The notes beneath the pieces were generated by a model. It was given only the letters and a program-made list of their open reading frames with translations. It did no database searches and had not been told where the DNA came from. DNA of 64,000 nt, taken from contig JAPOZT010000014.1 of NCBI GenBank assembly GCA_026705925.1, positions 1 to 64,000 of the forward strand, in the 5' to 3' direction. Shown here piece by piece: positions 1 through 64,000 of this stretch (the first letter of the stretch is position 1; each line of letters starts with the position of its first letter). Origin of the DNA: Gemmatimonadota bacterium (GTDB lineage Bacteria > JAAXHH01). A program made the translations under genes and the position numbers.

Positions 1-272
1 AGATCTTCCTCCTCCCGGCCGGGGTTCCGCATTCGCCCCAGAGACCGGCGGACACCGTGGGCTTGGTCATGGAAACTAAGCGGAGACGCGGTGAGATCGA
101 CGGGTTCATGTGGTACTGTGAAAGTTGCGGGGAGAAACTATACGAGGAACGTTTCGAACTGGAAGACATCGTCAGCCAGCTGCCGCCCGTCATGAACCGG
201 TTTTTCAGCAGCGAGAAACACCGTACCTGCAGGATCTGCGGCGCGGTCATGCCGAAACCGGAAGGCGGGTGA
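1..272 (+). CDS. 3-hydroxyanthranilate 3,4-dioxygenase, C-terminal part (5' end outside window)
   Basis: The reading frame is open from base 3 and runs off the left edge, so only about 90 residues are present. They include the cupin-end motif FLLPAGVPHSPQRPADT, followed by a C-terminal rubredoxin-like metal site with two CxxC pairs (CESCG and CRICG). This is the layout of bacterial 3-hydroxyanthranilate 3,4-dioxygenase, the iron enzyme that opens the aromatic ring to give the quinolinate precursor in tryptophan breakdown and de novo NAD synthesis. The GTG at 57 is internal and should not be taken as the start. The catalytic cupin ligands lie outside the window. The usual symbols are nbaC or haaO; I leave the field empty because neighbouring pathway genes cannot be seen. 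Confidence 0.9.
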   Translation, partial: IFLLPAGVPHSPQRPADTVGLVMETKRRRGEIDGFMWYCESCGEKLYEERFELEDIVSQLPPVMNRFFSSEKHRTCRICGAVMPKPEGG

Positions 273-549
273 TCGGGAGACACGAAACCTTCGAAGTCGT
301 ATTCCCTTGATTTCTGCGGGTTTATGCAGGCCTTTTCCGACTAAGGGAATGTACAGCATCAAGATCGCAATTGCAGGGATTCCAACGTCCGTGTTCACGC
401 GGAATGTGCCACGAATTCTGGATTTCTGCGAAAAAACGCGTTCGTAGTCCGGATTTTTAGCAAAATATCGACAAAAAGTTGACAATTAGCCGATTTGTGC
501 TTATCTTTTGTTTAGTAGTCCGGTGATGCTTTCGGAAAGGGGGTAGAAT
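273..549. other. Intergenic region with long-loop inverted repeat
   Basis: No gene is supported here. An inverted repeat ATTCCCTT (301-308) / AAGGGAAT (343-350) encloses a smaller CTGC/GCAG stem, so transcript from the dioxygenase gene could fold here. There is no T tract, so I do not call it a terminator. The right half holds the promoter of the next gene. Confidence 0.4.
479..507 (+). promoter_or_regulatory. Sigma-70-type promoter for the small gene at 550
   Basis: TTGACA at 479-484 and TATCTT at 502-507 are separated by 17 bases. Transcription would begin near 514, about 36 bases before the start codon. An AAAGGGGG ribosome site at 536-543 lies six bases before ATG 550. Confidence 0.6.
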
Positions 550-804
550 ATGGTCCTGATTTACCGCGGATTCGAAGGCAACAGGGTGTTCAAGTGGTGC
601 CGGGGAGACTCGGACCGGGTCAGCGTGATGTTTCCGGCGAAGCCCTTCTATAACCGGTGCATCAGTCGCGTGCTGGACGAAACGCGTGCCGGCAAAAACG
701 TCCTGGCCTGGGGAGATCCCGAAGGCCTGTCCCGCCTGGGAATGGCCCTCAACGAGCGGCACATACCGACGACGCCCTTCGGGGATGGCATCGCCATGCA
801 CTGA
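550..804 (+). CDS. Small hypothetical protein (84 aa)
   Basis: I do not recognise this protein. It is supported by a near-consensus promoter at 479-507, a strong AAAGGGGG ribosome site at the right distance from ATG 550, and a hairpin just after its stop. It is a soluble, slightly basic 84-residue protein with a Cys at residue 17 (KWCRGDSD), another at 37, and the segment VLAWGDPEGLSRLGMALNERHIP near the C-terminus. There is no signal peptide or membrane segment. It is transcribed alone, toward the LbtU-like porin gene on the other strand. No function can be assigned. Confidence 0.6.
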   Translation: MVLIYRGFEGNRVFKWCRGDSDRVSVMFPAKPFYNRCISRVLDETRAGKNVLAWGDPEGLSRLGMALNERHIPTTPFGDGIAMH

Positions 805-811
805 TCGCGGC

Positions 812-842
812 CGGAGAAATCCACCCCGTTCGGCTTTCTCCG
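812..842. terminator. Hairpin between convergent genes
   Basis: A perfect 8-bp stem, CGGAGAAA (812-819) and TTTCTCCG (835-842), has a 15-base loop. It lies exactly between the stop of the small plus-strand gene and the stop of the minus-strand porin gene. It has no long T run on either strand, so it may work as a weak bidirectional terminator or a 3'-end stabiliser. Confidence 0.4.
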
Positions 843-846
843 CTGC

Positions 847-2070
847 TCAGAACGCGACGCCCAGCAGCAGGGTGAATTTGCTCGTGTTCTTGCCGCTGCC
901 GCCCCTGGCTATTCCGTATTCCCTGTCGTGGAGCCACTCAAGCGTGCTGGAGAGTGTCTCCTTCCATAAGTCGACGGAGACCACGGACAGGTAGCGAACC
1001 GACGGTATGCCGAGTCCCGCCGCCTCTGATGTGCCGTGGTACCCCAACGCGAGTGCTCCGCCCCTTCCCGCCAGTTCGAACCCATAACCGACCTCCAGAG
1101 ACCAGACCGCAGGGCGGGCGCCACGGCCATCGAACGCCAGCACGCCAGGAGCGTATCGATCCTGGGAGATCATGTACTCGACGGTGATGGTCACACCGTT
1201 GTAGCGAATGGCCGTCGCCGCGGCCCATCCGGGCATCCGTTCATCGCTGCCGGTGGGTAGCCCGCCGTGGTCGGCTCCGTGGTGAGCGTCGTGGTCAGCG
1301 CCGTGGTGAGCGCTGTGCGCTTCCTCATCGTGTCCGAACACCTCTTCCTGAAAGCCAGCCAGCGTGCCCAGGTCATCGATAAACGAAAGGTTGAAGGCGA
1401 TTTCGTCTTCCTCGTCCACGTGTTTTCTATATCCCAGCACGGCCCCGAAACCGGACCGGGGTTCATCCGAACGCGCATCGTCTCCGTGGTACCCGTAGAC
1501 ATTGCCCCGGAACTCGCCAATGGAAACACCCAGCATCAGGGATTTCTCACTTATGGATCCGATTTCGTAGGACAGCGGATCAACTACCCCACCGGTCTCC
1601 AGGGGACCTATGCCGGCGTCTTGCACCGCCTGGAATCCGGCTGTTTCGAACAGGGTGAAGGGAAGGAACTGCACGCCGCCTTTGAGCCACCACCTGCCAT
1701 CGGGCGGCCCTACGACGATCGAGCCCGTAATGAACCCCAGGTTGCGCCCGTCCTCCTCTTCACCGTGACCTTCTTCATGCTCGCGTATCCATCCGAACTC
1801 CGAGCCAATCCACGCGTGGGGCTCGATGCCGACACCCACTTCCAACTGCTTGGCCGCTATGGACGTGGAACTTTCTCCCTCGGAAAACCGGCTCAGCGAC
1901 AGGATAAGATCCGCGGCTCCACCGATTTCAATAAACCCGGGCAGTGACGCCTTGCCGGTATGCTCGTTGGATTCCTGTGCGGAAGTGAAGCCCATGCACA
2001 GAACGGCCGGTAACACCGTGGCAAGGGCAACCAGGATTTGTACCGGGTAATTAAAAGGGCGAATTTCCAT
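847..2070 (-). CDS. LbtU-like outer-membrane porin with His-rich loop
   Basis: The 407-residue protein starts with a signal peptide (cleavage likely after SAQ, about residue 32). The rest is alternating amphipathic segments ending in a C-terminal aromatic (LLLGVAF), as in an outer-membrane beta barrel. The pattern GFIEIGGAADLILSL with repeated strand/loop spacing fits the LbtU family, named for the Legionella legiobactin siderophore receptor. Two loops stand out: an acidic/His loop near 97-107, and a loop at about 247-268 with eight histidines in HxxHH-like spacing, suited to binding zinc, copper, nickel or ferrous iron. The gene is transcribed alone from a strong promoter carrying an operator-like palindrome (2118-2133), and a similar sequence lies at the feo operon promoter. 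I infer metal or metallophore uptake; the true substrate is unknown. Confidence 0.65.
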   Translation of the reverse strand: MEIRPFNYPVQILVALATVLPAVLCMGFTSAQESNEHTGKASLPGFIEIGGAADLILSLSRFSEGESSTSIAAKQLEVGVGIEPHAWIGSEFGWIREHEEGHGEEEDGRNLGFITGSIVVGPPDGRWWLKGGVQFLPFTLFETAGFQAVQDAGIGPLETGGVVDPLSYEIGSISEKSLMLGVSIGEFRGNVYGYHGDDARSDEPRSGFGAVLGYRKHVDEEDEIAFNLSFIDDLGTLAGFQEEVFGHDEEAHSAHHGADHDAHHGADHGGLPTGSDERMPGWAAATAIRYNGVTITVEYMISQDRYAPGVLAFDGRGARPAVWSLEVGYGFELAGRGGALALGYHGTSEAAGLGIPSVRYLSVVSVDLWKETLSSTLEWLHDREYGIARGGSGKNTSKFTLLLGVAF

Positions 2071-2117
2071 GGTTTGTACTTCCGCTCCCTAGTGATTACC
2101 AGTAAACGAACGTCAGT

Positions 2118-2133
2118 TTTAGCCGAGACTAAA
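2118..2133 (-). promoter_or_regulatory. Operator-like palindrome at the porin promoter
   Basis: TTTAG-N6-CTAAA is a perfect 5-bp-arm inverted repeat placed immediately downstream of, and touching, the -10 box. It resembles the TTAG...CTAA core of DtxR/IdeR-type operators. A related sequence, TTTATCCTTGTCTAAA, overlaps the -10 of the DtxR-feo operon at 22340-22355. Confidence 0.5.
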
Positions 2134-2160
2134 TAATAAATTTTTGGTGATAGATGTCAA
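2133..2160 (-). promoter_or_regulatory. Sigma-70 promoter of the LbtU-like porin gene
   Basis: On the minus strand, TTGACA occupies 2160-2155 and TATTAT 2138-2133, with 16 bases between. It lies in an AT-rich island about 65 bases before the ATG at 2070. Confidence 0.65.
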
Positions 2161-2320
2161 TAATTAGTTTTTAAAAAAATCCCGATCCGATCATCACTAT
2201 GCGGACACTGCATGACGGACGCCGCGTGGAATTGAATTCACACCTGCAGGAAGGCAGATCGACGAGGGACACACCGATGGTCGGCAACAGCCGGCGGGCG
2301 GGCAGACAAAGACCTTGCGA

Positions 2321-2340
2321 TAAGCCGGCGCCCCGGCTTA
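2321..2340. other. Perfect hairpin in the dus leader
   Basis: TAAGCCGG-CGCC-CCGGCTTA forms an 8-bp perfect stem with a 4-base loop, about 75-110 bases upstream of the possible dus starts. It has no T tract. It may be a leader structure or a protein-binding palindrome. Confidence 0.4.
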
Positions 2341-2448
2341 CTTTGAACGCGATCGCAGGGATCCCACGCAGCGCCGGGTTGTCAACCGGCGTCCCGTGCG
2401 AAATTGGGTAAAATGCACGAGTATCAGACGCAGAACCGTCCAGCACAC

Positions 2449-3453
2449 ATGACCCACGAAATCGCCATAGGTCCGCACCGCGTAAAGTCGCTCAAACCCG
2501 GCATGCCCATCCTCACGCTGGCGCCTATGGCGGGCATCAGCAACTGGCCGTTCCGGTTGATCTGCGCGAAGATGGGCGCCCAGATGGTCGGCGTGGAATT
2601 CATCAACTGCAACGCCATACTCCACAAAAACCCGAAGACGCTTCAGATGATGAACTTCTGCGACGCCGACATCTACCGCGACACCGGCATGTCGCTGCTC
2701 GCTGCGCAGATCTACGGGAACGATATCGGCCGCATGGTGGAAGGCGCGCTGGTGCTGGAGGAAAAAGGCGCGCAGATTATGGACATCAACTTCGGGTGTT
2801 CCGTGCCCAAAATCCTGCGGTCCGATTCCGGCGCCGCCTTTCTGAAGGACATCGACCGGATGATGAACGCGGTGCGCAGCGTGGCCGAGGCCGTCTCGAT
2901 CCCCGTCATCATCAAGACGCGGCTGGGCTGGGACCACGACAACATCAGCATCCTGGAAGTGGTGAAACGCGCCGCGGATTCCGGCGCCCACGCCGTGGCG
3001 GTGCACGCCCGCACCGTGGCGCAGAAGTTCAACGGGACCGCGGACTGGTCATGGATCGCCCGCGCCGTGGAAGTCTCTCCCGTGCCGATCTTCGGAAACG
3101 GCGACGTGTTCACCTACGAGGACGCGGTGCGCATGGTGGATGAGACGGGGTGCGCCGGCGTGATGATTGCCCGGGCCGCGAGGGACAACCCCTACATCTT
3201 CTCCGGCGCGCGGATACCGACGTTTAACGAGCGCGTCCGGCTTGCCCGGGACCACCTGGGCATGATGGTGGAGTACAAGGGAGAGAAGGTGGGCGTGATG
3301 GAAATGCGCAAGTTCTTCGCCTCCTACTTCAAAGGCTTCCCCAACGCATCCCACCTGAGGACCAGCCTCGTTCAGGTGGACACCGTCACGCAGGCCCACC
3401 GGATTCTGGACGAATGGGTGACGGAGTCGGATCTTCAACCGCATGATGCTTGA
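2449..3453 (+). CDS. tRNA-dihydrouridine synthase (Dus family)
   Basis: This FMN enzyme reduces specific uridines in the tRNA D-loop. The TIM barrel is evident from LAPMAGISNWPFR near the N-terminus, DINFGC with the catalytic cysteine, IKTRLGW for flavin and substrate contacts, VHARTVAQKFNG, and IFGNGDVF / GVMIARAARDNPYIF for the phosphate-binding end. The usual GCP motif reads GCS here, a minor variant. I prefer ATG 2449 because it leaves about 25 residues before APMAG, close to DusB-type proteins. ATG 2413 and TTG 2404 are in-frame alternatives, and none has a strong ribosome site. The 3' end overlaps the convergent phoU 3' end by 68 bases. It looks closest to DusB, but I do not assign a subfamily. 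Confidence 0.88.
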   Translation: MTHEIAIGPHRVKSLKPGMPILTLAPMAGISNWPFRLICAKMGAQMVGVEFINCNAILHKNPKTLQMMNFCDADIYRDTGMSLLAAQIYGNDIGRMVEGALVLEEKGAQIMDINFGCSVPKILRSDSGAAFLKDIDRMMNAVRSVAEAVSIPVIIKTRLGWDHDNISILEVVKRAADSGAHAVAVHARTVAQKFNGTADWSWIARAVEVSPVPIFGNGDVFTYEDAVRMVDETGCAGVMIARAARDNPYIFSGARIPTFNERVRLARDHLGMMVEYKGEKVGVMEMRKFFASYFKGFPNASHLRTSLVQVDTVTQAHRILDEWVTESDLQPHDA

Positions 3454-4090
3454 TCACGCGGCCCTGGGAGAAATACACCACGCCTTCGGCGATGTTCGTG
3501 GCGTGATCGGCCAGGCGTTCGATGTGGCGGGAGATGAAGATCAGTTGCATCGCCTGGGGCACCGACCCTGAATCTTCCTTCATGAAGGCCAGCAGTTCCT
3601 CGAAGATCTGGTCCTGCAGCTGATTGACCTCCTCGTCCCGGTCGCAGACGTCCATGGCCAACTGCTCGTCTCCGCGCACGAAGGCGTTGAGGCTGTCCTT
3701 GACCATGGACTGGGACAGGTCCGCCATGCGGGGAAGATCGACGAGTGGTTTCAGGTTCGGAAGCCCGGTAAGCTGTTTCGTTTTCTTGGAAATGTTGACG
3801 GCGATGTCGCCCAGCCGTTCCAGGTCGATCGTGATCTTCATGCTGGCCGCGACAAAGCGCAGGTCCCGCGCGATGGGGTGCTGGAGCGCCAGCAGCCGAA
3901 TGCACTGCTCGTCGATCTCCAGTTCCATGGCGTCGATGGGCCCATCGCCGGCGATAACCTGGTCGCACAAGTCGACGTCGCGCTCCATGAACGCGGTGAC
4001 CGCCCGGGCGATCTGTTCCTCGACCAGCGCCGCCATGCTCAGCAGGGCGGACCTCAGGCCTTCCAGTTGTTGTTGCAGGTGGGTTTCCAT
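3386..4090 (-). CDS. phoU: Phosphate transport regulator PhoU
   Basis: This 234-residue all-helical protein contains both PhoU repeats. The first has the E/D-x-x-D metal-cluster signature (DLCDQVIAGDGPIDAMELEID) and RDLRFVAASMKITIDLERLGDIAVNI; the second has CDRDEEVNQLQDQ and ISRHIERLADHATNIAEGVVYF. PhoU links the Pst transporter to the PhoR kinase and keeps the Pho regulon off when phosphate is plentiful. It is the last gene of the minus-strand pst series, 88 bases after pstB. That gap holds three 16-bp repeats. Its final ~23 codons overlap the end of the convergent dus gene. A possible PhoR partner is encoded at 16427-18319. Confidence 0.93.
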   Translation of the reverse strand: METHLQQQLEGLRSALLSMAALVEEQIARAVTAFMERDVDLCDQVIAGDGPIDAMELEIDEQCIRLLALQHPIARDLRFVAASMKITIDLERLGDIAVNISKKTKQLTGLPNLKPLVDLPRMADLSQSMVKDSLNAFVRGDEQLAMDVCDRDEEVNQLQDQIFEELLAFMKEDSGSVPQAMQLIFISRHIERLADHATNIAEGVVYFSQGRVIKHHAVEDPTPSPIRPESGGPA

Positions 4091-4123
4091 GTTCGGTATC
4101 CCGCATGGGCCGTGTATTCAGGC

Positions 4124-4171
4124 CGTGGCGCCGGTCGGCCGTGGCGCCGGCTGACCGTGGCGCCGGCCGAC
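4124..4171. repeat. 16-bp tandem repeat x3 between pstB and phoU
   Basis: Three adjacent copies of CGTGGCGCCGGYYGRC fill most of the pstB-phoU spacer. Each contains the palindrome GGCGCC. Confidence 0.85.
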
Positions 4172-4178
4172 CGCAACG

Positions 4179-4976
4179 CTATCCCGCACGACCCGTGATG
4201 TAGTCCTCCGTGCGCCGGTCGCGGGGCGTGGTAAACATCGCGTCGGTCACGCCCATTTCCACCAGCTCACCCCTGAGCATGAACCCGGTGAATTCGGACA
4301 CACGGGCCGCCTGCTGCATGTTGTGCGTCACGATAACAATGGTGTATTCGTCCTTCAGATCAAGCATTAATTCCTCGATCCTGGACGTGGCGACGGGGTC
4401 CAGCGACGAACACGGCTCGTCCATGAGCAGGACTTCCGGTTCGACGGCGATCGCCCGTGCGATGCAGAGCCGCTGCTGCTGTCCGAGGGAAAGCCTAAAG
4501 GCGCTTTCCTCGAGCTGTTCCTGGACCTCTTCCCACAGGAAGGCCCGGCGCAGGCACCGTTCCACGATCTCGTCGAGAAAACCGCCGGACTTGACGCCAT
4601 GAATCCGGGGACCGTAGGCCACGTTCTCGTAGATGGACTTGGGGAAGGGGTTCGGCTGCTGGAAGACCATGCCCACGCGCCGGCGCAGTCGCGTAACGTC
4701 GGTATCCGGTCCGTAGATGTCCTCCCCGTTCATCCGGATCGTGCCCGCCATGCGGACCTGCGGAACAAGGTCGTTCATGCGGTTGATCAGCCTGAGCAAG
4801 GTCGTCTTTCCGCAGCCTGACGGACCGATGAAGGCCGTGATGACCTGGCGGTCGATCGCCATGGACACGTCCTTCAGCGCGGCCCGGTCCCCATACCAGA
4901 AGGACACGCGCTCGACGTCGATAATCGTTTCCTCACGCAGGATCTTCGGCGCGATCGGCGCCTTTCCCGTCGTCAT
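4179..4976 (-). CDS. pstB: Phosphate ABC transporter ATPase PstB
   Basis: This is the nucleotide-binding subunit that powers high-affinity phosphate import. In the 265 residues the Walker [10 protein letters not shown] is at 51-59, the PstB-typical [20 protein letters not shown] follows, Walker B VLLMDEP is at 182-188 and the switch histidine is in VTHNMQQ. The ABC signature reads RLSLGQQQR (161-169) instead of RLSGGQQQR, a Gly-to-Leu change in a normally invariant motif. It lies between pstA and phoU. The 150-base spacer to pstA is long for an operon and contains a hairpin at 5033-5062. Confidence 0.93.
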
Positions 4977-5032
4977 TCGCTATCACCCTTTGTGTGCGCT
5001 GCTCGTATACGCTGCATGTGCGAGCTGTTGAT

Positions 5033-5062
5033 GCGCGTTGCTCGAGCGCGCTCCCAACGCGC
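5033..5062. other. Hairpin in the pstA-pstB spacer
   Basis: GCGCGTTG (5033-5040) and CAACGCGC (5055-5062) form an 8-bp stem with a 14-base loop. It sits inside the transcribed spacer, where it could affect mRNA stability or the relative amounts of PstB/PhoU and PstA/PstC. Confidence 0.4.
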
Positions 5063-5126
5063 GCGGCATGTGTGCACTTCCGGAACACCTTTGGCGCTGC
5101 GCCGTAAACTCAGTCCGCGGGAACCC

Positions 5127-6554
5127 TTATGCCGCGGCCAGCGAATAGCGTCTCCTCAGCCGGCTCCTGAGCCCGATGGCCGCGGCGTTCAGCGCGACCA
5201 CGATGGACAGCAGCAACAGGGTGGACGTGTACGCCATGGGTAAAGACGCTTCCCCTCCGTCCGGCCGGAAACCCGTGTCGAAGATATGATACCCCAGGTG
5301 CATGAACTCGCGTTCCAGGTGCACGAAAGGCCAGGCGCCGTCCACGGGCAACGCGGCGGAAAAGGCGACGACCCCCGTGATCATCAGCGGCGCCACCGTT
5401 CCGGCCGCCCGCGCCACGGACAGGATCAGGCCCGTGAGCATGGACGGCAGCACCACGGGCACGACGACACGCCAGAGCGTCTCGAACCGTGTCGCGCCCA
5501 GCGCGTGGGACGCTTCACGGAGTCCCGAAGGTACGGCGGCCAGTCCCTCCTCCACGGCCACGATGACCACGGGCAGGGTGAGCAGGGCCAGGGTCAGCGC
5601 GCACCAGAGGATACCGCCGCGGCCGAAAGTCGGTTCCGGGAGATCCGCCGGGAAGAACTGACGGTCCAGGGTCCCTCCCAGAAAATACACGAAGAATCCG
5701 AGTCCGAAAACCCCGAATACGATGGAGGGAACCCCGGCCAGGCTGTTCACGGCGATCCGCACCGCGTTCAGGAACGGACCCGGTTTCCCGTATTCCCGCA
5801 GATAGAAGGCCGCCAGTACGCCGAAGGGCATGACGACGATCGACATGAGGATGACCATCGCCGCCGTGCCGAAAATCGCCGGATAGACCCCTCCCAGCCG
5901 GTTATCGTCCCGCGGAGGCGTCCACAGGTAGGACCAGGCGCTAACCAGGTAGTGCTGGACCCTCGTCCACGTGGTCATCGCGTTGGGTGCGTAGATGCGC
6001 TGGACGTTAGCGAGGGAGATGGCCTGCTGCCGGCCGTCCACCGAAGACAGGACGATGGACAGCGCCCGTTGCCTGCGCAGGCGTTCCAGTTCCGGAGACT
6101 GCTCCAGGTAATGGGCCCGAACGGCTTCGTAACCCCGGGCGACGACTGCACCGTCGTCCACGAACGAATCGAGGAACCCGAAATAGTCCCCGCCCCGTAC
6201 CTGTTCCACGACCACGGCCTCTCGAGGGGCGTCCCGCGCTGCGACCCGGCCTTCCTCCAGCCAGATGTATTCGTCCGGATACCGTGCCCGGTCGCCGGTT
6301 CGGACCCGTAATCGATACGCCTCGGTACGTCCCCCCGCGGCGTTGGTGGTCCGGACGCTGACACGGGACATCTCGTGGCCCAGCACAATCCTGCCGTCGC
6401 GCAGTTCATACCGCGTCAGTTCCCGGGGCCAGAACCCGCCCAGTCCGTGCACGACGATCACCAGGATCAGTCCCGCCACCATCAGGAAACCGAGTACCAG
6501 GGACCCACCGGACATCCAGATCAGTGCGTCATCCTTTGACCACTTCGAACCCAT
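5127..6554 (-). CDS. pstA: Phosphate ABC transporter permease PstA, with large periplasmic insert
   Basis: The C-terminal 260 residues are a typical PstA permease with about five membrane segments and the cytoplasmic EAA loop that docks to PstB (EEGLAAVPSGLREASHALGATRFET). At 475 residues the protein is much longer than the ~280-300 of E. coli PstA. The extra part follows the first membrane helix (about 16-36) and is a hydrophilic region of roughly 170 residues (about 40-215) that should lie outside the inner membrane. Enlarged PstA proteins of this kind are known, but the role of the extra domain is not established. The gene is 51 bases downstream of pstC, in the order pstC-pstA-pstB-phoU. 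No pstS is present in the cluster. Confidence 0.9.
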   Translation of the reverse strand: MGSKWSKDDALIWMSGGSLVLGFLMVAGLILVIVVHGLGGFWPRELTRYELRDGRIVLGHEMSRVSVRTTNAAGGRTEAYRLRVRTGDRARYPDEYIWLEEGRVAARDAPREAVVVEQVRGGDYFGFLDSFVDDGAVVARGYEAVRAHYLEQSPELERLRRQRALSIVLSSVDGRQQAISLANVQRIYAPNAMTTWTRVQHYLVSAWSYLWTPPRDDNRLGGVYPAIFGTAAMVILMSIVVMPFGVLAAFYLREYGKPGPFLNAVRIAVNSLAGVPSIVFGVFGLGFFVYFLGGTLDRQFFPADLPEPTFGRGGILWCALTLALLTLPVVIVAVEEGLAAVPSGLREASHALGATRFETLWRVVVPVVLPSMLTGLILSVARAAGTVAPLMITGVVAFSAALPVDGAWPFVHLEREFMHLGYHIFDTGFRPDGGEASLPMAYTSTLLLLSIVVALNAAAIGLRSRLRRRYSLAAA

Positions 6555-6605
6555 CGCATCTCCCTGCGCGCGGACGGAACATCCGGCGCTTAAGCGTACG
6601 GCCGT

Positions 6606-7748
6606 CTAAGCATACCGCCTTCGCAGCCGCCTTCGTACCAGTTCGGCCACGGTGTTGATCGCAAATGTCGAAACGAGCAGGAGGAAGGCGGCGAAAAACA
6701 GGACCCGGTAGAGCGTGTCGTCCCGCGCGGCGTTCGGCAGGTCGAGGGCCACGCTGGCGGACAGGGCCCGGAACCCGGTGAAGGCGGACCAGTCCAGCAC
6801 CGGGACATTGCCCGAGATGAACAGTACGATCATGGTCTCCCCGATCGCCCGGCTGAATCCCAGCAGCACGGCGGCAAGTATGCCGGATCCCGCGGCGGGG
6901 AGGACGATGCGCACGGCGGTCTGCCAGCGCGTGGCCCCCAGCGACACGGATCCTTCCAGGAATGAGCGGGGCACGGCGGAAAGCGCTTCCTCGGACAGGG
7001 TGAATATGATCGGGGTCACGGCCAGGCCCATGACCATGCCCACGACGATCGCGTTCCGCTGCGTAAAGGTCAGCCCAAGGGATTCCTCGAACCAGGTTTC
7101 GTAGCCGGCCCGCAGCCAGGCGGCCTCCAGCAATGTCCCGCATTCCAGGGCTAGCCATCCCCCGGCGAGCAGGGCAACCAGCAGCAGCCAGATCTCCCGG
7201 CCCGGATGAGTGAACGCCCGGAACCGGACCGGGGCATAGTGCCGGATGAGGAAAACGGCCACCACCGCGCCTGAAATGAATACGGGCGCCAGGAAGAGGG
7301 CGAAGACGTGGGACGCCAGGAACGGCGCGAGCCAGACGCCGCCGATGAAACCGAGCACGACGCTCGGTACGGCGGCCATGATCTCCACCAGCGGTTTCAG
7401 TCTTTCCTTCAACACCCGCGGCAGGAACTGCGACGCGTAGAGCGCGGCGAGCACCGAGACGGGCACCGCGAAAATCAGGGTGTATACCGCGCCTTTCAAT
7501 GTCCCGGAGATCAGCGGCAGGATGGGGTATCCGGATGCGGTGCCATCGGGGCCGGAAACGCCCCAGGGGTATTCCGCGGGCGACGTGAACGGCGACGTGA
7601 ACAAGGGGTAGAACACCCACATGATCACGGCGAATACCGACAGGATGGTCAGGATCAACACCACGCCGCCAAGTGCGGCGAGTCGACCAACCAGCAGGTC
7701 CAGCATTCGGCGGCGGTCCATCCGGCGTCCTCGGGCGCGTTCGGTCAT
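6606..7748 (-). CDS. pstC: Phosphate ABC transporter permease PstC
   Basis: This inner-membrane permease half (380 residues) has an N-terminal helix at about 22-50, a short external segment, then the conserved PstC region LISGTLKGAVYTLIFAVPVSVLAALY and MAAVPSVVLGFIGGVWLAP. The EAA loop reads EEALSAVPRSFLEGSVSLGATRWQT, followed by AIGETMIVLFISGN, a strong PstC marker. A segment of about 80 residues around 165-235 between helices is extra compared with short PstC proteins. It follows the beta-helix surface protein gene by only 30 bases, so it is probably cotranscribed with it and the TonB receptor. With PstA it forms the transmembrane path for phosphate. Confidence 0.92.
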   Translation of the reverse strand: MTERARGRRMDRRRMLDLLVGRLAALGGVVLILTILSVFAVIMWVFYPLFTSPFTSPAEYPWGVSGPDGTASGYPILPLISGTLKGAVYTLIFAVPVSVLAALYASQFLPRVLKERLKPLVEIMAAVPSVVLGFIGGVWLAPFLASHVFALFLAPVFISGAVVAVFLIRHYAPVRFRAFTHPGREIWLLLVALLAGGWLALECGTLLEAAWLRAGYETWFEESLGLTFTQRNAIVVGMVMGLAVTPIIFTLSEEALSAVPRSFLEGSVSLGATRWQTAVRIVLPAAGSGILAAVLLGFSRAIGETMIVLFISGNVPVLDWSAFTGFRALSASVALDLPNAARDDTLYRVLFFAAFLLLVSTFAINTVAELVRRRLRRRYA

Positions 7749-7778
7749 CCGGGGGTCCTGGATCGGGTTATAATCTGA

Positions 7779-9506
7779 TCACTTCAGCAGGGTCATCTTC
7801 CGGTTGAAGACACGGGCGGTCCGTCCATCGGCGGTAGCCTCGAAGCGGTAGAAATACACGCCGCTAGAGAGATGCTGTGCCTCCCAGCGCTCAGTGTAGT
7901 TCCCCGGAAGCCTGATATCGTTCACCACCGTCGCCACCCGCTGGCCGAGAAGATTGTACACCTCGATCAGTATATGGCTCGTCGACGATACGGTATAGTC
8001 GATGTTTGTGGCCATGGCGAAGGGGTTCGGACTGTTCTGCGCCAGGCTGAAGGCGTCGGGTACTTCCACGCCCGGTACATCGGGCTCCGGCGGTACCGGT
8101 GCCGGCGCGGTGCTGAAATAGCCCAGCGCCGCAAGCGCCGACCAGTGATCCGCCCAGTTTTCCGTTCCGAAAGCGCCCGCGTGATCGACGTCCGTAAAGA
8201 AACCGCCGCTCCGCGGTGCTACCATGAGCTTGCTCGCATCCCAGGCGGGACTGGCGCTTCCGGGACGCGGGTCAAGCCCCAGGTTCCGGTTCCAGCTGAT
8301 GCCCTGCAGCAACGGGTCCGCAATTCGGTTGGCGTTGCCCTCGTTGGCGAGCAGATCCCTCGTGTGGGGATCACCACCCAGGTCCGCGGAAGAACTACCG
8401 GCGCCGAACCTGCCCAGGATATTGTACTGGAAGGCCAGGTCGCCCGCGTCCAGGCGCGCCTTGCTGTCCTGCGCGCCGCGGGTCGGATCCAGGTCCTCGA
8501 TCGACAGCGCGTGGCCCTGGAACTCGGTGAAAATGCTGTTGTAGTACTTCCCGCCCGCGTTGTCCCGGAAGATGAGGGCGTTGTTGTCCTTGCCGCCCGT
8601 CGACGACGCGCCGCGGCCGATGTAGGTGGCGTTCATGATCGTGGGACGGGCGTAGGGCCTGCCGTCCTCGGGGTCGGTGCCGCCGTCGTGCTCGCCGGCA
8701 TGGTCGCCCAGGGACGGGTCCTGTATCGAGAACCAGAACTGGTGCTCGCCCCGGAAGCCCTCGTCGTAGTCGAAGGCGTCATCGCCTGCGAAGGCGGATA
8801 TGAGGTAGCGTGTATTCACCGTGCCGCCGAACCATTCGAAGCCGTCGTCCTGGTTGTAGAACACCTCCACGTGGTCGATGGTCGTGCCGCGGCCCACGCC
8901 GGCCATGGTCAGCCCGTTGATCTCGTTGTCCGCGCCGATGACCGCGCCGCCGTGCCGGATCGATACGTACCGCAGCACGCCCGAGTTGTCGTCGTCGTCG
9001 GGATTCGATCCACCGCCGTAGATACCCCGCGGTTCGGTCGTCGCGTCGATGCCTTCGATGTTGTTTGTGCCTGTGGCGGTGTTGATGGACGCCCGTCCGA
9101 GGAGGATGATGCCGCCCCACAGCCCGCGGGAAGCCGTTGGCGAAGACAGCAGGATGTCGTCCGGATCGTCGACATCGTCCGCTTCCGCCGTGAAGATTAT
9201 GGGATTCCGGGCCGTGCCGTCGGCGATGATCCTGCCGCCCTGGGCTACGATCAGGGCCGTGTCCTCGCCCTCGGTGTTCGTGGGACGGGCCTTGATCACC
9301 GTGCCGGCCTCGATGGTCAGCGTCTCGCCGTCTTCGACGAAGACCAGGCCGGACAGCAGGTAGGTGTTGTCCGAGGTGAAGATCGTATTGCCGATGATAT
9401 CTGCGTCTGTGATGGTTACTGCGGGACCGGTGGGGGATTGTGCTGCTGCGAGGACTGGAAAAACCAATGATGCGGAAACTACGGCGATGGAAATCCACCG
9501 AAACAT
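7779..9506 (-). CDS. Secreted beta-helix-like surface protein with FlgD/type-A sorting-like C-terminus
   Basis: The 575 residues begin with a signal peptide (cleavage after AAAQ, about residue 23). A repetitive, Gly/Asp/Asn-rich region follows (about 30-450) with pectate-lyase-like turns, such as GRIIADGTARNPIIFTAE, GLWGGIILLGRASIN and LRYVSIRHGG. A Pro linker then leads to an Ig-like sorting domain starting AFSLAQNSPNPF and ending RKMTLLK, as in FCB-group cargo proteins. It is probably displayed on or released from the outer surface. It lies between a TonB receptor gene (34 bases) and pstC (30 bases), all minus strand, which suggests a role at the cell surface in phosphate acquisition. Binding or phosphatase activity cannot be read from the sequence, and there is no recognisable catalytic motif. 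Confidence 0.75.
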   Translation of the reverse strand: MFRWISIAVVSASLVFPVLAAAQSPTGPAVTITDADIIGNTIFTSDNTYLLSGLVFVEDGETLTIEAGTVIKARPTNTEGEDTALIVAQGGRIIADGTARNPIIFTAEADDVDDPDDILLSSPTASRGLWGGIILLGRASINTATGTNNIEGIDATTEPRGIYGGGSNPDDDDNSGVLRYVSIRHGGAVIGADNEINGLTMAGVGRGTTIDHVEVFYNQDDGFEWFGGTVNTRYLISAFAGDDAFDYDEGFRGEHQFWFSIQDPSLGDHAGEHDGGTDPEDGRPYARPTIMNATYIGRGASSTGGKDNNALIFRDNAGGKYYNSIFTEFQGHALSIEDLDPTRGAQDSKARLDAGDLAFQYNILGRFGAGSSSADLGGDPHTRDLLANEGNANRIADPLLQGISWNRNLGLDPRPGSASPAWDASKLMVAPRSGGFFTDVDHAGAFGTENWADHWSALAALGYFSTAPAPVPPEPDVPGVEVPDAFSLAQNSPNPFAMATNIDYTVSSTSHILIEVYNLLGQRVATVVNDIRLPGNYTERWEAQHLSSGVYFYRFEATADGRTARVFNRKMTLLK

Positions 9507-9540
9507 ACCTTCTCCTCGCGGGCCGGTCCGTCGGCCGCTG

Positions 9541-12489
9541 TTATATCCCGTACGAGAAACCCAGGGAGAACGTCCGCCCCCGCTTGTACAGGCTGCGGAT
9601 GAACTCCTCGTTGTTGAACGGATGCACCTTCTTGATGTCCGGATCCAGCAGGTTCTTGGCGGAGAACTTCAGCGTTACCCGGTCCCACAGCCGTTGCGAG
9701 CCCGTGATGTCCAGCATGCCCGCGGGCTGTTCGTAGGCGTTGGGCGTCCCGCCCGTGCTCACTTCGGAAAGCCTTTCGCCGAAGACGTTGTAGTGGACGC
9801 TCACCAGGGTACCGGTGTCCGTGTTGTCGTACATGGCATCGATGTTGACCACGTAGGGGGACTGGCCCTGCAGCTTGCGGGTCTGTGCCGCGTCGGGATC
9901 GAGCGCGCGGATGATGGCGAGTTCCGACGGCGCGATGTCCACCTGGGACCGGACCAGGGACAGGTTGCCGCCGACCTGGAAGTTGCTTAAGGCAGGATGA
10001 AGCTGGTCGAGCTGCTTCCGGAACTCCAGTTCCAACCCGGAGACGAGCGCCCGGTCGACATTCTGAAACTGGATTTCGCCGTTCGTCGTCACGATTACGC
10101 GCTCGATCGGGTTCTCGAACCTCTTGTAGAAATAGCTGACCGCGTAGATCTCGCCAGGACGGTTGAACCATTCCCAGCGGAAATCGTAGTTGTCGATCAG
10201 CGTCCGCTTCAGTTCGCTGTTCCCCACGAAGATGTAGTCGCCGACGAAGAGGAAAGAGGCGAACGGGGCCAGTTCTCTGAATGAAGGCCGCGCCAGGGTC
10301 CGGCTGTAAGCGCCCCGGACGTTCATGTTGTCCACGACCTGGTACACCGTGTTGATCGAGGGCAGCCAGTCCTTCTCGTCCAGTCTGCCGGGCGCAAGGG
10401 AGGTCTCATGGCTGGCCACGTCCAGCAGGGTGGACTCGTACCGGGCGCCGCCCGTGACCTTGAACCGCCTGGTGAGCGGCAGGTCCAGCATCAGGTATCC
10501 GGCCCGGATTTCCTGGTCGCCGTCGTAGTTGTTCCTCAGGTCCGAGTCCTCGGATACGAAATTCCCGAACCGGGTGAACCCGGGTGTGTCCTGCAATTCG
10601 TGGGGAAGGATTCCCGTGCGCGCCGAAGAGAAGAAGACCACCGGGTCGTTGCGGTACAGCAGGTTGTCCTGGCGGATCGAGAATCGCCGCTCCCGGAACG
10701 TGTGGTCCTTGTCCAGGTAGGCCCCTCCGAATTTAAGGCGGGCCGTGAGTCCTGACCATGGCGTAAAGGGCAGGGTCAAGTCCAGCTTGAAGTCCCGGTT
10801 GGATTCTTCCAGGTTCCGGAAGTAACGGGTCGGCGCCGCGTAATTGGACAGGGCGATCGTGTAGCTGTCGATATCCGGTGCGCCAGCGCCGGCCGCGTCG
10901 ACCGTCTGGAATTCGTTGGTGAAGTACCGCAGGTCCGGCTCGTCCTGGTTCGACCGGATGAAGGCGCCGGTCCATTCGATTTCCATGTTGGACACGGACG
11001 GCATTACGTGCTTGCCGCGGAACTGCAGGGACCGCATCTCGCGCTCGATGAAGGACAGCACGCGGGTCTCGTACCGCACGTTATCACCGGGCAGGGAGGA
11101 TGGCCAGGCGCCGGTCTGGAACCGGGACAGTTTCTCGCCGCTGCGGTTGTAAAGCAGATTGACGCCGATCTCGTGGGTGATGCTCGGCTGGTAGGTGGCG
11201 TTCACCAGTCCGCCCCAGAGCACTTCTTCGGACCCGCTCATGTCCGTCGCGAACCGCTCCCTGTTCAACCCCTCGGACTCCCGGGACACGCGCTTCCAGA
11301 TCCCGGACGCGCCGTTGTCGTAGGCCGAGATGTTCCGATTGTAGCTCACGCTGCCCAGCATCCCGAAGGGACGTTCCGCGATCTCGGTCTGGTTGCCTAT
11401 TGAAAACACGTAGCTCTGGCCGAGCCCGCCTTCTATGGTGGTCGGCGTCATCGACTTATCGGTAAACGACTTGGAATAAAGATCCAGGAGTTGCGCGGCC
11501 TCCGGGTCCCGCAGCGCGCTGGTGATGCTGGGAATCTCCACGTCGGGGTTCCGCAGGGGCAGGGGAATGTCCCGGGTGCCGTCGTCGAAGCCCAGGAAAT
11601 CGTATTCACCGCCATTGTAACTCAGCATGTCCTTGAAGGAAGACTGGGTGTTGTACTTCGTGGACGTGGAGAAGGACATGGTGAACGACTCGGGCAGGGA
11701 CTTGGTCTTCACGTTGACGCTGCCGCCGGTGAAGTTGCCCGGCTTGTCCGGCGTGAAGGTCTTTTCCGTGGTGATGTTGTCCAGCAGGTTCGTCGCGAAG
11801 ATATCCATCTGGACCGACTTGCTGTTGGGATCGGTGCTCGGCAGGGAGGTGCCGTTCAGCTGCGCGGTACTGTAGCGTTCGCCCAGTCCGCGAATGTAGA
11901 CGTACTTGCCGTCCACCACCGATGCGCCGGTGACGCGGGTCATGGCCGAGGCCACGTCTCCCTGGGCGCCGCGGGAGATATCTTCGGCGCTGATGGCGTC
12001 GCTGATGGAAAGGGCGTTCTGGCGGCGCTTGAGCAGTGCCGCTTCCGTGTTTTCCAGGGACCGGGCCGTCACCTCCACCACGTCCGCCACGATCAGTTCC
12101 TGATCAACGGTTATGTTGATTCTGGTGACCTGGTCCGGGTCGACCTGGATCTCGGTGACCCGCTTCCGCGCGTACCCGATCATGGAGACCTGGACGGTGT
12201 GCATTCCCGCGGGGACGTTCCGGATCAGGTAGGCGCCTTCGAGATCGGCCATCGCGCCAAGTTCCAGTCCCACCACCACCACCGTGGCGCCGATGAGCGG
12301 ATCGCCGGTCTCCGCGTCTACGACCGTACCCGATATGCGGCCCAAGGACGCCTGTCCGCTGACCTCCATCGCCGTGACGGCCAGCAGCGCGAGTGCGGCC
12401 GCGAATACCGCAGCCTGCACCGATGCGGCCAGCCAGCTTCTGTCGTAAATCGCGTCAAGGCGGTTCCTGAACCGGTAGGTCTTCGTCAT
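9541..12489 (-). CDS. TonB-dependent outer-membrane receptor with CarboxypepD_reg-like N-terminus
   Basis: This gated barrel (982 residues from ATG 12489) has a membrane-type leader, a carboxypeptidase-regulatory-like domain (GRISGTVVDAETGDPLIGATV, about 50-130), a plug domain with YIRGLGERYSTAQLNGTSLPSTDP, and a long barrel ending RTFSLGFSYGI. I prefer ATG 12489 over ATG 12498: the GGGGGAG ribosome site is nine bases from the former and abuts the latter. Such receptors import scarce large or complexed nutrients. Here it heads a series with a surface protein and pstCAB-phoU, so phosphate or a phosphorylated compound is the likely cargo, by inference from position only. It is divergent from ppk1. 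A TATAAT box lies about 80 bases upstream. Confidence 0.85.
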   Translation of the reverse strand: MTKTYRFRNRLDAIYDRSWLAASVQAAVFAAALALLAVTAMEVSGQASLGRISGTVVDAETGDPLIGATVVVVGLELGAMADLEGAYLIRNVPAGMHTVQVSMIGYARKRVTEIQVDPDQVTRINITVDQELIVADVVEVTARSLENTEAALLKRRQNALSISDAISAEDISRGAQGDVASAMTRVTGASVVDGKYVYIRGLGERYSTAQLNGTSLPSTDPNSKSVQMDIFATNLLDNITTEKTFTPDKPGNFTGGSVNVKTKSLPESFTMSFSTSTKYNTQSSFKDMLSYNGGEYDFLGFDDGTRDIPLPLRNPDVEIPSITSALRDPEAAQLLDLYSKSFTDKSMTPTTIEGGLGQSYVFSIGNQTEIAERPFGMLGSVSYNRNISAYDNGASGIWKRVSRESEGLNRERFATDMSGSEEVLWGGLVNATYQPSITHEIGVNLLYNRSGEKLSRFQTGAWPSSLPGDNVRYETRVLSFIEREMRSLQFRGKHVMPSVSNMEIEWTGAFIRSNQDEPDLRYFTNEFQTVDAAGAGAPDIDSYTIALSNYAAPTRYFRNLEESNRDFKLDLTLPFTPWSGLTARLKFGGAYLDKDHTFRERRFSIRQDNLLYRNDPVVFFSSARTGILPHELQDTPGFTRFGNFVSEDSDLRNNYDGDQEIRAGYLMLDLPLTRRFKVTGGARYESTLLDVASHETSLAPGRLDEKDWLPSINTVYQVVDNMNVRGAYSRTLARPSFRELAPFASFLFVGDYIFVGNSELKRTLIDNYDFRWEWFNRPGEIYAVSYFYKRFENPIERVIVTTNGEIQFQNVDRALVSGLELEFRKQLDQLHPALSNFQVGGNLSLVRSQVDIAPSELAIIRALDPDAAQTRKLQGQSPYVVNIDAMYDNTDTGTLVSVHYNVFGERLSEVSTGGTPNAYEQPAGMLDITGSQRLWDRVTLKFSAKNLLDPDIKKVHPFNNEEFIRSLYKRGRTFSLGFSYGI

Positions 12490-12830
12490 GTGCGGCATCT
12501 CCCCCTGTTTACGTCGGATCGGTCCGTCTGCGGGTGCATGGGATGCAAGCTTGAATCGAACACGACGATATTATAAACAGGTTATTTGACGATTCTGTTA
12601 CGAACAGCATACAAGGCCATGACGATATGACTAAAGTCTGGTTTTTCCCGCCGGATGGGACCGCCGGGTCAAAGACGGCTTGACAGAACCGCCGTTCGTC
12701 CTGCTTTATGGATACTTGATCAGGTACGAAACCGCAGATATCCGGAACGGCAGTCGAATTGCGGTATCGCGCGCGTCGTGTCCGCCACGCGACGTGAGAC
12801 CTTATATCCATCCACCAGGTGGCTTTAGTC
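12490..12830. other. Divergent regulatory region between TonB receptor and ppk1 genes
   Basis: These roughly 340 bases carry no gene. They hold a minus-strand TATAAT (12575-12570), an inverted repeat CTGTT-ACG-AACAG (12595-12607), a plus-strand TTGACG at 12586-12591 whose spacer would include that inverted repeat, and a second plus-strand TTGACA at 12680-12685. No clear Pho box (paired CTGTCAT) was found. Confidence 0.5.
12570..12607 (-). promoter_or_regulatory. Promoter -10 and adjacent inverted repeat of the TonB-pst series
   Basis: TATAAT at 12575-12570 (minus strand) is a perfect -10. The -35 position reads ACAGAA, a poor match, so an activator is likely needed. The inverted repeat CTGTT-ACG-AACAG sits where such an activator (PhoB or another) would bind. 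This is inference from spacing only. Confidence 0.4.
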
Positions 12831-15074
12831 ATGTCTTCCGCGAATGGGAACAACACCCGAACCGCCACGGTTCGAACCATCGCCTCGAAGAGAGCGGGGC
12901 GCCGGTTCACCCACAAGCCCCGGCCTCCCGTCGCGCCGCTGGTGACGAACTACTGGCGCCCGGAACACTTCTTCAACCGGGAACTGAGCTGGATGGAGTT
13001 CAACGCGCGGGTGCTGGAGGAAGCGCTCGACCCGACGGTTCCCCTGCTGGAACGGTTGAAGTTCCTGGCCATATTCAGCACCAACCTGGACGAGTTCTTC
13101 ATGATCCGCGTCGCCGGCGTCAAGCGGCAGATCGACGCGCAGGTCCAGTCCACGCGGACCGCCGACGGCCTGAGTCCCCGGGAGGTGATGACCGCGCTCT
13201 CGTCCCGGATGCACGAACTGGTCAACAAGCAGCACGGCCTGTTCATCAACGAGATCCGCCCGCAACTCACCAAGCAGGGCATCGACATCCTCGAGCCGGA
13301 GCAACTCAGCCCTTCGCAGAAGGCCTATCTGGACGAGTACTTCCGGAAGACCATCCTGCCGGTGGTGACCCCGCTGGCGGTGGACCCCGGCCATCCGTTT
13401 CCCTACCTGGCCAACGGCACGCTCTGTCTCGTGGCTGAAATCCGCAAGATCCAGAAGTCCGTTTTCCCCCATACGAACCTTTCGGTCATCCACCTGCCCA
13501 CCTCGGTCATTCCGCGGTTCCTCGAACTCCCGTCCGAAAACGGCCGGCAGGCGTTCTTCATGCTGGAGGACGTCATCCAGATGAACCTCGACCTGTTCTA
13601 CAACGGTTACGAGGTGCTGAACTGCGCGTCGATCCGCGTGACGCGGGACTCCGACGTGGATTACGTGGAGGAAGGCGCGGAGGACCTGCTCAAGGTCATC
13701 GAGGAGGGCATACGCAACCGGCGCAACGGGGCTGCGGTGCGGCTGCAGTACGACCCCGAGCTTTCTTCGCGCATCCTGGACGTCCTGGTGGAGGAGCTGG
13801 AACTGGAGCCGGAGGATCTCTACCCCACGGAAGGCTTCACCGCTTTTTCCGATCTCATCGAACTGTACGACGCCGTCGACCGTCCCGATCTCATGGACGA
13901 ACCCTTCCCGCCCCAGCCGGCGACGTCCATCGATGGCGCGCCTTCCATCTGGGACGCCATCAGGAAGGATGACATCCTGCTGCACCACCCCTTTCATCAG
14001 TTCAACGCGGTGGTCCGGTTCGTTTCGGAAGCGGCGGAGGATCCCCAGGTACTCGCCATCAAGATGACGCTGTACCGGGTCAGCGCCAATTCGCCCATCA
14101 CCCGGGCGTTGACGCGGGCGGCGCAGAACGGCAAGGAAGTCTCGGTGCTGCTGGAGTTAAAGGCTCGGTTCGACGAGGCCGCGAATATCCAGTGGGCCCG
14201 GCAGCTGGAGGAGGCGGGTGCCCATGTCATCTACGGCATACCGGGCATCAAGGTCCACTGCAAGGCCTGCCTGGTCGTGCGCCGGGAGGGCGAGGGGATA
14301 CACCGGTACTGTCACCTGGGCACGGGGAACTACAACGACAAGACAGCACGCATCTACGCCGATTTTGGCCTGTTCACCGACAAGGAGGAGTTCGGCGAGG
14401 ACGTGACGCAGCTCTTCAACCTGCTCACCGGCTACGCGCTGCCCTCGCGCTTTCACCATCTCATCCTTTCGCCCACGTCGATGCGGGAGGACATGGTGAA
14501 GCGGCTGCAGCGGGAGAGCGAAAGCGCACGGAACGGACGGCCGGCCCTGGTGATCGCGAAGATCAATTCCCTCGTTGACCCGGACATGATCGTGGCCCTG
14601 TACCAGGCCTCCCAGGCCGGTGTGCGGATACAGCTGATCATCCGCGGCATATGCTGCCTGAGACCGGGTGTCCCGGGATTGAGCGAGAACATCAGCGTCA
14701 TCAGCATCGTCGATCGGTTTCTCGAGCACGTGCGGCTATTCTATTTCTACAACGACGGGGATCCGGAATACCTGTTTTCCAGCGCGGACTGGATGGACCG
14801 GAACCTCAACCGGCGGGTCGAGATTTCGTTCCCGGTCATCGACCGGGCGCTCCAGGCGGAGCTGTGGGCGTATTTGAAGATACAGCTGAAGGACAACGTG
14901 AAGGCGCGCGAACTGCAGTCGGACGGGACGTACCGATACGTGAAGAAAGCGGGAAGGCGTTTCCAGTCGCAACGGGAACTGTACGAACTGGCCTGCGAGA
15001 CCGTGAGGATAAACGCGGACCTGAAGATGAAGCGCGCCGCGACCTCGCAGACTTTGCTGACCGCCCGGGACTGA
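12831..15074 (+). CDS. ppk1: Polyphosphate kinase 1
   Basis: This enzyme transfers the ATP gamma phosphate onto inorganic polyphosphate, building a phosphate store. The 747 residues show the PPK1 N domain (FFNRELSWMEFNARVLEEA, LKFLAIFSTNLDEFFMIRV), the head domain, and two phospholipase-D-like catalytic domains. The phosphorylatable His is in IKVHCKACLV, followed by HLGTGNYNDKTAR; the second active-site His is in FLEHVRLFYF. ATG 12831 is chosen because AGGTGG lies eight bases upstream; the GTG at 12819 overlaps that site. It is divergent from the TonB-pst series, which supports joint control with phosphate uptake. A bidirectional terminator follows at 15173-15222. Confidence 0.95.
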   Translation: MSSANGNNTRTATVRTIASKRAGRRFTHKPRPPVAPLVTNYWRPEHFFNRELSWMEFNARVLEEALDPTVPLLERLKFLAIFSTNLDEFFMIRVAGVKRQIDAQVQSTRTADGLSPREVMTALSSRMHELVNKQHGLFINEIRPQLTKQGIDILEPEQLSPSQKAYLDEYFRKTILPVVTPLAVDPGHPFPYLANGTLCLVAEIRKIQKSVFPHTNLSVIHLPTSVIPRFLELPSENGRQAFFMLEDVIQMNLDLFYNGYEVLNCASIRVTRDSDVDYVEEGAEDLLKVIEEGIRNRRNGAAVRLQYDPELSSRILDVLVEELELEPEDLYPTEGFTAFSDLIELYDAVDRPDLMDEPFPPQPATSIDGAPSIWDAIRKDDILLHHPFHQFNAVVRFVSEAAEDPQVLAIKMTLYRVSANSPITRALTRAAQNGKEVSVLLELKARFDEAANIQWARQLEEAGAHVIYGIPGIKVHCKACLVVRREGEGIHRYCHLGTGNYNDKTARIYADFGLFTDKEEFGEDVTQLFNLLTGYALPSRFHHLILSPTSMREDMVKRLQRESESARNGRPALVIAKINSLVDPDMIVALYQASQAGVRIQLIIRGICCLRPGVPGLSENISVISIVDRFLEHVRLFYFYNDGDPEYLFSSADWMDRNLNRRVEISFPVIDRALQAELWAYLKIQLKDNVKARELQSDGTYRYVKKAGRRFQSQRELYELACETVRINADLKMKRAATSQTLLTARD

Positions 15075-15172
15075 GGGGATCGGGAGTAGGCCGGAAACCA
15101 GGAGGAATCCCGTACCTGGGGACATCCAGTACCACGTGACCATTGGAACCAGAAGTAAACCGGTATACAAAA

Positions 15173-15222
15173 ACAGGCGGATCAGGGTGGTCGTGCATTC
15201 CCCGGTCCGCCTGTAGTTTTTT
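15173..15222. terminator. Bidirectional intrinsic terminator after ppk1
   Basis: ACAGGCGGA (15173-15181) pairs with TCCGCCTGT (15206-15214). A run of six T follows at 15217-15222 on the plus strand. The bases before the stem give TTTTTG on the minus strand, so it can end both ppk1 and the convergent membrane-protein gene. Confidence 0.8.
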
Positions 15223-15248
15223 ACGACGACTATCTCGTTGTTACCACC

Positions 15249-15578
15249 TTACCACCCGATACGGGCCTTCGTCCTTTTCAGGAGTATGGTAACGACGCCG
15301 GCGTACAGGACCGTGCTGACCGGATCGATGATCGCGTCAAGGGTCGCGCCGATGGCCGGTATGTTGCTAAGCACGTCCATGCCCGCCGCCGCACCGACGG
15401 CAATGGTAACCGCCAGGTAGCCCGTGGCGTCTTCCGCGTCGACCGACAGGTGCGCGTGCAACAGGCCGAGGATGACCAGCAACAGCCCGACGACCGTACC
15501 GTCAAGCACCATGCCGGCTATCAGTCCCTCGTGCAACGCCAGCAGCACCGCGAGTGCTACGACTATCCGGGATGCCAT
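15249..15578 (-). CDS. Small multi-helix membrane protein, tandem paralogue 2 (109 aa)
   Basis: I do not recognise the family. The protein is very hydrophobic with about four membrane segments. Its middle motif VDAEDATGYLAVTIAVGAAAG, then SNIPAIGATLDAIIDP, is shared almost exactly with the 108-residue neighbour encoded at 15681-16007. The start at 15578 has a perfect AGGAGGT ribosome site. The conserved Asp-Glu-Asp (DAED) between helices and a basic C-terminus (KRTKARIGW) suggest a fixed topology with the C-terminus in the cytoplasm. The two genes are probably one transcript from the promoter near 16261-16287, ending at the bidirectional terminator. Their place between ppk1 and phoR gives no firm functional clue. 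Confidence 0.75.
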   Translation of the reverse strand: MASRIVVALAVLLALHEGLIAGMVLDGTVVGLLLVILGLLHAHLSVDAEDATGYLAVTIAVGAAAGMDVLSNIPAIGATLDAIIDPVSTVLYAGVVTILLKRTKARIGW

Positions 15579-15680
15579 ATAAACTACCTCCTAAAGTACT
15601 TGATAGAGACTCCACTCAGGGAAAACCAGGTGGTGTGAACCGCCGCGGCACTTAAACTTAAGGCCGCGGGTCCCGGCCAC

Positions 15681-16007
15681 CTATCCCTTGAGCCGGTTGA
15701 TCGTACGCATGATCAGGATGGAAAACACGCTGGCGTACAGCGCCGAGCTGGCCGGATCCATAATGGCGTCCAGGGACATTCCGATGACCGGTATGCCGCT
15801 CAACACGTCTGCGCCCGCTGCCGCGCCTACCGCGATAGTCACGACCAGGTAGTCCGTCGCGTCCTCAGCGTCTACCCCCATGAAGCCGTAGACGATACCC
15901 AGGAGCACAATCAGGATCATCATGGCCCCGCCGCCAATCATGTCGCCTGCCAACCCCTGGACGATCGCCAGAAGGGCGATCAATCCCACAATTACTCTGG
16001 TTGCCAT
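15681..16007 (-). CDS. Small multi-helix membrane protein, tandem paralogue 1 (108 aa)
   Basis: This is a paralogue of the gene at 15249-15578, with matching length, helices and the core VDAEDATDYLVVTIAVGAAAGADVLSGIPVIG. The start is ATG 16007, set by a perfect AGGAGGT seven to nine bases upstream; an in-frame ATG at 16049 gives an unlikely charged extension and is rejected. About four membrane segments are expected, ending in RTINRLKG. Conservation of the loop and helix-3 motif between the copies points to selection on that part, perhaps a helix-packing or assembly interface. The function is unknown. A 102-base spacer separates the two genes. Confidence 0.75.
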   Translation of the reverse strand: MATRVIVGLIALLAIVQGLAGDMIGGGAMMILIVLLGIVYGFMGVDAEDATDYLVVTIAVGAAAGADVLSGIPVIGMSLDAIMDPASSALYASVFSILIMRTINRLKG

Positions 16008-16243
16008 ATCTACCTCCTGGAGGAGAATGGTTTTGCCACCGGCCCGCACCAGCGCGCAGCCGTGGCGGGAACTACGGCGAGACGAACTTGCGTCGTGTAC
16101 GCACAGTAAGCCGCACCTGTCACTAACTTCCTTCGCAACGGTTCAGTCGGACGCGCGCGTCCGCGCATCATGCGACTGCCTTCAGAAGCCTGGTCGGAGT
16201 ACAGCGTATCGGGGTCGTGTTCCCGATGGATTTATTCTATTTT

Positions 16244-16260
16244 TTGGGTTATGTACCCAA
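16244..16260 (-). promoter_or_regulatory. Palindromic operator-like site
   Basis: TTGGGT-N5-ACCCAA is a perfect 6-bp-arm inverted repeat placed next to the -10/+1 region of the predicted minus-strand promoter. That is the normal place for a repressor site. No T tract follows, so it is not a terminator. Confidence 0.45.
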
Positions 16261-16287
16261 TTAATATCAGAAGGAAAGCACTGTCAA
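16261..16287 (-). promoter_or_regulatory. Sigma-70-type promoter for the tandem membrane-protein genes
   Basis: Minus-strand TTGACA at 16287-16282 is followed by TATTAA (16266-16261), a spacing of 15; ATTAAT gives a spacing of 16. The stretch is AT-rich within GC-rich surroundings. Confidence 0.5.
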
Positions 16288-16426
16288 GGGTAAATGTGTT
16301 TCTTGATCCAAAAAACACTGGGAAAGCAGCGGATGATCGCGGCGGTCCGTTTGTCGCGCGGACCATGAAACCAACGGTCCCGGCTGGAACATACGGTCGG
16401 TTACCGCGATGGAGGGATGGTGCGGC

Positions 16427-18319
16427 CTAAGTGTTTCCGTCCGTTGATGTTTCGCTGATCGATTCTCCCGGCGCCCGCGCGGGGCGACCGGTCGCTTCGG
16501 AAGGCGCGTCTTCGGACGGCGCGTCTTCGGACGGCGCGTCTTCGACCCACGCGGGCAGGGAAAGGTAGAAGGTCGCGCCTTCTCCGAGCCTGCTTTCGAC
16601 CCAGGTCCGGCCGTTGAGCAGTTCCATGGTGTGCCGGACGATCGCCAGGCCCAGGCCGGTCCCGCCTAGCGCCCTGGACCGCGCCCGGTCAACCCGGAAG
16701 AAACGTTCGAAGATCCGGGGTAGTGCCTCGGACGGAATGCCCGGTCCGGTGTCGGCGACCGAAAGGACGATCTCGTCGCCCCGTTCCTCGGTGCCGATGG
16801 TGATCGATCCGCCTTTCTCCGTGTATTTCACGGCGTTGTCCACCAGGTTGGACAGGGCCCGCTCCATGAGTTCGGGGTCTCCGCGCGCCGGCCGGTCCGT
16901 TTCGAACAGCAGGGAGAGGGTCAGCTGCTTGCGATCGATCTGTTTCGCGAAGATCTCGGTGACCCGTTCCGATACCCGGTCCAGGCGGCAAGCCGTGGAT
17001 TCGACCTCGTAGCGGCCGGATTCTATGCTGGACAGTTGCAGCAGGTCCTCGAGCAGCGCCTGCAGCCGGTCGGCATGGTGCCGGATGGACGTCATGAAAC
17101 GGCGCAGGGCGGCGGAATCCTCCATGGCGCCGTCCAGCAGCGTCTCCACGTAGCCCTTAATGGAGGTCAGCGGCGTCCTGAGTTCGTGCGACACGTTGGC
17201 CACGAAGTCCTTCCGGACCTGCTCCAGGCGGCGCAGCTCGGTCATGTCGTGGAACACGGCAACCACCCCGTGAAGCTGCTCCCCGATGCGTACGGGGGTC
17301 AGGTGCACCTGGAAGATGCGCTGGTTCCACTCCAGGGTCAGGTCGAACACGGTATCCTCGTGCAGGGACGGCGCCGAATCGATCGCGGCGTCCACCACGC
17401 TCTGCAGGTCGTGGTTGCGCACGACCTCGATGGGACGCTTGTTCAGGCACCACGCGTCCACGTCCATCATGCGTTTGAAAGCCGGATTGACCATCAGGAT
17501 CCGCCCTTCCGCGGAGGTCACCATCACGCCCTCCGCCATGCCGGACAGCACGGCTTCGAGCTGGGCGTTCTCTTCCCGGATCCGCGAGAGCCTCTCCTTT
17601 GATTGCGCGGCCATCTCGTTCAGGGCGGCCGCCAGGGAGGAAAGTTCGACGTGCGCCGGTGCGTAAGCGGTGATCTCGAGGTCGCCGGCGGCCTGGCGCC
17701 GGGCGACTTCCGTCATGCGTTCGATCGGGCGGGAGACCAGTCTCTCCGTGCCCCAGCTCAGCACGAAGCTTAACAGGAGGCCGATGCCGAGGGCCGCAAG
17801 CACGATCTTCCATATATGGGATTCGATCCACCGGAACTGCTGCAGCGGCAGCGCGACACGCACGACGCCACTGGCCTGTTCGGTCCGGAAGGGGACCGCC
17901 ACGTAAGCCATGTCGGTTTCCAGCGTGTTGCTGTAGCGAATGCTGTTTCCGATCCCGGACGCAGCGGCTTCGAGGATCTCCGGCCGGTCTCCGTGGTTCT
18001 CCATGAGGGGGACGGAAGAAAGGGGGATGGACGAATCACCGGCCACGACGCCGTCGTCCCTCACCACGGTCACCCGGGCACCGCACTGCTCGCCCAGGCG
18101 GTCCGCGATCGGATCGATGGTCTCGGGTGAAAGTGCGGGAAGAGAGGCGTTTTCGAGGTAGGACTGGATCAGGCGCGCGTCATTGAGCAATTGCTCGCGG
18201 GTATGGCCGCTGACATCCTCGCGGAGGGACGTGTTCAGATAGATGTACACGGCGCCCGCCACCACCAGGGTAAAGGCGACGTAGCCGACCAGGATCTTTG
18301 TCTGCAGCGAAAATCGCAT
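16427..18319 (-). CDS. phoR: PhoR-type sensor histidine kinase
   Basis: The 630 residues show a membrane helix (8-28), an external sensor region, a second helix (about 169-190), HAMP (190-245), PAS (about 250-365) with VMVTSAEGRILMVNPAF, a HisKA domain with HELRTPLTS (phosphorylated H378), and an ATPase domain with NLVDNAVKY, DTGPGIP and GTGLGLAIV. This is the PhoR/WalK layout. It sits eight bases downstream of its response regulator gene, in the same neighbourhood as pst, phoU and ppk1, so phosphate sensing is likely. The C-terminus carries three copies of the five-residue EDAPS, encoded by a 15-bp tandem repeat (16503-16547), in an otherwise unneeded tail. PhoR rather than another PAS kinase is inferred from context. 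Confidence 0.85.
   Translation of the reverse strand: MRFSLQTKILVGYVAFTLVVAGAVYIYLNTSLREDVSGHTREQLLNDARLIQSYLENASLPALSPETIDPIADRLGEQCGARVTVVRDDGVVAGDSSIPLSSVPLMENHGDRPEILEAAASGIGNSIRYSNTLETDMAYVAVPFRTEQASGVVRVALPLQQFRWIESHIWKIVLAALGIGLLLSFVLSWGTERLVSRPIERMTEVARRQAAGDLEITAYAPAHVELSSLAAALNEMAAQSKERLSRIREENAQLEAVLSGMAEGVMVTSAEGRILMVNPAFKRMMDVDAWCLNKRPIEVVRNHDLQSVVDAAIDSAPSLHEDTVFDLTLEWNQRIFQVHLTPVRIGEQLHGVVAVFHDMTELRRLEQVRKDFVANVSHELRTPLTSIKGYVETLLDGAMEDSAALRRFMTSIRHHADRLQALLEDLLQLSSIESGRYEVESTACRLDRVSERVTEIFAKQIDRKQLTLSLLFETDRPARGDPELMERALSNLVDNAVKYTEKGGSITIGTEERGDEIVLSVADTGPGIPSEALPRIFERFFRVDRARSRALGGTGLGLAIVRHTMELLNGRTWVESRLGEGATFYLSLPAWVEDAPSEDAPSEDAPSEATGRPARAPGESISETSTDGNT
16503..16547. 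repeat. 15-bp tandem repeat x3 in the phoR 3' end
   Basis: Three copies of GGCGCGTCTTCGGAC (the last slightly changed) encode EDAPS repeats in the C-terminal tail of the kinase. Confidence 0.85.
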
Positions 18320-18327
18320 GACCGGAC

Positions 18328-19005
18328 CTACCTGGTGAAGCGGTATCCGACCCCCCGCACCGTTTCCACCATGCCGGCGGCCTCGCCGAGTTTCTCTCGC
18401 AATCGCTTGATATGGGCGTCCACGGTGCGTCCGTACCCCATGTAGTCATATCCCCAGACCACGTCGAGCAGTTCTTCCCTGGTCTGTACCCTGCCGCGCC
18501 GCTGAAAGAGAGTGGCCAGCAGCTTGAACTCGGTGGCCGTCAGGGACACCGTGCTGCCCGAAACGGACACGTGGTGGCCTTCCACGTCGATGACCAGGGG
18601 TCCCGCCCGGACGGGGCCCGGAGTTTCCAGCGCGGACCGGCGACGCAGGATGTTACGGATGCGCAGGGCGATCTCCCTGGGACTGAAGGGTTTGACCACA
18701 TAGTCGTCGGCCCCCAGTTCGAGACCGATGATCCGGTCGATTTCCTCGCTCTTCGCGGTCAGCATCAGGATCGGTATGGACCTCGTGCGTTCGTCCTGTT
18801 TCAGAATGCGGCATACGTCGGTGCCTTCGAGTCCGGGCAGCATGAGGTCGAGCACGATGAGGTCGGGAGTCTCGTCACGGACTTTTTCAAGCGCGGCCGG
18901 ACCGTCCCCCGCCACGATGACGTCGAAGCCGGATTTCTCCAGGTTGTACTGGATGATTTCCACGATATCGGGTTCGTCGTCTACGACCAGTATCGTTTGT
19001 CGCAT
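18328..19005 (-). CDS. phoB: PhoB-type response regulator (OmpR family)
   Basis: This 225-residue two-domain regulator has a receiver domain with acidic pair DDE, phosphorylated D53 (VLDLMLP), T83 and K105 (VVKPF). Its winged-helix DNA-binding domain has TATEFKLLATLFQRRGRV, WGYDYMGYGRTVDAHIKRLREKLG and VRGVGYRF. ATG 19005 is set by an AGGAAGG ribosome site; upstream in-frame starts only read through a tandem repeat and are rejected. It precedes the kinase gene by eight bases. With PhoU and Pst encoded nearby, it probably activates phosphate genes when PhoR is released from PhoU control, but I could not find a convincing Pho box in this window. Confidence 0.88.
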   Translation of the reverse strand: MRQTILVVDDEPDIVEIIQYNLEKSGFDVIVAGDGPAALEKVRDETPDLIVLDLMLPGLEGTDVCRILKQDERTRSIPILMLTAKSEEIDRIIGLELGADDYVVKPFSPREIALRIRNILRRRSALETPGPVRAGPLVIDVEGHHVSVSGSTVSLTATEFKLLATLFQRRGRVQTREELLDVVWGYDYMGYGRTVDAHIKRLREKLGEAAGMVETVRGVGYRFTR

Positions 19006-19041
19006 TTCCCTTCCTGTCTGCCATGACGGTCCATCGCTGGC

Positions 19042-19110
19042 GCGTGGTGCCGCTCGCGTCCCGCGCGTGGTGCCTCTCGCAAGCGTGGTGCCGCTCACAA
19101 GCGTGGTGCC
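19042..19110. repeat. Imperfect 18-23-bp repeat x4 upstream of phoB
   Basis: GCGTGGTGCC recurs at 19042, 19065, 19083 and 19101, each followed by a similar tail; the last two intervals are 18 bp. It fills the nth-phoB spacer, so it lies in the phoB leader. Confidence 0.8.
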
Positions 19111-19112
19111 GC

Positions 19113-19751
19113 CTACTTTGCCGATGGGCACAGGTCGCTCAGGACGCATTCATCGCACTTCGGACGCCGGGCGACGCAGGTCTTCCTGCCGTGGGCCGCC
19201 ATGAGGTGTCCCAGGCCGGTCCAGTCCTGTTCCGGCACGATCTTCATCAGGTCGCGCTCGATCCGGTCTGGATCAGCGTTTTTAGTGAACCCGAGCAGCC
19301 CGGACAGCCGTTTCACGTGAGTATCCACGGCGATCCCCGGGATCCCGAACGCGTTGCCGCGCACGACGTTGGCGGTCTTCCGCCCCACGCCGGCCAGGTT
19401 CGTCAGGTCCTCCATGTCCGAGGGCACTTCGCCGTCGTGGAGATCAATCAACGACTGGCAGCATTTACGGATATTGGCCGCCTTGTTGCGGTAGAATCCC
19501 GTGGTGAAGATATCCGCTTCCAATGCCTCGGGCGCGGCGTCCAGGTAGTGCCCGGGGGACGGATACTTCCTGAAGAGGGATTCCGTGACCACGTTTACCT
19601 GCTTGTCCGTGCACTGCGCCGAAAGTATGGTCGCGACCAGCAGTTCAAAAGGCGTGGTGAATCTCAACGCCGGTCCCACGTCGGGGTAGGTCTTCTTCAG
19701 GCGGTCCAAGACCTCCGCCATGCGTTCGCGCTGTGCTTTCACGGTCGGCAT
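19113..19751 (-). CDS. nth: Endonuclease III (DNA glycosylase/AP lyase)
   Basis: This base-excision repair enzyme removes oxidised pyrimidines. All hallmarks are present in its 212 residues: ILSAQCTDKQVN, the helix-hairpin-helix LAGVGRKTANVV with the catalytic Lys in GRKTA, the catalytic Asp in AVDTHVKRL, and a 4Fe-4S cluster motif C-x6-C-x2-C-x5-C at the C-terminus (CVARRPKCDECVLSDLC). Length and motif spacing are normal. It lies between polX (upstream, separated by a 9-bp minisatellite) and phoB (downstream) on the same strand. The repair genes nth and polX are thus paired here. Confidence 0.95.
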   Translation of the reverse strand: MPTVKAQRERMAEVLDRLKKTYPDVGPALRFTTPFELLVATILSAQCTDKQVNVVTESLFRKYPSPGHYLDAAPEALEADIFTTGFYRNKAANIRKCCQSLIDLHDGEVPSDMEDLTNLAGVGRKTANVVRGNAFGIPGIAVDTHVKRLSGLLGFTKNADPDRIERDLMKIVPEQDWTGLGHLMAAHGRKTCVARRPKCDECVLSDLCPSAK

Positions 19752-19765
19752 GTTTCGGCGTCTCC

Positions 19766-19819
19766 AGGCGGACCAGGCGGACTAGGCGGGCAAGGCGGGC
19801 CAGGCGGGCAAGGCGGTCC
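19766..19819. repeat. 9-bp minisatellite x6 (AGGCGGACC type) between polX and nth
   Basis: Six consecutive 9-bp units based on AGGCGGACC fill the polX-nth spacer. The same unit, as a rotation of ACCAGGCGG, occurs at 29847-29909 and 41771-41797. Confidence 0.85.
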
Positions 19820-19821
19820 GC

Positions 19822-21543
19822 TCAACTCGCCGCCGTGCTGAGGCTCCCGGTCTTCAGCCGGACCAGTTCTTCCGCCGTCAGGCTGTTCAGGAGTCGATCG
19901 GGCGTCACGCCGCCCTTGCGGACCATGGAGAGTCCATATTCCACGTAATCCAGTTCGTCCACGTGATGAGCGTCGGGTCCAATGCTGAACCGGGCGCCCC
20001 GGGTCATGCCGTAGTCGAGGTGCCGCCAGTCCAGGTCGAGGCGGTGTGGATTCGCATTGACCTCTACGGCGACGTCGTGATCCACCGCTTCGTCGATGAG
20101 GCGGGCCACGTCCACGGGATAGCCGTCCCGGGCCAGCAGCAGCCGGCCCGTGGGGTGTCCCAGGATGGTCGTGTGCGGATTTCGGATCGCCTTGACCATG
20201 CGTGCAGTCATATCCGCTTCGGACATGTTGAACATGGAGTGCACGGAGGCCACGACCAGGTCGAAGGAGGCCAGGACCTCGTCCGGGTAGTCCAGGCTAC
20301 CGTCCGGGAGGATGTCGGACTCGATGCCCTTGAGGATGCGGAAGTCGTCGTAACCGGCGTTCAATCTGTCGATTTCCTCCTGCTGCTCCATGACCCGTTC
20401 GATACTCAGTCCCTGGGCGTAGGCCGCGGTCCGGCTGTGGTCGCAGACCGCGATGTAGCCGTACCCCCGCGCACGGGCGCCTTCGGCCATTTCCCGGAGG
20501 CTGTGCATCCCGTCGCTGTAGGAAGTATGGTTGTGGATCACGCCGATGATATCCGCCCTGGTCGGCAGTTCCGGCAGCCGGCTTTCCGCGGCCATGGCGA
20601 CCTCTTCGCCTCCTTCCCGCAGTTCCGGTGGTATGAACTGCAGACCGAGCAGGTCATAGATCACGGATTCGTCGGCACAGGGGATCACGGCGCGGTCGTG
20701 TATGACATGCCGGTCGGTGATGGTGATCCCCCGATCGTCGGCGTGCCGGGCGATCTTCGTCCGGTGGCCTTCGCTGCCCGTACAGTGATACAGCGTGACG
20801 GCGAAGGTGTCGTCCGACACACAGTGGACCCGCACGGGCAGGCCGGAGGGTCCGATGACGGTCACGTCCCGGCCGTCCTGCTCCTGCACCTCGCCGAAAC
20901 GATGCAGGATGGGCTTGATCCCCTCCGGGTCGGGATGGCCGACGACGAGGTCCGTCTCGCGAATGACTTCCATTCCGCGTCTGACGTCTCCGGCGACCTC
21001 GGCGCGCCAGACGTCGGGGTGGCGGAGCAGGTCGTCGGCCAGGGATTTCGCCTCCTTCGACGCCCGGTCCAGGAGATGGAACCCGCGCGACCGCTTGATC
21101 AGGTCGATCCCCTTGAGCACGCGCTCCTGGGTCTTGGCGCCGAACCCGTCCAGCTTGACGAGCCGGTTCTCCCGGCAGGCGTATTCCAGTTCCCCCACGG
21201 TATCGATGCCGAGATGGTCGTAAATCGTTCGGATTTTCCGCGCGCCGAGGCCCCTGATGGCGAGCATTTCCTGGAATCCGGCCGGCACCGTTTGAACGAG
21301 GGTCTGATGATAGCTCGACTGCCCGTCCCGGACGAGTTCGGTGATGTGGCGCACCATGGAGGCGCCCAGGCCGGGGACCTTGTCCACCCGGCCTTCGTTC
21401 ACCATGTCCGCAACCGGTTCGGAAAGGGTCTCCACGCGGCGCGCGGCGTTCGCGTAGGCACGGGTCTTGAAGGTGTTCTCGCCCTGCAGGATCAGGAGCG
21501 ATCCGATCTGGCTGAGCACCTTGCCGATCTGCTTGTTGGTCAT
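19822..21543 (-). CDS. polX: PolX-type protein: degenerate family X polymerase domain with intact PHP domain
   Basis: The 573 residues have the bacterial PolX order: an N-terminal helix-hairpin-helix region (VPGLGASMVRHI, IRGLGARKIRTIY, LDGFGAKTQERVL), palm and fingers (about 150-310), and a C-terminal PHP nuclease domain (about 330-573). The palm looks inactive. Where family X needs three Asp, it has E196, D198 and H240 (RETDLVV and VRVHC), and the nucleotide-binding GS is GD (AGDVRR). The PHP metal ligands look complete: H337/H339 (IHNHT), D344, D368/H369, E408, H435, H463 and D524/H526. It is therefore probably a DNA 3' exonuclease or AP-end processor that no longer polymerises. It is followed by nth, fitting a repair role. 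Confidence 0.85.
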   Translation of the reverse strand: MTNKQIGKVLSQIGSLLILQGENTFKTRAYANAARRVETLSEPVADMVNEGRVDKVPGLGASMVRHITELVRDGQSSYHQTLVQTVPAGFQEMLAIRGLGARKIRTIYDHLGIDTVGELEYACRENRLVKLDGFGAKTQERVLKGIDLIKRSRGFHLLDRASKEAKSLADDLLRHPDVWRAEVAGDVRRGMEVIRETDLVVGHPDPEGIKPILHRFGEVQEQDGRDVTVIGPSGLPVRVHCVSDDTFAVTLYHCTGSEGHRTKIARHADDRGITITDRHVIHDRAVIPCADESVIYDLLGLQFIPPELREGGEEVAMAAESRLPELPTRADIIGVIHNHTSYSDGMHSLREMAEGARARGYGYIAVCDHSRTAAYAQGLSIERVMEQQEEIDRLNAGYDDFRILKGIESDILPDGSLDYPDEVLASFDLVVASVHSMFNMSEADMTARMVKAIRNPHTTILGHPTGRLLLARDGYPVDVARLIDEAVDHDVAVEVNANPHRLDLDWRHLDYGMTRGARFSIGPDAHHVDELDYVEYGLSMVRKGGVTPDRLLNSLTAEELVRLKTGSLSTAAS

Positions 21544-21594
21544 GGCTGGATTCCGTCCTGGCGCGTCTTAACGTCCTGGCGCGCTTTCAGACTA

Positions 21595-21981
21595 TCAGCG
21601 CGCGGCGCGGGCATGCTGTCGGCAGACTTCAATGAATTCCGGCAGTCTCTTGACAAATTCCGATCTCGGCACGGCCCGTTTGCAGCCTGCCTCACGGGCG
21701 CGCACGAAGGCTTCGGGCCGCGTGTGCCGGCCGTAGGCCATCATGGGTACGTCCCTGGTTGCTTCAACGGCCTTCAAGTGGGAGATCAGACCCACGGCAT
21801 CGGTACGCGATAGATCGAGATCCACGATGATCGCGGTGGGCGGACCGTCCTCGGATTCACCCGGGATTTCGCTCGCTTCCGCGGCGAAGCGCGGCTTGCC
21901 GCCCAACTGACGGATGGTCTCCCCGATCTTGGCAGAGAAGAACAGGTCGTCCACCACGACGAGAACGGTATGGTCGGTCAT
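21595..21981 (-). CDS. Stand-alone divergent response-regulator receiver domain
   Basis: These 128 residues form a single receiver-like fold: the acidic pair in VLVVVDDLFF, a candidate phospho-acceptor Asp in IIVDLDL, and VPMMAYG for strand 4. The conserved Thr/Ser is Ala (MMAYG), and the conserved Lys-Pro pair is replaced (AVPRSEF). Phosphorylation switching is therefore doubtful and it may be a pseudo-receiver. There is no output domain. It lies 51 bases upstream of polX on the same strand and probably shares its transcript, with a noncoding repeat-rich region on its other side. The partner is unknown. Confidence 0.7.
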   Translation of the reverse strand: MTDHTVLVVVDDLFFSAKIGETIRQLGGKPRFAAEASEIPGESEDGPPTAIIVDLDLSRTDAVGLISHLKAVEATRDVPMMAYGRHTRPEAFVRAREAGCKRAVPRSEFVKRLPEFIEVCRQHARAAR

Positions 21982-22036
21982 CGGTTCTCCAGTCTTGCAT
22001 TACGCTGGCTGACGGTGTTTCGGCCGACGGCGTTCC

Positions 22037-22124
22037 GGCTGTTCGGCTGTTCGGCTGTTCGGCTGTTCGGCTGTTCGGCTGTTCGGCTGTTCGGCTGTTC
22101 GGCTGTTCGGCTGTTCGGCTGTTC
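22037..22124. repeat. Perfect octanucleotide tandem repeat (GGCTGTTC)11
   Basis: Eleven exact, uninterrupted copies of GGCTGTTC span 88 bases. Perfect identity implies recent expansion, so copy number is likely to vary between cells or strains. It sits upstream of the receiver-polX transcript and about 190 bases upstream of the feo promoter. Confidence 0.97.
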
Positions 22125-22196
22125 GAATATAAAGGTGGGAGTCTGCCGCAAACAAGGGGATTGTTTCGGTCCTGCACATGGTCCAAGCGGGACCCG

Positions 22197-22292
22197 CCGG
22201 TGCCCGTCCGGACGAGTCTGCCGTTGCCCGTCCGCGCGAGTCTGCCGACCGCTGTTCGGAAAAGCCTGCCGGCGCCTGTCCGGACGAATCTA
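22197..22292. repeat. 24-bp imperfect tandem repeat x4
   Basis: Four 24-base units begin at 22197, 22221, 22245 and 22269, with the consensus CCGNTGCCCGTCCGGACGAG followed by TCTG. The third is the most diverged. The array ends just before the feo promoter. Confidence 0.8.
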
Positions 22293-22312
22293 GACTTTTT
22301 CCATTCTAATTG

Positions 22313-22341
22313 TTGACACATACATTATCAAACTATATATT
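22313..22341 (+). promoter_or_regulatory. Sigma-70 promoter of the DtxR-feo operon
   Basis: TTGACA at 22313-22318 and TATATT at 22336-22341 have the ideal 17-base spacing, in a strongly AT-rich stretch. Confidence 0.75.
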
Positions 22342-22356
22342 TATCCTTGTCTAAAA
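22339..22356 (+). promoter_or_regulatory. Operator-like site at the feo promoter
   Basis: The sequence TTTATCCTTGTCTAAA (22340-22355) overlaps the end of the -10 box. It matches the porin palindrome TTTAGCCGAGACTAAA at 11 of 16 positions, with the outer TTTA and TAAA kept. This suggests autoregulation by the DtxR-type repressor encoded just downstream. Confidence 0.5.
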
Positions 22357-22404
22357 ATAACGCCTTCAATCCAGGCAACGCCGAAACCCTATTTGGTCGT
22401 TCCC

Positions 22405-23097
22405 ATGCCCACGCCCGCCACCGAAGACTACCTGAAAACCATCTACAAGCTGCAGGAAAACGCCGAAGCCGCGTCGACCAATGCCGTTGCGGACCGGATG
22501 GGCGTATCGGCGGCCTCCGTTACCAACATGATGAAGCGGCTGTCGGAGTCGGGTCTGGTCGAGCACCGGCCATACCAGGCGATCAGGCTGACCGACGCGG
22601 GCAGGAAGATCGCCCTCGAAATCATCCGCCATCACCGGCTGCTGGAGGTGTACATGGCGGAAGCGCTCGGGTTTACGTGGGACCAGGTGGACGCGGAGGC
22701 GGAACGGCTCGAACACGTGATATCCGAGGAATTCGAGGACAAGATCGACGCCATGCTGGGATACCCGACGACGGATCCCCACGGCTCGCCCATTCCGACG
22801 AAGGACGGGTCCATCGCCACCACGAACCACGAGAAGCTGTCCGACATGGAGGCCGGTCGGTCCGTGGTCGTCCGCCGCGTGACCGACACGGATCCGGAAC
22901 TGCTCCGTTACCTGGCAAAACTCGGCCTGCGGCCGGAAAACACCGTGGAAGTGCTGAATAAGGAGCCCTTCGAAGGCCCCTTGCTCCTGCGCGTCGGCGG
23001 GGAGGAACACCACGTCGGGCGCCAGGTCGCGCGTACCGTCCTGGTCGAAAGCCTGGCGGCCGTCGAAGGAAGCGACGAGGGGCGGGCAGACCCATGA
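22405..23097 (+). CDS. DtxR/MntR-family metal-dependent repressor
   Basis: This 230-residue cytoplasmic regulator senses Fe(II) or Mn(II) and represses uptake genes. It shows the winged-helix start TPATEDYLKTIYKLQE, the recognition helix region VSAASVTNMMKRLSESGLVEHRPY, the dimer/metal domain (HHRLLEVYMAEALGF, then EAERLEHVISEEFEDKID), and a C-terminal SH3/FeoA-like domain (SDMEAGRSVVVRRV). ATG 22405 is preferred over TTG 22393 from family alignment; the ribosome site is weak. Its stop overlaps the next start by four bases, so translation is probably coupled through the whole iron operon. The operator-like site at its promoter suggests self-control. Confidence 0.9.
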   Translation: MPTPATEDYLKTIYKLQENAEAASTNAVADRMGVSAASVTNMMKRLSESGLVEHRPYQAIRLTDAGRKIALEIIRHHRLLEVYMAEALGFTWDQVDAEAERLEHVISEEFEDKIDAMLGYPTTDPHGSPIPTKDGSIATTNHEKLSDMEAGRSVVVRRVTDTDPELLRYLAKLGLRPENTVEVLNKEPFEGPLLLRVGGEEHHVGRQVARTVLVESLAAVEGSDEGRADP

Positions 23098-24110
23098 CCG
23101 GTATCATCGTGCTCATCGTTGTCGGCGCGCTTTTCGTACCGCAATACGGCCTGTTCTGGCGCATCCGGCGCCGGCGCTGGCTGCAATCCCGTCAGGCCGT
23201 GGAGGACGCCCTCGCCCATCTGCACCAGTTTCAGCACGACGGCCGCCCGGCGTCCGTGGAGACCCTTTCCAATACCCTGGGCACGTCGACGAAACACACG
23301 CTGGACCTGGTCAATCGCATGGCGCAACTCGACCTCGTGGCCGTGACGGGCCAGGGGATGCGGCTCACGGCGGCGGGCCACCGCTGGGCACTCCAGATCG
23401 TCCGGGCCCACCGGCTGTTCGAGCGGTATCTTGCCGATGAGACTTCGGTGCCCCGGGAAGAGATCCATGCCCGCGCCCACCGGCTGGAGCATACGGTGAC
23501 CGAGGCGCAGGTCGACAAGATGGACGCCGACATGGGCCATCCCGCCTTCGATCCCCAGGGAGATCCGATCCCGAACGCCGCCGGCGACATGAAGGAGATC
23601 GAGAGCCAGAAACTCGTCGACTGGCCGGCGGGCGTACCGGCGCTGATCGTGCATATCGAGGACGAGCCGCCGGAAGTGTACGCCCAGATCATCGCCGAGG
23701 ATCTCCATCCCGGGATGGTCATCACGATCGTGGACATGTCGCCCGTGCGGGTGGTCATCGGCACGCCGGACGCCGAACACGTGCTGGCGCCGGTCGTGGC
23801 CGCGAACGTGTCCGTGCGGGAGGCGCCCACCGAAGGCGTCGAACCGGCGGGCGTACCGCTCACCACGCTGGAACACGGCGAGGCGGGGCGGGTCGTCGGG
23901 CTGGCGCCGGCCTGCCAGGGCCTGACCCGAAGGCGGTTCCAGGACCTGGGTCTCACGCCCGGCGCACGCGTCGAGCGGGTCATGCAAAGCGCTTTCAGCG
24001 ACCCCACGGCCTATCGGGTCCGCAATACGATGATCGCGCTGCGCCGTGAACAGAGCGATCTGATCCGGATCGAAAGAGCACCGCGGAAGGAACAGGAGAT
24101 CGACACATGA
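23094..24110 (+). CDS. Membrane-anchored DtxR-like protein fused to FeoA
   Basis: The 338-residue protein opens with one membrane helix (about 3-20, [21 protein letters not shown]) and a basic stretch. A second DtxR-like winged helix plus metal/dimer domain follows (about 32-150: [48 protein letters not shown]), then an intermediate domain, and a complete FeoA domain (about 262-338: [30 protein letters not shown]). FeoA-type SH3 domains assist FeoB in ferrous iron import. The membrane anchor suggests it works at the transporter rather than as a free repressor. It overlaps the dtxR and feoB-G genes by four bases on each side. Confidence 0.85.
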
Positions 24111-24961
24111 GTACCGACGCCGCACCACCCGGAAACCCCGGAGCGCAAGGACCGTCCGTGCCGCAAGGAACGCCCGCACCGCCCGGTCACGACTGCGCGT
24201 CGTGCGCACTGCAGGAGAACCTGGTGCAGATGGGTGTTTCGCTGGACCGGTGGGATTATGTCATCGCGCTGGCGGGTAACCCGAACGTGGGCAAGAGCAC
24301 GGTCTTCAACGCGCTGACCGGATTGAAGCAGCATACGGGGAACTGGCCCGGGAAAACGGTGAACCGGGCCGAGGGCGGTTTCGAGTTCAACGGCAGCAGG
24401 TACAAGATGATCGACCTGCCCGGCACGTATTCCCTGCTGTCAGCGTCCATCGACGAGGAGATCGCCCGGGACTTCATCCTCTTCGGCCGCCCCGACTGCA
24501 CATTGATCGTCATCGACGCCACCATGCTCGAGCGCAATCTCAACCTGGTCCTCCAGGTGCTGGAGATCACGGAGAGAGCGGTGGTCTGCCTGAACCTGAT
24601 GGACGAGGCCGCGCGCAAGGGGATCTCGGTGGATCACCGCGCGCTTTCCCGGGAACTCGGCGTGCCGGTCGTGCCCGTGTCGGCCCGGAAGAAAGAGGGA
24701 CTGGGCCTTCTGATGCGCACGGTCGCCGACGTGATCCAGGGCGAGATTAAGAACGCGCCGCGGCGCATAACGGGCAACGAGGAACTGGACCGGACGGTGG
24801 ATACGATCACGGGCATGCTACGAACGTCCTACCCGGACCTGCCGAACCCCCGCTGGATCGCCTTCAGGCTGCTCGACGGCGACTACCGGGTGCGAAAGGC
24901 CCTGGAAACGGGTGAATTCAGCCGGATGGGCATCCAGGCCGGTGTAATCGACGGGAAATGA
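24107..24961 (+). CDS. feoB: FeoB GTPase domain protein (split FeoB, N-terminal half)
   Basis: This 284-residue cytoplasmic G protein is the N-terminal half of FeoB. Motifs are G1 [10 protein letters not shown]3 DLPGTYSL, G4 NLMD and G5 SARKK, after an unusual Pro/Gly-rich N-terminal extension with a CxxC pair (DCASCAL, C30 and C33). In ordinary FeoB this domain is joined to the membrane channel; here the frame stops at 24961 and a separate gene begins at 24958 with a four-base overlap. The second gene has its own ATG and a soluble linker, so this is an organised split rather than a random frameshift. GTP hydrolysis would drive or gate Fe(II) import. Confidence 0.9.
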
Positions 24962-26397
24962 AGACGGGAAATGAAATCATGAGCGAGACTTCGACAAAAC
25001 CCACGGTCGGCGAGGACATTCTAGGACGGGTCGAGGAGATGCAGCGGGGCCTGGACGGATCGTACCGGGATGAAATCGTCGAGGCCATCTACCAGGATGC
25101 CGAGGCCATCAGCCGGAAGGTGGTCCGCACCGAGGAATCGACTTCCTACCCGTGGGACCAGAAGCTGGACCGCATCGTGACCTCGAAGATCTGGGGCCTG
25201 CCGTTCATGGCCCTGCTCCTGGGGGTCGTCTTCTGGGTCACGATCTCGGGCGCCAACGTGCCCTCCTCCATGCTGGCCGAAGGCCTGTTCTGGCTCGGTG
25301 CACGTGGCGTCGAGTTCTTCGATTGGCTGGGCATGCCCTGGTGGGTCACCGGTTTCATCTGGCACGGCGTGTACCGGGGGCTGGCCTGGGTGATCGCCGT
25401 GATGCTCCCGCCCATGGCGATCTTCTTCCCCATATTCACCATACTGGAAGACCTGGGGTACCTCCCCCGTGTGGCCTTCAACGTCGACGCCCTGTTCAAG
25501 AAGGCGGGTGCCCACGGCAAGCAGGCCCTCACCATGAGCATGGGACTGGGCTGCAACGCGGCGGGCGTCGTGGCCTGCCGCGTCATCGATTCCCCCCGGG
25601 AACGGCTGATCGCCATCCTGACCAACAACTTCATGCCCTGCAACGGTCGGTGGCCCACACTGATCATACTGGCCACCCTCTTCGTGGCGGCGGCATTCCC
25701 GCCGGCCTTCGCGGCCATGGCCGCGGCGGGCTCCCTGGTCCTCATCGTCCTGATCGGCGCCGCGACGACTCTGCTGGTGTCGGCCGTACTGTCCAGATCC
25801 TTCCTCCGGGGCGAAGCCAGCAGCTTCACGCTGGAGCTCCCACCCTACCGGCGCCCCAGCATCCTGCGCGTGCTCTACACCTCGCTGATCGACCGGACGA
25901 TTTTCGTTTTGTGGAGGGCGGTGGTCATGGCCGTGCCGGCGGGCGGCGTGATCTGGCTGCTGAGCAACATCCACGCCGGGGGGCAGAGCCTGACGGTATG
26001 GGTCTCGCAGTGGCTGGAACCCGTGGGACGGGCCATCGGGCTCGACGGCGTGATCCTGCTGGCCTACATCATCGCCATACCCGCCAACGAAATCGTGGTC
26101 CCGACCATCATCATGGCCTATACCGGTGCGGGCATGATGATCGAACTGGACACGATGGCGGAACTGCAGCATCTCCTGGTGAACCAGCAGGGATGGACGC
26201 TCCTCACCGCCGTCTGCCTGATGCTCTTCTCCCTGCTGCACAACCCGTGCTCGACGACCATGTGGACGGTCTACCGGGAGACCCGGAGCGTAAAGTGGAC
26301 CGTGGTGAGCGGTCTCATGCCCCTGGCCATCGCCTTCCTCCTGCTATTCATCGTCGCCCAGACCGCCTACTGGATCATGGGGCTGGCGGGAATGTGA
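24958..26397 (+). CDS. FeoB membrane domain protein (split FeoB, C-terminal half)
   Basis: These 479 residues are the Fe(II) permease part of FeoB. After a soluble linker (about 1-70), membrane helices begin at [16 protein letters not shown]. The conserved Gate-1 motif appears as [16 protein letters not shown] with [16 protein letters not shown], and the second gate lies near [16 protein letters not shown] and LLHNPCSTT. These carry the Cys and Glu/Asn residues linked to iron movement. It must pair with the separate GTPase encoded by the overlapping upstream gene. ATG 24958 overlaps the upstream stop; a second ATG at 24979 is also possible. It is the last gene of the operon and faces convergent cysNC. 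Confidence 0.9.
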
Positions 26398-26420
26398 CCC
26401 ATGGGTTCCCGCGCGCCCGG

Positions 26421-28334
26421 CTACGGCCTGGCCAGCAGGTAGCCTCTCTCCTTCAACACCGCTATAATACGTGAAACCGACCGGTCCACCGGGTCGGTCT
26501 CGGTAGCGACCTTCACCGCCGGGTCATTCGGCCTTTCGTAGGGGTAGTCCACACCGGCGAGGTTGCGCAGCAGGCCCCGGTCCGATTTGACGTAACAGCC
26601 GGTGGTATCGTGCTTCCGGCACCAGTCCAGCGACGCGTCGACGAAGACTTCCATGTACCGGTCGGTCCCGATCCGCTCGGCCACCTGGCGGCGGCCCTCT
26701 TCGCTCGGCGAGATGAAGGAGGCGACGACGATGAGGCCCGCGTCGTTGAGCACGCGGGCGCATTCGGCCACGCGCCGCAGGTTCTCCGCCTGGTCCGCCG
26801 CCGAGAAGCCCAGGTCCCGGCTGAGTCCGTTGCGGACCACTGAACTGTCCAGCACCACCACCGAGTACCCCTCCTCGTACAGCGCCGCCTCGAGTCCGAA
26901 GGTGACGGCCGACTTGCCCGATCCCACCAGTCCCGTGATCCAGATCGTACAGGGCTTCTGGCCATAACGCGCGATCCGCCGGTCCGGGTCCACCAGGCTG
27001 GACCGCTTCGAGGTGGACGCCCGGGGTTCGGAACCGGCGTCCACGTCCATGGGGACGCGGTCCTCCGGCAGCCGGTCGATGATCATGCCCGCGGCCACGG
27101 TATGGTTGGTCAGGTAGTCCACCAGAATGAAACTCCCGGTCAGCCGGTTGTTCTGGTAGGCGTCGTGGAAGAGGGGCCGGTTCGAGGTCAGGGCCACGCG
27201 GCCGATATCGTTAAGCGCAAGGTGGGGTACGTCGACTTTGTGCAGGGTATCGACGTCGATCCGGTAGTCGACGTGATCGATGCTCGCGCGGGCGGTCTGC
27301 GTGGTCTGTTTGATCAGGTAGTGACGCGACGGGTCCATGGGCGCCTCGCCCATCCAGACCATCATGGCTTCGAACCGCCGGTCCACGTGGGGCAGGTTCT
27401 TCGGATGGACGATCATGTCGCCTCGGCTCACGTCCACTTCGTCCTCCAGTTGCAGCGAAACGGACATGGGCGGATAAGCCTCTTCGAGGTCGCCGTCGAA
27501 ACTGGACACGGACTTCACCCGCGTCCGGTTCTGCCCGGGCAGGACCAGCACTTCGTCCCCGGGCCGGACCACGCCGGACAGCACCGAACCCGCGTAGTAC
27601 CGCGCGTTCTGGTGGGGGCGGATGACGTACTGCACGGGAAAGCGCAGGTCCACCAGGTTGCGGTCGGTCAGGAACTGCACGTCCTCCAGGATATCCAGCA
27701 CGGTCTGCCCGTGGTACCACGGCATGCGGTCGCTTTTCACCACCACGTTGTCGCCCTCGAGTGCGCTCACCGGAACGAGCCGGATGTCGCTCACGTTCAG
27801 CTTGGCGGCGTAGTCCAGGAAGGTGCGGCGGATGTCGTCGAAGACCGCTTCGCTGTAATCCACCATGTCCATCTTGTTCACGGCGACGACGAGGTGCTGG
27901 ATGCCGAGCAGCGAGGTGATGAAGGCGTGGCGGCGGGTCTGCGTCAGCACGCCGTGGCGCGCATCGACGAGCACGATCGCCAGGTTGGCGCCGGACGCGC
28001 CGGTCGCCATGTTCCGCGTGTACTGTTCGTGGCCCGGGGTGTCGGCGATGATGAATTTACGCCGGGGGGTCGAGAAATAGCGGTAGGCCACGTCGATGGT
28101 GATGCCCTGCTCCCGCTCGGCCTTGAGGCCGTCCAGCAACAAGGCCAGGTCGGGCGTTTCGTCCTTGCGGGCCAGTTGCTTCAGCGAGGCGAGGTGGTCC
28201 TCGTAGATGTTCTTCGAGTCGGCCAGCAGCCTGCCGATCAGCGTGGACTTGCCGTCGTCCACGCTGCCCGCCGTGCTGAAGCGCAGCAGTTCCTTTTCCT
28301 CGTTCTGGGTTAAAAAAGTCTGGATGTCGGTCAT
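26421..28334 (-). CDS. cysNC: CysNC: sulfate adenylyltransferase GTPase subunit fused to APS-kinase-like domain
   Basis: With CysD this protein makes adenylyl sulfate from ATP and sulfate. The 637 residues have an EF-Tu-like GTPase domain (GSVDDGKST 23-31, DTPGH 98-102, NKMD 153-156), two beta-barrel domains, and a C-terminal APS-kinase domain (about 455-637) with P-loop GLVGSGKS (468-475). In the kinase part the conserved LDGD reads LDSS (495-498), losing an Asp placed for catalysis, and ISPY reads ISPS (541-544). Kinase activity is therefore doubtful. A separate CysC with an intact LDGD is encoded two genes upstream. It is the last gene of cysC-cysD-cysNC. Confidence 0.92.
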
Positions 28335-28371
28335 TTCAGGTTGCGTGGCTGGTCGCGAGGCCGAATCGGCT

Positions 28372-29277
28372 TCAGAAATAGCCCTCCCGCTTCTTCAATT
28401 CCATGGACCCTTCCTGGTCGTGATCGATGATGCGGGTGGAACGTTCCGAGATGCGCTCCACCATCATTTCCTCGATGATCTCTTCGACGGAAGCTGCGGT
28501 GGACCTAACGGCGCCGGTGCAGGGCGAGCAACCCAGCGTGCGGAACCGGCAGACCATGGAGCGGGGAGTCTCACCGGGCAGCAGGCGGGCCTGCCCTTCC
28601 AGGGGTATCAGTTGCTCTCCCCGGACCACGACCTCGCGCTCCCGGGCGAAATACAGGGGTACGACCGGGATGTCCTCCCGGTGGATGTACATCCAGATAT
28701 CCAGTTCGGTCCAGTTGGAGAGGGGGAAGACCCGGATGGACTCCTCCTGGCCGATGCGGCAGTTGTACAGGTTCCACAGTTCGGGACGCTGGTTCTTCGG
28801 ATCCCACTGGCCGAATCGGTCCCGGAATGAGAAGAACCGTTCCTTGGCCCGTGATTTCTCCTCCTCGCGCCGGGCGCCGCCCAACGCGGCGTCGAAGCGC
28901 CCTTCGCTGAGCCCGTCTAGCAGGGCCTGTGTCTTAAGCAGGCCGCAGCACCGCTGCGTGCCCAGGTCGTAGGGATTGGCGCCCGCGGCGATGGCTTCCT
29001 CGTTGCGGTGGACGATCAGGTCCGCCTCGTATTCCTCGGCCATGCGCCTTCGAAAGTCGTACATCTCCTCGAACTTGTACCCGGTGTCTACGTGCATGAG
29101 CGGGAAGGGCAGCTTTTGCGGATAGAAGGCCTTGCGCGCGAGGTGCAGCATGACCGAGGAATCCTTGCCGACGGAATACAGCATGACGGGCCGCTCGAAT
29201 TCCGCGGCGACCTCGCGCATGACGTGGATGCTCTCGGCTTCGAGCTGCATCAGGTGTGAGATGGAATAACGGGGCAT
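28372..29277 (-). CDS. cysD: Sulfate adenylyltransferase subunit 2 (CysD)
   Basis: This 301-residue PP-loop enzyme adenylylates sulfate, with energy from GTP hydrolysis on CysN. The PP-loop [17 protein letters not shown], the [16 protein letters not shown] segment, [24 protein letters not shown] and the C-terminal TLGCSPCTG are all typical of CysD. The start is ATG 29277, eight bases after the cysC stop; longer in-frame reading upstream only overlaps cysC. The ribosome site is poor, so translation is probably coupled to cysC. CysNC follows after 37 bases. Confidence 0.95.
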
Positions 29278-29285
29278 GTCAGGGC

Positions 29286-29822
29286 CTACAGAAAGGGTGC
29301 GATGTGGTCCATGACCATCTTCTCGGATTCCGCGGCCGTCAGCCGCGAGGTGTCGATACGCAATTCCGGCGCTTCCGGTGCTTCGTAGGGATCGTCCAGT
29401 CCGGTAAACCCGCTGATCTCGCCCCGCCTCGACCTGGCGTACAGTCCCTTTACGTCCCGGGCCTCGCATACTTCCAGAGGCGTGGACAGGTGCACTTCGA
29501 TGAATCGCACGCAGCGTTGCCGAACTTCCTCCCGGGCTTCCCGGTAAGGCGAAATGAGCGACACGATCGTACAGATGCCGTTTCGCTCGAGGACCGATGC
29601 CAGGTAACCCACGCGGGCGATGTGGGCCAAGCGTCCGGGTCTGTCGAACGCCGTGTCGGGAAAAACGGCCCGGATTTCATCTCCGTCCAGCCGTTCCGCC
29701 TTGATCCCGCGCTCCCGCAGGATTCGGTGAACCCGGCCCGCGATCGTGCTCTTTCCCGACCCGGACAACCCGGTGAACCACAGGACAAAGGGGTTCTTCG
29801 CTTCGCGCGGCCTGTCCCCCAT
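29286..29822 (-). CDS. cysC: Adenylylsulfate kinase (stand-alone CysC)
   Basis: The enzyme phosphorylates adenylyl sulfate to PAPS, the sulfate donor for sulfotransferases and for PAPS reductases. The 178 residues carry P-loop GLSGSGKST (18-26), LDGDEIR (45-51) with the catalytic Asp, and [10 protein letters not shown] (89-98) with the phosphorylatable Ser region. The segment between ([18 protein letters not shown]) departs from the usual DLGFSxxDRxENIRR, so it is a divergent CysC. It is the first gene of cysC-cysD-cysNC and may supply the activity that the CysNC kinase domain seems to have lost. A 9-bp minisatellite occupies its leader. Confidence 0.9.
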
Positions 29823-29846
29823 GCCTCATCTCCTGCGTTTGTCAGA

Positions 29847-29909
29847 CCGCCTGGTCCGCCTGGTCCGCATCGTCCGCCTGGTCCGCCTGGTTCGCCTGGT
29901 CCGCATCGT
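29847..29909. repeat. 9-bp minisatellite x7 (CCGCCTGGT type)
   Basis: Seven adjacent units, of which four are exactly CCGCCTGGT; the reverse complement is ACCAGGCGG. It lies in the cysC 5' leader. Confidence 0.9.
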
Positions 29910-29968
29910 CATCAACAACCGCAACCGGGCGCATTCCGCTGGAGGCGAAATCCGCCGAAAGCGCATAC

Positions 29969-29997
29969 CATATAACGAAGCCGCGATCGAATTGCAA
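29969..29997 (-). promoter_or_regulatory. Candidate promoter of the cys operon
   Basis: Minus-strand TTGCAA (29997-29992) and TATATG (29974-29969) are 17 bases apart. Both match consensus at four of six positions. It is about 150 bases before the cysC start, so the transcript would carry the minisatellite. Confidence 0.35.
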
Positions 29998-30177
29998 CAG
30001 ATATATGAAATGAGCCGCAAGGGTTTATGGCGCGGGCTGTCAAACAATGAAATGCCTTGACGGAAACAGCGGATGTTCCGAGTTTCTTCTGTGTTCGACG
30101 TCCGTCCGTTCAGGCGCGAAACATGGACCGGTTGGCACGTAACTAGGATCGCCGCCACCGACCGGCAGGAGGTTTTC

Positions 30178-31662
30178 TTGCGATCAGCCATGGCCATGCT
30201 CGTGTCCGTATTCGTGTCCGTGTTCGCGGCGCTGGTATCGAGTTGCGCCTCGGCGCCGAAACCGCAGCATCCGTCCCTTGAAACCCCCGTTCCCCTTCAG
30301 TGGACCGCCGCGCCGTCGGAATCCGGCGCGATCGGTGAGCGCTGGTGGTCGGATTTCAGCGACAGCCGGCTGGACGGACTCATCGACGAAGCCCTCTCCC
30401 GAAACTTCGAACTCAAGTCGGTCACCGGCCGAATGCAGGCCGCGCGGGCCCAGGCGCGCATCGTGGGCGCTCCCCTGCTGCCGCAGGTCAGCCTGGACTT
30501 CAACCGAAACAGAACACGCCGGAACTTCATCGGGTTCCCGATACCCGGCGGGAATGGCGGCGTGCTGAAGACGACGTCGACGACCTACGGCGTATCGACG
30601 AACATCAACTGGGAGATCGATCTGTGGGGCCGGCTGAGCGATGACAAAGCGGCCGCGCTGGCGGACGTGCAGGGCTCGCAGGCAGATCTCTATGGCGTCC
30701 GGTCGTCCGTGGCCGGCCAGACCGCCAAGGCTTGGTTCGCCGCTATTGAAGCCCGCCGCCAACTCGATCTGGCACGGGCGACGAGAGACAATTTCACCGT
30801 GGTGAACGAACGGATCGAGAACCGATACGCCCGCGGGCTCAGACCCGCCCTCGACCTCCGCCTTTCGCTGGCCAACGTGGCCGCGGCCGAGGCCGTCGTC
30901 CTCCAGCGTATGCAGGCGTACGATGGCGTCGTCCGGCAACTCGAGATCCTGCTTGGCCGGTATCCGTCGGCCGAACTCTCCATCGCTTCAGACCTTCCCC
31001 CGGTACCCTCGACCGTGCCGGCCGGACTTCCCGCCGATCTCATTGCGCGACGGCCGGACCTGATGCTGGCCGAACGGCAGCTCGCCGCGGCCGGCGCCCG
31101 TGTCGGCGTGGCAAAGAAGGCGCGGTACCCGGCCATACGCCTGACCGGTTCGGGCGGCACGTCCACCGCCGCGCTGACCGACCTCCTCGATGGCGATTTC
31201 ATCGTCTGGAGCCTCGTGTCCAGCCTGCTGCAGCCCCTGTTCCAGGGCGGACGGCTCAGCGCGGGCGTGGACCTGGCCGAGGCCAACAGGGACCAGGTCC
31301 TGGCGAACTTCGCGGACCGGGCCCTGCGCGCCTACGGGGAGGTGGAGACCGCCCTGGCGGCGGACGGGCTTCTCCGGAGGCGCGAAACCGCGCTCCTGGA
31401 AGCCACGACGCAGGCCGCGGCCGCCCGCGAACTGGCGGAATCGCGGTATCACGGCGGTCTGAGCGACGTGATCACCATGCTGGACGCCCAGCGGCGCGCC
31501 TTCGATTCCGAGGGACAGTACCTGGCCGTGCGGCGTCAACGGCTGGACGCCCGGGTGGACCTCTACCTGGCGCTGGGTGGCGGATTCGAAGGAATAGCAC
31601 CGGAAACCGGTGAACCGGGAGATCTACGACCTAAAGGGGAACTAGGAGATGTACAGGAGTAG
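30178..31662 (+). CDS. Outer-membrane efflux factor (OprM/NodT family lipoprotein)
   Basis: This is the trimeric outer-membrane channel of a tripartite RND pump. The start is TTG 30178, with AGGAGG five bases upstream; earlier in-frame starts lack a ribosome site. The 494 residues begin with a lipoprotein signal ending VSSC, so the protein is lipid-anchored. Two OEP repeats follow: WWSDFSDSRLDGLIDEALSRNFEL ... NINWEIDLWGRLSD in the first half, and ARRPDLMLAERQLAAAGARVGVAKKARYPAIRLTG ... LLQPLFQGGRL in the second. A charged tail closes the protein. The adaptor and permease genes follow directly. Confidence 0.92.
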   Translation: MRSAMAMLVSVFVSVFAALVSSCASAPKPQHPSLETPVPLQWTAAPSESGAIGERWWSDFSDSRLDGLIDEALSRNFELKSVTGRMQAARAQARIVGAPLLPQVSLDFNRNRTRRNFIGFPIPGGNGGVLKTTSTTYGVSTNINWEIDLWGRLSDDKAAALADVQGSQADLYGVRSSVAGQTAKAWFAAIEARRQLDLARATRDNFTVVNERIENRYARGLRPALDLRLSLANVAAAEAVVLQRMQAYDGVVRQLEILLGRYPSAELSIASDLPPVPSTVPAGLPADLIARRPDLMLAERQLAAAGARVGVAKKARYPAIRLTGSGGTSTAALTDLLDGDFIVWSLVSSLLQPLFQGGRLSAGVDLAEANRDQVLANFADRALRAYGEVETALAADGLLRRRETALLEATTQAAAARELAESRYHGGLSDVITMLDAQRRAFDSEGQYLAVRRQRLDARVDLYLALGGGFEGIAPETGEPGDLRPKGELGDVQE

Positions 31663-31665
31663 AGG

Positions 31666-32874
31666 ATGAACAAGTGGCTTAGAATATCCCTTCCGCTGGC
31701 CATTGTCGCGGGTTCGGTGCTGATCATGGTCTTCCTGGTCCGCAGCCGGCCCGTGGTGGAGAGCAGGTTGCCGGCCGTCCCGCCTCCGCTGGTTCGCACG
31801 GCCGTCGCGACGCTGGACACGGTCCAGCTCACGGTACGGTCCCAGGGCTCGGTGATGCCGAGGACCGAGAGCGCGCTCTCGGCCGAGACGGACGGTCAGA
31901 TCGTATTCGTGTCGCCTTCCTTCGTACCTGGCGGGTTCTTCGAAAGAGACGAGTTGCTGGTGCGTCTCGACACGCGCGACGCGGAACTGGCGGTCACGCG
32001 TGCAGCCGCGGACACGGCCCGGTTCGCCACCGCGCTGCAGATCGAGCAGGAGGAAGCCCGCCTCGCCCAGGACGAATGGCGCCGGCTGGGATCGGGCGCA
32101 CCCATGCCGCTTGTCCTGAGGGAACCTCAACTGACCCAGGCCAGGGCCAACCTGGAAGCGTCCGTCGCGGCGCTTCAGCAGGCGAAACTCAACCTGGAAC
32201 GAACGGAGATCCGCGCGCCGTACGCCGGCAGGGTGAGGAAGAAGAACGTGGACGTGGGTCAGTTCCTCAGGCGGGGCGAGGCCCTGGCGACCATCTACGC
32301 CATCAACTACGCCGAGATTCGGTTGCCCATACCGGACGAAGAACTGGCGTTTTTCGACACGCCCATGCAGTTCCGTGGCGAGACAGCCCGCGCTGCGGGG
32401 CCCCCGGTCGTGATCAGCGCCGAATTCGCCGGCCGCCGGCACCGGTGGGACGGCACGGTGGTCCGCATGGAGGGCGAGATCGACCCCATGAGCCGGATGG
32501 TGTACGCGGTGGCAAGGGTCCAGAATCCGTACGGCCGGGGCGCGAATCCCGACCGGCCGCCCCTGGGCATCGGCATGTTCGTCGAGGCCGAGATCCTGGG
32601 CAAACGCTATCTCGATGTGGCGGTATTGCCGCGGACGGCCATGTATGGCGAGAACCGGATTGCCGTCGTCGATGACGAAAACCGGCTTCGGTATCGGCCT
32701 GTCGAGATCCTCCGGATAGCGTCCGACCAAGTATACATCCTGAGCGGAATCGAGACGGGCGACCGCGTCTGCCTGTCCGCCCTCGATACCCAGGTGGAAG
32801 GCATGGAAGTGCGCGTACTCGAATCGGATTCCTCAGGTAACGTCGTACAGGAAGAGGAAGGCACGGGCAGATGA
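31666..32874 (+). CDS. RND efflux periplasmic adaptor (membrane fusion protein)
   Basis: This 402-residue adaptor links the inner-membrane pump to the outer-membrane factor. It has an N-terminal membrane anchor (about 7-26), the lipoyl/biotinyl halves (ALSAETDGQIVFVSPSFVPGGFFERDELLVRLD and AKLNLERTEIRAPYAGRVRKKNVDVGQFLRRGE), a coiled-coil hairpin rich in Ala, Arg and Glu between them (about 110-180), and beta-barrel and membrane-proximal domains to the end. It starts three bases after the upstream stop, and its end overlaps the permease start by four bases, so the three subunits are translationally coupled. Confidence 0.92.
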   Translation: MNKWLRISLPLAIVAGSVLIMVFLVRSRPVVESRLPAVPPPLVRTAVATLDTVQLTVRSQGSVMPRTESALSAETDGQIVFVSPSFVPGGFFERDELLVRLDTRDAELAVTRAAADTARFATALQIEQEEARLAQDEWRRLGSGAPMPLVLREPQLTQARANLEASVAALQQAKLNLERTEIRAPYAGRVRKKNVDVGQFLRRGEALATIYAINYAEIRLPIPDEELAFFDTPMQFRGETARAAGPPVVISAEFAGRRHRWDGTVVRMEGEIDPMSRMVYAVARVQNPYGRGANPDRPPLGIGMFVEAEILGKRYLDVAVLPRTAMYGENRIAVVDDENRLRYRPVEILRIASDQVYILSGIETGDRVCLSALDTQVEGMEVRVLESDSSGNVVQEEEGTGR

Positions 32875-35800
32875 ACTACGTACTGGCCTGGTTCGCCCGC
32901 AACAACGTGGCGGCCAACCTGCTCATGATGACGATCATCGTGGGCGGACTGCTGATGATTTCACGGTTAAAGGTCGAGATCTTTCCCGAGTTCGAGACTG
33001 ATCTCATAATCATCACGGTCCCCTACCTGGGCGCGGCGCCGGCCGAAGTGGAAGAAGCGGTATGCGTCCGGGTGGAAGAAGCCATTCAGGACCTGGACGG
33101 CATCAAGAAACTGAGTTCCACCGCGTCGGAAGGGGTCGGAAGGATCGAGGTCGAGGTGGACCCCGACGCAGACGCACGGACGTTGCTGCAGGATCTGAAG
33201 TCCCGCGTGGACGCCATTGACACCTTCCCGGCGGAAACGGAAAAACCGGTGATCCAGGAGATCATCTTCCGGCGCCAGGTTATCGACGTCGCCGTGGCCG
33301 GCAGGATGGACGAGCCGTCCATGAAACGGCTGGCCGAAGAGATCAGGGAAGACCTGCTGGCCCAGCCGGAGATCAGTAACGTGACCCTGGCGAGCGTCCG
33401 GCCTTACGAGATTTCGATCGAGGTTTCCGAAGCCGCGCTTCGCCGCTACGGACTGACGTTCTCCGAGGTCGTCGGCGCCGTGCGGAATTCCTCGCTCGAC
33501 CTGCCCGGCGGCTCGGTGAAGACCCCCGGCGGCGAGATCCTGCTCCGATCGAAGGGGCAGGCCCTGGTCGGATCCGAATTCGACCAGATCGTGCTGCGGT
33601 CCCGCTCCGACGGTACGCGGCTGCTCCTCAGCCACGTGGCCCGGGTCGTCGACGGATTCGCGGAAACGGACGTCTCTTCCCGGTTCGACGGAAAACCGGC
33701 CGCCCTGGTGAAGGTCTTCCGCGTGGGCAACGAGAACATCCTCGACGTCTCCGGCGCCGTGCATCGGTACGTGGCCGCCAGGCAGGCGGAGCTGCCGGAC
33801 GGCGTCGAGCTCATCACCTGGCAGGACCAGTCCCGGCTTCTCGAAAGCCGGCTCGAACTGATGATCAACAACGGTCAGCTGGGTTTCCTGCTCGTATTCC
33901 TCTGCCTGGCCCTGTTCCTGCGCATCCGGCTGGCGTTCTGGGTCGCCCTGGGCATCGTCATCTGCTTTCTCGGCACGTTCTGGATGATGCCGCTGGTGGG
34001 CGCGTCCATCAACATGCTCTCGCTTTTCGCCTTCATCATGGTACTCGGCATCGTGGTGGACGACGCCATCATCGCAGGGGAGAACATCTACGCGCACCAG
34101 GAAAGGGGTGTGGAACCCGCGACGGCCTCGCGGATGGGCGTCCAGGAGATCGCCAAGCCCATTACCTTCGCGGTACTGACGACGATCGTCGCCTTCATGC
34201 CCATGTTCTTCGTGGATGGGCTCATGGGGAAATTCTTCGAGGTTTTCCCCATCGTGATCATCCTCATGCTGTTTTTCTCCCTGGTCGAGTCCCTGCTCAT
34301 TCTGCCCACCCACCTGCGACACGGCCAGCCGAAGAAGAAGGAAAATCCGCTGCCTCGAACGTTCCTTCTTATCAGGCCCTTCTACCTCGTGCTCTTCTAC
34401 GCCGACAAGTGGCTGTACGAACTGCAGGACAACGTGGCCCGGTATCTCCGTCGATTCGTGGAAGGCGTCTACGTCCCCCTGTTGAAAAAAGCCCTCTCCT
34501 GGCGGTACCTCACCCTGTCCATCGGCGTCGGCGCCATCATCCTCACCACCGGGCTCGTGGCCGGCGGCATCCTCCGATTCGTGTTTTTCCCGACCGTGGA
34601 GAACGAATTCGTCTCGGCGCACCTTACCCTGTCCGAGGGCACGCCCGCCGAGGTCACCGACCGGTACATCGCGCTGATCGAGGACAGCGCCGAACTGCTG
34701 CAGAGACAGGTCGGCGACGAAATCGCCCGCGACGACCCCGGGAGCGATACGGAGGTCATACAGAACATCATGGCGGCCATCGGCGAACAGCCGAACGCCG
34801 CCAGGGCGCAGCAGAACGCGGGGAGCATAATCGGGTCCGCCCGGTCCTCGCACATCGGTGAAGTCGTGCTGGGCCTGTCCCCTTCGGAAACACGGAACAT
34901 CAGCGGCGAGGAAATCGTGAACCGCTGGCGGGAGCTCATCGGTCCGATACCAGACGTCGTGGAACTCTCGTTCACCTCCTCCCTGTTCAATGCGGGCGAG
35001 GCGATCAACATCGAACTGTCCAGCCCAGATCCCGAAGCGCTGCTGCAGGCGACCGCCGAATTGAAAAGTACGGTGGCGAACTACGACGGCGTCATGGACG
35101 TGGCAGACGATTTCAGGCCAGGCAAGCAGGAAATACGGCTGAACGTAACGCCCGAAGGCGAAGCCCTCGGCATCACCATGGCGGGGCTCTCCCGGCAGGT
35201 CCGGCAGGCCTTCTTTGGCGAAGAAGCCCAGCGGATCCAGCGGGGCCGGGACGACGTCCGCGTGATGGTGCGTTATCCCGAATCGGAGAGGCGGTCCCTG
35301 GGCGACATGGAGAACATGCGCATCCGGACGCCGACCGGCATCGAAGTGCCCTTCTCGCTCGCGGCGCGCGCGGAAATGGGAAGAGGTTATTCCAATATCC
35401 GGCGGACGGACCGGAAGCGCGTCATCACCATCACCGCCGACGTGAACGACGCCGTCGCCAGTTCCAACGACATTCTCGGCGACCTCACGTCGTCGTACCT
35501 GCCGTCGCTGATGGCCAAATACCCGGGCCTGACCTACACGCTGGAGGGTCAGCAGCGCAACCAGCAGGAGTCCATCGAAAGCCTGAGCTTCGGGTTCCTG
35601 GTCGCCCTGCTCGTGATCTACGGACTGCTGGCCATCCCCTTCAAGTCCTACGTTCAGCCCATGATCATCATGAGCGTCATACCCTTCGGCATCGTGGGGG
35701 CGGTCCTGGGCCACCTGATCATGGGATTCGCGATTTCGCTGCTCTCCCTCTTCGGCATCGTCGCGCTGTCCGGCGTCGTAGTGAACAACAGCCTGGTGCT

Positions 35801-36152
35801 GGTGGACTTCATCAACCGTGGGCGTGAACGCGCGGGGCCCGGCGCGGACCTGCACGAGATCATCCGGAACGCGGGGGTCGCCCGGTTCCGTCCCGTGCTG
35901 CTGACCTCGCTCACGACCTTCGCCGGGCTTATTCCGATCCTGATGGAGCGAAGCCTCCAGGCGCAGTTCCTCATCCCCATGGCCATATCCCTCGGATTCG
36001 GCGTGTTGTTCGCGACCGCCATCACGCTGATCCTGGTTCCCATATGCTACTATATCCTCGAAGACGGACTCGCCGTCCTGTCCACCGTCCGGAACCGGCT
36101 GAGCGGACAGGTCCTGGAGCCGGGCGAAGCGGCCGAATCTCCGGCTTCCTGA
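32871..36152 (+). CDS. RND efflux pump inner-membrane permease (AcrB/MexF-like)
   Basis: This proton-driven exporter subunit of 1093 residues has the duplicated RND architecture: helix 1, a porter domain, helices 2-7, a second porter domain, and helices 8-12. The proton-relay Asp pair is in helix 4 (LGIVVDDAIIAGENIYAH). FRVGNENILDVSGAV and the VEIFPEFETDLIIITVPYLGAAPAEVEEAV N-terminal region fit the hydrophobe/amphiphile efflux family rather than heavy-metal pumps. Overlap with the adaptor gene confirms operon structure. Substrates cannot be predicted. The 3' side holds duplicated GC-rich repeats (36209-36265). Confidence 0.93.
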   Translation: MNYVLAWFARNNVAANLLMMTIIVGGLLMISRLKVEIFPEFETDLIIITVPYLGAAPAEVEEAVCVRVEEAIQDLDGIKKLSSTASEGVGRIEVEVDPDADARTLLQDLKSRVDAIDTFPAETEKPVIQEIIFRRQVIDVAVAGRMDEPSMKRLAEEIREDLLAQPEISNVTLASVRPYEISIEVSEAALRRYGLTFSEVVGAVRNSSLDLPGGSVKTPGGEILLRSKGQALVGSEFDQIVLRSRSDGTRLLLSHVARVVDGFAETDVSSRFDGKPAALVKVFRVGNENILDVSGAVHRYVAARQAELPDGVELITWQDQSRLLESRLELMINNGQLGFLLVFLCLALFLRIRLAFWVALGIVICFLGTFWMMPLVGASINMLSLFAFIMVLGIVVDDAIIAGENIYAHQERGVEPATASRMGVQEIAKPITFAVLTTIVAFMPMFFVDGLMGKFFEVFPIVIILMLFFSLVESLLILPTHLRHGQPKKKENPLPRTFLLIRPFYLVLFYADKWLYELQDNVARYLRRFVEGVYVPLLKKALSWRYLTLSIGVGAIILTTGLVAGGILRFVFFPTVENEFVSAHLTLSEGTPAEVTDRYIALIEDSAELLQRQVGDEIARDDPGSDTEVIQNIMAAIGEQPNAARAQQNAGSIIGSARSSHIGEVVLGLSPSETRNISGEEIVNRWRELIGPIPDVVELSFTSSLFNAGEAINIELSSPDPEALLQATAELKSTVANYDGVMDVADDFRPGKQEIRLNVTPEGEALGITMAGLSRQVRQAFFGEEAQRIQRGRDDVRVMVRYPESERRSLGDMENMRIRTPTGIEVPFSLAARAEMGRGYSNIRRTDRKRVITITADVNDAVASSNDILGDLTSSYLPSLMAKYPGLTYTLEGQQRNQQESIESLSFGFLVALLVIYGLLAIPFKSYVQPMIIMSVIPFGIVGAVLGHLIMGFAISLLSLFGIVALSGVVVNNSLVLVDFINRGRERAGPGADLHEIIRNAGVARFRPVLLTSLTTFAGLIPILMERSLQAQFLIPMAISLGFGVLFATAITLILVPICYYILEDGLAVLSTVRNRLSGQVLEPGEAAESPAS

Positions 36153-36208
36153 CCGCCTGTCCCGCCGCGCCTGACCGCTCGCCCTCGTAGCCCGGCCCCC
36201 CGCCCGCG

Positions 36209-36265
36209 TCACCTGGTCCGCCCCGTCCTGACCCCCTCGACCGCCTCACCTGGTCCGCCCCGTCC
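36209..36265. repeat. 20-bp direct repeat after the RND permease gene
   Basis: TCACCTGGTCCGCCCCGTCC occurs exactly at 36209-36228 and 36246-36265. It contains CCTGGTCCGC, the reverse complement of GCGGACCAGG, the core of the dispersed 9-bp minisatellite. Confidence 0.85.
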
Positions 36266-36399
36266 GGACCATACAAACTCCTTGCCCGGACCCGTGTATT
36301 CCCCCATCTTTCAAACAGGTGCGGCAACGCCGGAAGGACCGGGAACAGGGTACTTGCGGCGCATGGAATCCGAGACGGCTCAACGAACAGAGGAACGCC

Positions 36400-39300
36400 T
36401 TGCCCTTCCACGCCGATCTGCATCTCCATTCCCATTACTCGAGAGCGACCAGCAAAAACCTGAACCTGGAGCACCTGTACAAGTGGGCCCAGCTGAAGGG
36501 TATCCGGGTGGTGGGCACCGGGGATTTCGTTCACCCGGGCTGGATGGATGAGCTGGAGGAGAAACTGCAACCGGCCGAGGAGGGCCTGTTCCGGCTGAAA
36601 CCCGAGCTCGAGCGGACGATGGACGGCCAGGTGCCGGCCGCCTGCCGGGCGCCGGTCCGTTTCATGCTGACGGTCGAGATATCGAACATCTACAAGCGGC
36701 TCGGTCGCGTGCGGAAGGTGCATAACATCATCCTGACGCCCGGATTCGAAGCCGCCAAATCCCTGCAGGCCCGCCTGGGCGCCATCGGCAATATCCAATC
36801 GGACGGACGGCCCATCCTGGGACTGGACTCCCGGGACCTGCTGGAGATTACCCTTGAGACCGATCCCATGGCCTGCCTCATCCCCGCCCACATCTGGACG
36901 CCCTGGTTCTCGGCCCTGGGATCCCGGGGAGGATTCGACAGCATATCGGACTGTTACGGCGACCTCACGGAGCACATCTTCGCCGTCGAGACCGGCCTTT
37001 CGTCCGATCCGCTCATGAACTGGCGGCTGGAGCAGCTCGATCCCTACGTGCTCGTGTCCAACTCCGATGCTCATTCGCCCGGAAAGCTGGGCCGGGAAAC
37101 CACCCTGTTCGATACGTCCTGCGACTATCCCGCGATCTACAGCGCCCTGTCCGACCCGGAAGACGTGGGACTGACCGGAACGGTGGAGTTCTATCCCGAG
37201 GAGGGCAAGTACCACTATGACGGGCACAGGAAGTGCGAAAGAAGGATGCACCCGAAGGAGACGATCGGCGCGAAGGGCCTGTGTCCGGATTGCGGCAAGC
37301 CCGTGACCGTGGGGGTCATGGCCCGCGTGGAAGAACTTGCGGACCGCGATGAGGGCAAAAAGCCCCCCCGGGCGCGCCACTTCTTCAGCGTGATACCCCT
37401 GCCCGAGATCATCGGGGAGGCGAAACAGGTCGGCCCCGGTACCAAGACGGTAGATAGGGTCTATCAGGCCATGGTTTCGCGCCTGGGCAGCGAACTCGAC
37501 ATCCTCCTGGACATCCCGGAAGACGACATCGCGCAGGTCGCAGGTACCCTGATCGCCGAGGGCATTCGCCGCATGCGCGTCGGAGAAGTGGATATCCTTC
37601 CGGGGTATGACGGAGACTACGGCGTGATCAAGTTGTTCAACACGGAGGACCGGCTCGGAAGCGACTCGCAGATCGCACTGCTTGAGGATTTACCCGTGAA
37701 GGAGAAGAAGCCGTTACGAGCGGACCCCGTCCCGGCCGATACGCCGGAGGTGGAGGAGGACGAAATGCCGGTGGTGGAGGAAGCGTCCCCGGCAAGCACC
37801 AACGGAATGGCCGAAGTCGCGGTTCCGGCGCCAGCCGTGACCGTCCCGGAAGCGCCTGATGCTTCGGCAGACGCGACCTCGATGAGCGGTCCGCTCAATG
37901 AAGATCAGTTGAAGGCCGTAACGCACCGCGAGGGACACCTGCTCATCGTGGCGGGGCCCGGCACCGGAAAGACCCACACGCTGACCCACCGGATGGCGTA
38001 CCTGGCGCGTCACGAAACCACGCCCGGCCGCCTGCTGGCCGTGACTTTTACCAACAAGGCCGCCGGGGAGCTGAAAGCGCGACTGGGCATACTGCTCGAC
38101 GGGCAGGCCGGCACGGACGCCATGGTCGGCACTTTCCACGGTATCTGTCTCGCCTTGATGCGCCAGTGGTCCCGCCACGCAAGCATCCCCTTCAGCCTGA
38201 GCGTGGCGACGCCCGACGACCAGGAGCGGCTGGCCCGTGCGCAGTGGCCGCTGGACAACGCCGTGCAGCGGAGGAGGCGGCTGGAGGAGGTCGCTCGATG
38301 GAAGGCGTCGGGCCGCAGTGGTGAAATCCCGGAAGCGGTCTCGGCGTACACCCGCCTGCTGCGGCGGCACGGGCTGCTGGATTTCGACGACGTCATCCTG
38401 GAAACCACCAAGCTCCTGAGGTCGGACGAACGGTTCCGGCAGAGCGTGCACAAGCGGTTCCACTACGTTTTCGTGGACGAGTACCAGGACATCAACCCGG
38501 CCCAGCACGACCTGCTGAAGATCCTGGTGAAAGGCGGCGCACAGATTACCGCAATCGGCGATCCCAACCAGGCGATCTACGGTTTTCGCGGAGCGGACAC
38601 CCGTTACTTCCACTCCTTCGAGGACGATTTCCCGGGAGCTCAGGTACGTTACCTCAGCGAGAACTACCGTTCCGCGGCTACCTTGCTCGACGCCTCGTCC
38701 CAGGTCATGAGCGCTTCCGGCGCTTCCACGGCGCCGCCGCCGGTCGCCGCGCTTTACGTCCAGGGGCGCCTGGTCATCCGGGAGACCCGGTCGGACCGGG
38801 CCGAAGCCGAGTACGTCGTGCACCAGATCGAACGCATGGTGGGCGGCACCAGCCATTTCTCCCAGGACTCGGGGCGGCTGGAACACGGGGCGGACCCGGG
38901 CGAGGAAAGATCCTTCGGCGACATCGCCGTACTCTACCGGGTGAACAGTCAGAATACCGCCCTGGTGGAGGCCTTTGAGCGCAGCGGCATACCGTATCAC
39001 GTAGCAGGGGATACGTCCCTCATCAACAGGCCGGGCGTGCAGGAGATCGTTACCCTGCTTCAACTGGGCGACGGACGGACCGTCACCACCGGTTCGGCGC
39101 TGCGGTGCCTGTCTTCGACGATCGACGGGCTGGGGGACCGGACCGTGGAACTCATCGAGGAACTCTGGAAAAAACGCAACCAGATCACGATCGACCACGT
39201 GGCGGAGTTGATGGATTATCCCCGCCTGCTCATGAAACGTTCCAGGATCGGTGTGGAAGCCCTGTTGAGTGACCTGAAGACGATCAATTCGGACCTGGAG

Positions 39301-39852
39301 AAGCGGACGGCGGCCCACATCTTGGAAAACCTGGCGCGCTCTTCCATCTGGGACAAGCTGAAGTGGCGTTATCCCAGGGCGGATGACAGCTTGCGCGAGC
39401 TTACCCGGTACGCCCGAATTGAAACGGAATTGCCGGTCATGCTCGACAAGCTGCTGCTCAGCCAGGAATACGACGCTTTCGAAGAAGCTTCGGAGCATGT
39501 GCATCTCATGACCCTGCACGCGGCCAAGGGACTCGAATTCCCGGTCGTCTTCGTCGTGGGGTGTGAAGACGGCCTGGTGCCCCTGCAACACGGCGGCGCG
39601 GTATCGGACGTGGAAGAGGAGCGCCGGCTGTTTTACGTGGCCATGACCCGTGCGAAAGAACGGCTTTACCTGGTTCGGTCCGGGAAACGCATGCTGTTCG
39701 GGGAGGTGCGCACCACCCGGCCGTCGCCCTTCCTGACCGACATCGAAGAGCAGCTGAAGCAGTACGACCGTCCGCAAGGTCCACACAAGCCGGACCGGCG
39801 GCGGAAAAAGGCTAAATCCAAGCCGACGAACCAGTTGAGCCTGTTCGGCTAG
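36400..39852 (+). CDS. Endonuclease Q-like PHP nuclease fused to UvrD/Rep-type DNA helicase
   Basis: The predicted 1150-residue protein joins two repair enzymes. Residues 1-430 match the endonuclease Q family: PHP metal motif HADLHLHSHYSRATSK, GTGDFVHPGW, HIWTPWFSALGS, VSNSDAHSP, and a zinc site (HxxC near 276-279, CxxC at 295-298). In archaea and Bacillus, endonuclease Q cuts 5' of uracil, hypoxanthine, xanthine and abasic sites. After an acidic Pro/Ala linker (about 433-498) comes a superfamily 1A helicase with AGPGTGKTHT (about 518-527), VDEYQDIN (about 692), GDPNQAIYGFRGAD and TLHAAKGLEF. TTG 36400, preceded by GAGGAA, matches the family N-terminus; GTG 36319 is the longer alternative. 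The likely role is to nick at deaminated bases and unwind from the nick. Confidence 0.88.
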   Translation: MPFHADLHLHSHYSRATSKNLNLEHLYKWAQLKGIRVVGTGDFVHPGWMDELEEKLQPAEEGLFRLKPELERTMDGQVPAACRAPVRFMLTVEISNIYKRLGRVRKVHNIILTPGFEAAKSLQARLGAIGNIQSDGRPILGLDSRDLLEITLETDPMACLIPAHIWTPWFSALGSRGGFDSISDCYGDLTEHIFAVETGLSSDPLMNWRLEQLDPYVLVSNSDAHSPGKLGRETTLFDTSCDYPAIYSALSDPEDVGLTGTVEFYPEEGKYHYDGHRKCERRMHPKETIGAKGLCPDCGKPVTVGVMARVEELADRDEGKKPPRARHFFSVIPLPEIIGEAKQVGPGTKTVDRVYQAMVSRLGSELDILLDIPEDDIAQVAGTLIAEGIRRMRVGEVDILPGYDGDYGVIKLFNTEDRLGSDSQIALLEDLPVKEKKPLRADPVPADTPEVEEDEMPVVEEASPASTNGMAEVAVPAPAVTVPEAPDASADATSMSGPLNEDQLKAVTHREGHLLIVAGPGTGKTHTLTHRMAYLARHETTPGRLLAVTFTNKAAGELKARLGILLDGQAGTDAMVGTFHGICLALMRQWSRHASIPFSLSVATPDDQERLARAQWPLDNAVQRRRRLEEVARWKASGRSGEIPEAVSAYTRLLRRHGLLDFDDVILETTKLLRSDERFRQSVHKRFHYVFVDEYQDINPAQHDLLKILVKGGAQITAIGDPNQAIYGFRGADTRYFHSFEDDFPGAQVRYLSENYRSAATLLDASSQVMSASGASTAPPPVAALYVQGRLVIRETRSDRAEAEYVVHQIERMVGGTSHFSQDSGRLEHGADPGEERSFGDIAVLYRVNSQNTALVEAFERSGIPYHVAGDTSLINRPGVQEIVTLLQLGDGRTVTTGSALRCLSSTIDGLGDRTVELIEELWKKRNQITIDHVAELMDYPRLLMKRSRIGVEALLSDLKTINSDLEKRTAAHILENLARSSIWDKLKWRYPRADDSLRELTRYARIETELPVMLDKLLLSQEYDAFEEASEHVHLMTLHAAKGLEFPVVFVVGCEDGLVPLQHGGAVSDVEEERRLFYVAMTRAKERLYLVRSGKRMLFGEVRTTRPSPFLTDIEEQLKQYDRPQGPHKPDRRRKKAKSKPTNQLSLFG

Positions 39853-39905
39853 AACGGTTTCCCGGGCGGTCCGGCCGGATCCGTTCATCGTGAAAGGAGA
39901 ACCCC

Positions 39906-40604
39906 ATGTTCAATGCGAAGCGCATTCTGCCGATCGCGCTCATCGCGGCACTGTTCGCCATTACCATGTATACCGTGGCCCGGCCCGAAGGCGAACCCAC
40001 ACCGCGATCAGACGAGACCTTGCAGACCGGGCAGACCGGGCAGACCGGGCAGGCCGAACAGACCATGCTGGCCGGTCAGGCCGGGGAGATCGCGCTGGCG
40101 ACCTTCGCCGGAGGCTGTTTCTGGTGCATGGAGCCGCCCTATGACGAGCTGGATGGCGTCATTTCGACTATCGCGGGTTATATCGGCGGAACGACGCCCA
40201 ATCCGACTTACGGGCAGGTAACGACCGGCCGAACGGGGCACACGGAAGCCATGGAGATCCGTTACGACCCGTCGAAGATCACCTACCAGGAACTGCTGGA
40301 CGTCTTCTGGGTGAACATCGATCCCACCGTGAACGACCGGCAGTTCTGCGACAAGGGCAACCAGTACCGCGCCGGGATCTTCTATCACGACGCCGAACAG
40401 AAGGCGCTGGCCGAGGCATCCAGGCAGAAGATCATCGATTCCGGCCGGTTCGACCGCGTGGTGACGGAGGTCACCCCGGCGTCGACGTTTTACCGGGCCG
40501 AAGAATACCACCAGGATTATTACCTCAAGAACCCGTTGCGGTACAAGTTCTACCGGTACAACTGCGGCCGGGACCGCCGCCTCGAGGAACTGTGGGGCGA
40601 CTGA
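39906..40604 (+). CDS. msrA: Peptide methionine sulfoxide reductase MsrA, exported form
   Basis: The enzyme reduces methionine-S-sulfoxide in damaged proteins. The catalytic motif GGCFWCME gives C71 as nucleophile, and the C-terminal YNCGRDRRLEELWG supplies the resolving Cys. The 232 residues include an N-terminal signal or anchor segment (about 6-23), so it acts in the periplasm or at the membrane. A linker containing QTGQTGQTGQ is encoded by a 9-bp repeat (40023-40067). A GAAAGGAGA ribosome site precedes ATG 39906. It is 53 bases after the helicase fusion gene. Confidence 0.93.
   Translation: MFNAKRILPIALIAALFAITMYTVARPEGEPTPRSDETLQTGQTGQTGQAEQTMLAGQAGEIALATFAGGCFWCMEPPYDELDGVISTIAGYIGGTTPNPTYGQVTTGRTGHTEAMEIRYDPSKITYQELLDVFWVNIDPTVNDRQFCDKGNQYRAGIFYHDAEQKALAEASRQKIIDSGRFDRVVTEVTPASTFYRAEEYHQDYYLKNPLRYKFYRYNCGRDRRLEELWGD
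40023..40067. repeat. 9-bp repeat x3-5 in the msrA linker
   Basis: Three exact copies of CAGACCGGG (40023-40049) are followed by two decayed copies. They are in frame and encode Gln-Thr-Gly triplets. Confidence 0.85.
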
Positions 40605-40689
40605 CGGGATCTTCCGCAGCGCACCCGGCTACCGGACCAACGTGCCCGGCGACCGGACAAACGGACCGATAACCGAATGGAGACCATGC

Positions 40690-41052
40690 ATGGCTGATCT
40701 GGAGAATCTGGTCAAGACCACACTGAGTGAAATGAGAGAAATGAACAGGGCGCAGTCCGTCGTCGGCGATCCGGTGGAGGTCGGGGAGACGACGGTCGTC
40801 CCCCTGGTCAGGCTCGGTTACGGCTTCGGCGGCGGCGGAACGTCGGGAAAAGAAGGGAATCGGGGCGGCAGCGGTGGCGGTGCCGGCGTACAACCGGTGG
40901 CCGTGCTGGTCGTCCAGGATGGGGAAGTCCGGTTGGAGCGCATGGCGGGCCAGTCGGGGTTCTCCTCGGCCACGAACTCGATGGCGGATCTCGTGAAGTC
41001 GGTGCTGGACCGGTGGTTGAAACACCGGTCGGAAAAGAAAGCCGACCCTTGA
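40690..41052 (+). CDS. GerW (YtfJ) family protein
   Basis: This 120-residue protein has the GerW pattern: an N-terminal helix (LENLVKTTLSEMREM), the beta region VGDPVEVGETTVVPLVRLGYGFGGGG, a Gly/Ser-rich loop, and GVQPVAVLVVQDGEVRLERM. In Bacillus, YtfJ/GerW is linked to spore germination, but homologues occur in many non-sporulating bacteria, where the role is unknown. ATG 40690 has GGAGA upstream; an overlapping ATG at 40686 is out of frame. The next gene, DUF2953, starts within its stop codon. The pairing mirrors ytfI-ytfJ in Bacillus. Confidence 0.85.
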   Translation: MADLENLVKTTLSEMREMNRAQSVVGDPVEVGETTVVPLVRLGYGFGGGGTSGKEGNRGGSGGGAGVQPVAVLVVQDGEVRLERMAGQSGFSSATNSMADLVKSVLDRWLKHRSEKKADP

Positions 41053-41801
41053 CCCCGATCTTCGAACCCTATCTGCTCATACCGGTCGCCGTCCTGCTCT
41101 CGATGCTGATGCTACTGGCGATTCCCGTGACGATCTCCTTCTCGGTCGTTCGCCGGGAAGGCTTCTCGGGCAGGATCACCTTCGGGTGGCTGTTCGGCCT
41201 GCTCCGCATCTCCCCTTCCATACCGACCGGCGTCCGTCGAAAGCGAAAACGCAGGCGCCCGGTCCGCGCACCGGCCGAGTCGGTCGAGTCAGGTGGATCG
41301 GATGTACCAGGCGAACCAGGCGAACCAGGCGAATCGAAGGCCCCGTCCGCGCGCACTTCGGCCGACGAAAAGGCCGACGGGAAACGTGCCCCGGCGGAAC
41401 GCTTGCGCCGGGTACTAAAGACGAGGGGATTCGTCCGGGGCGTGCTCAGATTCCTGCGTGATATGGCCCGATGCGTGCGTTTCGTGTCCTTGCACGTCGC
41501 GGGCCGTATCGGGCTGGACAATCCCTGTGACACGGGCCGCCTCTGGGGCACTTTCTGCGCCTTGACCGGATTCCTCCATGGCGCCGAGCGCGTGAGGCTG
41601 CGGGTCGAACCCGATTTCGACGAGGCGGTATTCGAACTGGACGGACGGGGCGAGATCCGTATCGTCCCCGTCACCCTGTTCCTTCCCTTCATCCGGTTCT
41701 TCCTTGCGCCCGCCACGCTGCGCGCGGCCTGGGCGATGTCCAGGCGGACCGGACGGACCCGGCCGGACGGGCGGACCAGGCGGACCAGGCGGACCGGGTA
41801 A
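41049..41801 (+). CDS. DUF2953 (YtfI-like) membrane protein
   Basis: The 250-residue protein has one N-terminal membrane helix (about 9-29), a variable linker with PGEPGEPGE encoded by a 9-bp repeat, and the DUF2953 core (VRFVSLHVAGRIGLDNPCDTGRLWGTFCALTGFL, then RLRVEPDFDEAVFELDGRGEIRIVPVTLFLPFIRF). TTG 41049 overlaps the gerW stop as TTGA, so translation is probably coupled. Partnership with a GerW protein is conserved in Firmicutes; the function is unknown. The last ~20 residues are Arg/Thr/Gly-rich, encoded by the 9-bp minisatellite at 41742-41797, and look like a repeat-derived tail. Confidence 0.8.
   Translation: MTPIFEPYLLIPVAVLLSMLMLLAIPVTISFSVVRREGFSGRITFGWLFGLLRISPSIPTGVRRKRKRRRPVRAPAESVESGGSDVPGEPGEPGESKAPSARTSADEKADGKRAPAERLRRVLKTRGFVRGVLRFLRDMARCVRFVSLHVAGRIGLDNPCDTGRLWGTFCALTGFLHGAERVRLRVEPDFDEAVFELDGRGEIRIVPVTLFLPFIRFFLAPATLRAAWAMSRRTGRTRPDGRTRRTRRTG
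41307..41333. repeat. 9-bp repeat x3 (CCAGGCGAA) in the DUF2953 linker
   Basis: Three exact in-frame copies encode Pro-Gly-Glu triplets. The unit is one base from the ACCAGGCGG minisatellite unit. Confidence 0.85.
41742..41797. repeat. 9-bp minisatellite (GCGGACCAG) at the DUF2953 3' end
   Basis: The array is exact or nearly so at 41771-41797 (three units) and degenerate at 41742-41770. It encodes an Arg/Thr/Gly tail and runs to the stop codon. The unit is a rotation of ACCAGGCGG. Confidence 0.85.
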
Positions 41802-41837
41802 CGCCAGGCCATCAACAGATCAAAGTCAGGAGCATGC

Positions 41838-43553
41838 ATGTCATCGTCTCTTCGCAGCGCACGGTGGTTCGGTCCCAGAGACAAAGTGGGGTTCATTCAT
41901 CGAAGCTGGATGAAGAACCAGGGGCTTCCGGATCATGTCTTCGACGGCCGGCCCGTCATCGGCATCTGCAACACCTGGTCGGAACTGACGCCGTGCAACG
42001 CCCATTTCCGGACCATCGCGGAGCGGGTGCGCCGGGGCGTCTACGAAGCGGGCGGATTCCCGGTCGAGTTTCCCGTCATGTCCCTGGGCGAACCCCTCAT
42101 GCGGCCCACCACCATGCTCTTCCGCAACCTGGTCAGCATGGACGTGGAAGAGACCATCCGGGCCAATCCCCTCGACGGGGTCATCCTGCTCGTCGGTTGC
42201 GACAAGACCACCCCGGCCCTGCTCATGGGCGCGGCGAGCTGCGATCTGCCCACCCTTGCCATCTCGGGCGGTCCCATGCTCAACGGCCGGTTCAGGGGAC
42301 GGAATATTGGGTCCGGCACGGACGTCTACAAGTTCAGCGACGAGGTGCGCGCCGGGACGATGAGCGAGGAGGAGTTCCTCGAAGCGGAATCCTGCATGAA
42401 CCGGTCCACGGGCCACTGCATGACCATGGGCACGGCCTCCACCATGGCCAGCGTCGTGGAGGCGCTGGGCCTGGGCATGCCCGGCAACGCCGCCATCCCC
42501 GCGGCCGACGCCCGGCGAATGAAGCTGGCCCACGAAGCGGGCGCACGCGTGGTGGAGATGGTCCGGGAGGACCTGCGCATGTCCCGCATCGTCACGCGCG
42601 AGGCCTTGGAAAACGCCATCCGGGTCGTCGGGGCCGTCGGGGGTTCCACCAACTCGGTCGTGCACCTGCTGGCCATCGCGGGCCGCCTCGGCGTCGATCT
42701 CTCCCTGCAGGACTGGGACAACCTGGGCTGCGACGTCCCGTGTATCGTGAACCTGATGCCGTCGGGCAAGTACCTGATGGAGGATTTCTACTACGCCGGC
42801 GGATTGCCGGTCGTAATCCGCGAACTGGGCGACCTGATCCATCGCGACGCCCGGACCGTGAACGGCCGGACCATCGGGGAGAACACGGCCGATGCGCCCT
42901 GTCATGACCGGGACGTGATCCGGACGCTGGACGCTCCGTTGACTCTGACCGGAGGACTCGCCGTGCTCCGGGGCAACCTCTGTCCCGACGGCGCCATCAT
43001 CAAACCCTCAGCGGCGTCGCCCGGACTGATGCAGCACCGCGGCCGCGCCGTGGTGTTCGAAAACATCGAAGACCTCCACGACCGCATCGACAGTCCTGAT
43101 CTGGACGTGGAAGCCGAGGACGTCCTGGTGCTGAAGAACTGCGGGCCGAAGGGGTATCCGGGCATGGCCGAGGTGGGGAACATGCCCCTGCCGTCGAAAT
43201 TGCTGCAGCGGGGCGTCACGGACATGGTCCGCATATCCGACGCGCGCATGAGCGGCACGGCCTTCGGCACCGTCGTGCTTCACACGGCGCCGGAAGCCGC
43301 CGCGGGCGGCACGCTGGCCCTCGTTCAGGACGGCGACATGATCTCGCTGGACGTCGGGCAGCGCCGCCTCGAACTCGAAGTGCCCGAGGATGAACTGGCC
43401 CGGAGGCGGGACCGCTGGTCGCCGCCGGAACCCGCGATGGACCGGGGATACTGCCGGTTGTACGTGGACCACGTGCTCCAGGCCGACCGGGGCGTGGACT
43501 TCGATTTCCTGGTCGGCGGAAGCGGCGCGCCGGTGGCCAGGGACTCACACTAA
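41838..43553 (+). CDS. IlvD/Edd-family dehydratase, probably sugar-acid (arabinonate-type)
   Basis: This Fe-S dehydratase removes water from a 2,3-dihydroxy acid. The three cluster cysteines are C44 or C53 (GICNTWSELTPCN), C121 (VGCDKTTPALL, with Lys123) and C194 (TGHCMTMG); the Mg site and C-terminal MSGTAFGTVVLH are also present. The N-terminus WFGPRDKVGFIHRSWMKNQG is typical of the pentonate/hexonate branch (L-arabinonate dehydratase-like) rather than branched-chain IlvD. It leads a plus-strand cluster with a PhyH dioxygenase and a TIM-barrel isomerase, consistent with breakdown of a modified sugar or sugar acid. The substrate is not determined. Confidence 0.85.
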   Translation: MSSSLRSARWFGPRDKVGFIHRSWMKNQGLPDHVFDGRPVIGICNTWSELTPCNAHFRTIAERVRRGVYEAGGFPVEFPVMSLGEPLMRPTTMLFRNLVSMDVEETIRANPLDGVILLVGCDKTTPALLMGAASCDLPTLAISGGPMLNGRFRGRNIGSGTDVYKFSDEVRAGTMSEEEFLEAESCMNRSTGHCMTMGTASTMASVVEALGLGMPGNAAIPAADARRMKLAHEAGARVVEMVREDLRMSRIVTREALENAIRVVGAVGGSTNSVVHLLAIAGRLGVDLSLQDWDNLGCDVPCIVNLMPSGKYLMEDFYYAGGLPVVIRELGDLIHRDARTVNGRTIGENTADAPCHDRDVIRTLDAPLTLTGGLAVLRGNLCPDGAIIKPSAASPGLMQHRGRAVVFENIEDLHDRIDSPDLDVEAEDVLVLKNCGPKGYPGMAEVGNMPLPSKLLQRGVTDMVRISDARMSGTAFGTVVLHTAPEAAAGGTLALVQDGDMISLDVGQRRLELEVPEDELARRRDRWSPPEPAMDRGYCRLYVDHVLQADRGVDFDFLVGGSGAPVARDSH

Positions 43554-43571
43554 TACCTCCGAAAGGTGGGC

Positions 43572-44261
43572 ATGATCAAGATACCGGACGAGGCCCCTTC
43601 ATCCTTCGCGAAAAACGGTTTCCTCCTTGTCGAATCCGTTTTCACGGCGGAGGAAATGGCGGCCTGCAAGACCGCGGCGAAGGAACTGGTGGCAAACAAC
43701 TCGGGACCGTCGGGCGTTCACGTGTGGATGTGCGACACCATCCCGGTCCGCTTCGAATCAGTTTCCTGCGACCCCCGAATGGCGGCCATCCTGCGGCCGC
43801 TGATCGGCCCGCGCATCGAGTTCCTCAGCGCAAAGCCCGTGTTCAAGTCCTCGTCGGTCCACTTCGCCTCGCCCTGGCACCAGGACCAGGCGTACTGGGG
43901 CGGCGCGACCAAGTGGTCCGCCTGGATCGCGCTCGAAGACGCGACGACGGAAAACGGCTGCCTGAAGGTTATACCCGGCTCCCACCGCCGGATACGGGAT
44001 CATGCGGCCGTGCAGGACGCCCGGGGGTTCACGAACCGCGTTTCGGACGATGAGCTCAAGGACGAAACGATCATCGACGTGGAAATGAAACAAGGGGACG
44101 TGCTGGTGTTTCACGACCGGCTGCTGCACAGTTCCCACCCGAACCGGTCCGGCCGGGAACGCTGGTCCTTCATTCCCACCTATCGAAACGCGGATGTGCC
44201 CGATACATCCACGGTCTGGACCATTTCGAAACCCATGAACGCGCCAGGTCGGCGCGCATAG
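43572..44261 (+). CDS. Phytanoyl-CoA dioxygenase (PhyH) family protein
   Basis: This non-haem Fe(II)/2-oxoglutarate oxygenase has 229 residues. The iron triad is H103 and D105 (SPWHQDQAYWG) with H186 (DRLLHSSHPN), and the 2-oxoglutarate Arg is probably R195 (RSGRERW). Also typical are WSAWIALEDATTENGCLKVIPGSHR and GDVLVFHD. ATG 43572 follows AAAGGTGG; a GTG six bases earlier is less likely. The family is very diverse, and homologues hydroxylate lipids, sugars and secondary metabolites. Its place between a sugar-acid dehydratase and a sugar isomerase-like gene suggests a role in the same pathway. A 28-bp duplication begins within its last codons. Confidence 0.88.
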   Translation: MIKIPDEAPSSFAKNGFLLVESVFTAEEMAACKTAAKELVANNSGPSGVHVWMCDTIPVRFESVSCDPRMAAILRPLIGPRIEFLSAKPVFKSSSVHFASPWHQDQAYWGGATKWSAWIALEDATTENGCLKVIPGSHRRIRDHAAVQDARGFTNRVSDDELKDETIIDVEMKQGDVLVFHDRLLHSSHPNRSGRERWSFIPTYRNADVPDTSTVWTISKPMNAPGRRA

Positions 44262-44309
44262 CCGAGGGGCGCGCCTTGCCGGCGCATAGCCGAGGGGCGC
44301 GCCTTGCCG
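44254..44309. repeat. 28-bp tandem duplication at the PhyH stop codon
   Basis: Two exact adjacent copies, 44254-44281 and 44282-44309. The PhyH stop TAG lies in the first copy, and the second repeats it in the spacer. Confidence 0.9.
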
Positions 44310-44349
44310 GCGCAGCCTGATCCAACCCCGAAGAGACGAAGGAGACGAA

Positions 44350-45162
44350 ATGAAAATCGCGCTTCAGGAAGGCCTGCTCCCGGGCGGCACGCTCAACGAG
44401 AAACTGGATTTCGCCGAGTCATTGAACGTGGAAGGCCTCGAGGTTTCCGGGAGGGGACCGGCCCGGCGGATCGACGAACTGGAATCCGCGCTGCGGAACC
44501 GCGGCATCCGGCTGGTCTCGCTCTGCGGCCAGGGCACCTTCGACTTCCTGGACCCGGACGTCGACAAGCGGAACCACAGCATCGCCGAGGCGAAGGAGAA
44601 TCTCCAGGTGTGCGGGCATTTCGGCGCCGTCGGTCTCATCCTTCCGCCCATATTCGGGCCGCCGCGCCTCCCGGACCTCACGCCGCTGGCCGACGCCGTC
44701 ACCCTGGAATTGCAGTTGCTGACGGAAATCGTACGGGACCTGGCCGCATTCGCCGCGGAACAGGGGACGAAGGTGTTGCTGGAACCGTTGAACCGCTACG
44801 AAGAGCACCTGCTCAGGCAGCAGGAACGGGGCGTCGAAATCATCCAGCGTGCCGGCGATCCTCCGTCGGCCAGCCTGCTGTGCGACTTCTTCCACATGCA
44901 CATTGAAGAGACGGACACGCCGGCCACCCTCCGGCGCATCGGACGCCGTTACGTAGGCCACGTGCACATGGCCGACAATACGCGCCAGGAGCCGGGCTCC
45001 GGGGACATCGACTGGCGCGCCGGGCTTTCGGCTCTCAGGGACATCGGTTTCGACGGATATCTGGCCTATGAATGCGGCATCACCGGGGATAACGAAACGG
45101 AGAGAAGGGAGGCCCTGTCAAGGTCCGTCCGGTTCATCCAGGACATGATCAAGGAAGGATGA
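44350..45162 (+). CDS. Sugar phosphate isomerase/epimerase-like TIM-barrel protein
   Basis: The 270 residues fit the xylose-isomerase-like AP-endonuclease-2 fold: MKIALQEGLL start, NVEGLEVSG, LEPLNRYEEHLLRQ with a metal-binding Glu, LLCDFFHMHIEETD with an Asp and His pair, VGHVHMADNTRQEPGSGDIDW with metal-binding His, and YLAYECGITG with a final Glu. Enzymes of this fold isomerise or epimerise sugars and keto-acids with Mn or Mg. The ribosome site is AGGAGACG before ATG 44350. It completes the dehydratase-PhyH-isomerase cluster. Its end overlaps the convergent TPR gene by 14 bases. Confidence 0.85.
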   Translation: MKIALQEGLLPGGTLNEKLDFAESLNVEGLEVSGRGPARRIDELESALRNRGIRLVSLCGQGTFDFLDPDVDKRNHSIAEAKENLQVCGHFGAVGLILPPIFGPPRLPDLTPLADAVTLELQLLTEIVRDLAAFAAEQGTKVLLEPLNRYEEHLLRQQERGVEIIQRAGDPPSASLLCDFFHMHIEETDTPATLRRIGRRYVGHVHMADNTRQEPGSGDIDWRAGLSALRDIGFDGYLAYECGITGDNETERREALSRSVRFIQDMIKEG

Positions 45163-45826
45163 TGTCCCGGTTCTCGTAACGCAGCCGCATGAGGAATGCG
45201 GGACCGAGAGTCTTCCAGATGCGCGTCACCGAGGCCCGGGCCTCGAGATGGAGGGGATCAAGGGCGATTACCTCCATGTAGGCGTCGTGGGCTTCCTCCA
45301 GCCTTTCCAGCTTCTCCAGGGTCCGGCCCAGGTCGAAATGGCTTTCTACCGCCCATAGCCGGTCTTTGTCCCTGGCAATCGCCTCCCGGAATTCGGTCAC
45401 TGCCGCTTCGTACTGGCCGGCAGTGTCATAGAGGCGGGCGGCCATCAGCCAGCAGGGTACGTAGTCCACGTCCCTGATCCGTGCCATGTGCACGTAGCGG
45501 ATCGCCTCCTTGACGTCTCCCCGCTCAAGGAAAACACGGCTCATCCCCACGTAGGCCGGCGCGAAGCCGTCATCGAGCCGCATCGTTCTGCGCAATGCCG
45601 CTTCCGCCTCGTCATGGGCGCCCGATTCCAGCAGGCTCAGTGCCTTCGCGTACTCGGCCTCGGGCGTATCGAGCGAACCAGAGTACTGCATGGTCGTCGC
45701 GCCGCACCCGGCGAACACCAGGGCCGCGATGACCAATCCCAGGCTGGCAACGCCGGCCAGGCCGGTCAGGTTGGTCAGGCCAGTCAGGCCGGTCAGGCTG
45801 GTCGGGCCGACCGCCGCTCTGCTCAC
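45149..45826 (-). CDS. TPR-repeat lipoprotein
   Basis: This is a periplasmic lipid-anchored scaffold of 225 residues. The start is GTG 45826, with AGGGAGG five bases upstream; longer reading would run antisense through tRNA-Gly and is rejected. The signal region ends in a lipobox (VFAGC). TPR motifs follow: YAKALSLLESGAHDEAEAALRRTMRLD, APAYVGMSRVFLERGDVKEAIRYVHMAR, CWLMAARLYDTAGQYEAAVTEFREAIA, and SHFDLGRTLEKLERLEEAHDAYMEVIALDP. The signal n-region TSLTGLTGLTNLTGLAG is encoded by a 9-bp repeat, so a repeat array has entered the signal peptide. It lies directly downstream of tRNA-Gly and may share its transcript. Confidence 0.85.
   Translation of the reverse strand: MSRAAVGPTSLTGLTGLTNLTGLAGVASLGLVIAALVFAGCGATTMQYSGSLDTPEAEYAKALSLLESGAHDEAEAALRRTMRLDDGFAPAYVGMSRVFLERGDVKEAIRYVHMARIRDVDYVPCWLMAARLYDTAGQYEAAVTEFREAIARDKDRLWAVESHFDLGRTLEKLERLEEAHDAYMEVIALDPLHLEARASVTRIWKTLGPAFLMRLRYENRDIILP
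45753..45806. repeat. 9-bp repeat x6 (CCGGTCAGG type) in the lipoprotein signal region
   Basis: Six adjacent 9-base units, in frame, encode Leu-Thr-Gly/Asn triplets upstream of the lipobox. Confidence 0.85.
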
Positions 45827-45882
45827 AGGTACCTCCCTCACAAGAAAACGCCCTGTGGGCCGGTACGCCACAGGGCAGACAG

Positions 45883-45954
45883 GCGGGAAACGGGGCTCGA
45901 ACCCGCGACCCTCAGCTTGGGAAGCTGATGCTCTGCCAACTGAGCTATTCCCGC
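45883..45954 (-). tRNA. tRNA-Gly (anticodon CCC)
   Basis: A full cloverleaf is present. The acceptor stem is GCGGGAA/TTCCCGC, the D arm is GCTC...GAGC with AGTTGG, the anticodon stem is TCAGC/GCTGA around the loop TTCCCAA (anticodon CCC, reading GGG), the variable loop has five bases, and the T arm contains TTCGAGC. It is 72 bases without an encoded CCA. The base after the acceptor stem is C, unusual for a glycine discriminator. It is followed 56 bases later by the TPR lipoprotein gene. Confidence 0.95.
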
Positions 45955-46082
45955 GGGATGGGCAGGACCGAAGATGGCCGCTGCACAAGGTATTCTAACC
46001 GGGCGGCCGGCGCCGTGTCAAGCGAAATCCGGCCTTGTTACGCCATTCATGATGGCGGGCCCGGTGTATGTCCCAAATCCAA

Positions 46083-46113
46083 ATTTTATGTTGATTTTTA
46101 TTTCAATCAACAT
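46083..46113 (-). promoter_or_regulatory. Promoter for tRNA-Gly overlapped by a long palindrome
   Basis: Minus-strand TTGATT (46110-46105) and TAAAAT (46088-46083) are 16 bases apart. A perfect 9-bp-arm inverted repeat, ATGTTGATT-N8-AATCAACAT (46088-46113), covers the -35 and spacer. The region is strikingly AT-rich. Confidence 0.5.
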
Positions 46114-46169
46114 TGACAATATAAAAAACGCTGTGAAACAACTATACTGCCGAGCGAGACAAGGTCGGG

Positions 46170-47258
46170 CTACGTATCGAGCGTCTTCTCTTCATCGAAC
46201 CGTTCCAGCGCGAGCTGGATCAGGCGGTCGATCAGGTCGGCGTAGGATACGCCGGCGACTTCCCACAACTTGGGAAACATGCTGATCCGGGTGAACCCGG
46301 GAATGGTATTGAGCTCGTTGACCAGGACTTCGCCGTCTTCCTTCAGAAAGAAGTCCACCCGGGACATGCCTTCACAGGCCAGCACCCTGTGGACCTCCAC
46401 GGCGGTTGCGCGGATCTCCTCCGTCAGTTCCTTCGGCAATTTGGCCGGAATCTCCAGCTCGGCGCCGTGCTCGTCGATGTACTTCGCCTCGTAGGAATAG
46501 AACTCGTGGGTGGGCCGTACCTCGCCCAGGCCGGACGCTTCGGGCCGGGCATTCCCCAGCACGGCGCATTCGATCTCGCGGCCGGTGACGCACTCTTCCA
46601 CCAGGATCTTCCGGTCGTACCGGAATGCTTCCCGTACGCCCGCTTCTAATTCACGGGCATCGCGGGCCTTGGTGATGCCGACGGAGGAGCCCAGGTTGGC
46701 GGGCTTGATGAAACAGGGCATGCCCAGGCGGCCCCGCACCTCATCGAAGGAGATCCGGTTTCGATCGGAGGACAGGAAGGTCATGAACTCCGGTATGGCG
46801 ATGCCCGCATCCCGCAACAGGCGCTTCATCACGTCCTTGTCCATGGACACCGCCGATCCCAGGACGCCTGAACCGACAAAGGGCAGATTGGCCAGCTTGA
46901 GCAGGCCCTGTACCGTGCCGTCCTCGCCGAAGGGGCCGTGAAGCACGGGGAAAATGACGTCGATGTCTCCAGCCGGGCGGTGCGTCGTCGTGGTCGTCAC
47001 CGGGTCGGTGGGCGCCCCGGGGGCGAGGGTCACCGTCTCGCTCAGGCGGTTCAGGGCGATCTGCTTCGGATCATGGGCGTTGAGCAGGAATCCCGCAGAA
47101 TCGCCCAGGTGCCACTGCCCCGTACGGTCGATGCCGATCAGTACGACCTCGTACCGGTCCCGGTCGATGGCGTCGACGATATTCCGGGCCGACTGCAGCG
47201 AGACCTGGTGTTCCGCCGACCGACCCCCGCACAGGATGCCCACCCTGATCTTCTTCAT
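46170..47258 (-). CDS. ddl: D-alanine--D-alanine ligase
   Basis: This ATP-grasp enzyme makes the D-Ala-D-Ala dipeptide for peptidoglycan. In 362 residues it shows GILCGGRSAEHQVSLQSARNI at the N-terminus, FPVLHGPFGEDGTVQGLLKLANLPFVGSGVLGSAVSMDK, IKPANLGSSVGITK, VEECVTGREIECAVLGN and the C-terminal RVDFFLKEDGEVLVNELNTIPGFTRISMFPKLWE. Motifs are complete and the length is normal. The AKY segment of the omega loop fits a dipeptide-forming Ddl rather than a D-lactate-specific vancomycin-resistance type. It is cytoplasmic. The downstream spacer leads to the AT-rich tRNA promoter. Confidence 0.95.
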   Translation of the reverse strand: MKKIRVGILCGGRSAEHQVSLQSARNIVDAIDRDRYEVVLIGIDRTGQWHLGDSAGFLLNAHDPKQIALNRLSETVTLAPGAPTDPVTTTTTHRPAGDIDVIFPVLHGPFGEDGTVQGLLKLANLPFVGSGVLGSAVSMDKDVMKRLLRDAGIAIPEFMTFLSSDRNRISFDEVRGRLGMPCFIKPANLGSSVGITKARDARELEAGVREAFRYDRKILVEECVTGREIECAVLGNARPEASGLGEVRPTHEFYSYEAKYIDEHGAELEIPAKLPKELTEEIRATAVEVHRVLACEGMSRVDFFLKEDGEVLVNELNTIPGFTRISMFPKLWEVAGVSYADLIDRLIQLALERFDEEKTLDT

Positions 47259-47315
47259 GTCGTATTCACTTTCTGCACGGACCAGACGGACCGGCCCGCC
47301 ACATCCGGCCAGGCC

Positions 47316-48449
47316 CTACATGAGATATTCGCAGACGCTGTCGGCCAGGGCCAGTCCTCTCCGGGTCAGGCAGAGCCGCGATCCGCGTTTTGCGAGCAAC
47401 CCCTCGCCGGCCAGGGCATGGATGGCCGGGTCCCGTTTGTCCATGGCGTCGTCCCCGTAGCGGTCCCGAAACAGCCGGGTGTCCAGGCCATCGACGGATC
47501 TCAGGCTCAGCAGGATATACTCGTGTATACGTTCGTCCACCGTAAGCGTTTCATCCATATCGGTGGCTTCGCCCCGTTCATCCATGGCACGCAGGTAGTC
47601 GGCGAGGCCGCGCGCATTGGCGAGTCTTCGTCCGTCCGTGCGCGTGTGGGCCGACGGCCCAAGGCCCAGGTAGTCGCCGCCCTTCCAGCAGGATACGTTG
47701 TGCCTGCATGCAAAACCCGGTTTCGCCAGGTTGGAGATCTCATATTGCCGGAAGCCGGCGCCGGTGAGCCGGTCCAGGGCCTGGAAATACAGGGCCGTGT
47801 GCCGCCCTTCGTCCGGCAGGTCCAGCGCGCCCTGTTCCGCCAGCCGGGCGTATTCCGTCCCCGGCTCGATCGTCAGGCCGTAGACCGACAGGTGCTCGGG
47901 GTCCAGGGCGACCGCCCGTTCAAGTGTATCCGCCCAGTCCGCCGCCGACTGGCCGGGCACGCCGAACATGAGATCGAGATTGACGTTCCGGAAACCGGCT
48001 TCCCTGGCGGACGCAAACGCCTTTTCGGCCCGGTCCACCGTATGGCGACGCCCCAGTTTCAACAGGATTTCCGGGGAGAAGGACTGGACGCCGATGGAGA
48101 TCCGGTCGACACCCAGGCCGCGGAGCCGCTTCAGCTTGGGAATGGTGACTGTTTCGGGGTTCGCTTCCACCGTGATTTCGGCGTCTGGAGAGACCCGGAA
48201 TCGATCATGGATCGTCCGGAAGACGCGGTCCAGCTGGCGGTCCGTGAGGCAGGTGGGCGTGCCTCCCCCCAGGAAGACCGTGTCGAAGGCGCTGTCGGCC
48301 CAGGGCGATTCGCGGCCGAGCCGCCCTGCCTCGGCTTCCAGGGCGCCCAGCAACTCGTCCACCCGGCCGCCCTTGAGCAATTCAAAGGAGAAATCGCAGT
48401 ATGGACAGGCGTGGCTGCAGAAGGGAATATGAACGTAGAGGCCGGCCAA
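47316..48449 (-). CDS. hemW: HemW-like radical SAM protein (heme chaperone)
   Basis: The 377 residues carry the radical SAM cluster motif CSHACPYC near the N-terminus (YVHIPFCSHACPYCDF), FLGGGTPTCL, TVEANPETV, RISIGVQSFSPEILLKLGR and GLTIEPGTEY. HemW has the extra Cys after CxxxCxxC (YCDF) that sets it apart from true HemN, so heme delivery is more likely than coproporphyrinogen oxidation. The C-terminal winged-helix-like part (ALAGEGLLAKRGSRLCLTRRGLALADSV) is present. It is downstream of lepB after a short spacer with 20-bp repeats; lepA, lepB and hemW form one minus-strand group. Confidence 0.9.
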   Translation of the reverse strand: MAGLYVHIPFCSHACPYCDFSFELLKGGRVDELLGALEAEAGRLGRESPWADSAFDTVFLGGGTPTCLTDRQLDRVFRTIHDRFRVSPDAEITVEANPETVTIPKLKRLRGLGVDRISIGVQSFSPEILLKLGRRHTVDRAEKAFASAREAGFRNVNLDLMFGVPGQSAADWADTLERAVALDPEHLSVYGLTIEPGTEYARLAEQGALDLPDEGRHTALYFQALDRLTGAGFRQYEISNLAKPGFACRHNVSCWKGGDYLGLGPSAHTRTDGRRLANARGLADYLRAMDERGEATDMDETLTVDERIHEYILLSLRSVDGLDTRLFRDRYGDDAMDKRDPAIHALAGEGLLAKRGSRLCLTRRGLALADSVCEYLM

Positions 48450-48489
48450 TGCGTTTGCGTCCCGATCTGGTGTGATTGCGTCCCGAATT

Positions 48490-48529
48490 GCTGAGTCGCG
48501 CCCCGATCAGCTGAGTCGCGCCCCGATCT
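48490..48529. repeat. 20-bp tandem duplication at the lepB stop
   Basis: GCTGAGTCGCGCCCCGATC plus A or T occurs twice in tandem, 48490-48509 and 48510-48529, reaching into the lepB stop codon. Confidence 0.85.
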
Positions 48530-49280
48530 ACAAGACGATTCTTCCGATGCGGTTCCAGCGGACCCGCCACGGGACATGCACGATATTGTACCCCAGTACG
48601 TAGACCAGCGAGGCGACGCTTTCCAGGGGCCTGGACGACTGCCACACCAGTTCGGGGTCCTCGCGGTGGCGTTCCCAGGACCAGTAGATGATGAAGGCGT
48701 TGCCCACCACGTCCTCCCGGTCCACGAATCCCCAATACCTGCTGTCGGAACTGTAGTCCCGGTTGTCGCCCATGACGAACAGGGCGTCCGCCGGGACGAT
48801 CTTGGGACCCCAGTTGTCCCGCGTGCTCCGGATCGCCGCCCTGACCGACGGATCATCGAACTTGACCTGCGGCGGATTCTCCACCATCACGTCGTCCACG
48901 TATACGTGCTTGTCCCGGATCTCCACCTTCTGGCCGGAGACGGCGATACATCTTTTGATGAACATCTGCGCCGGGTTGCGGGGATAGGGAAACACCAGGA
49001 TATCGCCGGGTTCGGGATCACGCCAGGCGGGCATGCGTATATCGGTGAACGGAATGCCTGGACCGTAGATGAACTTGTTGACCAGCAGGAAGTCCCCCAC
49101 CTGGAGAGTAGCCTCCATGGATTCCGACGGTATGCGAAACGCCTGGACGACCTCCGCCCGTATGAAGAGGAAGAGCAGTACGGTGAAGAGCAGGATTTCC
49201 AGGTACTCTCTGAGCAGCGACTTGTTTCTTGCCAAGGGTTCGAATCCTCCAGGAGCCGGGCTATCCGCCGGGACCTCCAT
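48528..49280 (-). CDS. lepB: Signal peptidase I
   Basis: This membrane protease removes signal peptides from exported proteins. The catalytic Ser is S54 (FRIPSESMEATL) and the general-base Lys is K109 (FIKRCIAVSGQ); VMGDNRDYSSDSRYWG is box E. It has one clear N-terminal membrane helix (about 28-42) and about 250 residues in all. The start is uncertain. ATG 49280 lies inside a 35-bp tandem repeat, with GGAGG directly touching it. TTG 49235 (MARNKSLLREYLE...) has GGAGG ten bases upstream and gives a more normal N-terminus. It follows lepA. Confidence 0.92.
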   Translation of the reverse strand: MEVPADSPAPGGFEPLARNKSLLREYLEILLFTVLLFLFIRAEVVQAFRIPSESMEATLQVGDFLLVNKFIYGPGIPFTDIRMPAWRDPEPGDILVFPYPRNPAQMFIKRCIAVSGQKVEIRDKHVYVDDVMVENPPQVKFDDPSVRAAIRSTRDNWGPKIVPADALFVMGDNRDYSSDSRYWGFVDREDVVGNAFIIYWSWERHREDPELVWQSSRPLESVASLVYVLGYNIVHVPWRVRWNRIGRIVL

Positions 49281-49349
49281 CCTCCAGGGGCCGGGCTATC
49301 CGCCGGGACCTCCATCCTCCAGGGACCGGGCTATCCGCCGGGACCTCCC
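49245..49349. repeat. 35-bp tandem repeat x3 between lepA and lepB
   Basis: Three 35-base units start at 49245, 49280 and 49315 and differ at only a few bases. On the minus strand each unit contains GGAGGATGGAGG, a ribosome-site-plus-ATG-like sequence, so copy number could affect where lepB translation begins. Confidence 0.92.
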
Positions 49350-49360
49350 GCTCCGGGCGT

Positions 49361-51178
49361 TCAGCCTCCCACTGCCGCGCCTTCGCCCCGTATATCCAAT
49401 ACCGCCAGGAAGGCTTCCTGCGGCACTTCGACGTTACCCACCTGCTTCATGCGACGCTTGCCTTCCTTCTGCCGTTCCAGGAGTTTGCGCTTCCGAGTGA
49501 TGTCGCCGCCGTAGCATTTGGCCGTGACGTTCTTGCGCAGGGGACGGATCGACTCCCGCGCGATGACCCTCCCGCCGATGGCGGCCTGGACGGCGACCTC
49601 GAACATCTGCCGCGGTATGATCTTCCGCAGCCGCTGGCACAGCTCGCGGCCCCATTCGTAGGCCTTGTCCTTGTGGATGATGATCGAAAGGGCATCCACC
49701 AGGTCGCCGTTGAGCATCAGGTTCAGCCGGACCAGGGGCGAGGTGCGGTATTCCAGGAAGTCGTAGTCGAAGGAGGCGTATCCGCGGCTGATCGATTTCA
49801 ACCGGTCGTAGAAGTCGAAGACGATCTCCGACAGCGGCAGTTCGTACTGCAGGGCGACCCGGGTCGGATCGAGGTATTCCATGGCCTTGTAAACGCCCCG
49901 GCGGTCCCGGGTCAGTTTCATGATGTTTCCGATGTAGTCGTGGGGGACGACGATCTGGGCCTGGATGAACGGCTCCTCCACGGCGTCGATATACGAGGCT
50001 TCGGGCATGTCGGCCGGGTTGTCCACCATGAGCACCTCGCCGGCGGTAGTCGTGATCCGGTACTCCACGCTCGGCATGGTGGCCAGGATCGTTAGCCCGT
50101 ATTCCCGTTCAAGACGCTCCTGCACCACTTCCATGTGGAGCAGTCCGAGGAATCCACAGCGAAAGCCGAATCCGAGGGCCACCGACGTCTCGGGTTCATA
50201 GACCAGGGCGGCGTCGTTCAACTGGTACTTCTCAAGGGCCTCCTTCAGCGGTTCGTAGTCTTCCGATGTCGTGGGATAGAGCCCGCTGAACACCATGGAC
50301 TTGGCCTCCCGGTACCCGGGCAGCGGTTCGTCGCAGGGCCGGGCGGCATCGGTGACCGTGTCGCCCACGCTGGCGTCCGCAACGTTGCGGATATTACCGA
50401 TCAGATAACCGACCTCCCCGGCCGTGAGCGCGTCCACGGGCGCTTTGTCGAATCGGAGCACGCCGGTCTCGGCGACCTCGAACAGCTTGTCGTTGGAACA
50501 CATCCTGATATGCATGCCCGGCTTTATTTCGCCGCTCACGACGCGTACGTAGGGCACCGCACCCCGATACTGGTCGAAGATCGAATCGAAGATGAGGGCC
50601 CTTAGGGGACCATCGTCGGGTTCCGGGGGCGGGATTCGGTCCAGGATGGCCTCCAGCACCGCTTCGACCCCGATACCGTCCCGCGCGCTGGTCAGCACGA
50701 CATCATCGGGGTCGACACCCAGCAGATCCACGATCTGGCCCGTTACGACGTCGACCCGCGCGTTGGGCAGATCGATCTTGTTTATGACCGGGATGATGGT
50801 CAGGTCGTTCTCCAGGGCCAGATACAGGTTGCTGATCGTCTGCGCCTCGATGCCCTGTACGGCGTCCACAATGAGGAGCGCGCCTTCACAGGCCGCGAGG
50901 CTCCGGGAAACTTCGTAGGAGAAATCGACGTGCCCGGGGGTATCGATCAGATTCAGCGCGAAGGACCGCCCGTCCGGCGCATCGTAGGCCATGCGGATCG
51001 CGTGGGCCTTGATCGTAATGCCCCGCTCCCGCTCCAGATCGAGATTGTCGAGCATCTGGGCACGCATCTTCAGGGGAGACACGGTGCCCGTCATCTCCAG
51101 CAGGCGATCCGCCAGCGTCGATTTGCCGTGATCTATATGCGCAATGATGGAGAAGTTGCGAATGTGTTCCGTCGACAT
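49361..51178 (-). CDS. lepA: Elongation factor 4 (LepA)
   Basis: This ribosomal GTPase promotes back-translocation under stress. The 605 residues start with [21 protein letters not shown] (G1), then [15 protein letters not shown] (G2), [16 protein letters not shown] (G3), NKIDLPNA (G4) and SARDGIGV (G5), with the LepA-specific C-terminal domain [40 protein letters not shown]. Sequence and length are fully typical. A minus-strand TTGACA (51277-51272) with TTTATT 17 bases on is a possible promoter. lepB follows. Confidence 0.97.
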
Positions 51179-51386
51179 GTGGAAACCGTCCGGTCATCCC
51201 GAAAACGTGAGTATTCACCGCCTGTTAAAAGCGTATGCAACAGGGTGAAATAAAACGATTAAGACGCGGAATGTCAACAGGTATGCGGGATGGGAAGGGT
51301 CCGTATCACGGGTGCGAAACGGGGGTTTCAGGGGCAGGGGCACGGCAGCTGTTCAGCCCGTGCGGGCGCTCGAACGGCCAGGCGTT
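51179..51386. other. Intergenic region upstream of lepA
   Basis: About 200 bases. The AT-rich part (51235-51280) holds a possible lepA promoter: minus-strand TTGACA at 51277-51272 and TTTATT at 51254-51249. I see nothing else. Confidence 0.4.
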
Positions 51387-51977
51387 TCAGTACCGTCTGC
51401 CGATCCGGAAGCTCGATCGGCCGACATGCAGGTTCTCGGCCGCGCGTATGAGCAGGTAGCCGACCGCGAGGGTGGTGGCGACCAATAGCAGGGAACCCCA
51501 TTCGACCGAAGTGGATACCGGTACCGGAAGGTGGGTCAGGGCGGCGCCGGCCTGCGCTTGCAAGTAAGCCTGGACATCTCGAATCGCGGTAGTCACCGGT
51601 CCGGCTACCGTCTGAACGGGCAGGAAGTTCTCCACGATTTCGGCGAGTGACGCGCGGTACAACCAGACCAGTGCGGCGGCGGCCAGTGTAATGGCAAATA
51701 CGAGACGGGGAAAGACCAGGGACGGCGCGAACCACGATGACCATGAAGATGACCGCGAAGTTGCGGGAAGCTGCGCCATCACGTTGGACAGGAAGGCTTC
51801 GGAGGGTTTCGCGGCCGGGGTCGCTTCGACGGTCTTGATCAACGCGTCGAGGACCGCCGCCTCCGACCTGCAGCGTTCGCAGCCGGCAAGATGGGCATCC
51901 AACAGACGGCGCTCATCCGGCGTAAGCGCCCGGTCGACCGCCTCATACAACATTCTTTGTGTGGATTCGCAGTTCAT
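51387..51977 (-). CDS. Anti-sigma factor with zinc-finger (RsiW/ChrR-like ZAS) domain
   Basis: The 196-residue membrane protein has an N-terminal zinc anti-sigma domain with C3, H29, C33 and C36 (HLAGCERCRSE), the HxxxCxxC signature of redox- or envelope-stress anti-sigma factors. One membrane helix (about 88-108) is followed by an outside region and a second hydrophobic segment (about 158-178). It follows the ECF sigma gene by 23 bases, so it is its likely partner. It would bind and hold the sigma factor at the membrane until a signal releases it. Confidence 0.88.
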   Translation of the reverse strand: MNCESTQRMLYEAVDRALTPDERRLLDAHLAGCERCRSEAAVLDALIKTVEATPAAKPSEAFLSNVMAQLPATSRSSSWSSWFAPSLVFPRLVFAITLAAAALVWLYRASLAEIVENFLPVQTVAGPVTTAIRDVQAYLQAQAGAALTHLPVPVSTSVEWGSLLLVATTLAVGYLLIRAAENLHVGRSSFRIGRRY

Positions 51978-52000
51978 GATCGTTCGGTTCCGCGTCCGGC

Positions 52001-52588
52001 CTAACTCAGCGTATCTGGCTCGATGGATCGGTAGATCAGCTTCCGCAATGCGGCACGGGCGCGGAACAGCCGGGCTTTGACCGTGCCGATCGGCAACTCC
52101 AGCGCTTCCGCGATCTCGTCGTAAGACAGGCTTTGCATATGATACATCGAAATCACCGCGCTGTAAATAGGCGGAAGCGCCGCCACCATGTTTCTTACGT
52201 GATCCCTGAATTCAGCCTGCTCGAACCGTTCCGCGGGATCCGCCAACGGATCGGGCAACTGCATCGGCAATCCGTCCTCGTCGTCTTCCGGTTCCGAGAG
52301 GGAAGTCGTGGAAAGATCCCGCCGGGAACGACGCGCCGAACTCAGGCTTACGTTTACCGCGATTCGGTAAAGCCACGTAGAGAACCTGGAGTCCCCGCGG
52401 AACCGGTCTAGACTCCTGTAAGCGCGGACGAACACGTCCTGCGCGGCCTCTTCCGCGTCTTCCCGGTTTCCGACCATCCGCAACGTCAGGTTGTACACGG
52501 AAACGCTGTGCCGCTCGACGAGACGGGCGAAGGCCGGTCGATCTCCCTCCCGGGCTCTTGCGACGAGCTCCTCATCGCTCAAATCCAT
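52001..52588 (-). CDS. ECF-type RNA polymerase sigma factor
   Basis: This short sigma-70-family factor has region 2 (RMVGNREDAEEAAQDVFVRAYRSLDRFRGDSRFSTWLYRIAVNVSLSSAR) and region 4 (LPPIYSAVISMYHMQSLSYDEIAEALELPIGTVKARLFRARAALR) joined by a short acidic linker. There are 195 residues from ATG 52588, which has ATGAGG six bases upstream; ATG 52600 is in frame and also possible. The target genes cannot be read here. The anti-sigma gene follows directly. I found no convincing duplicated ECF promoter upstream, so autoregulation is not shown. Confidence 0.92.
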   Translation of the reverse strand: MDLSDEELVARAREGDRPAFARLVERHSVSVYNLTLRMVGNREDAEEAAQDVFVRAYRSLDRFRGDSRFSTWLYRIAVNVSLSSARRSRRDLSTTSLSEPEDDEDGLPMQLPDPLADPAERFEQAEFRDHVRNMVAALPPIYSAVISMYHMQSLSYDEIAEALELPIGTVKARLFRARAALRKLIYRSIEPDTLS

Positions 52589-52875
52589 GGGTCGCCTCAT
52601 CCTGTCTCAAGCGCATCACAGCCATGAACAGGGCCGTTTCGCCCGACAGATTCGACCCTTACAGGGAAACCGGTCGGTATCCCTATTGCTTATATGACTA
52701 TCGGGAATCTACAAATGTTTCAGCATACGGTCATGCTTTTCTTATGGCGGGAACGACAAATCAATTTAACTTTTAGTTTCTGAAACAAAACGATCGACTT
52801 TCGTGTCGAAACCTTGTGAAGCATGAACGATCAGGTTGGTTGACAGGCGGGGCGATCTCCGATCGGAGGCAGGAA

Positions 52876-53454
52876 ATGGACAGCTGGAAGGCCTGGGCGG
52901 CGTTTTTCGTCAGCGTGTGCGTCATGGTCGTTGTACTCGCATATCTGGATTACGAGGAGCCGGCCATCGCGGCCATCGCCATCCCATTCGGACTGGGCGT
53001 CATCTGCGCGGTGCTGGGGTACTTTAGAAGAGGACGGGAAATCAGGCACCAGGAGCGCATGGCGATGATCGAGAAAGGGATCTACATCGAAGCCAGGAAG
53101 CACGAATCCGGCGTACCTTCTCTATTCGTCGTACTCCTGGTGGGCATCGGCCTGGCCACGGTCATCGCGAGCGACGTGGAGTTCTTCGGCTTCGTCCTGC
53201 TGTTCGTAGGCATCGGCCTGATCGTGCGTGCCAGGATGCAGCACAACAGAAACACAGCGCGGGAGTTCCTGCCGCCGGTCCAACCCGCGAGCCCACCGGT
53301 CCAACCCGCGAGCCCTCCGGCCCAACCTGCAAGCCCACCGGCGCAGCCCGCGAGTCCAACGGCCGCGGAAGAACAGCCCGCGAGCCCACCGGACCAACCC
53401 GAAAGCGCGCCTGCAGCAGAAGAACCGTCAACGCCGGATAGAAAGGAAAGGTAA
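52876..53454 (+). CDS. Membrane protein with Pro-rich heptad tail (DUF6249-like)
   Basis: The predicted 192-residue protein has membrane helices at about 5-22 and 28-46, a cytoplasmic basic stretch (RRGREIRHQERMAMIEKGIYIE), two more helices (about 77-117), and a low-complexity tail with four copies of the heptad PPVQPAS/PPAQPAS (21-bp DNA repeat at 53272-53355). The EKGI.IE element after two helices is typical of small membrane proteins found beside sigma/anti-sigma or PspC genes. ATG 52876 follows GGAGG; the longer ATG 52816 version has no ribosome site. The PspC-family gene starts eight bases after its stop, so the two are one operon. Function unknown. Confidence 0.75.
   Translation: MDSWKAWAAFFVSVCVMVVVLAYLDYEEPAIAAIAIPFGLGVICAVLGYFRRGREIRHQERMAMIEKGIYIEARKHESGVPSLFVVLLVGIGLATVIASDVEFFGFVLLFVGIGLIVRARMQHNRNTAREFLPPVQPASPPVQPASPPAQPASPPAQPASPTAAEEQPASPPDQPESAPAAEEPSTPDRKER
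53272..53355. repeat. 21-bp coding repeat x4 (Pro-rich heptad)
   Basis: Four in-frame 21-base units encode PPVQPAS or PPAQPAS in the tail of the membrane protein. Confidence 0.85.
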
Positions 53455-53461
53455 CGCAGCC

Positions 53462-54157
53462 GTGCCCGACAAGACACTCTACAGATCCGCATCCAACCGG
53501 ATGATAAGCGGCATCTGCGGCGGCCTGGCCGAATACTTCGACGTGGACGCTTCCGTGCTTCGAATCGCCATGGTGGCCTTTACGGTCATCACGCTGCCGG
53601 TATTCGGCCCCTTCGTCTTTCTGGCGTACCTGGTATGCGTCTTCATCATTCCGCGGAATCCGGGCCTGGTTCCAGCGACGGCCTCCGACTCGTCCACAGA
53701 TCCAGGGAATCCGGACCAGCCGGAACAGGGCACCCCGCAGATTGCGGAGAACCAGCCTACCAGCCGGAACAACAGCATGGTCCTGGGCGGCCTGCTCATC
53801 CTGCTGGCCGTGATCGTGCTGACCTGGTCGTATGCGCCGGATTTCGGACGGTTCTCCTTCTTCCTGCCCATGGTTCCCATCGTGGCCATCGGCGCCGCGG
53901 TATTCATCCTGTTCGTCTACAGGGGGCAGATCATGGAGTTCTTCAAACATCGACGGCTGTACAGGCTGAATGAAGGCAAGAAGATCTTCGGCGTGTGCAA
54001 CGGCCTTGCGGATGCCTTCAACCTGGACCCCACGCTGATGCGTATCGGGTTCTTCATCGCCTTTTTGTTTTCCGTGGGTACGGTTACGCTCATCTACCTC
54101 TTCATGGCCTTCATCATGCCCGAGGGTCGTCCTGAGCTTCCAGCAGAAAACGGATAG
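53462..54157 (+). CDS. Double PspC-domain membrane protein
   Basis: The 231 residues contain two PspC domains in one chain: one at about 3-60 (LYRSASNRMISGICGGLAEYFDVDASVLRIAMV, helix, IIPRNP) and another at about 165-225 (LYRLNEGKKIFGVCNGLADAFNLDPTLMRIGFF, helix, FIMPEG). A linker and two further membrane helices lie between. PspC proteins sense membrane stress, usually as single-domain proteins. GTG 53462 follows AAGGAAAGG; the open frame upstream of it overlaps the previous gene and is rejected. A strong intrinsic terminator lies about 100 bases after the stop. An ECF sigma system is divergently encoded nearby, fitting an envelope-stress theme. Confidence 0.85.
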   Translation: MPDKTLYRSASNRMISGICGGLAEYFDVDASVLRIAMVAFTVITLPVFGPFVFLAYLVCVFIIPRNPGLVPATASDSSTDPGNPDQPEQGTPQIAENQPTSRNNSMVLGGLLILLAVIVLTWSYAPDFGRFSFFLPMVPIVAIGAAVFILFVYRGQIMEFFKHRRLYRLNEGKKIFGVCNGLADAFNLDPTLMRIGFFIAFLFSVGTVTLIYLFMAFIMPEGRPELPAENG

Positions 54158-54219
54158 CAAGTGCCGGTCCTCGGCAAACCGAACGACCGCCGATAATGGT
54201 CCGTACCCCTTGAATCGGC

Positions 54220-54248
54220 TTGACAAACGGCGTTCGGTCGACTAGCGT
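54220..54248 (+). promoter_or_regulatory. Candidate promoter upstream of the terminator hairpin
   Basis: TTGACA at 54220-54225 is followed 17 bases later by TAGCGT (54243-54248). Transcription from here would run straight into the terminator at 54254-54288, which would give a very short RNA or an attenuated surE transcript. Confidence 0.4.
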
Positions 54249-54253
54249 ATTTC

Positions 54254-54288
54254 GCGATCGGTCAGTACACGGGACCGGTCGCTTTTTT
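54254..54288 (+). terminator. Intrinsic terminator after the double-PspC gene
   Basis: A 10-bp stem, GCGATCGGTC (54254-54263) and GACCGGTCGC (54273-54282), has one G-T wobble and a 9-base loop. Six T follow at 54283-54288. Confidence 0.85.
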
Positions 54289-54311
54289 CATGCCAATTCG
54301 ACGAAATGTGT

Positions 54312-54440
54312 ATGAGTAGAAAGCACAATCTACGCCTGGCCCGCGCCATACAGTGCATCAGCGGCTTTCTCGCCGTCCTGACCATTTATCCATTAGTCCG
54401 CCTGATCTATCCCTGCTGGCGCCGGTTGAAGGACAAGTAG
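54312..54440 (+). CDS. Possible small membrane peptide (42 aa) upstream of surE
   Basis: An ATG at 54312 opens a 42-codon frame ending six bases before the surE start. The peptide is basic at both ends (MSRKHNLRLAR... WRRLKDK) with a single hydrophobic stretch (about 13-33, CISGFLAVLTIYPLVRLIYPC), a plausible single-pass membrane peptide. There is no good ribosome site. Tight spacing to surE supports cotranscription and possible coupling. I do not recognise it, and it may be only a leader open frame. Confidence 0.35.
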   Translation: MSRKHNLRLARAIQCISGFLAVLTIYPLVRLIYPCWRRLKDK

Positions 54441-54446
54441 GCCGCT

Positions 54447-55130
54447 GTGAAACTGATTGTCACCAACGACGACGGCATCGAGGCACCGGGCCTGCTCACG
54501 CTCGAGCACCTGGCGTCGCAGTGGGGCGATGTGGTCGTGGTCGCGCCGGCGGAAGTACAGTCGGGCGCCGCACACCAGTTGACCAATAACCGGGTCATTC
54601 GCGTGGATGAACTCGGGGTCCGACGGTACAGGGTATGGGGCACGCCCGCCGACTGTGCGCGCCTGGCGGTCAACCAGCTTGCGACCGACGGGGACTGGTT
54701 GCTGTCCGGTATCAACAGTGGGGGCAATCTCGGGGTGGACGTCTACGAATCAGGCACGGTAGCCGCCGCCAGGGAGGCGGCCATCCACGGCTGCAGGGCC
54801 ATGGCGCTGTCGCATTACACGGCGGACGGCAGGGAGATCGACTGGCCGCTGGCCTCGAAACGGCTGCGGCCGGTCCTGGAACGCCTTTTGCACGAGGACC
54901 CGGGAACCGGGGTATTCTACAACGTCAACCTGCCCCACCCGGATCACGACGAAACCCGCCTGGAGGTCAAATCCACCCCGGTGGACACGAGTCCTTTCCG
55001 CATTACGTTCACGCCGACCGAAGACGGTTACCTGCATAAAGGGATCTATCACGAACGGCATCGGGAACCCGGCTCTGATATCGACCAGTGCTTCAGCGGG
55101 CATATCTCCCTGTCGAAAATCCGGGTCTGA
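54447..55130 (+). CDS. surE: 5'/3'-nucleotidase SurE
   Basis: This metal-dependent phosphatase acts on nucleoside monophosphates and short polyphosphate. The 227 residues start MKLIVTNDDGIEAPGLL with the metal-binding Asp pair D8/D9, then VVVVAPAEVQSGAAHQLT, GTPADCARLA, LSGINSGGNLGVDVYESGTVAAAREAAIHG and VFYNVNLP. All SurE motifs are present. The start is GTG 54447. The C-terminal part (YHERHREPGSDIDQCFSGHISLSKIRV) is slightly short but typical. Confidence 0.93.
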   Translation: MKLIVTNDDGIEAPGLLTLEHLASQWGDVVVVAPAEVQSGAAHQLTNNRVIRVDELGVRRYRVWGTPADCARLAVNQLATDGDWLLSGINSGGNLGVDVYESGTVAAAREAAIHGCRAMALSHYTADGREIDWPLASKRLRPVLERLLHEDPGTGVFYNVNLPHPDHDETRLEVKSTPVDTSPFRITFTPTEDGYLHKGIYHERHREPGSDIDQCFSGHISLSKIRV

Positions 55131-55205
55131 TCTATCCCACCGATTCCCTTAAGAGAACCTGCTGATCCTGCTCAGACGGCCGTCACCGTCCACCGAGTTT
55201 AGACC

Positions 55206-55925
55206 ATGCCCATAGTTACCATCATCGGCCGGGGGCACTCCGGTACGCGGGCCATGTCCCACACGCTATACACTAGCGGTGTCTACATGGGCCGGACGAT
55301 CAACGCCTCGGGCGACAAGGTGCCCCCGCACGACCTGTATGACGCCTGCCGGATCTTCGCGAAGTACGTCCGGTGGACCGGCGGCACTTCCTGGGATTTC
55401 TCCGAGGTGTTGGAAATGGACATCGACCCGGAATTCGTGGAAAAGGTGGAAACCTACCTGGCGGACGTGATGGAAAACGAAGCCCCTTTCCGCGGCTGGA
55501 AACTGCCGGAAACCACGCTCATCTATCCCTGGCTCGTCCGCATGTATCCCGAAATCCGGTACATCCACTGGATCCGGGACCCGCGGGACGGCATCCTCGC
55601 CCCGCACAGGACCGACGATCTCGGCGACTTCGGCATCGACTATCCGGACACGGCGGACATCAGGCGGCAGCGGGCGATTTCGTGGTTGTACCAGTATCGG
55701 CTCATGAAAGCGACGCCGAAGCCCGGCCACCTTGTTACCGTCCGTTTCGAAGACTTCGTGCTGAAACAGGAAGAGACCCTCCGCCGCCTCGAAGCCTATC
55801 TCGCCATCCCGCTGAGCCGTATCGTCGTGCGGCCCGAAGCGGTGGGGCGGTGGAAGAAGGCAGACGACGCGCTCCCCATGGACCTGCTGGGCGAAGCGCT
55901 GACCGAACTGGGATACGAGGTCTGA
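55206..55925 (+). CDS. Sulfotransferase family protein
   Basis: The 239 residues have the PAPS-binding signature of sulfotransferases: a 5'-phosphosulfate loop at the N-terminus (IIGRGHSGTRAMSHTL) and the 3'-phosphate motif YIHWIRDPRDG, followed by VTVRFEDFVLKQEETLRRLEAYLAIP, which is typical of the fold. It would move sulfate from PAPS to an unknown acceptor (lipid, sugar or protein), and PAPS could come from the Cys proteins encoded at 26.4-29.8 kb. There is no signal peptide, so it is cytoplasmic. It lies alone on the plus strand after surE. Confidence 0.8.
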   Translation: MPIVTIIGRGHSGTRAMSHTLYTSGVYMGRTINASGDKVPPHDLYDACRIFAKYVRWTGGTSWDFSEVLEMDIDPEFVEKVETYLADVMENEAPFRGWKLPETTLIYPWLVRMYPEIRYIHWIRDPRDGILAPHRTDDLGDFGIDYPDTADIRRQRAISWLYQYRLMKATPKPGHLVTVRFEDFVLKQEETLRRLEAYLAIPLSRIVVRPEAVGRWKKADDALPMDLLGEALTELGYEV

Positions 55926-56000
55926 GCCGGGCCGGCCGACCTCAGGGCTCGTAGCGTCGACCTCGCCTAACACCCCTCCCGCCGTGCCGACTGGCCGCGC

Positions 56001-57200
56001 TTAACGCCCTTCCCGTCGTGCCAGTTCCTTCAGCTTGTCGACGCACCGGTCGATTTCGTCCGTCGTGTTGTAGTAGTGGGTGGAGATGCGGAGGCCCCGG
56101 TGGCCGTCCCGGTCGTGGTCGTCCACGTGGAGTTGCGCTTCCTCCTCCATGGGACCGCGCCACCGCGCCGCGTCGATCCCGTCGAACTCGAAGATGGTGG
56201 AACCCGGAGACGAGATGTCGTGGGACAGGCTGGTGAGCAGCCGCAGCCCTGGGACTTCCAGGAGGGCCTTTCTCAGGTAGTCCGACAGCATGCGCAGGCG
56301 CCGTTCGATATTCCCTATGCCGATGCGGTTCAGGAAATCCAGGGCGGTGCCGAGGGCCGCGCGCACGGGCAGGTCGTAGGTTCCCTGGATTTCGTAACGG
56401 AGCGCGTCGCCGCCGGGTTCAGCCTCCGGCACGTAGAGGGTGCTGAAGGAGGGCTGCATGGCGCGGGTGACATGGAGGAATCCCGTGCCGGCGGGACCGA
56501 GGAACCACTTGTGCAGGCTGTTGGTATACAGGTCGCTGCCGACTTCGGCCAGGTCGACGTCCAGCATCCCAACCGCCTGGGCGCCGTCGACGGCCGATAT
56601 CAGCCCGTGCTCCCTGGCCATGGCGCAGAGTCTTTTTACCGGGTACAGGTATCCCCCCCGGGTGACGTGACAGAAGAAGAGCACTTTCGTCCGCCCGTCG
56701 ATCGCCGCGGAGATACGTTCCAGGATGTCGTCCGCTCCCTCCAGCGGGCTGGGGATATGGACTTCCCGGACCTCGATCCCGTACCGTTCCGCCCTTACCT
56801 TCCAGGGCTTCACTGCGCTGGGATGCTCCTGCGTGGTCATCAGGACCCCGTCCCCCGGCGCCAGGTCCAGTCCGTTGACGATATGGTATAGTCCCTCGGT
56901 CGCATTGCGCGCCAGGGCGATTTCACCGGTCTCCGCACCCAGGAAACCCGCCATGGCCGGCCTGAGCTCGGACTCGATGTAGCCGTGGAAATCCCGCTTG
57001 GCCTTCGACGGGTTCCCGGACATCAGGCGGAATCCCTCGGCGACGGCATCCCTAACGGGCTTGGGAGGCATGCCCAGAGCGGCGTTGTTGAGATAGGCGT
57101 GGCCCGGTTCCAGGATGAACTGGGACCGGACCTGGGACCAGTATGCCCGGTCGTCAGGATCGATGGGCTGAGTCTGCGGTTCGGAAATGGCAGTAAACAA
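56001..57200 (-). CDS. Class V aminotransferase-like PLP enzyme
   Basis: The 399-residue fold type I PLP protein resembles isopenicillin-N epimerase and cysteine desulfurase-like proteins. It shows HAYLNNAALGMPPKPVRDAV, EIALARNATEGLYHIVNGL, LMTTQEHPSAVKPW, VLFFCHVTRGGYLYPVKRL, AVDGAQAVGMLDVDLAEVGSDLYTNSLHKWFLGPAGTGFLHV (Schiff-base Lys in HKW), and a C-terminal RISTHYYNTTDEIDRCVDKL. A catalytic Cys loop as in true cysteine desulfurases is not apparent. The substrate is unknown. Its end lies in a 22-bp imperfect duplication (55968-55989 and 56000-56021). Confidence 0.85.
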   Translation of the reverse strand: MFTAISEPQTQPIDPDDRAYWSQVRSQFILEPGHAYLNNAALGMPPKPVRDAVAEGFRLMSGNPSKAKRDFHGYIESELRPAMAGFLGAETGEIALARNATEGLYHIVNGLDLAPGDGVLMTTQEHPSAVKPWKVRAERYGIEVREVHIPSPLEGADDILERISAAIDGRTKVLFFCHVTRGGYLYPVKRLCAMAREHGLISAVDGAQAVGMLDVDLAEVGSDLYTNSLHKWFLGPAGTGFLHVTRAMQPSFSTLYVPEAEPGGDALRYEIQGTYDLPVRAALGTALDFLNRIGIGNIERRLRMLSDYLRKALLEVPGLRLLTSLSHDISSPGSTIFEFDGIDAARWRGPMEEEAQLHVDDHDRDGHRGLRISTHYYNTTDEIDRCVDKLKELARREGR

Positions 57201-57267
57201 AGGTGTATTTCATCCTCCTGGGGCGGGTTTGTATGCTAAATGTGTATCGCGGCCGGCGCGTCGCGGG

Positions 57268-58161
57268 TCAGATGCCTTCGAGATCGTCCTGTGAAAGCCA
57301 GCCGTTCTTGCCGTCCGGCAGGCGGATTCGGAGCCAGTCGTTCCGGTGTTCGACCAGCTGGACCTTGGCGCCTTCGTGCAGCGTGAATACGGGTTCGGAT
57401 GAAGCGTCTGGACCCGTCCTGACCACGGCCGTCGGCTGGAGGACGATCGCCTCCTCGTTCACCAGGCTGTCGTAGATCTTGATGCCCAGGAACCCGGTGG
57501 CCGTGAGCAGCGCGAGGCAGGAAACCAGCAGCGCGTAACCGGTGGCGGTCCGCGTGCGCGGCCACCTCGCGAGCAGATAGCCCACCAGCGCCATCGACGC
57601 GAGGAACCCGGCCGTGGTCGCGGCGACCGTGGCCTCGTTCACCGTCACGCCGTCCAGCGCCTGACGGCCGAACCACGGCACTTCGCCCGCGATCTGGTCC
57701 GTCGTCCGTTCCTTCGCGAGGTCCAGGTTGTTGTGCAGGTCGCCGTCCCGGGGCATGAGGCGGGTAGCCCGCTCGTAGGCCAGGATGGCCAGGCCGATCC
57801 GGTTCTGCTTGTAATAGGCGTTCCCCAGGTTGTAGTACACGTGCCCATTGCGTATCCCGCGTTCGATGATGCGTTCGTAGGTCCGGCTGGCCTCCGCGAA
57901 TTTACCGCCCTCGTACAGCAGGTTGCCCTGACGGTACAACTCCGCCGTCTGCCGGTCCGCCGGGTCTTCGGCGCAACCGGTGGCCGCAAGCGCGATGGCC
58001 AGGACGACCAAACATATCCCCCGGGCCACACCCGGCCCTGGGACCGGGCGTCGAGCCCCCGCGACCGGGCGTCGTCCCCCCGCGACCAGGTGTCGAAAAC
58101 CCTGGGCTTCCGATCTCCGGTCCGGGTTCGAGGCGGATGCCGTCGGGCTATCCGTGCGCAT
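57268..58161 (-). CDS. BatE-like protein: TPR plus SH3 domain
   Basis: The predicted 297-residue protein has a lipoprotein-like segment (LAIALAATGC), a TPR region (TAELYRQGNLLYEGGKFAEASRTYERIIERGIRNGHVYYNLGNAYYKQNRIGLAILAYERATRLMP), two membrane helices (about 185-230), and a bacterial SH3 domain at the C-terminus (VVRTGPDASSEPVFTLHEGAKVQLVEHRNDWLRIRLPDGKNGWLSQDDL). This is the BatE layout. ATG 58161 lies 20 bases after the batD stop. The first ~48 residues are low-complexity Arg/Pro repeats, so a later GTG (MARGICLVV...) could be the true start. Bat proteins act in oxygen or envelope stress tolerance; the exact role is unproven. Confidence 0.82.
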   Translation of the reverse strand: MRTDSPTASASNPDRRSEAQGFRHLVAGGRRPVAGARRPVPGPGVARGICLVVLAIALAATGCAEDPADRQTAELYRQGNLLYEGGKFAEASRTYERIIERGIRNGHVYYNLGNAYYKQNRIGLAILAYERATRLMPRDGDLHNNLDLAKERTTDQIAGEVPWFGRQALDGVTVNEATVAATTAGFLASMALVGYLLARWPRTRTATGYALLVSCLALLTATGFLGIKIYDSLVNEEAIVLQPTAVVRTGPDASSEPVFTLHEGAKVQLVEHRNDWLRIRLPDGKNGWLSQDDLEGI

Positions 58162-58181
58162 ATCGGGTATCGGGGTGGCTT

Positions 58182-60134
58182 TCAACGGTCTCGGGATAGC
58201 TGGGATTCGATGGATTCGATGCCGTCCCGGGCCTTGTCGATCAGGTCGCCGGCATGTTCCGCCGTATGCGCCGTCGGGGCGAACCGGGCCAGGTCGCAGG
58301 CGTCCAGGCAGTCCCTGACCAGGGCGGCTGCGTCTTCGTCCACGGCCCGTTCCCCGAGCAGTTCGACGACGCGGGGCGACGTCAGGCCGGCCGTCGGCAG
58401 GTTGCACCTGTCGGCGACGTAACCGTACAACGCGTTGGAAATGCCGGTAAAGGCCTGGTCGAGCGCGCCTTGCTCCATCTGCTCCCGGGACCTCCGCAGC
58501 AGGCCGAGGGCGGTGCTTCTCGCCCGGCGGCGCCGGGCGAAACCGGCGTCACGCCGCAGGCGATGGGCGTGGGACCGGTACAGTACCGTCGCCAGGACCG
58601 CCGCGACGGGCAGGACGTGCAGCAGCAGGTACCAGGTCGACCGGAACAGGACCTCGCCCTGGTCGCCCAGGAAAACCGATTCGGGTTTGATGTACTGGAT
58701 ATCTTCGCGGATCTGCCGGACGACCGATCTGCGCGGCATGCCGACGGCGGCCGCCTGCGTTCCGCTGGCCGGCAGGACGGCCAGCGTTACCGGATCGGTC
58801 GTCGTAACACGGTAGGCGTCCGTATCAGGATCGAAGAAGGGAAAAGACAGCGACGCGATGGTATGGTCGCCGGGTACCGTGGGGATGAGCACGTGATCCC
58901 AGGTTTTGGTTCCGGAGATCCGCGATCCGCCCGACGCGTATTCCGCCCGGTTACCGGACTGGTATTGCTGGAAACCATCGAGCGGCGGCAGTTCGGGATC
59001 CTCCACGGTCTTCAGGTTGCCTTCTCCGGTCAACTCGATCGTCAGCGTCACGGGCTGGTTTACTTCCGTGGTGGCTAGATCCACCATCGCCTTGAGCGAG
59101 AAGTCGCCCACCGCGTTGCGGAAACCGGCGGGGCGGCCCTCGCCCGGCAGCGGCAGCACCTGCACGGTCTGCGCGCCGGACACCACCCTGATCTGGCGCG
59201 TACCTGAGAAAAACGTGTCGAATGGATCGGAGAGAAAGCTGTCGAAGAGGCTTCTGCGGGAACGTTCGGCCTGCACGTCACAGATCATCGAAAGCGGTTC
59301 GAGTTTCAATTCCCCCGTCACGGTGGGGAAAAGGGCGATCTCGCGCAGCTTCGCGACGGCATACCTCCTGCCGCCGATGATCTCTTCCATGAAGTCGAGG
59401 TGATGGGCGGAGAAGAGCTCCTCCATCCAGAAGCCCGTGTAGGAGGGGACCACGTCGTAACGGGCATTCGACAGGCCCAGGCGGGTGTACAGCGTATAGG
59501 TCACCGTCACCTGCTCGCCCAGGTAAGCCCGCCTCTTGTCCAGGGTAGTCCGGATGTAGACCGTATCCCCCAGGTCCGGCGTGCCCACGGCATCCTGAGA
59601 CGGACCCGCGGCCGTGGACTGACCCGCGGCCGTGGACTGACCTGCGGCCGAGGCCGGTGAACCGCCGGACGGCGCGGCACGGGATGCGCCCGACTGCGAA
59701 GAACCCGGTGCGCCCGGTTGCGAAGAACCCGGTGCGCCCGGCGTGACCTCGATCGTGATCGGCGTCGTTTCGTGGGCGACGCCGTCAAGCGTCACTTCGG
59801 CCGCGTCGATGACGAATGTGCCCGTCCTCCGGGGTTTCAACTGGTAGATGAACCGCACGGACCGGGAGGAGGACAGTTTGCCGTTCACCAGGTTGAAGCT
59901 GGAGGAGGAGGAAGACGTGCTGCCGATGACGATGAAGGGCTGCATGTCGGGCAGGACGGGTTTCTGGACGTCACCCAGTTCGGACCCGGAGACCGAAACC
60001 GTCAGGATCAGCGTCTCGTCGATGGTCATACGGGTTCGGCTCACCTCGGCCGTGACCGAGATTTCCTGACCCGGCACGGCCCGTGCTCCGAGCAGCAGCA
60101 ATACGATGAGACCGGTCTGCATGCACCGTTTCAT
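58182..60134 (-). CDS. batD: BatD protein
   Basis: The 650-residue envelope protein has a signal peptide (cleavage after VPGQ), Ig-like oxygen-tolerance repeats (EISVTAEVSRTRMTIDETLILTVSVSG ... GRRYAVAKLREIALFPTVTGELKLEPLSM ... VNQPVTLTIELTGEGNLKTVEDPELPPLDGF), one membrane helix (about 512-530), and a cytoplasmic tail. A low-complexity Pro/Gly/Ser/Gln stretch (about 130-170) separates the first two domains. BatD is part of the Bat system for stress tolerance. It is immediately upstream of the BatE-like gene and downstream of asd (four bases), so the aspartate genes and bat genes form one transcript. Confidence 0.9.
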   Translation of the reverse strand: MKRCMQTGLIVLLLLGARAVPGQEISVTAEVSRTRMTIDETLILTVSVSGSELGDVQKPVLPDMQPFIVIGSTSSSSSSFNLVNGKLSSSRSVRFIYQLKPRRTGTFVIDAAEVTLDGVAHETTPITIEVTPGAPGSSQPGAPGSSQSGASRAAPSGGSPASAAGQSTAAGQSTAAGPSQDAVGTPDLGDTVYIRTTLDKRRAYLGEQVTVTYTLYTRLGLSNARYDVVPSYTGFWMEELFSAHHLDFMEEIIGGRRYAVAKLREIALFPTVTGELKLEPLSMICDVQAERSRRSLFDSFLSDPFDTFFSGTRQIRVVSGAQTVQVLPLPGEGRPAGFRNAVGDFSLKAMVDLATTEVNQPVTLTIELTGEGNLKTVEDPELPPLDGFQQYQSGNRAEYASGGSRISGTKTWDHVLIPTVPGDHTIASLSFPFFDPDTDAYRVTTTDPVTLAVLPASGTQAAAVGMPRRSVVRQIREDIQYIKPESVFLGDQGEVLFRSTWYLLLHVLPVAAVLATVLYRSHAHRLRRDAGFARRRRARSTALGLLRRSREQMEQGALDQAFTGISNALYGYVADRCNLPTAGLTSPRVVELLGERAVDEDAAALVRDCLDACDLARFAPTAHTAEHAGDLIDKARDGIESIESQLSRDR

Positions 60135-60138
60135 GGGT

Positions 60139-61197
60139 TCAATCCAGGTATCCCTGGGTCCGCAGGAACTCCGCGTTCAGGATGGACGTACCCGCGGCCC
60201 CCCGGACGGTATTGTGTGAAAGTACCACGAATTTCATGTCCAGCACCGGACAGGGCCGGATCCGTCCCACCGTCACGGCCATGCCGTTTTCGGCGTCGCG
60301 GTCCATCCTCGGCTGCGGCCGGTCCGGCTCATCGCGCACGATGACCGGGCGTGCGGGAGCGAAGGGCAGGCCGAGTTCCTGGGGCGGTCCCCGGTGGTTG
60401 CGCAGCGCTTTGGCGAGACCGTCCGCATCGGTCTTGTTCTCCAGGGCGACGGAAACGCATTCCATGTGGCCGTCCTGGACGTGAACCCGGTTGCATTGCG
60501 CGCTTACGACGATGCCGGCATGCTCGATCCGGTTATCCCTGAACCTGCCCAGCAGCTTCAGGGTTTCCCGCTCCATCTTGTCTTCTTCTTCCCCGATGTA
60601 GGGAAGCACGTTGTCCAGGATCTCGAGGGAGGGAACGCCCGGGTAACCGGCCCCGGACAGGGCCTGCAGGGTGGTGACCGCGACCTGCCGCAAGCCGAAT
60701 TGTTCGGCGATCGGCTTGAGCGCCATCGTAAGTCCGATAGTGGAGCAGTTCGGATTGGTCGCAATGAACCCGCGGCCATACCCCCTGCGTTTGCGCTGAT
60801 AGTCGATGATCGCGCAATGGTCCCCGTTGACCTCGGGGACGAGCAGCGGCACGTCCTCGTCCATGCGGTGGTTCTTCGAATTGCTGACGACGGCGTAGTC
60901 GGCCGCCGCGAAGGCCGCCTCGATCGGGCCGGCCACCGCGGAATCCAGGCCGGAGAAGACCAGGTCGCAGTCCAGTCCCGGTTCGCAAAGCGCAACGGGC
61001 AGCGTGCGCACGGCCTCCGGGACCGGCGTGTCCAGCCGCCAGGTCACGGCTTCCGCGTAGGGTTTGCCGGCGGACCGCTCCGACGCCGCGACGGCGGTTA
61101 TCCTGAACCACGGATGGTCTTCGAGCAACTGGACGAACCGCTGCCCGACCGCCCCGGTAGCGCCAAGGACCCCTACTTTGATTTCATTCGTCGACAT
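60139..61197 (-). CDS. asd: Aspartate-semialdehyde dehydrogenase (archaeal/fungal type)
   Basis: This enzyme reduces aspartyl phosphate to the semialdehyde that leads to lysine, threonine and methionine. The 352 residues have the Rossmann motif [17 protein letters not shown], the catalytic Cys in [17 protein letters not shown], and the C-terminal [16 protein letters not shown]. The NPNCSTIGL form and overall layout match the archaeal/fungal branch rather than the Gram-negative one. It lies between hom (27 bases) and batD (four bases). Confidence 0.93.
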
Positions 61198-61224
61198 TAC
61201 ATGCTCCCGGATCTGGTATGAAGG

Positions 61225-62349
61225 TCATGGATGATCGCCGCCCGGCAGCGCCCTTGCCGCCTTGATCAGGTCTCCGAACAGGCCGCCCGCCGTGACCTCC
61301 GGCCCCGCGCCCGGTCCCTGCACGATCAGCGGATTGTCGCAGTACCGCTTCGTGGTGCACACGACCATGTTGTCCGGACCGGCCAGGTTTCCCAGTGGGC
61401 TCTCACGATCCACGTTTTCGAGGCCTACCCGGCACGTGCCGTCTCCCACTGTGGCGACGTACCGCAGCACCTCGCCGCGATCTCCGCCGGATGCTACCCG
61501 CTGCGCATAGGCCGCGTCTTCGCCGGACACCATGGCCATGAACGCCTCCACAGACGGCGCGTCCAGCAGCGTGTCGGAGACCATGCCTTCGATCTCCAGG
61601 TCGTCGAGTTCAAGACGGTATCCGATCTCACGGGCCAGGATCAGGGCCTTTCTGGCCACGTCCATCCCGTTCAGATCGTCCCTTGGATCGGGTTCCGTGT
61701 ACCCGAGTTCCTTTGCCTCCCGCACGATCTCGGAGAAGGTCCGGCCGTGGTCGAGCTGGGAACAGATGTATCCCAGCGTGCCGCTCAGGCATCCCGCGAT
61801 CCGTGTTACCTCGTCCCCGGTATCCACCAGTTCCCTGACCGTACTGACAACGGGCAGGCCGGCGCCGGCGGTCGTTTCGTACCAGTACCGCATCCGATCG
61901 GCGCGGCCCAGCCGCCGGATCTCTTCGTACGCGGCGCTCCGGTCGGTGATGGGCTTCTTGTTGGCCGTCACGACCGGGACGCCCCGGCGAAGGCAGGCCA
62001 GGTGCACCTCCGTCATATCGGCGGACGTGGTGTCGACGACGCACAGGTTCCCGGGCGGATCGTCCGGATCGCCCGGATCGCCCAGCAGGCGATCGATCAT
62101 GGCGGCCGCGCCGGGGTAGTCCCCGCCACGGTTCCCGTCTTCGAGCAGCCGGTCCAGGCCGCCGGGACCGCTTAACGCCCTGTTGAGTCCTCCTGGATCG
62201 AGAACCAGTTGGTTCCTGCCGCAGATGCCGATGTACTCGAAGGAAAGGCCGGTGGCTTCGGCCAGGGAGCCGGCGCGGTCCACCACCTGCCGGATCAGGG
62301 CGCCGCCGATATTGCCCTTGCCGAATTGAAACAGGTTAATCGTGCTCAA
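61225..62349 (-). CDS. hom: Homoserine dehydrogenase
   Basis: This enzyme reduces aspartate semialdehyde to homoserine on the threonine/methionine branch. The 374-residue protein has a Rossmann start ([19 protein letters not shown]), [31 protein letters not shown], the catalytic region [38 protein letters not shown], and [29 protein letters not shown]. It has no long C-terminal ACT domain. It overlaps the lysC end by 14 bases and is followed by asd. Confidence 0.92.
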
Positions 62350-63745
62350 AATCTCCGTCCCCTCCCAGTCCGAATGACGCGTGCACCAGTTGAACGGTCT
62401 TCCGCAGGTCGTCCCGACCGATGATGAATGAAATGTTCAGCTCCGACGAACCCTGGGCGATGGCGATGATGTTGATGCCGTGTTCGCCGAGAACGCCGAA
62501 CGTGCGGGCCGCGATGCCCGGGGTACCCTTCATGCCGCCGCCGACTACGGCCACCACGGCCAGGTCGTGTTGCACCGAGATCTCCTCCAGGCTGCCTTCG
62601 GCGACCTCGTGACGGAACTCCTCCATCAACGCCCGGACCGTACCCGGGCTGTCCCCTTCGCCGACGACCAGGCAGATATCGTGTTCAGAGGACGCCTGCG
62701 TGATCATGACGACCTGGGTCTTGCGGTCCGCCGTGGTCTTGAACAGCCGCGCGTGGGTATCCGGCGTCCGGCTCAGGCTGGTACCCTCCACCATGATCAG
62801 GCAAAGCCGGTCGATGCTCGTCACCGCCTTCACGCCCAGCGGTGCGGCACGGGTGCGCGAGGTGATGAGCGTACCGCAGTTTTCGTTCCGGAAGGTGTTC
62901 CGTATCCGGATGGGAATCTCCTGTTTCACCGCGGGCAGCATGGTCATGGGATGGAGTACCTTGGCGCCGAAATAGGACATCTCCGACGCCTCTAGATACG
63001 AAATCTCCTTGAGGACCCGGGCATCCTCGACGATCCTCGGGTCCGCCGTCATCGCGCCGTCCACGTCCGTCCAGATCCATACTTCCTCCGCCTGCAGCGC
63101 ACTGGCGACCAGGGAGGCGGTGTAATCCGAGGCGCCCCGCCCGAGGGTCGTGGTCACGCCTTCGTCGGTGGATCCGATAAATCCCGTTACGATCGGTATG
63201 CGGCCCTCCGATACCATCGGCGCCAGGCCCACCGAAAGACGCCGTTCCGTCTCGGCGAAATTCACCTCCGCCTCGGTGTAGCGCTCGTTCGTCTTCACAT
63301 ACTCCCGCGCATCGACGGGCAGGGACGACAGGCCGGCCGATCTGAGCGCGGCCGAGACGACGACCACGGAAAGGCGCTCGCCGAAGGAGCTGACCAGGTC
63401 GACCGAACGCGGGGAAAGCTCCCTGAGCAGCGTGATGCCGTGCAGGATGCCCGACAGTTCGTCGATGAGCCCGGCACAGACCTCGAGGGCCTGTTTCCGC
63501 TCTTCTCCATCGGCCAGGGCGCGGATCGTCTCGTCGTGACGTTTTCTCAGCGCCGAGAGGGAGGCCGTGGGCTCCGTTCCCTCGCAGGCCTGCGCCGCCA
63601 TGCCACGGAGGGCGTCGGTCACCTTGCTCATGGCGGACAGGACCACCACCGTATCGTGTTCGCGGTACTTTGCGACGATCTCGACGACCTGTCGTATGGC
63701 CTCTACGCCGCCTACGGAAGTGCCGCCGAATTTCATGACGATCAT
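62336..63745 (-). CDS. lysC: Aspartate kinase (monofunctional, two ACT domains)
   Basis: This is the first, regulated enzyme of the aspartate family pathway. The 469 residues begin MIVMKFGGTSVGG, followed by STDEGVTTTLGRGASDYTASLVASALQAEEVWIWTDVDG, SYFGAKVLHPMTM and two C-terminal ACT domains (about 320-469, with VGGGMKGTPGIAARTFGVLGEHGINIIAIAQGSSELNISFII), so feedback inhibition by an end product is expected. It is not fused to homoserine dehydrogenase, unlike ThrA. It starts four bases after the stop of the BatC-like gene and overlaps hom, so the order is batC-like, lysC, hom, asd, batD, batE. Confidence 0.95.
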   Translation of the reverse strand: MIVMKFGGTSVGGVEAIRQVVEIVAKYREHDTVVVLSAMSKVTDALRGMAAQACEGTEPTASLSALRKRHDETIRALADGEERKQALEVCAGLIDELSGILHGITLLRELSPRSVDLVSSFGERLSVVVVSAALRSAGLSSLPVDAREYVKTNERYTEAEVNFAETERRLSVGLAPMVSEGRIPIVTGFIGSTDEGVTTTLGRGASDYTASLVASALQAEEVWIWTDVDGAMTADPRIVEDARVLKEISYLEASEMSYFGAKVLHPMTMLPAVKQEIPIRIRNTFRNENCGTLITSRTRAAPLGVKAVTSIDRLCLIMVEGTSLSRTPDTHARLFKTTADRKTQVVMITQASSEHDICLVVGEGDSPGTVRALMEEFRHEVAEGSLEEISVQHDLAVVAVVGGGMKGTPGIAARTFGVLGEHGINIIAIAQGSSELNISFIIGRDDLRKTVQLVHASFGLGGDGDFEHD

Positions 63746-63749
63746 TGGG

Positions 63750-64000
63750 TTACCAGTCTTTCTCCGGATTGACCTGCGTGGCCTGTTGTCTGCGCAGCCG
63801 GCGCTGGATATCCTGCTCGTCCCTGTTCAGTGCGTTCAGCAGGCGTTCCGCCTCCGCCCTGCTCAGTTCCCCTTCACGGGGCGGCGGAGGCGCTTCCGGG
63901 CTTTCCTCTTCCTCGGGTTCCGGCCCCCCGTCGTTCCGGTCGTCCGGGTCTTCCCGTTCGTCCGGGTCTTCCTGGTCCGCCTGGCCGTCCTGGTTGGCCG
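63750..64000 (-). CDS. BatC-like protein, C-terminal part (5' end outside window)
   Basis: The minus-strand frame enters from the right edge and ends at 63750, giving 82 visible residues: an acidic Pro/Asp/Glu-rich linker (EDPDEREDPDDR...), then a helical end LSRAEAERLLNALNRDEQDIQRRLRRQ and final NPEKDW. The pattern of a TPR protein ending with an acidic linker and an EAERLLxALxxxE helix fits the C-terminus of BatC. The stop lies four bases before lysC. The linker DNA is an 18-bp repeat (63941-63976). Everything upstream, including the expected TPR region, lies outside the window, so this is inference supported by batD and batE downstream. Confidence 0.55.
   Translation of the reverse strand, partial: ANQDGQADQEDPDEREDPDDRNDGGPEPEEEESPEAPPPPREGELSRAEAERLLNALNRDEQDIQRRLRRQQATQVNPEKDW
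63941..63976. repeat. 18-bp repeat x2 in the BatC-like linker
   Basis: CGTCCGGGTCTTCC plus four bases is repeated at 63941-63958 and 63959-63976, encoding acidic DP(D/E) elements. The ACCAGGCGG-type minisatellite core continues to the window edge (near 63971-63985). Confidence 0.8.

What the first reader, a model, noticed from the sequence alone, without database searches (positions are those of the whole stretch)
36400..39852. Endonuclease Q fused to a UvrD-type helicase in one polypeptide
Residues 1-430 match the endonuclease Q family (PHP motif, GTGDF, VSNSDAHSP, HxxC/CxxC zinc site); the rest is a complete SF1A helicase joined by an acidic linker. Endonuclease Q nicks at deaminated bases and abasic sites. 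A built-in helicase would let the same protein nick and then unwind or displace the damaged strand, a self-contained repair route. Variants of this fusion may exist in databases under the name UvrD helicase, but I know of no biochemical study of the fused form.
Basis: partly seen in the sequence, partly recalled or inferred. Interest (0 to 1): 0.78.

Follow-up and report, generated by a model that had tools for sequence, protein, structure and literature searches.

The report
Clamp-linked endonuclease Q–UvrD helicase fusion
One bacterial protein joins an enzyme that nicks DNA beside deaminated bases to a DNA-unwinding motor and carries likely docking tags for the replication clamp; the same fused protein occurs in many bacterial phyla, and we found no study of it.

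Summary
Confirmed. Window 36400-39852 (+) encodes one 1150-aa protein (TTG start): an endonuclease Q (EndoQ) domain, a disordered acidic linker and a complete UvrD/PcrA-type helicase. Every EndoQ metal and base-pocket residue tested is present, both halves model as their known folds, and both are under purifying selection. The fusion is in 11 of 11 sampled congeners; outside the genus 27 of 71 EndoQ loci from a 288-genome survey are fused; named records place it in 13 phyla. The fused helicases group apart from 21 ordinary UvrD/PcrA.

Main addition: a sliding-clamp-type motif at the extreme C-terminus (QLSLF here; loose form in 76 of 87 fused proteins, 2 expected). A second copy (46 of 86) lies in the linker, where stand-alone EndoQ often ends. 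The host's ordinary UvrD lacks it.

Most likely mechanism (inferred): clamp-docked alternative excision repair. EndoQ nicks 5' of the deaminated base; the helicase, moving 3'->5' on the template, peels off the lesion strand while polymerase extends the 3'-OH. Polymerase, flap nuclease and ligase are still needed, so it is not self-contained. No study of the fused form was found in the papers searched. New variant of a known kind.

The parts
36390..36394 (+). Shine-Dalgarno-like GAGGA before the TTG start
   Evidence: sequence read; inference
36400..39852 (+). EndoQ-UvrD fusion gene, 1150 aa (TTG start, stop included)
36400..37665 (+). Endonuclease Q domain (model residues 1-422): PHP metal site, base pocket, HxxC/CxxC zinc site, C-terminal part
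   Evidence: PfuEndoQ alignment; residue mapping; model; Foldseek 5zb8_C TMt 0.90
37669..37683 (+). Internal clamp-type motif QIALL (residues 424-428), near the place where stand-alone EndoQ often carries a C-terminal clamp-type motif
37666..37887 (+). Disordered acidic/proline-rich linker (residues 423-496)
   Evidence: pLDDT <50; fastest-evolving part
37888..39777 (+). UvrD/PcrA-type SF1A helicase (about residues 497-1126)
   Evidence: key motif positions invariant
39832..39846 (+). C-terminal clamp-type motif QLSLF (residues 1145-1149)

Best explanation
A clamp-docked alternative excision repair enzyme. (1) The protein binds the beta sliding clamp by its C-terminal QLSLF, with a possible second contact at QIALL in the linker (inferred from motifs). 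[quoted passage not shown] residues conserved here). (3) The tethered UvrD-type motor loads at that nick on the intact template strand; moving 3'->5' there, it travels downstream and displaces the 5' end that bears the lesion (inferred from the polarity of UvrD/PcrA). (4) A clamp-bound polymerase extends the 3'-OH, a flap or 5' nuclease removes the displaced strand and ligase seals it (inferred). The fusion would hand the nick from cutter to motor without release.
For: EndoQ residues whose change abolishes activity in Pyrococcus (E76, H84, H139; PMC8307549 passages), pocket residues G169 and S171, and D193/H195 are present here and identical in 51 of 51 aligned fusions (seven complete named fusions not in that alignment). 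Helicase Walker A, DExQD, Q and arginine positions checked: 51 of 51. Folds: 5zb8_C TMt 0.90 rmsd 2.3, UvrD 4c30_D TMt 0.84. dN/dS 0.06-0.09 (EndoQ) and 0.11-0.14 (helicase) in four comparisons. C-terminal Q-x-x-[LMI]-[FLIM] in 76 of 87 fused (2.0 expected) and Q[LMI]xLF in 54 of 87 (0.07 expected); other ORFs 12 and 5 of 1116, the looser test there without M at the end. Internal copy 46 of 86 against 2.1 expected, 37 at exactly +15. Complete helicase ORFs next to a separate EndoQ ORF end in the strict motif in 6 of 6. Archaeal EndoQ has a C-terminal PIP box (PMC4858679 passages) and PCNA binding stimulates it (PMC8307549 passages). EndoQ leaves 5'-P and 3'-OH (PMC4357722 passages).
Against: No biochemistry. 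Clamp binding is inferred from sequence only; 11 of 87 fused proteins lack even the loose C-terminal form. The window's internal motif is the weaker QIALL, and 40 of 86 fusions have no loose internal match. The own genome also has two UDG matches, so this need not be its only uracil route. Nine EndoQs inside the otherwise fused group have no helicase beside them. The relative placing of the two halves in the model, and which strand the helicase takes, are not shown.
Confidence: 0.62

Rival explanations
1. Search-and-cut: the helicase half acts first. Clamp- or fork-bound, it opens or scans DNA and feeds single-stranded or frayed DNA to EndoQ, which nicks deaminated bases near the replisome. 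Downstream repair is by ordinary polymerase displacement.
For: EndoQ also acts on single-stranded DNA and a link to the replication complex has been proposed (PMC8307549 passages); clamp-type motifs.
Against: Archaeal EndoQ flips its base out of duplex DNA by itself (PMC8307549 and PMC11354406 passages), and a neighbouring helicase of this type is missing in 41 of 71 EndoQ loci. Nicks in unwound single strands near forks would make breaks (inference).
Confidence: 0.17
2. Anti-phage defence: a nuclease-helicase that attacks phage DNA with uracil or other altered bases, by analogy with Gabija (nuclease GajA plus UvrD-like GajB).
For: PADLOC GajB models match the helicase half (best 290 bits, E=8.8e-87); an antiviral role was suggested for Bacillus EndoQ (PMC8307549 passages).
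Against: The PcrA model scores higher (384.5 bits), so the GajB match is general UvrD homology. No GajA-like gene among the five neighbours scanned, one upstream and four downstream. Present in 11 of 11 sampled congeners, purifying selection, and no match of this EndoQ domain at E<=1e-5 in 72,556 plasmid or 50,697 phage records: a housekeeping pattern.
Confidence: 0.06
3. Dual-incision repair: EndoQ cuts 5', EndoV cuts 3', and the fused helicase removes the short piece, as in the right-hand model of the EndoQ discovery paper.
For: That model explicitly calls for a helicase (PMC4357722 section 29 read).
Against: Genomes with the fusion usually lack EndoV: 24 of 28 (one genome standing for the own genus, in which 12 of 12 lack it), against 118 of 203 genomes counted as without EndoQ (Fisher p=0.006; with the fused side collapsed to 24 families, 3 with EndoV, p=0.007; relatedness otherwise not modelled) and 24 of 41 with stand-alone EndoQ (p=0.018).
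Confidence: 0.05
4. Two unrelated jobs in one chain: the helicase is a second PcrA-like motor for recombination or replication conflicts and EndoQ rides along by a neutral fusion.
For: EndoQ and helicase are separate neighbouring genes in 6 of 80 named loci (five Omnitrophota, one Desulfobacterales), and nine EndoQs within the fused group have no neighbouring helicase.
Against: One helicase group is tied to EndoQ in 13 named phyla. Of 17 genomes with stand-alone EndoQ searched with this helicase, the best hit was fetched for 14 and all 14 fell with ordinary UvrD/PcrA; the other 3 were not fetched.
Confidence: 0.1

Closest known systems
Endonuclease Q (PfuEndoQ, TkoEndoQ, B. pumilus EndoQ; TIGR00375/COG1379)
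   Same: Nearly full-length homology, all tested metal and pocket positions, four-ligand zinc site (HxxC/CxxC instead of CxxC/CxxC), same fold, clamp-type motif position kept inside many fusions.
   Different: Fused through a linker to a helicase; insertions of 17 and 7 residues around the E120-H135 part (ORF numbering); scores below the TIGR00375 cut-off.
UvrD/PcrA/Rep SF1A helicases
   Same: Helicase motifs and fold.
   Different: Groups apart from 21 ordinary UvrD/PcrA (SH-aLRT 100); lacks the C-terminal extension of the host's own UvrD (Tudor-like by recall) and ends in a clamp-type motif; lies behind a nuclease.
Archaeal EndoQ-PCNA alternative excision repair
   Same: Clamp-linked single 5' incision at deaminated bases.
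   Different: There the strand is proposed to be displaced by polymerase and cut by Fen1 (PMC4357722), or handled by an unnamed helicase with FEN1 (PMC8438529 passages); here a helicase is built in and the clamp would be the bacterial beta clamp.
Gabija GajA-GajB
   Same: Nuclease plus UvrD-like helicase as a logic.
   Different: Different nuclease and genomic setting; no membership.

Membership tests
Endonuclease Q | Metal ligands Glu76, His84, His139 (and H8, H10, D193, H195) of PfuEndoQ | tested here: met
   E120, H135, H191, H35, H37, D250, H252 in ORF numbering; 51 of 51 except H8, 50 of 51. Roles of H8, H10, D193, H195 are recalled or read from the family motif
Endonuclease Q | Base-pocket G169 and S171 | tested here: met
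   G226, S228; 51 of 51
Endonuclease Q | Separate four-ligand zinc-binding domain | tested here: met
   H303, C306, C322, C325; 50, 51, 51, 51 of 51
Endonuclease Q | EndoQ fold | tested here: met
   5zb8_C TMt 0.90, rmsd 2.3
Endonuclease Q | NCBIfam TIGR00375 curated cut-off 326.6 bits | tested here: not met
   175.5 bits; 0 of 288 surveyed genomes reach it, stand-alone EndoQs included, while 2 of the 3 matching control genomes do (B. subtilis and two methanogens match). The cut-off seems to fit a narrower set of members
Endonuclease Q | 5' incision at dI, dU, abasic sites | not testable with these tools
   needs purified protein
SF1A UvrD/PcrA-type helicase | Helicase motifs and full-length UvrD domains | tested here: met
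SF1A UvrD/PcrA-type helicase | Equivalog status as PcrA, UvrD or Rep (TIGR01073/01075/01074 cut-offs) | tested here: not met
   384.5 bits against 911.2 for PcrA, 316.4 against 1144.45 for UvrD, 327.1 against 951.45 for Rep; separate group: a sister subfamily
Beta-clamp client | Q-x-x-L-F type motif at an accessible end | tested here: met
   QLSLF before the last residue; loose form in 76 of 87 fusions. The consensus itself is recalled
Beta-clamp client | Physical clamp binding | not testable with these tools
   no complex prediction or assay available
Gabija | GajA partner gene next to GajB | tested here: not met
   five neighbouring genes scanned (one upstream, four downstream): AcrB-type transporter, MsrA, YtfJ-like, DUF2953, IlvD-type

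The most novel reading that the evidence does not exclude
A widespread bacterial repair enzyme without a described function: a single chain that grips the replication clamp at two points (one tag inherited from EndoQ, one from the helicase, perhaps filling both pockets of one clamp dimer), cuts 5' of deaminated bases and unwinds the lesion strand, serving as the main deaminated-adenine repair route in lineages of at least 13 phyla that mostly lack EndoV.
Probability: 0.4. Interest if true: 0.78.

Novelty: new variant of a known kind. Interest (0 to 1): 0.63.

Why it matters
EndoQ is described in the papers read as Euryarchaeal with 'a few bacteria', and how its nick is processed is called elusive (PMC8438529 passages). 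A conserved natural fusion to a helicase with clamp-type tags suggests what comes next, and gives one protein on which nick, strand release and clamp dependence can be tested together. It also marks a UvrD subfamily that may work at the sliding clamp.

Tried and rejected
Gabija/defence reading: set low on context, presence in all sampled congeners and absence from the plasmid and phage collections; with the full-length protein, 0 of 2957 matching plasmid records cover 80%. UDG replacement: not supported; 277 of 288 genomes have a UDG match; 4 of 69 EndoQ genomes (fused plus alone) and 6 of 203 others lack one (p=0.28). EndoQ as a whole against EndoV: no significant exclusion (23 of 74 against 85 of 203 have EndoV, p=0.13); only the fused class differs. 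Two weak TIGR00375 matches (G155, G234) were counted as without EndoQ in these tests. Gene neighbourhood recurring across phyla: none recognised among the 14 largest clusters of 74 fused loci; the largest were mostly antisense or overlapping frames of the gene itself. Sigma-70 scan upstream: nothing. Papers: searches showed none on the fusion (one search listed 30 of 70 papers; the one paper was seen as a listing only); some served the EndoQ literature; yqxK gave irrelevant hits. Passages were read in PMC4858679, PMC6202378, PMC11354406, PMC8307549, PMC8438529, PMC3820547, PMC12448304, PMC8744996, PMC5045986 and PMC4357722 (of the last also section 29); all others were listings. The first patterns for the internal motif missed about half of the proteins because they required a proline; redone. 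The second structure job and the viral fold library were not used.
Full report
What is there. The frame 36319-39852 (+) is open for 1177 codons. The natural start is most likely TTG at 36400: GAGGA precedes it, and the protein then begins like its relatives. 'ORF' numbers count from 36319, 'model' numbers from 36400 (ORF = model + 27).

EndoQ half. The first ~420 residues align almost end to end with Pyrococcus furiosus EndoQ (5zb8, E=5e-49). Mapping residue by residue gives E76->E120, H84->H135, H139->H191, G169->G226, S171->S228, D193->D250, H195->H252 (ORF). PMC8307549 (passages) reports that E76A, H84A and H139A abolish activity and that H139, G169 and S171 keep out normal bases. D193 is asparagine in the 7k30-7k33 chains as aligned. 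The zinc site is HxxC/CxxC in place of CxxC/CxxC. In an alignment of 51 fusions (50 named relatives plus the window) these columns are invariant, except the PHP H8 and the first zinc ligand, 50 of 51 each. The NCBIfam cut-off is not reached (175.5 of 326.6 bits), but none of 288 surveyed genomes reaches it, stand-alone EndoQs included.

Helicase half. PF00580 and UvrD_C match over nearly their whole length, PcrA is the best solved relative, and the Walker A, DExQD, Q and arginine positions checked are invariant in the 51. The host genome has another, ordinary UvrD (G000:C3, 738 aa) that ends in a Tudor-like extension as I read it (recalled) and has no clamp-type motif at its end (locus L217).

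Model. AlphaFold2 with the 51-row alignment gave mean pLDDT 84.3, pTM 0.78; residues 423-496 (model) and most of the tail are below 50. Foldseek finds UvrD structures (4c30_D TMt 0.84, rmsd 3.7) and PfuEndoQ (5zb8_C TMt 0.90, rmsd 2.3). The mutual placing of the halves was not assessed.

Selection. Against three of the 11 congeners and the named relative L033, dN/dS is 0.06-0.09 for EndoQ, 0.11-0.14 for the helicase, and 0.33-0.48 for the linker.

How widespread. In the genus 11 of 11 other sampled genomes have the long frame. Of 288 bacterial genomes sampled from the own genus outwards, 87 have a TIGR00375 match. I fetched 74 of these loci; not fetched were the window's own, eight further congeners, four truncated or weak matches, and second copies. 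Of the 71 outside the genus, 27 are fused, 41 alone (no such helicase on the same strand in the fetched stretch, in a few cases under 2 kb downstream), 2 classed adjacent (one a 99-aa fragment at a contig end) and 1 cut. In named genomes, at least 581 stretches encode a relative and only the best 80 were kept (biased towards the window): 69 fused (three with a frame break in the helicase part, several cut by contig ends), 6 adjacent, 4 alone (one, L037, ends 75 bases before its contig does), 1 cut. The fused ones fall in 13 named phyla plus KSB1 and unassigned bins; phylum names come from record titles and single bins may be mislabelled. This contrasts with the published picture of EndoQ in 'a few bacteria' (PMC8438529 and PMC4858679 passages).

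History. In a tree of 100 helicases (73 fused, 6 adjacent, 21 ordinary; 14 further fused ones left out as near-copies or damaged), the 21 ordinary UvrD/PcrA form one side of a branch with SH-aLRT 100 and all fused and adjacent ones the other (quick method, no bootstrap, about 60 rows of unequal composition). In the EndoQ tree of 125 rows, a starred group (SH-aLRT 95) of 90 rows holds all 74 fused, all 7 adjacent and 9 alone; 35 of 44 stand-alone EndoQs lie outside (one of the 9, L181, has 10% of the columns and cannot be placed). Simplest reading: one joining of EndoQ with this helicase, spread widely, with later splitting or loss in places (Omnitrophota have two neighbouring genes). The trees are midpoint- or outgroup-rooted and do not prove the direction; the labels need 13 changes on the EndoQ tree. 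Of 17 EndoQ-alone genomes searched with the helicase, the best hit of 14 was fetched and all 14 are among the 21 ordinary ones.

Clamp-type motifs. The protein ends in QLSLFG. The Q-L-[S/D]-L-F consensus of beta-clamp clients is recalled; PMC4858679 (passages) states that archaeal EndoQ has a C-terminal PIP box and that bacterial EndoQ homologs carry the beta-clamp consensus near their C-terminus, so the motif as such is in print for EndoQ. Among 87 complete fused proteins, 54 have Q[LMI]xLF and 76 have Qxx[LMI][FLIM] in the last 14 residues; shuffled tails give 0.07 and 2.0. Other frames of at least 250 aa in the same loci give 5 (strict) and 12 (Qxx[LMI][FLI]) of 1116 (antisense frames included). 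Stand-alone EndoQs: 21 and 24 of 45. Where the two are separate neighbours, all 6 complete helicase frames end in the strict motif, and 2 (strict) or 5 (loose) of 8 EndoQ frames do. In the fusion a second copy lies just after the EndoQ core: 46 of 86 (one more lacks the core pattern), 2.1 expected, 37 exactly 15 residues after GYDGxYG; in the window it is QIALL. In stand-alone EndoQs the same search finds 24 of 44, at 9-24 residues. Relatives are not independent, so the counts are descriptive. The pattern reads as two clamp-binding proteins joined, each keeping its tag, the inner one often decayed.

Mechanism. EndoQ cuts 5' of the damaged base and leaves a 3'-OH and a 5'-phosphate (PMC4357722 passages). 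UvrD and PcrA move 3'->5' (PMC12448304 and PMC8744996 passages). On the intact template, 3'->5' means away from the 3'-OH and underneath the damaged strand, so the motor would peel off exactly the strand to be removed and run ahead of the polymerase that extends the 3'-OH at the clamp. Shown: domain identity, conserved active sites, motifs. Inferred: activity, clamp binding, strand choice, handover.

Fit with the literature. The discovery paper proposes either polymerase displacement plus flap cutting, or EndoQ plus EndoV double cutting with a helicase (PMC4357722 section 29); a review lists a helicase with FEN1, polymerase and ligase after EndoQ (PMC8438529 passages). So a helicase step has been proposed before. 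Fused genomes mostly lack EndoV (24 of 28, one genome standing for the own genus, where 12 of 12 lack it), against 118 of 203 genomes counted as without EndoQ (p=0.006; relatedness only partly handled), which favours a helicase acting after a single nick. Searches found no paper on the fusion; subscription papers are mostly not held, and I assume that domain databases list the architecture, so the claim is 'not studied in what was searched', not 'never seen'.

Setting. In the window the neighbours are an AcrB-type transporter, MsrA, a YtfJ-like protein, a DUF2953 protein and an IlvD-type dehydratase: no repair operon. In six deltaproteobacterial loci the gene points away from frames that cluster as the clamp gene dnaN and as a GyrB-like gene (order seen in L055, L059, L065). 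Pfam confirms DnaN in L055 and an RdgC-like gene between them in L065, weakly in L055; GyrB is recalled from the sequence. One lineage only, so weak evidence.

Verdict. It is a widespread, apparently undescribed variant of EndoQ with a built-in helicase and probable clamp docking.

Noticed in passing
L055, L059, L065, L088, L100, L106 (upstream 3-5 kb): In these six deltaproteobacterial loci frames clustering as dnaN (clamp) and GyrB-like lie upstream on the opposite strand (order seen in three). Pfam confirms DnaN in L055 and an RdgC-like gene in L065, weakly in L055.
   Followed up: partly
window 19764-19816, 29847-29904, 36192-36270, 41306-41333, 41743-41798: A dispersed 9-base repeat family (GACCAGGCG): 36 matches with up to 2 mismatches in the window against 5.4 expected, and 30 exact 16-base double units across the genome, nine in a row on contig C11. 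The tool's reversed control is uninformative because the repeat reads the same backwards. Some copies lie inside coding frames.
   Followed up: partly
window 22036-22125: Perfect 8-base repeat CGGCTGTT, 11 copies: a possible mutable site.
   Followed up: no
L163, L197 (G142, G278): Long divergent fusions (1340 and 1408-aa frames, EndoQ part 42-43% identical to the best query) without the C-terminal clamp-type motif.
   Followed up: no
G102: Genome with two nearly full-length TIGR00375 matches on different contigs.
   Followed up: no
window 36400-39852: PADLOC GajB models hit this protein strongly, so defence-system annotators may mislabel such fusions as Gabija.
   Followed up: partly
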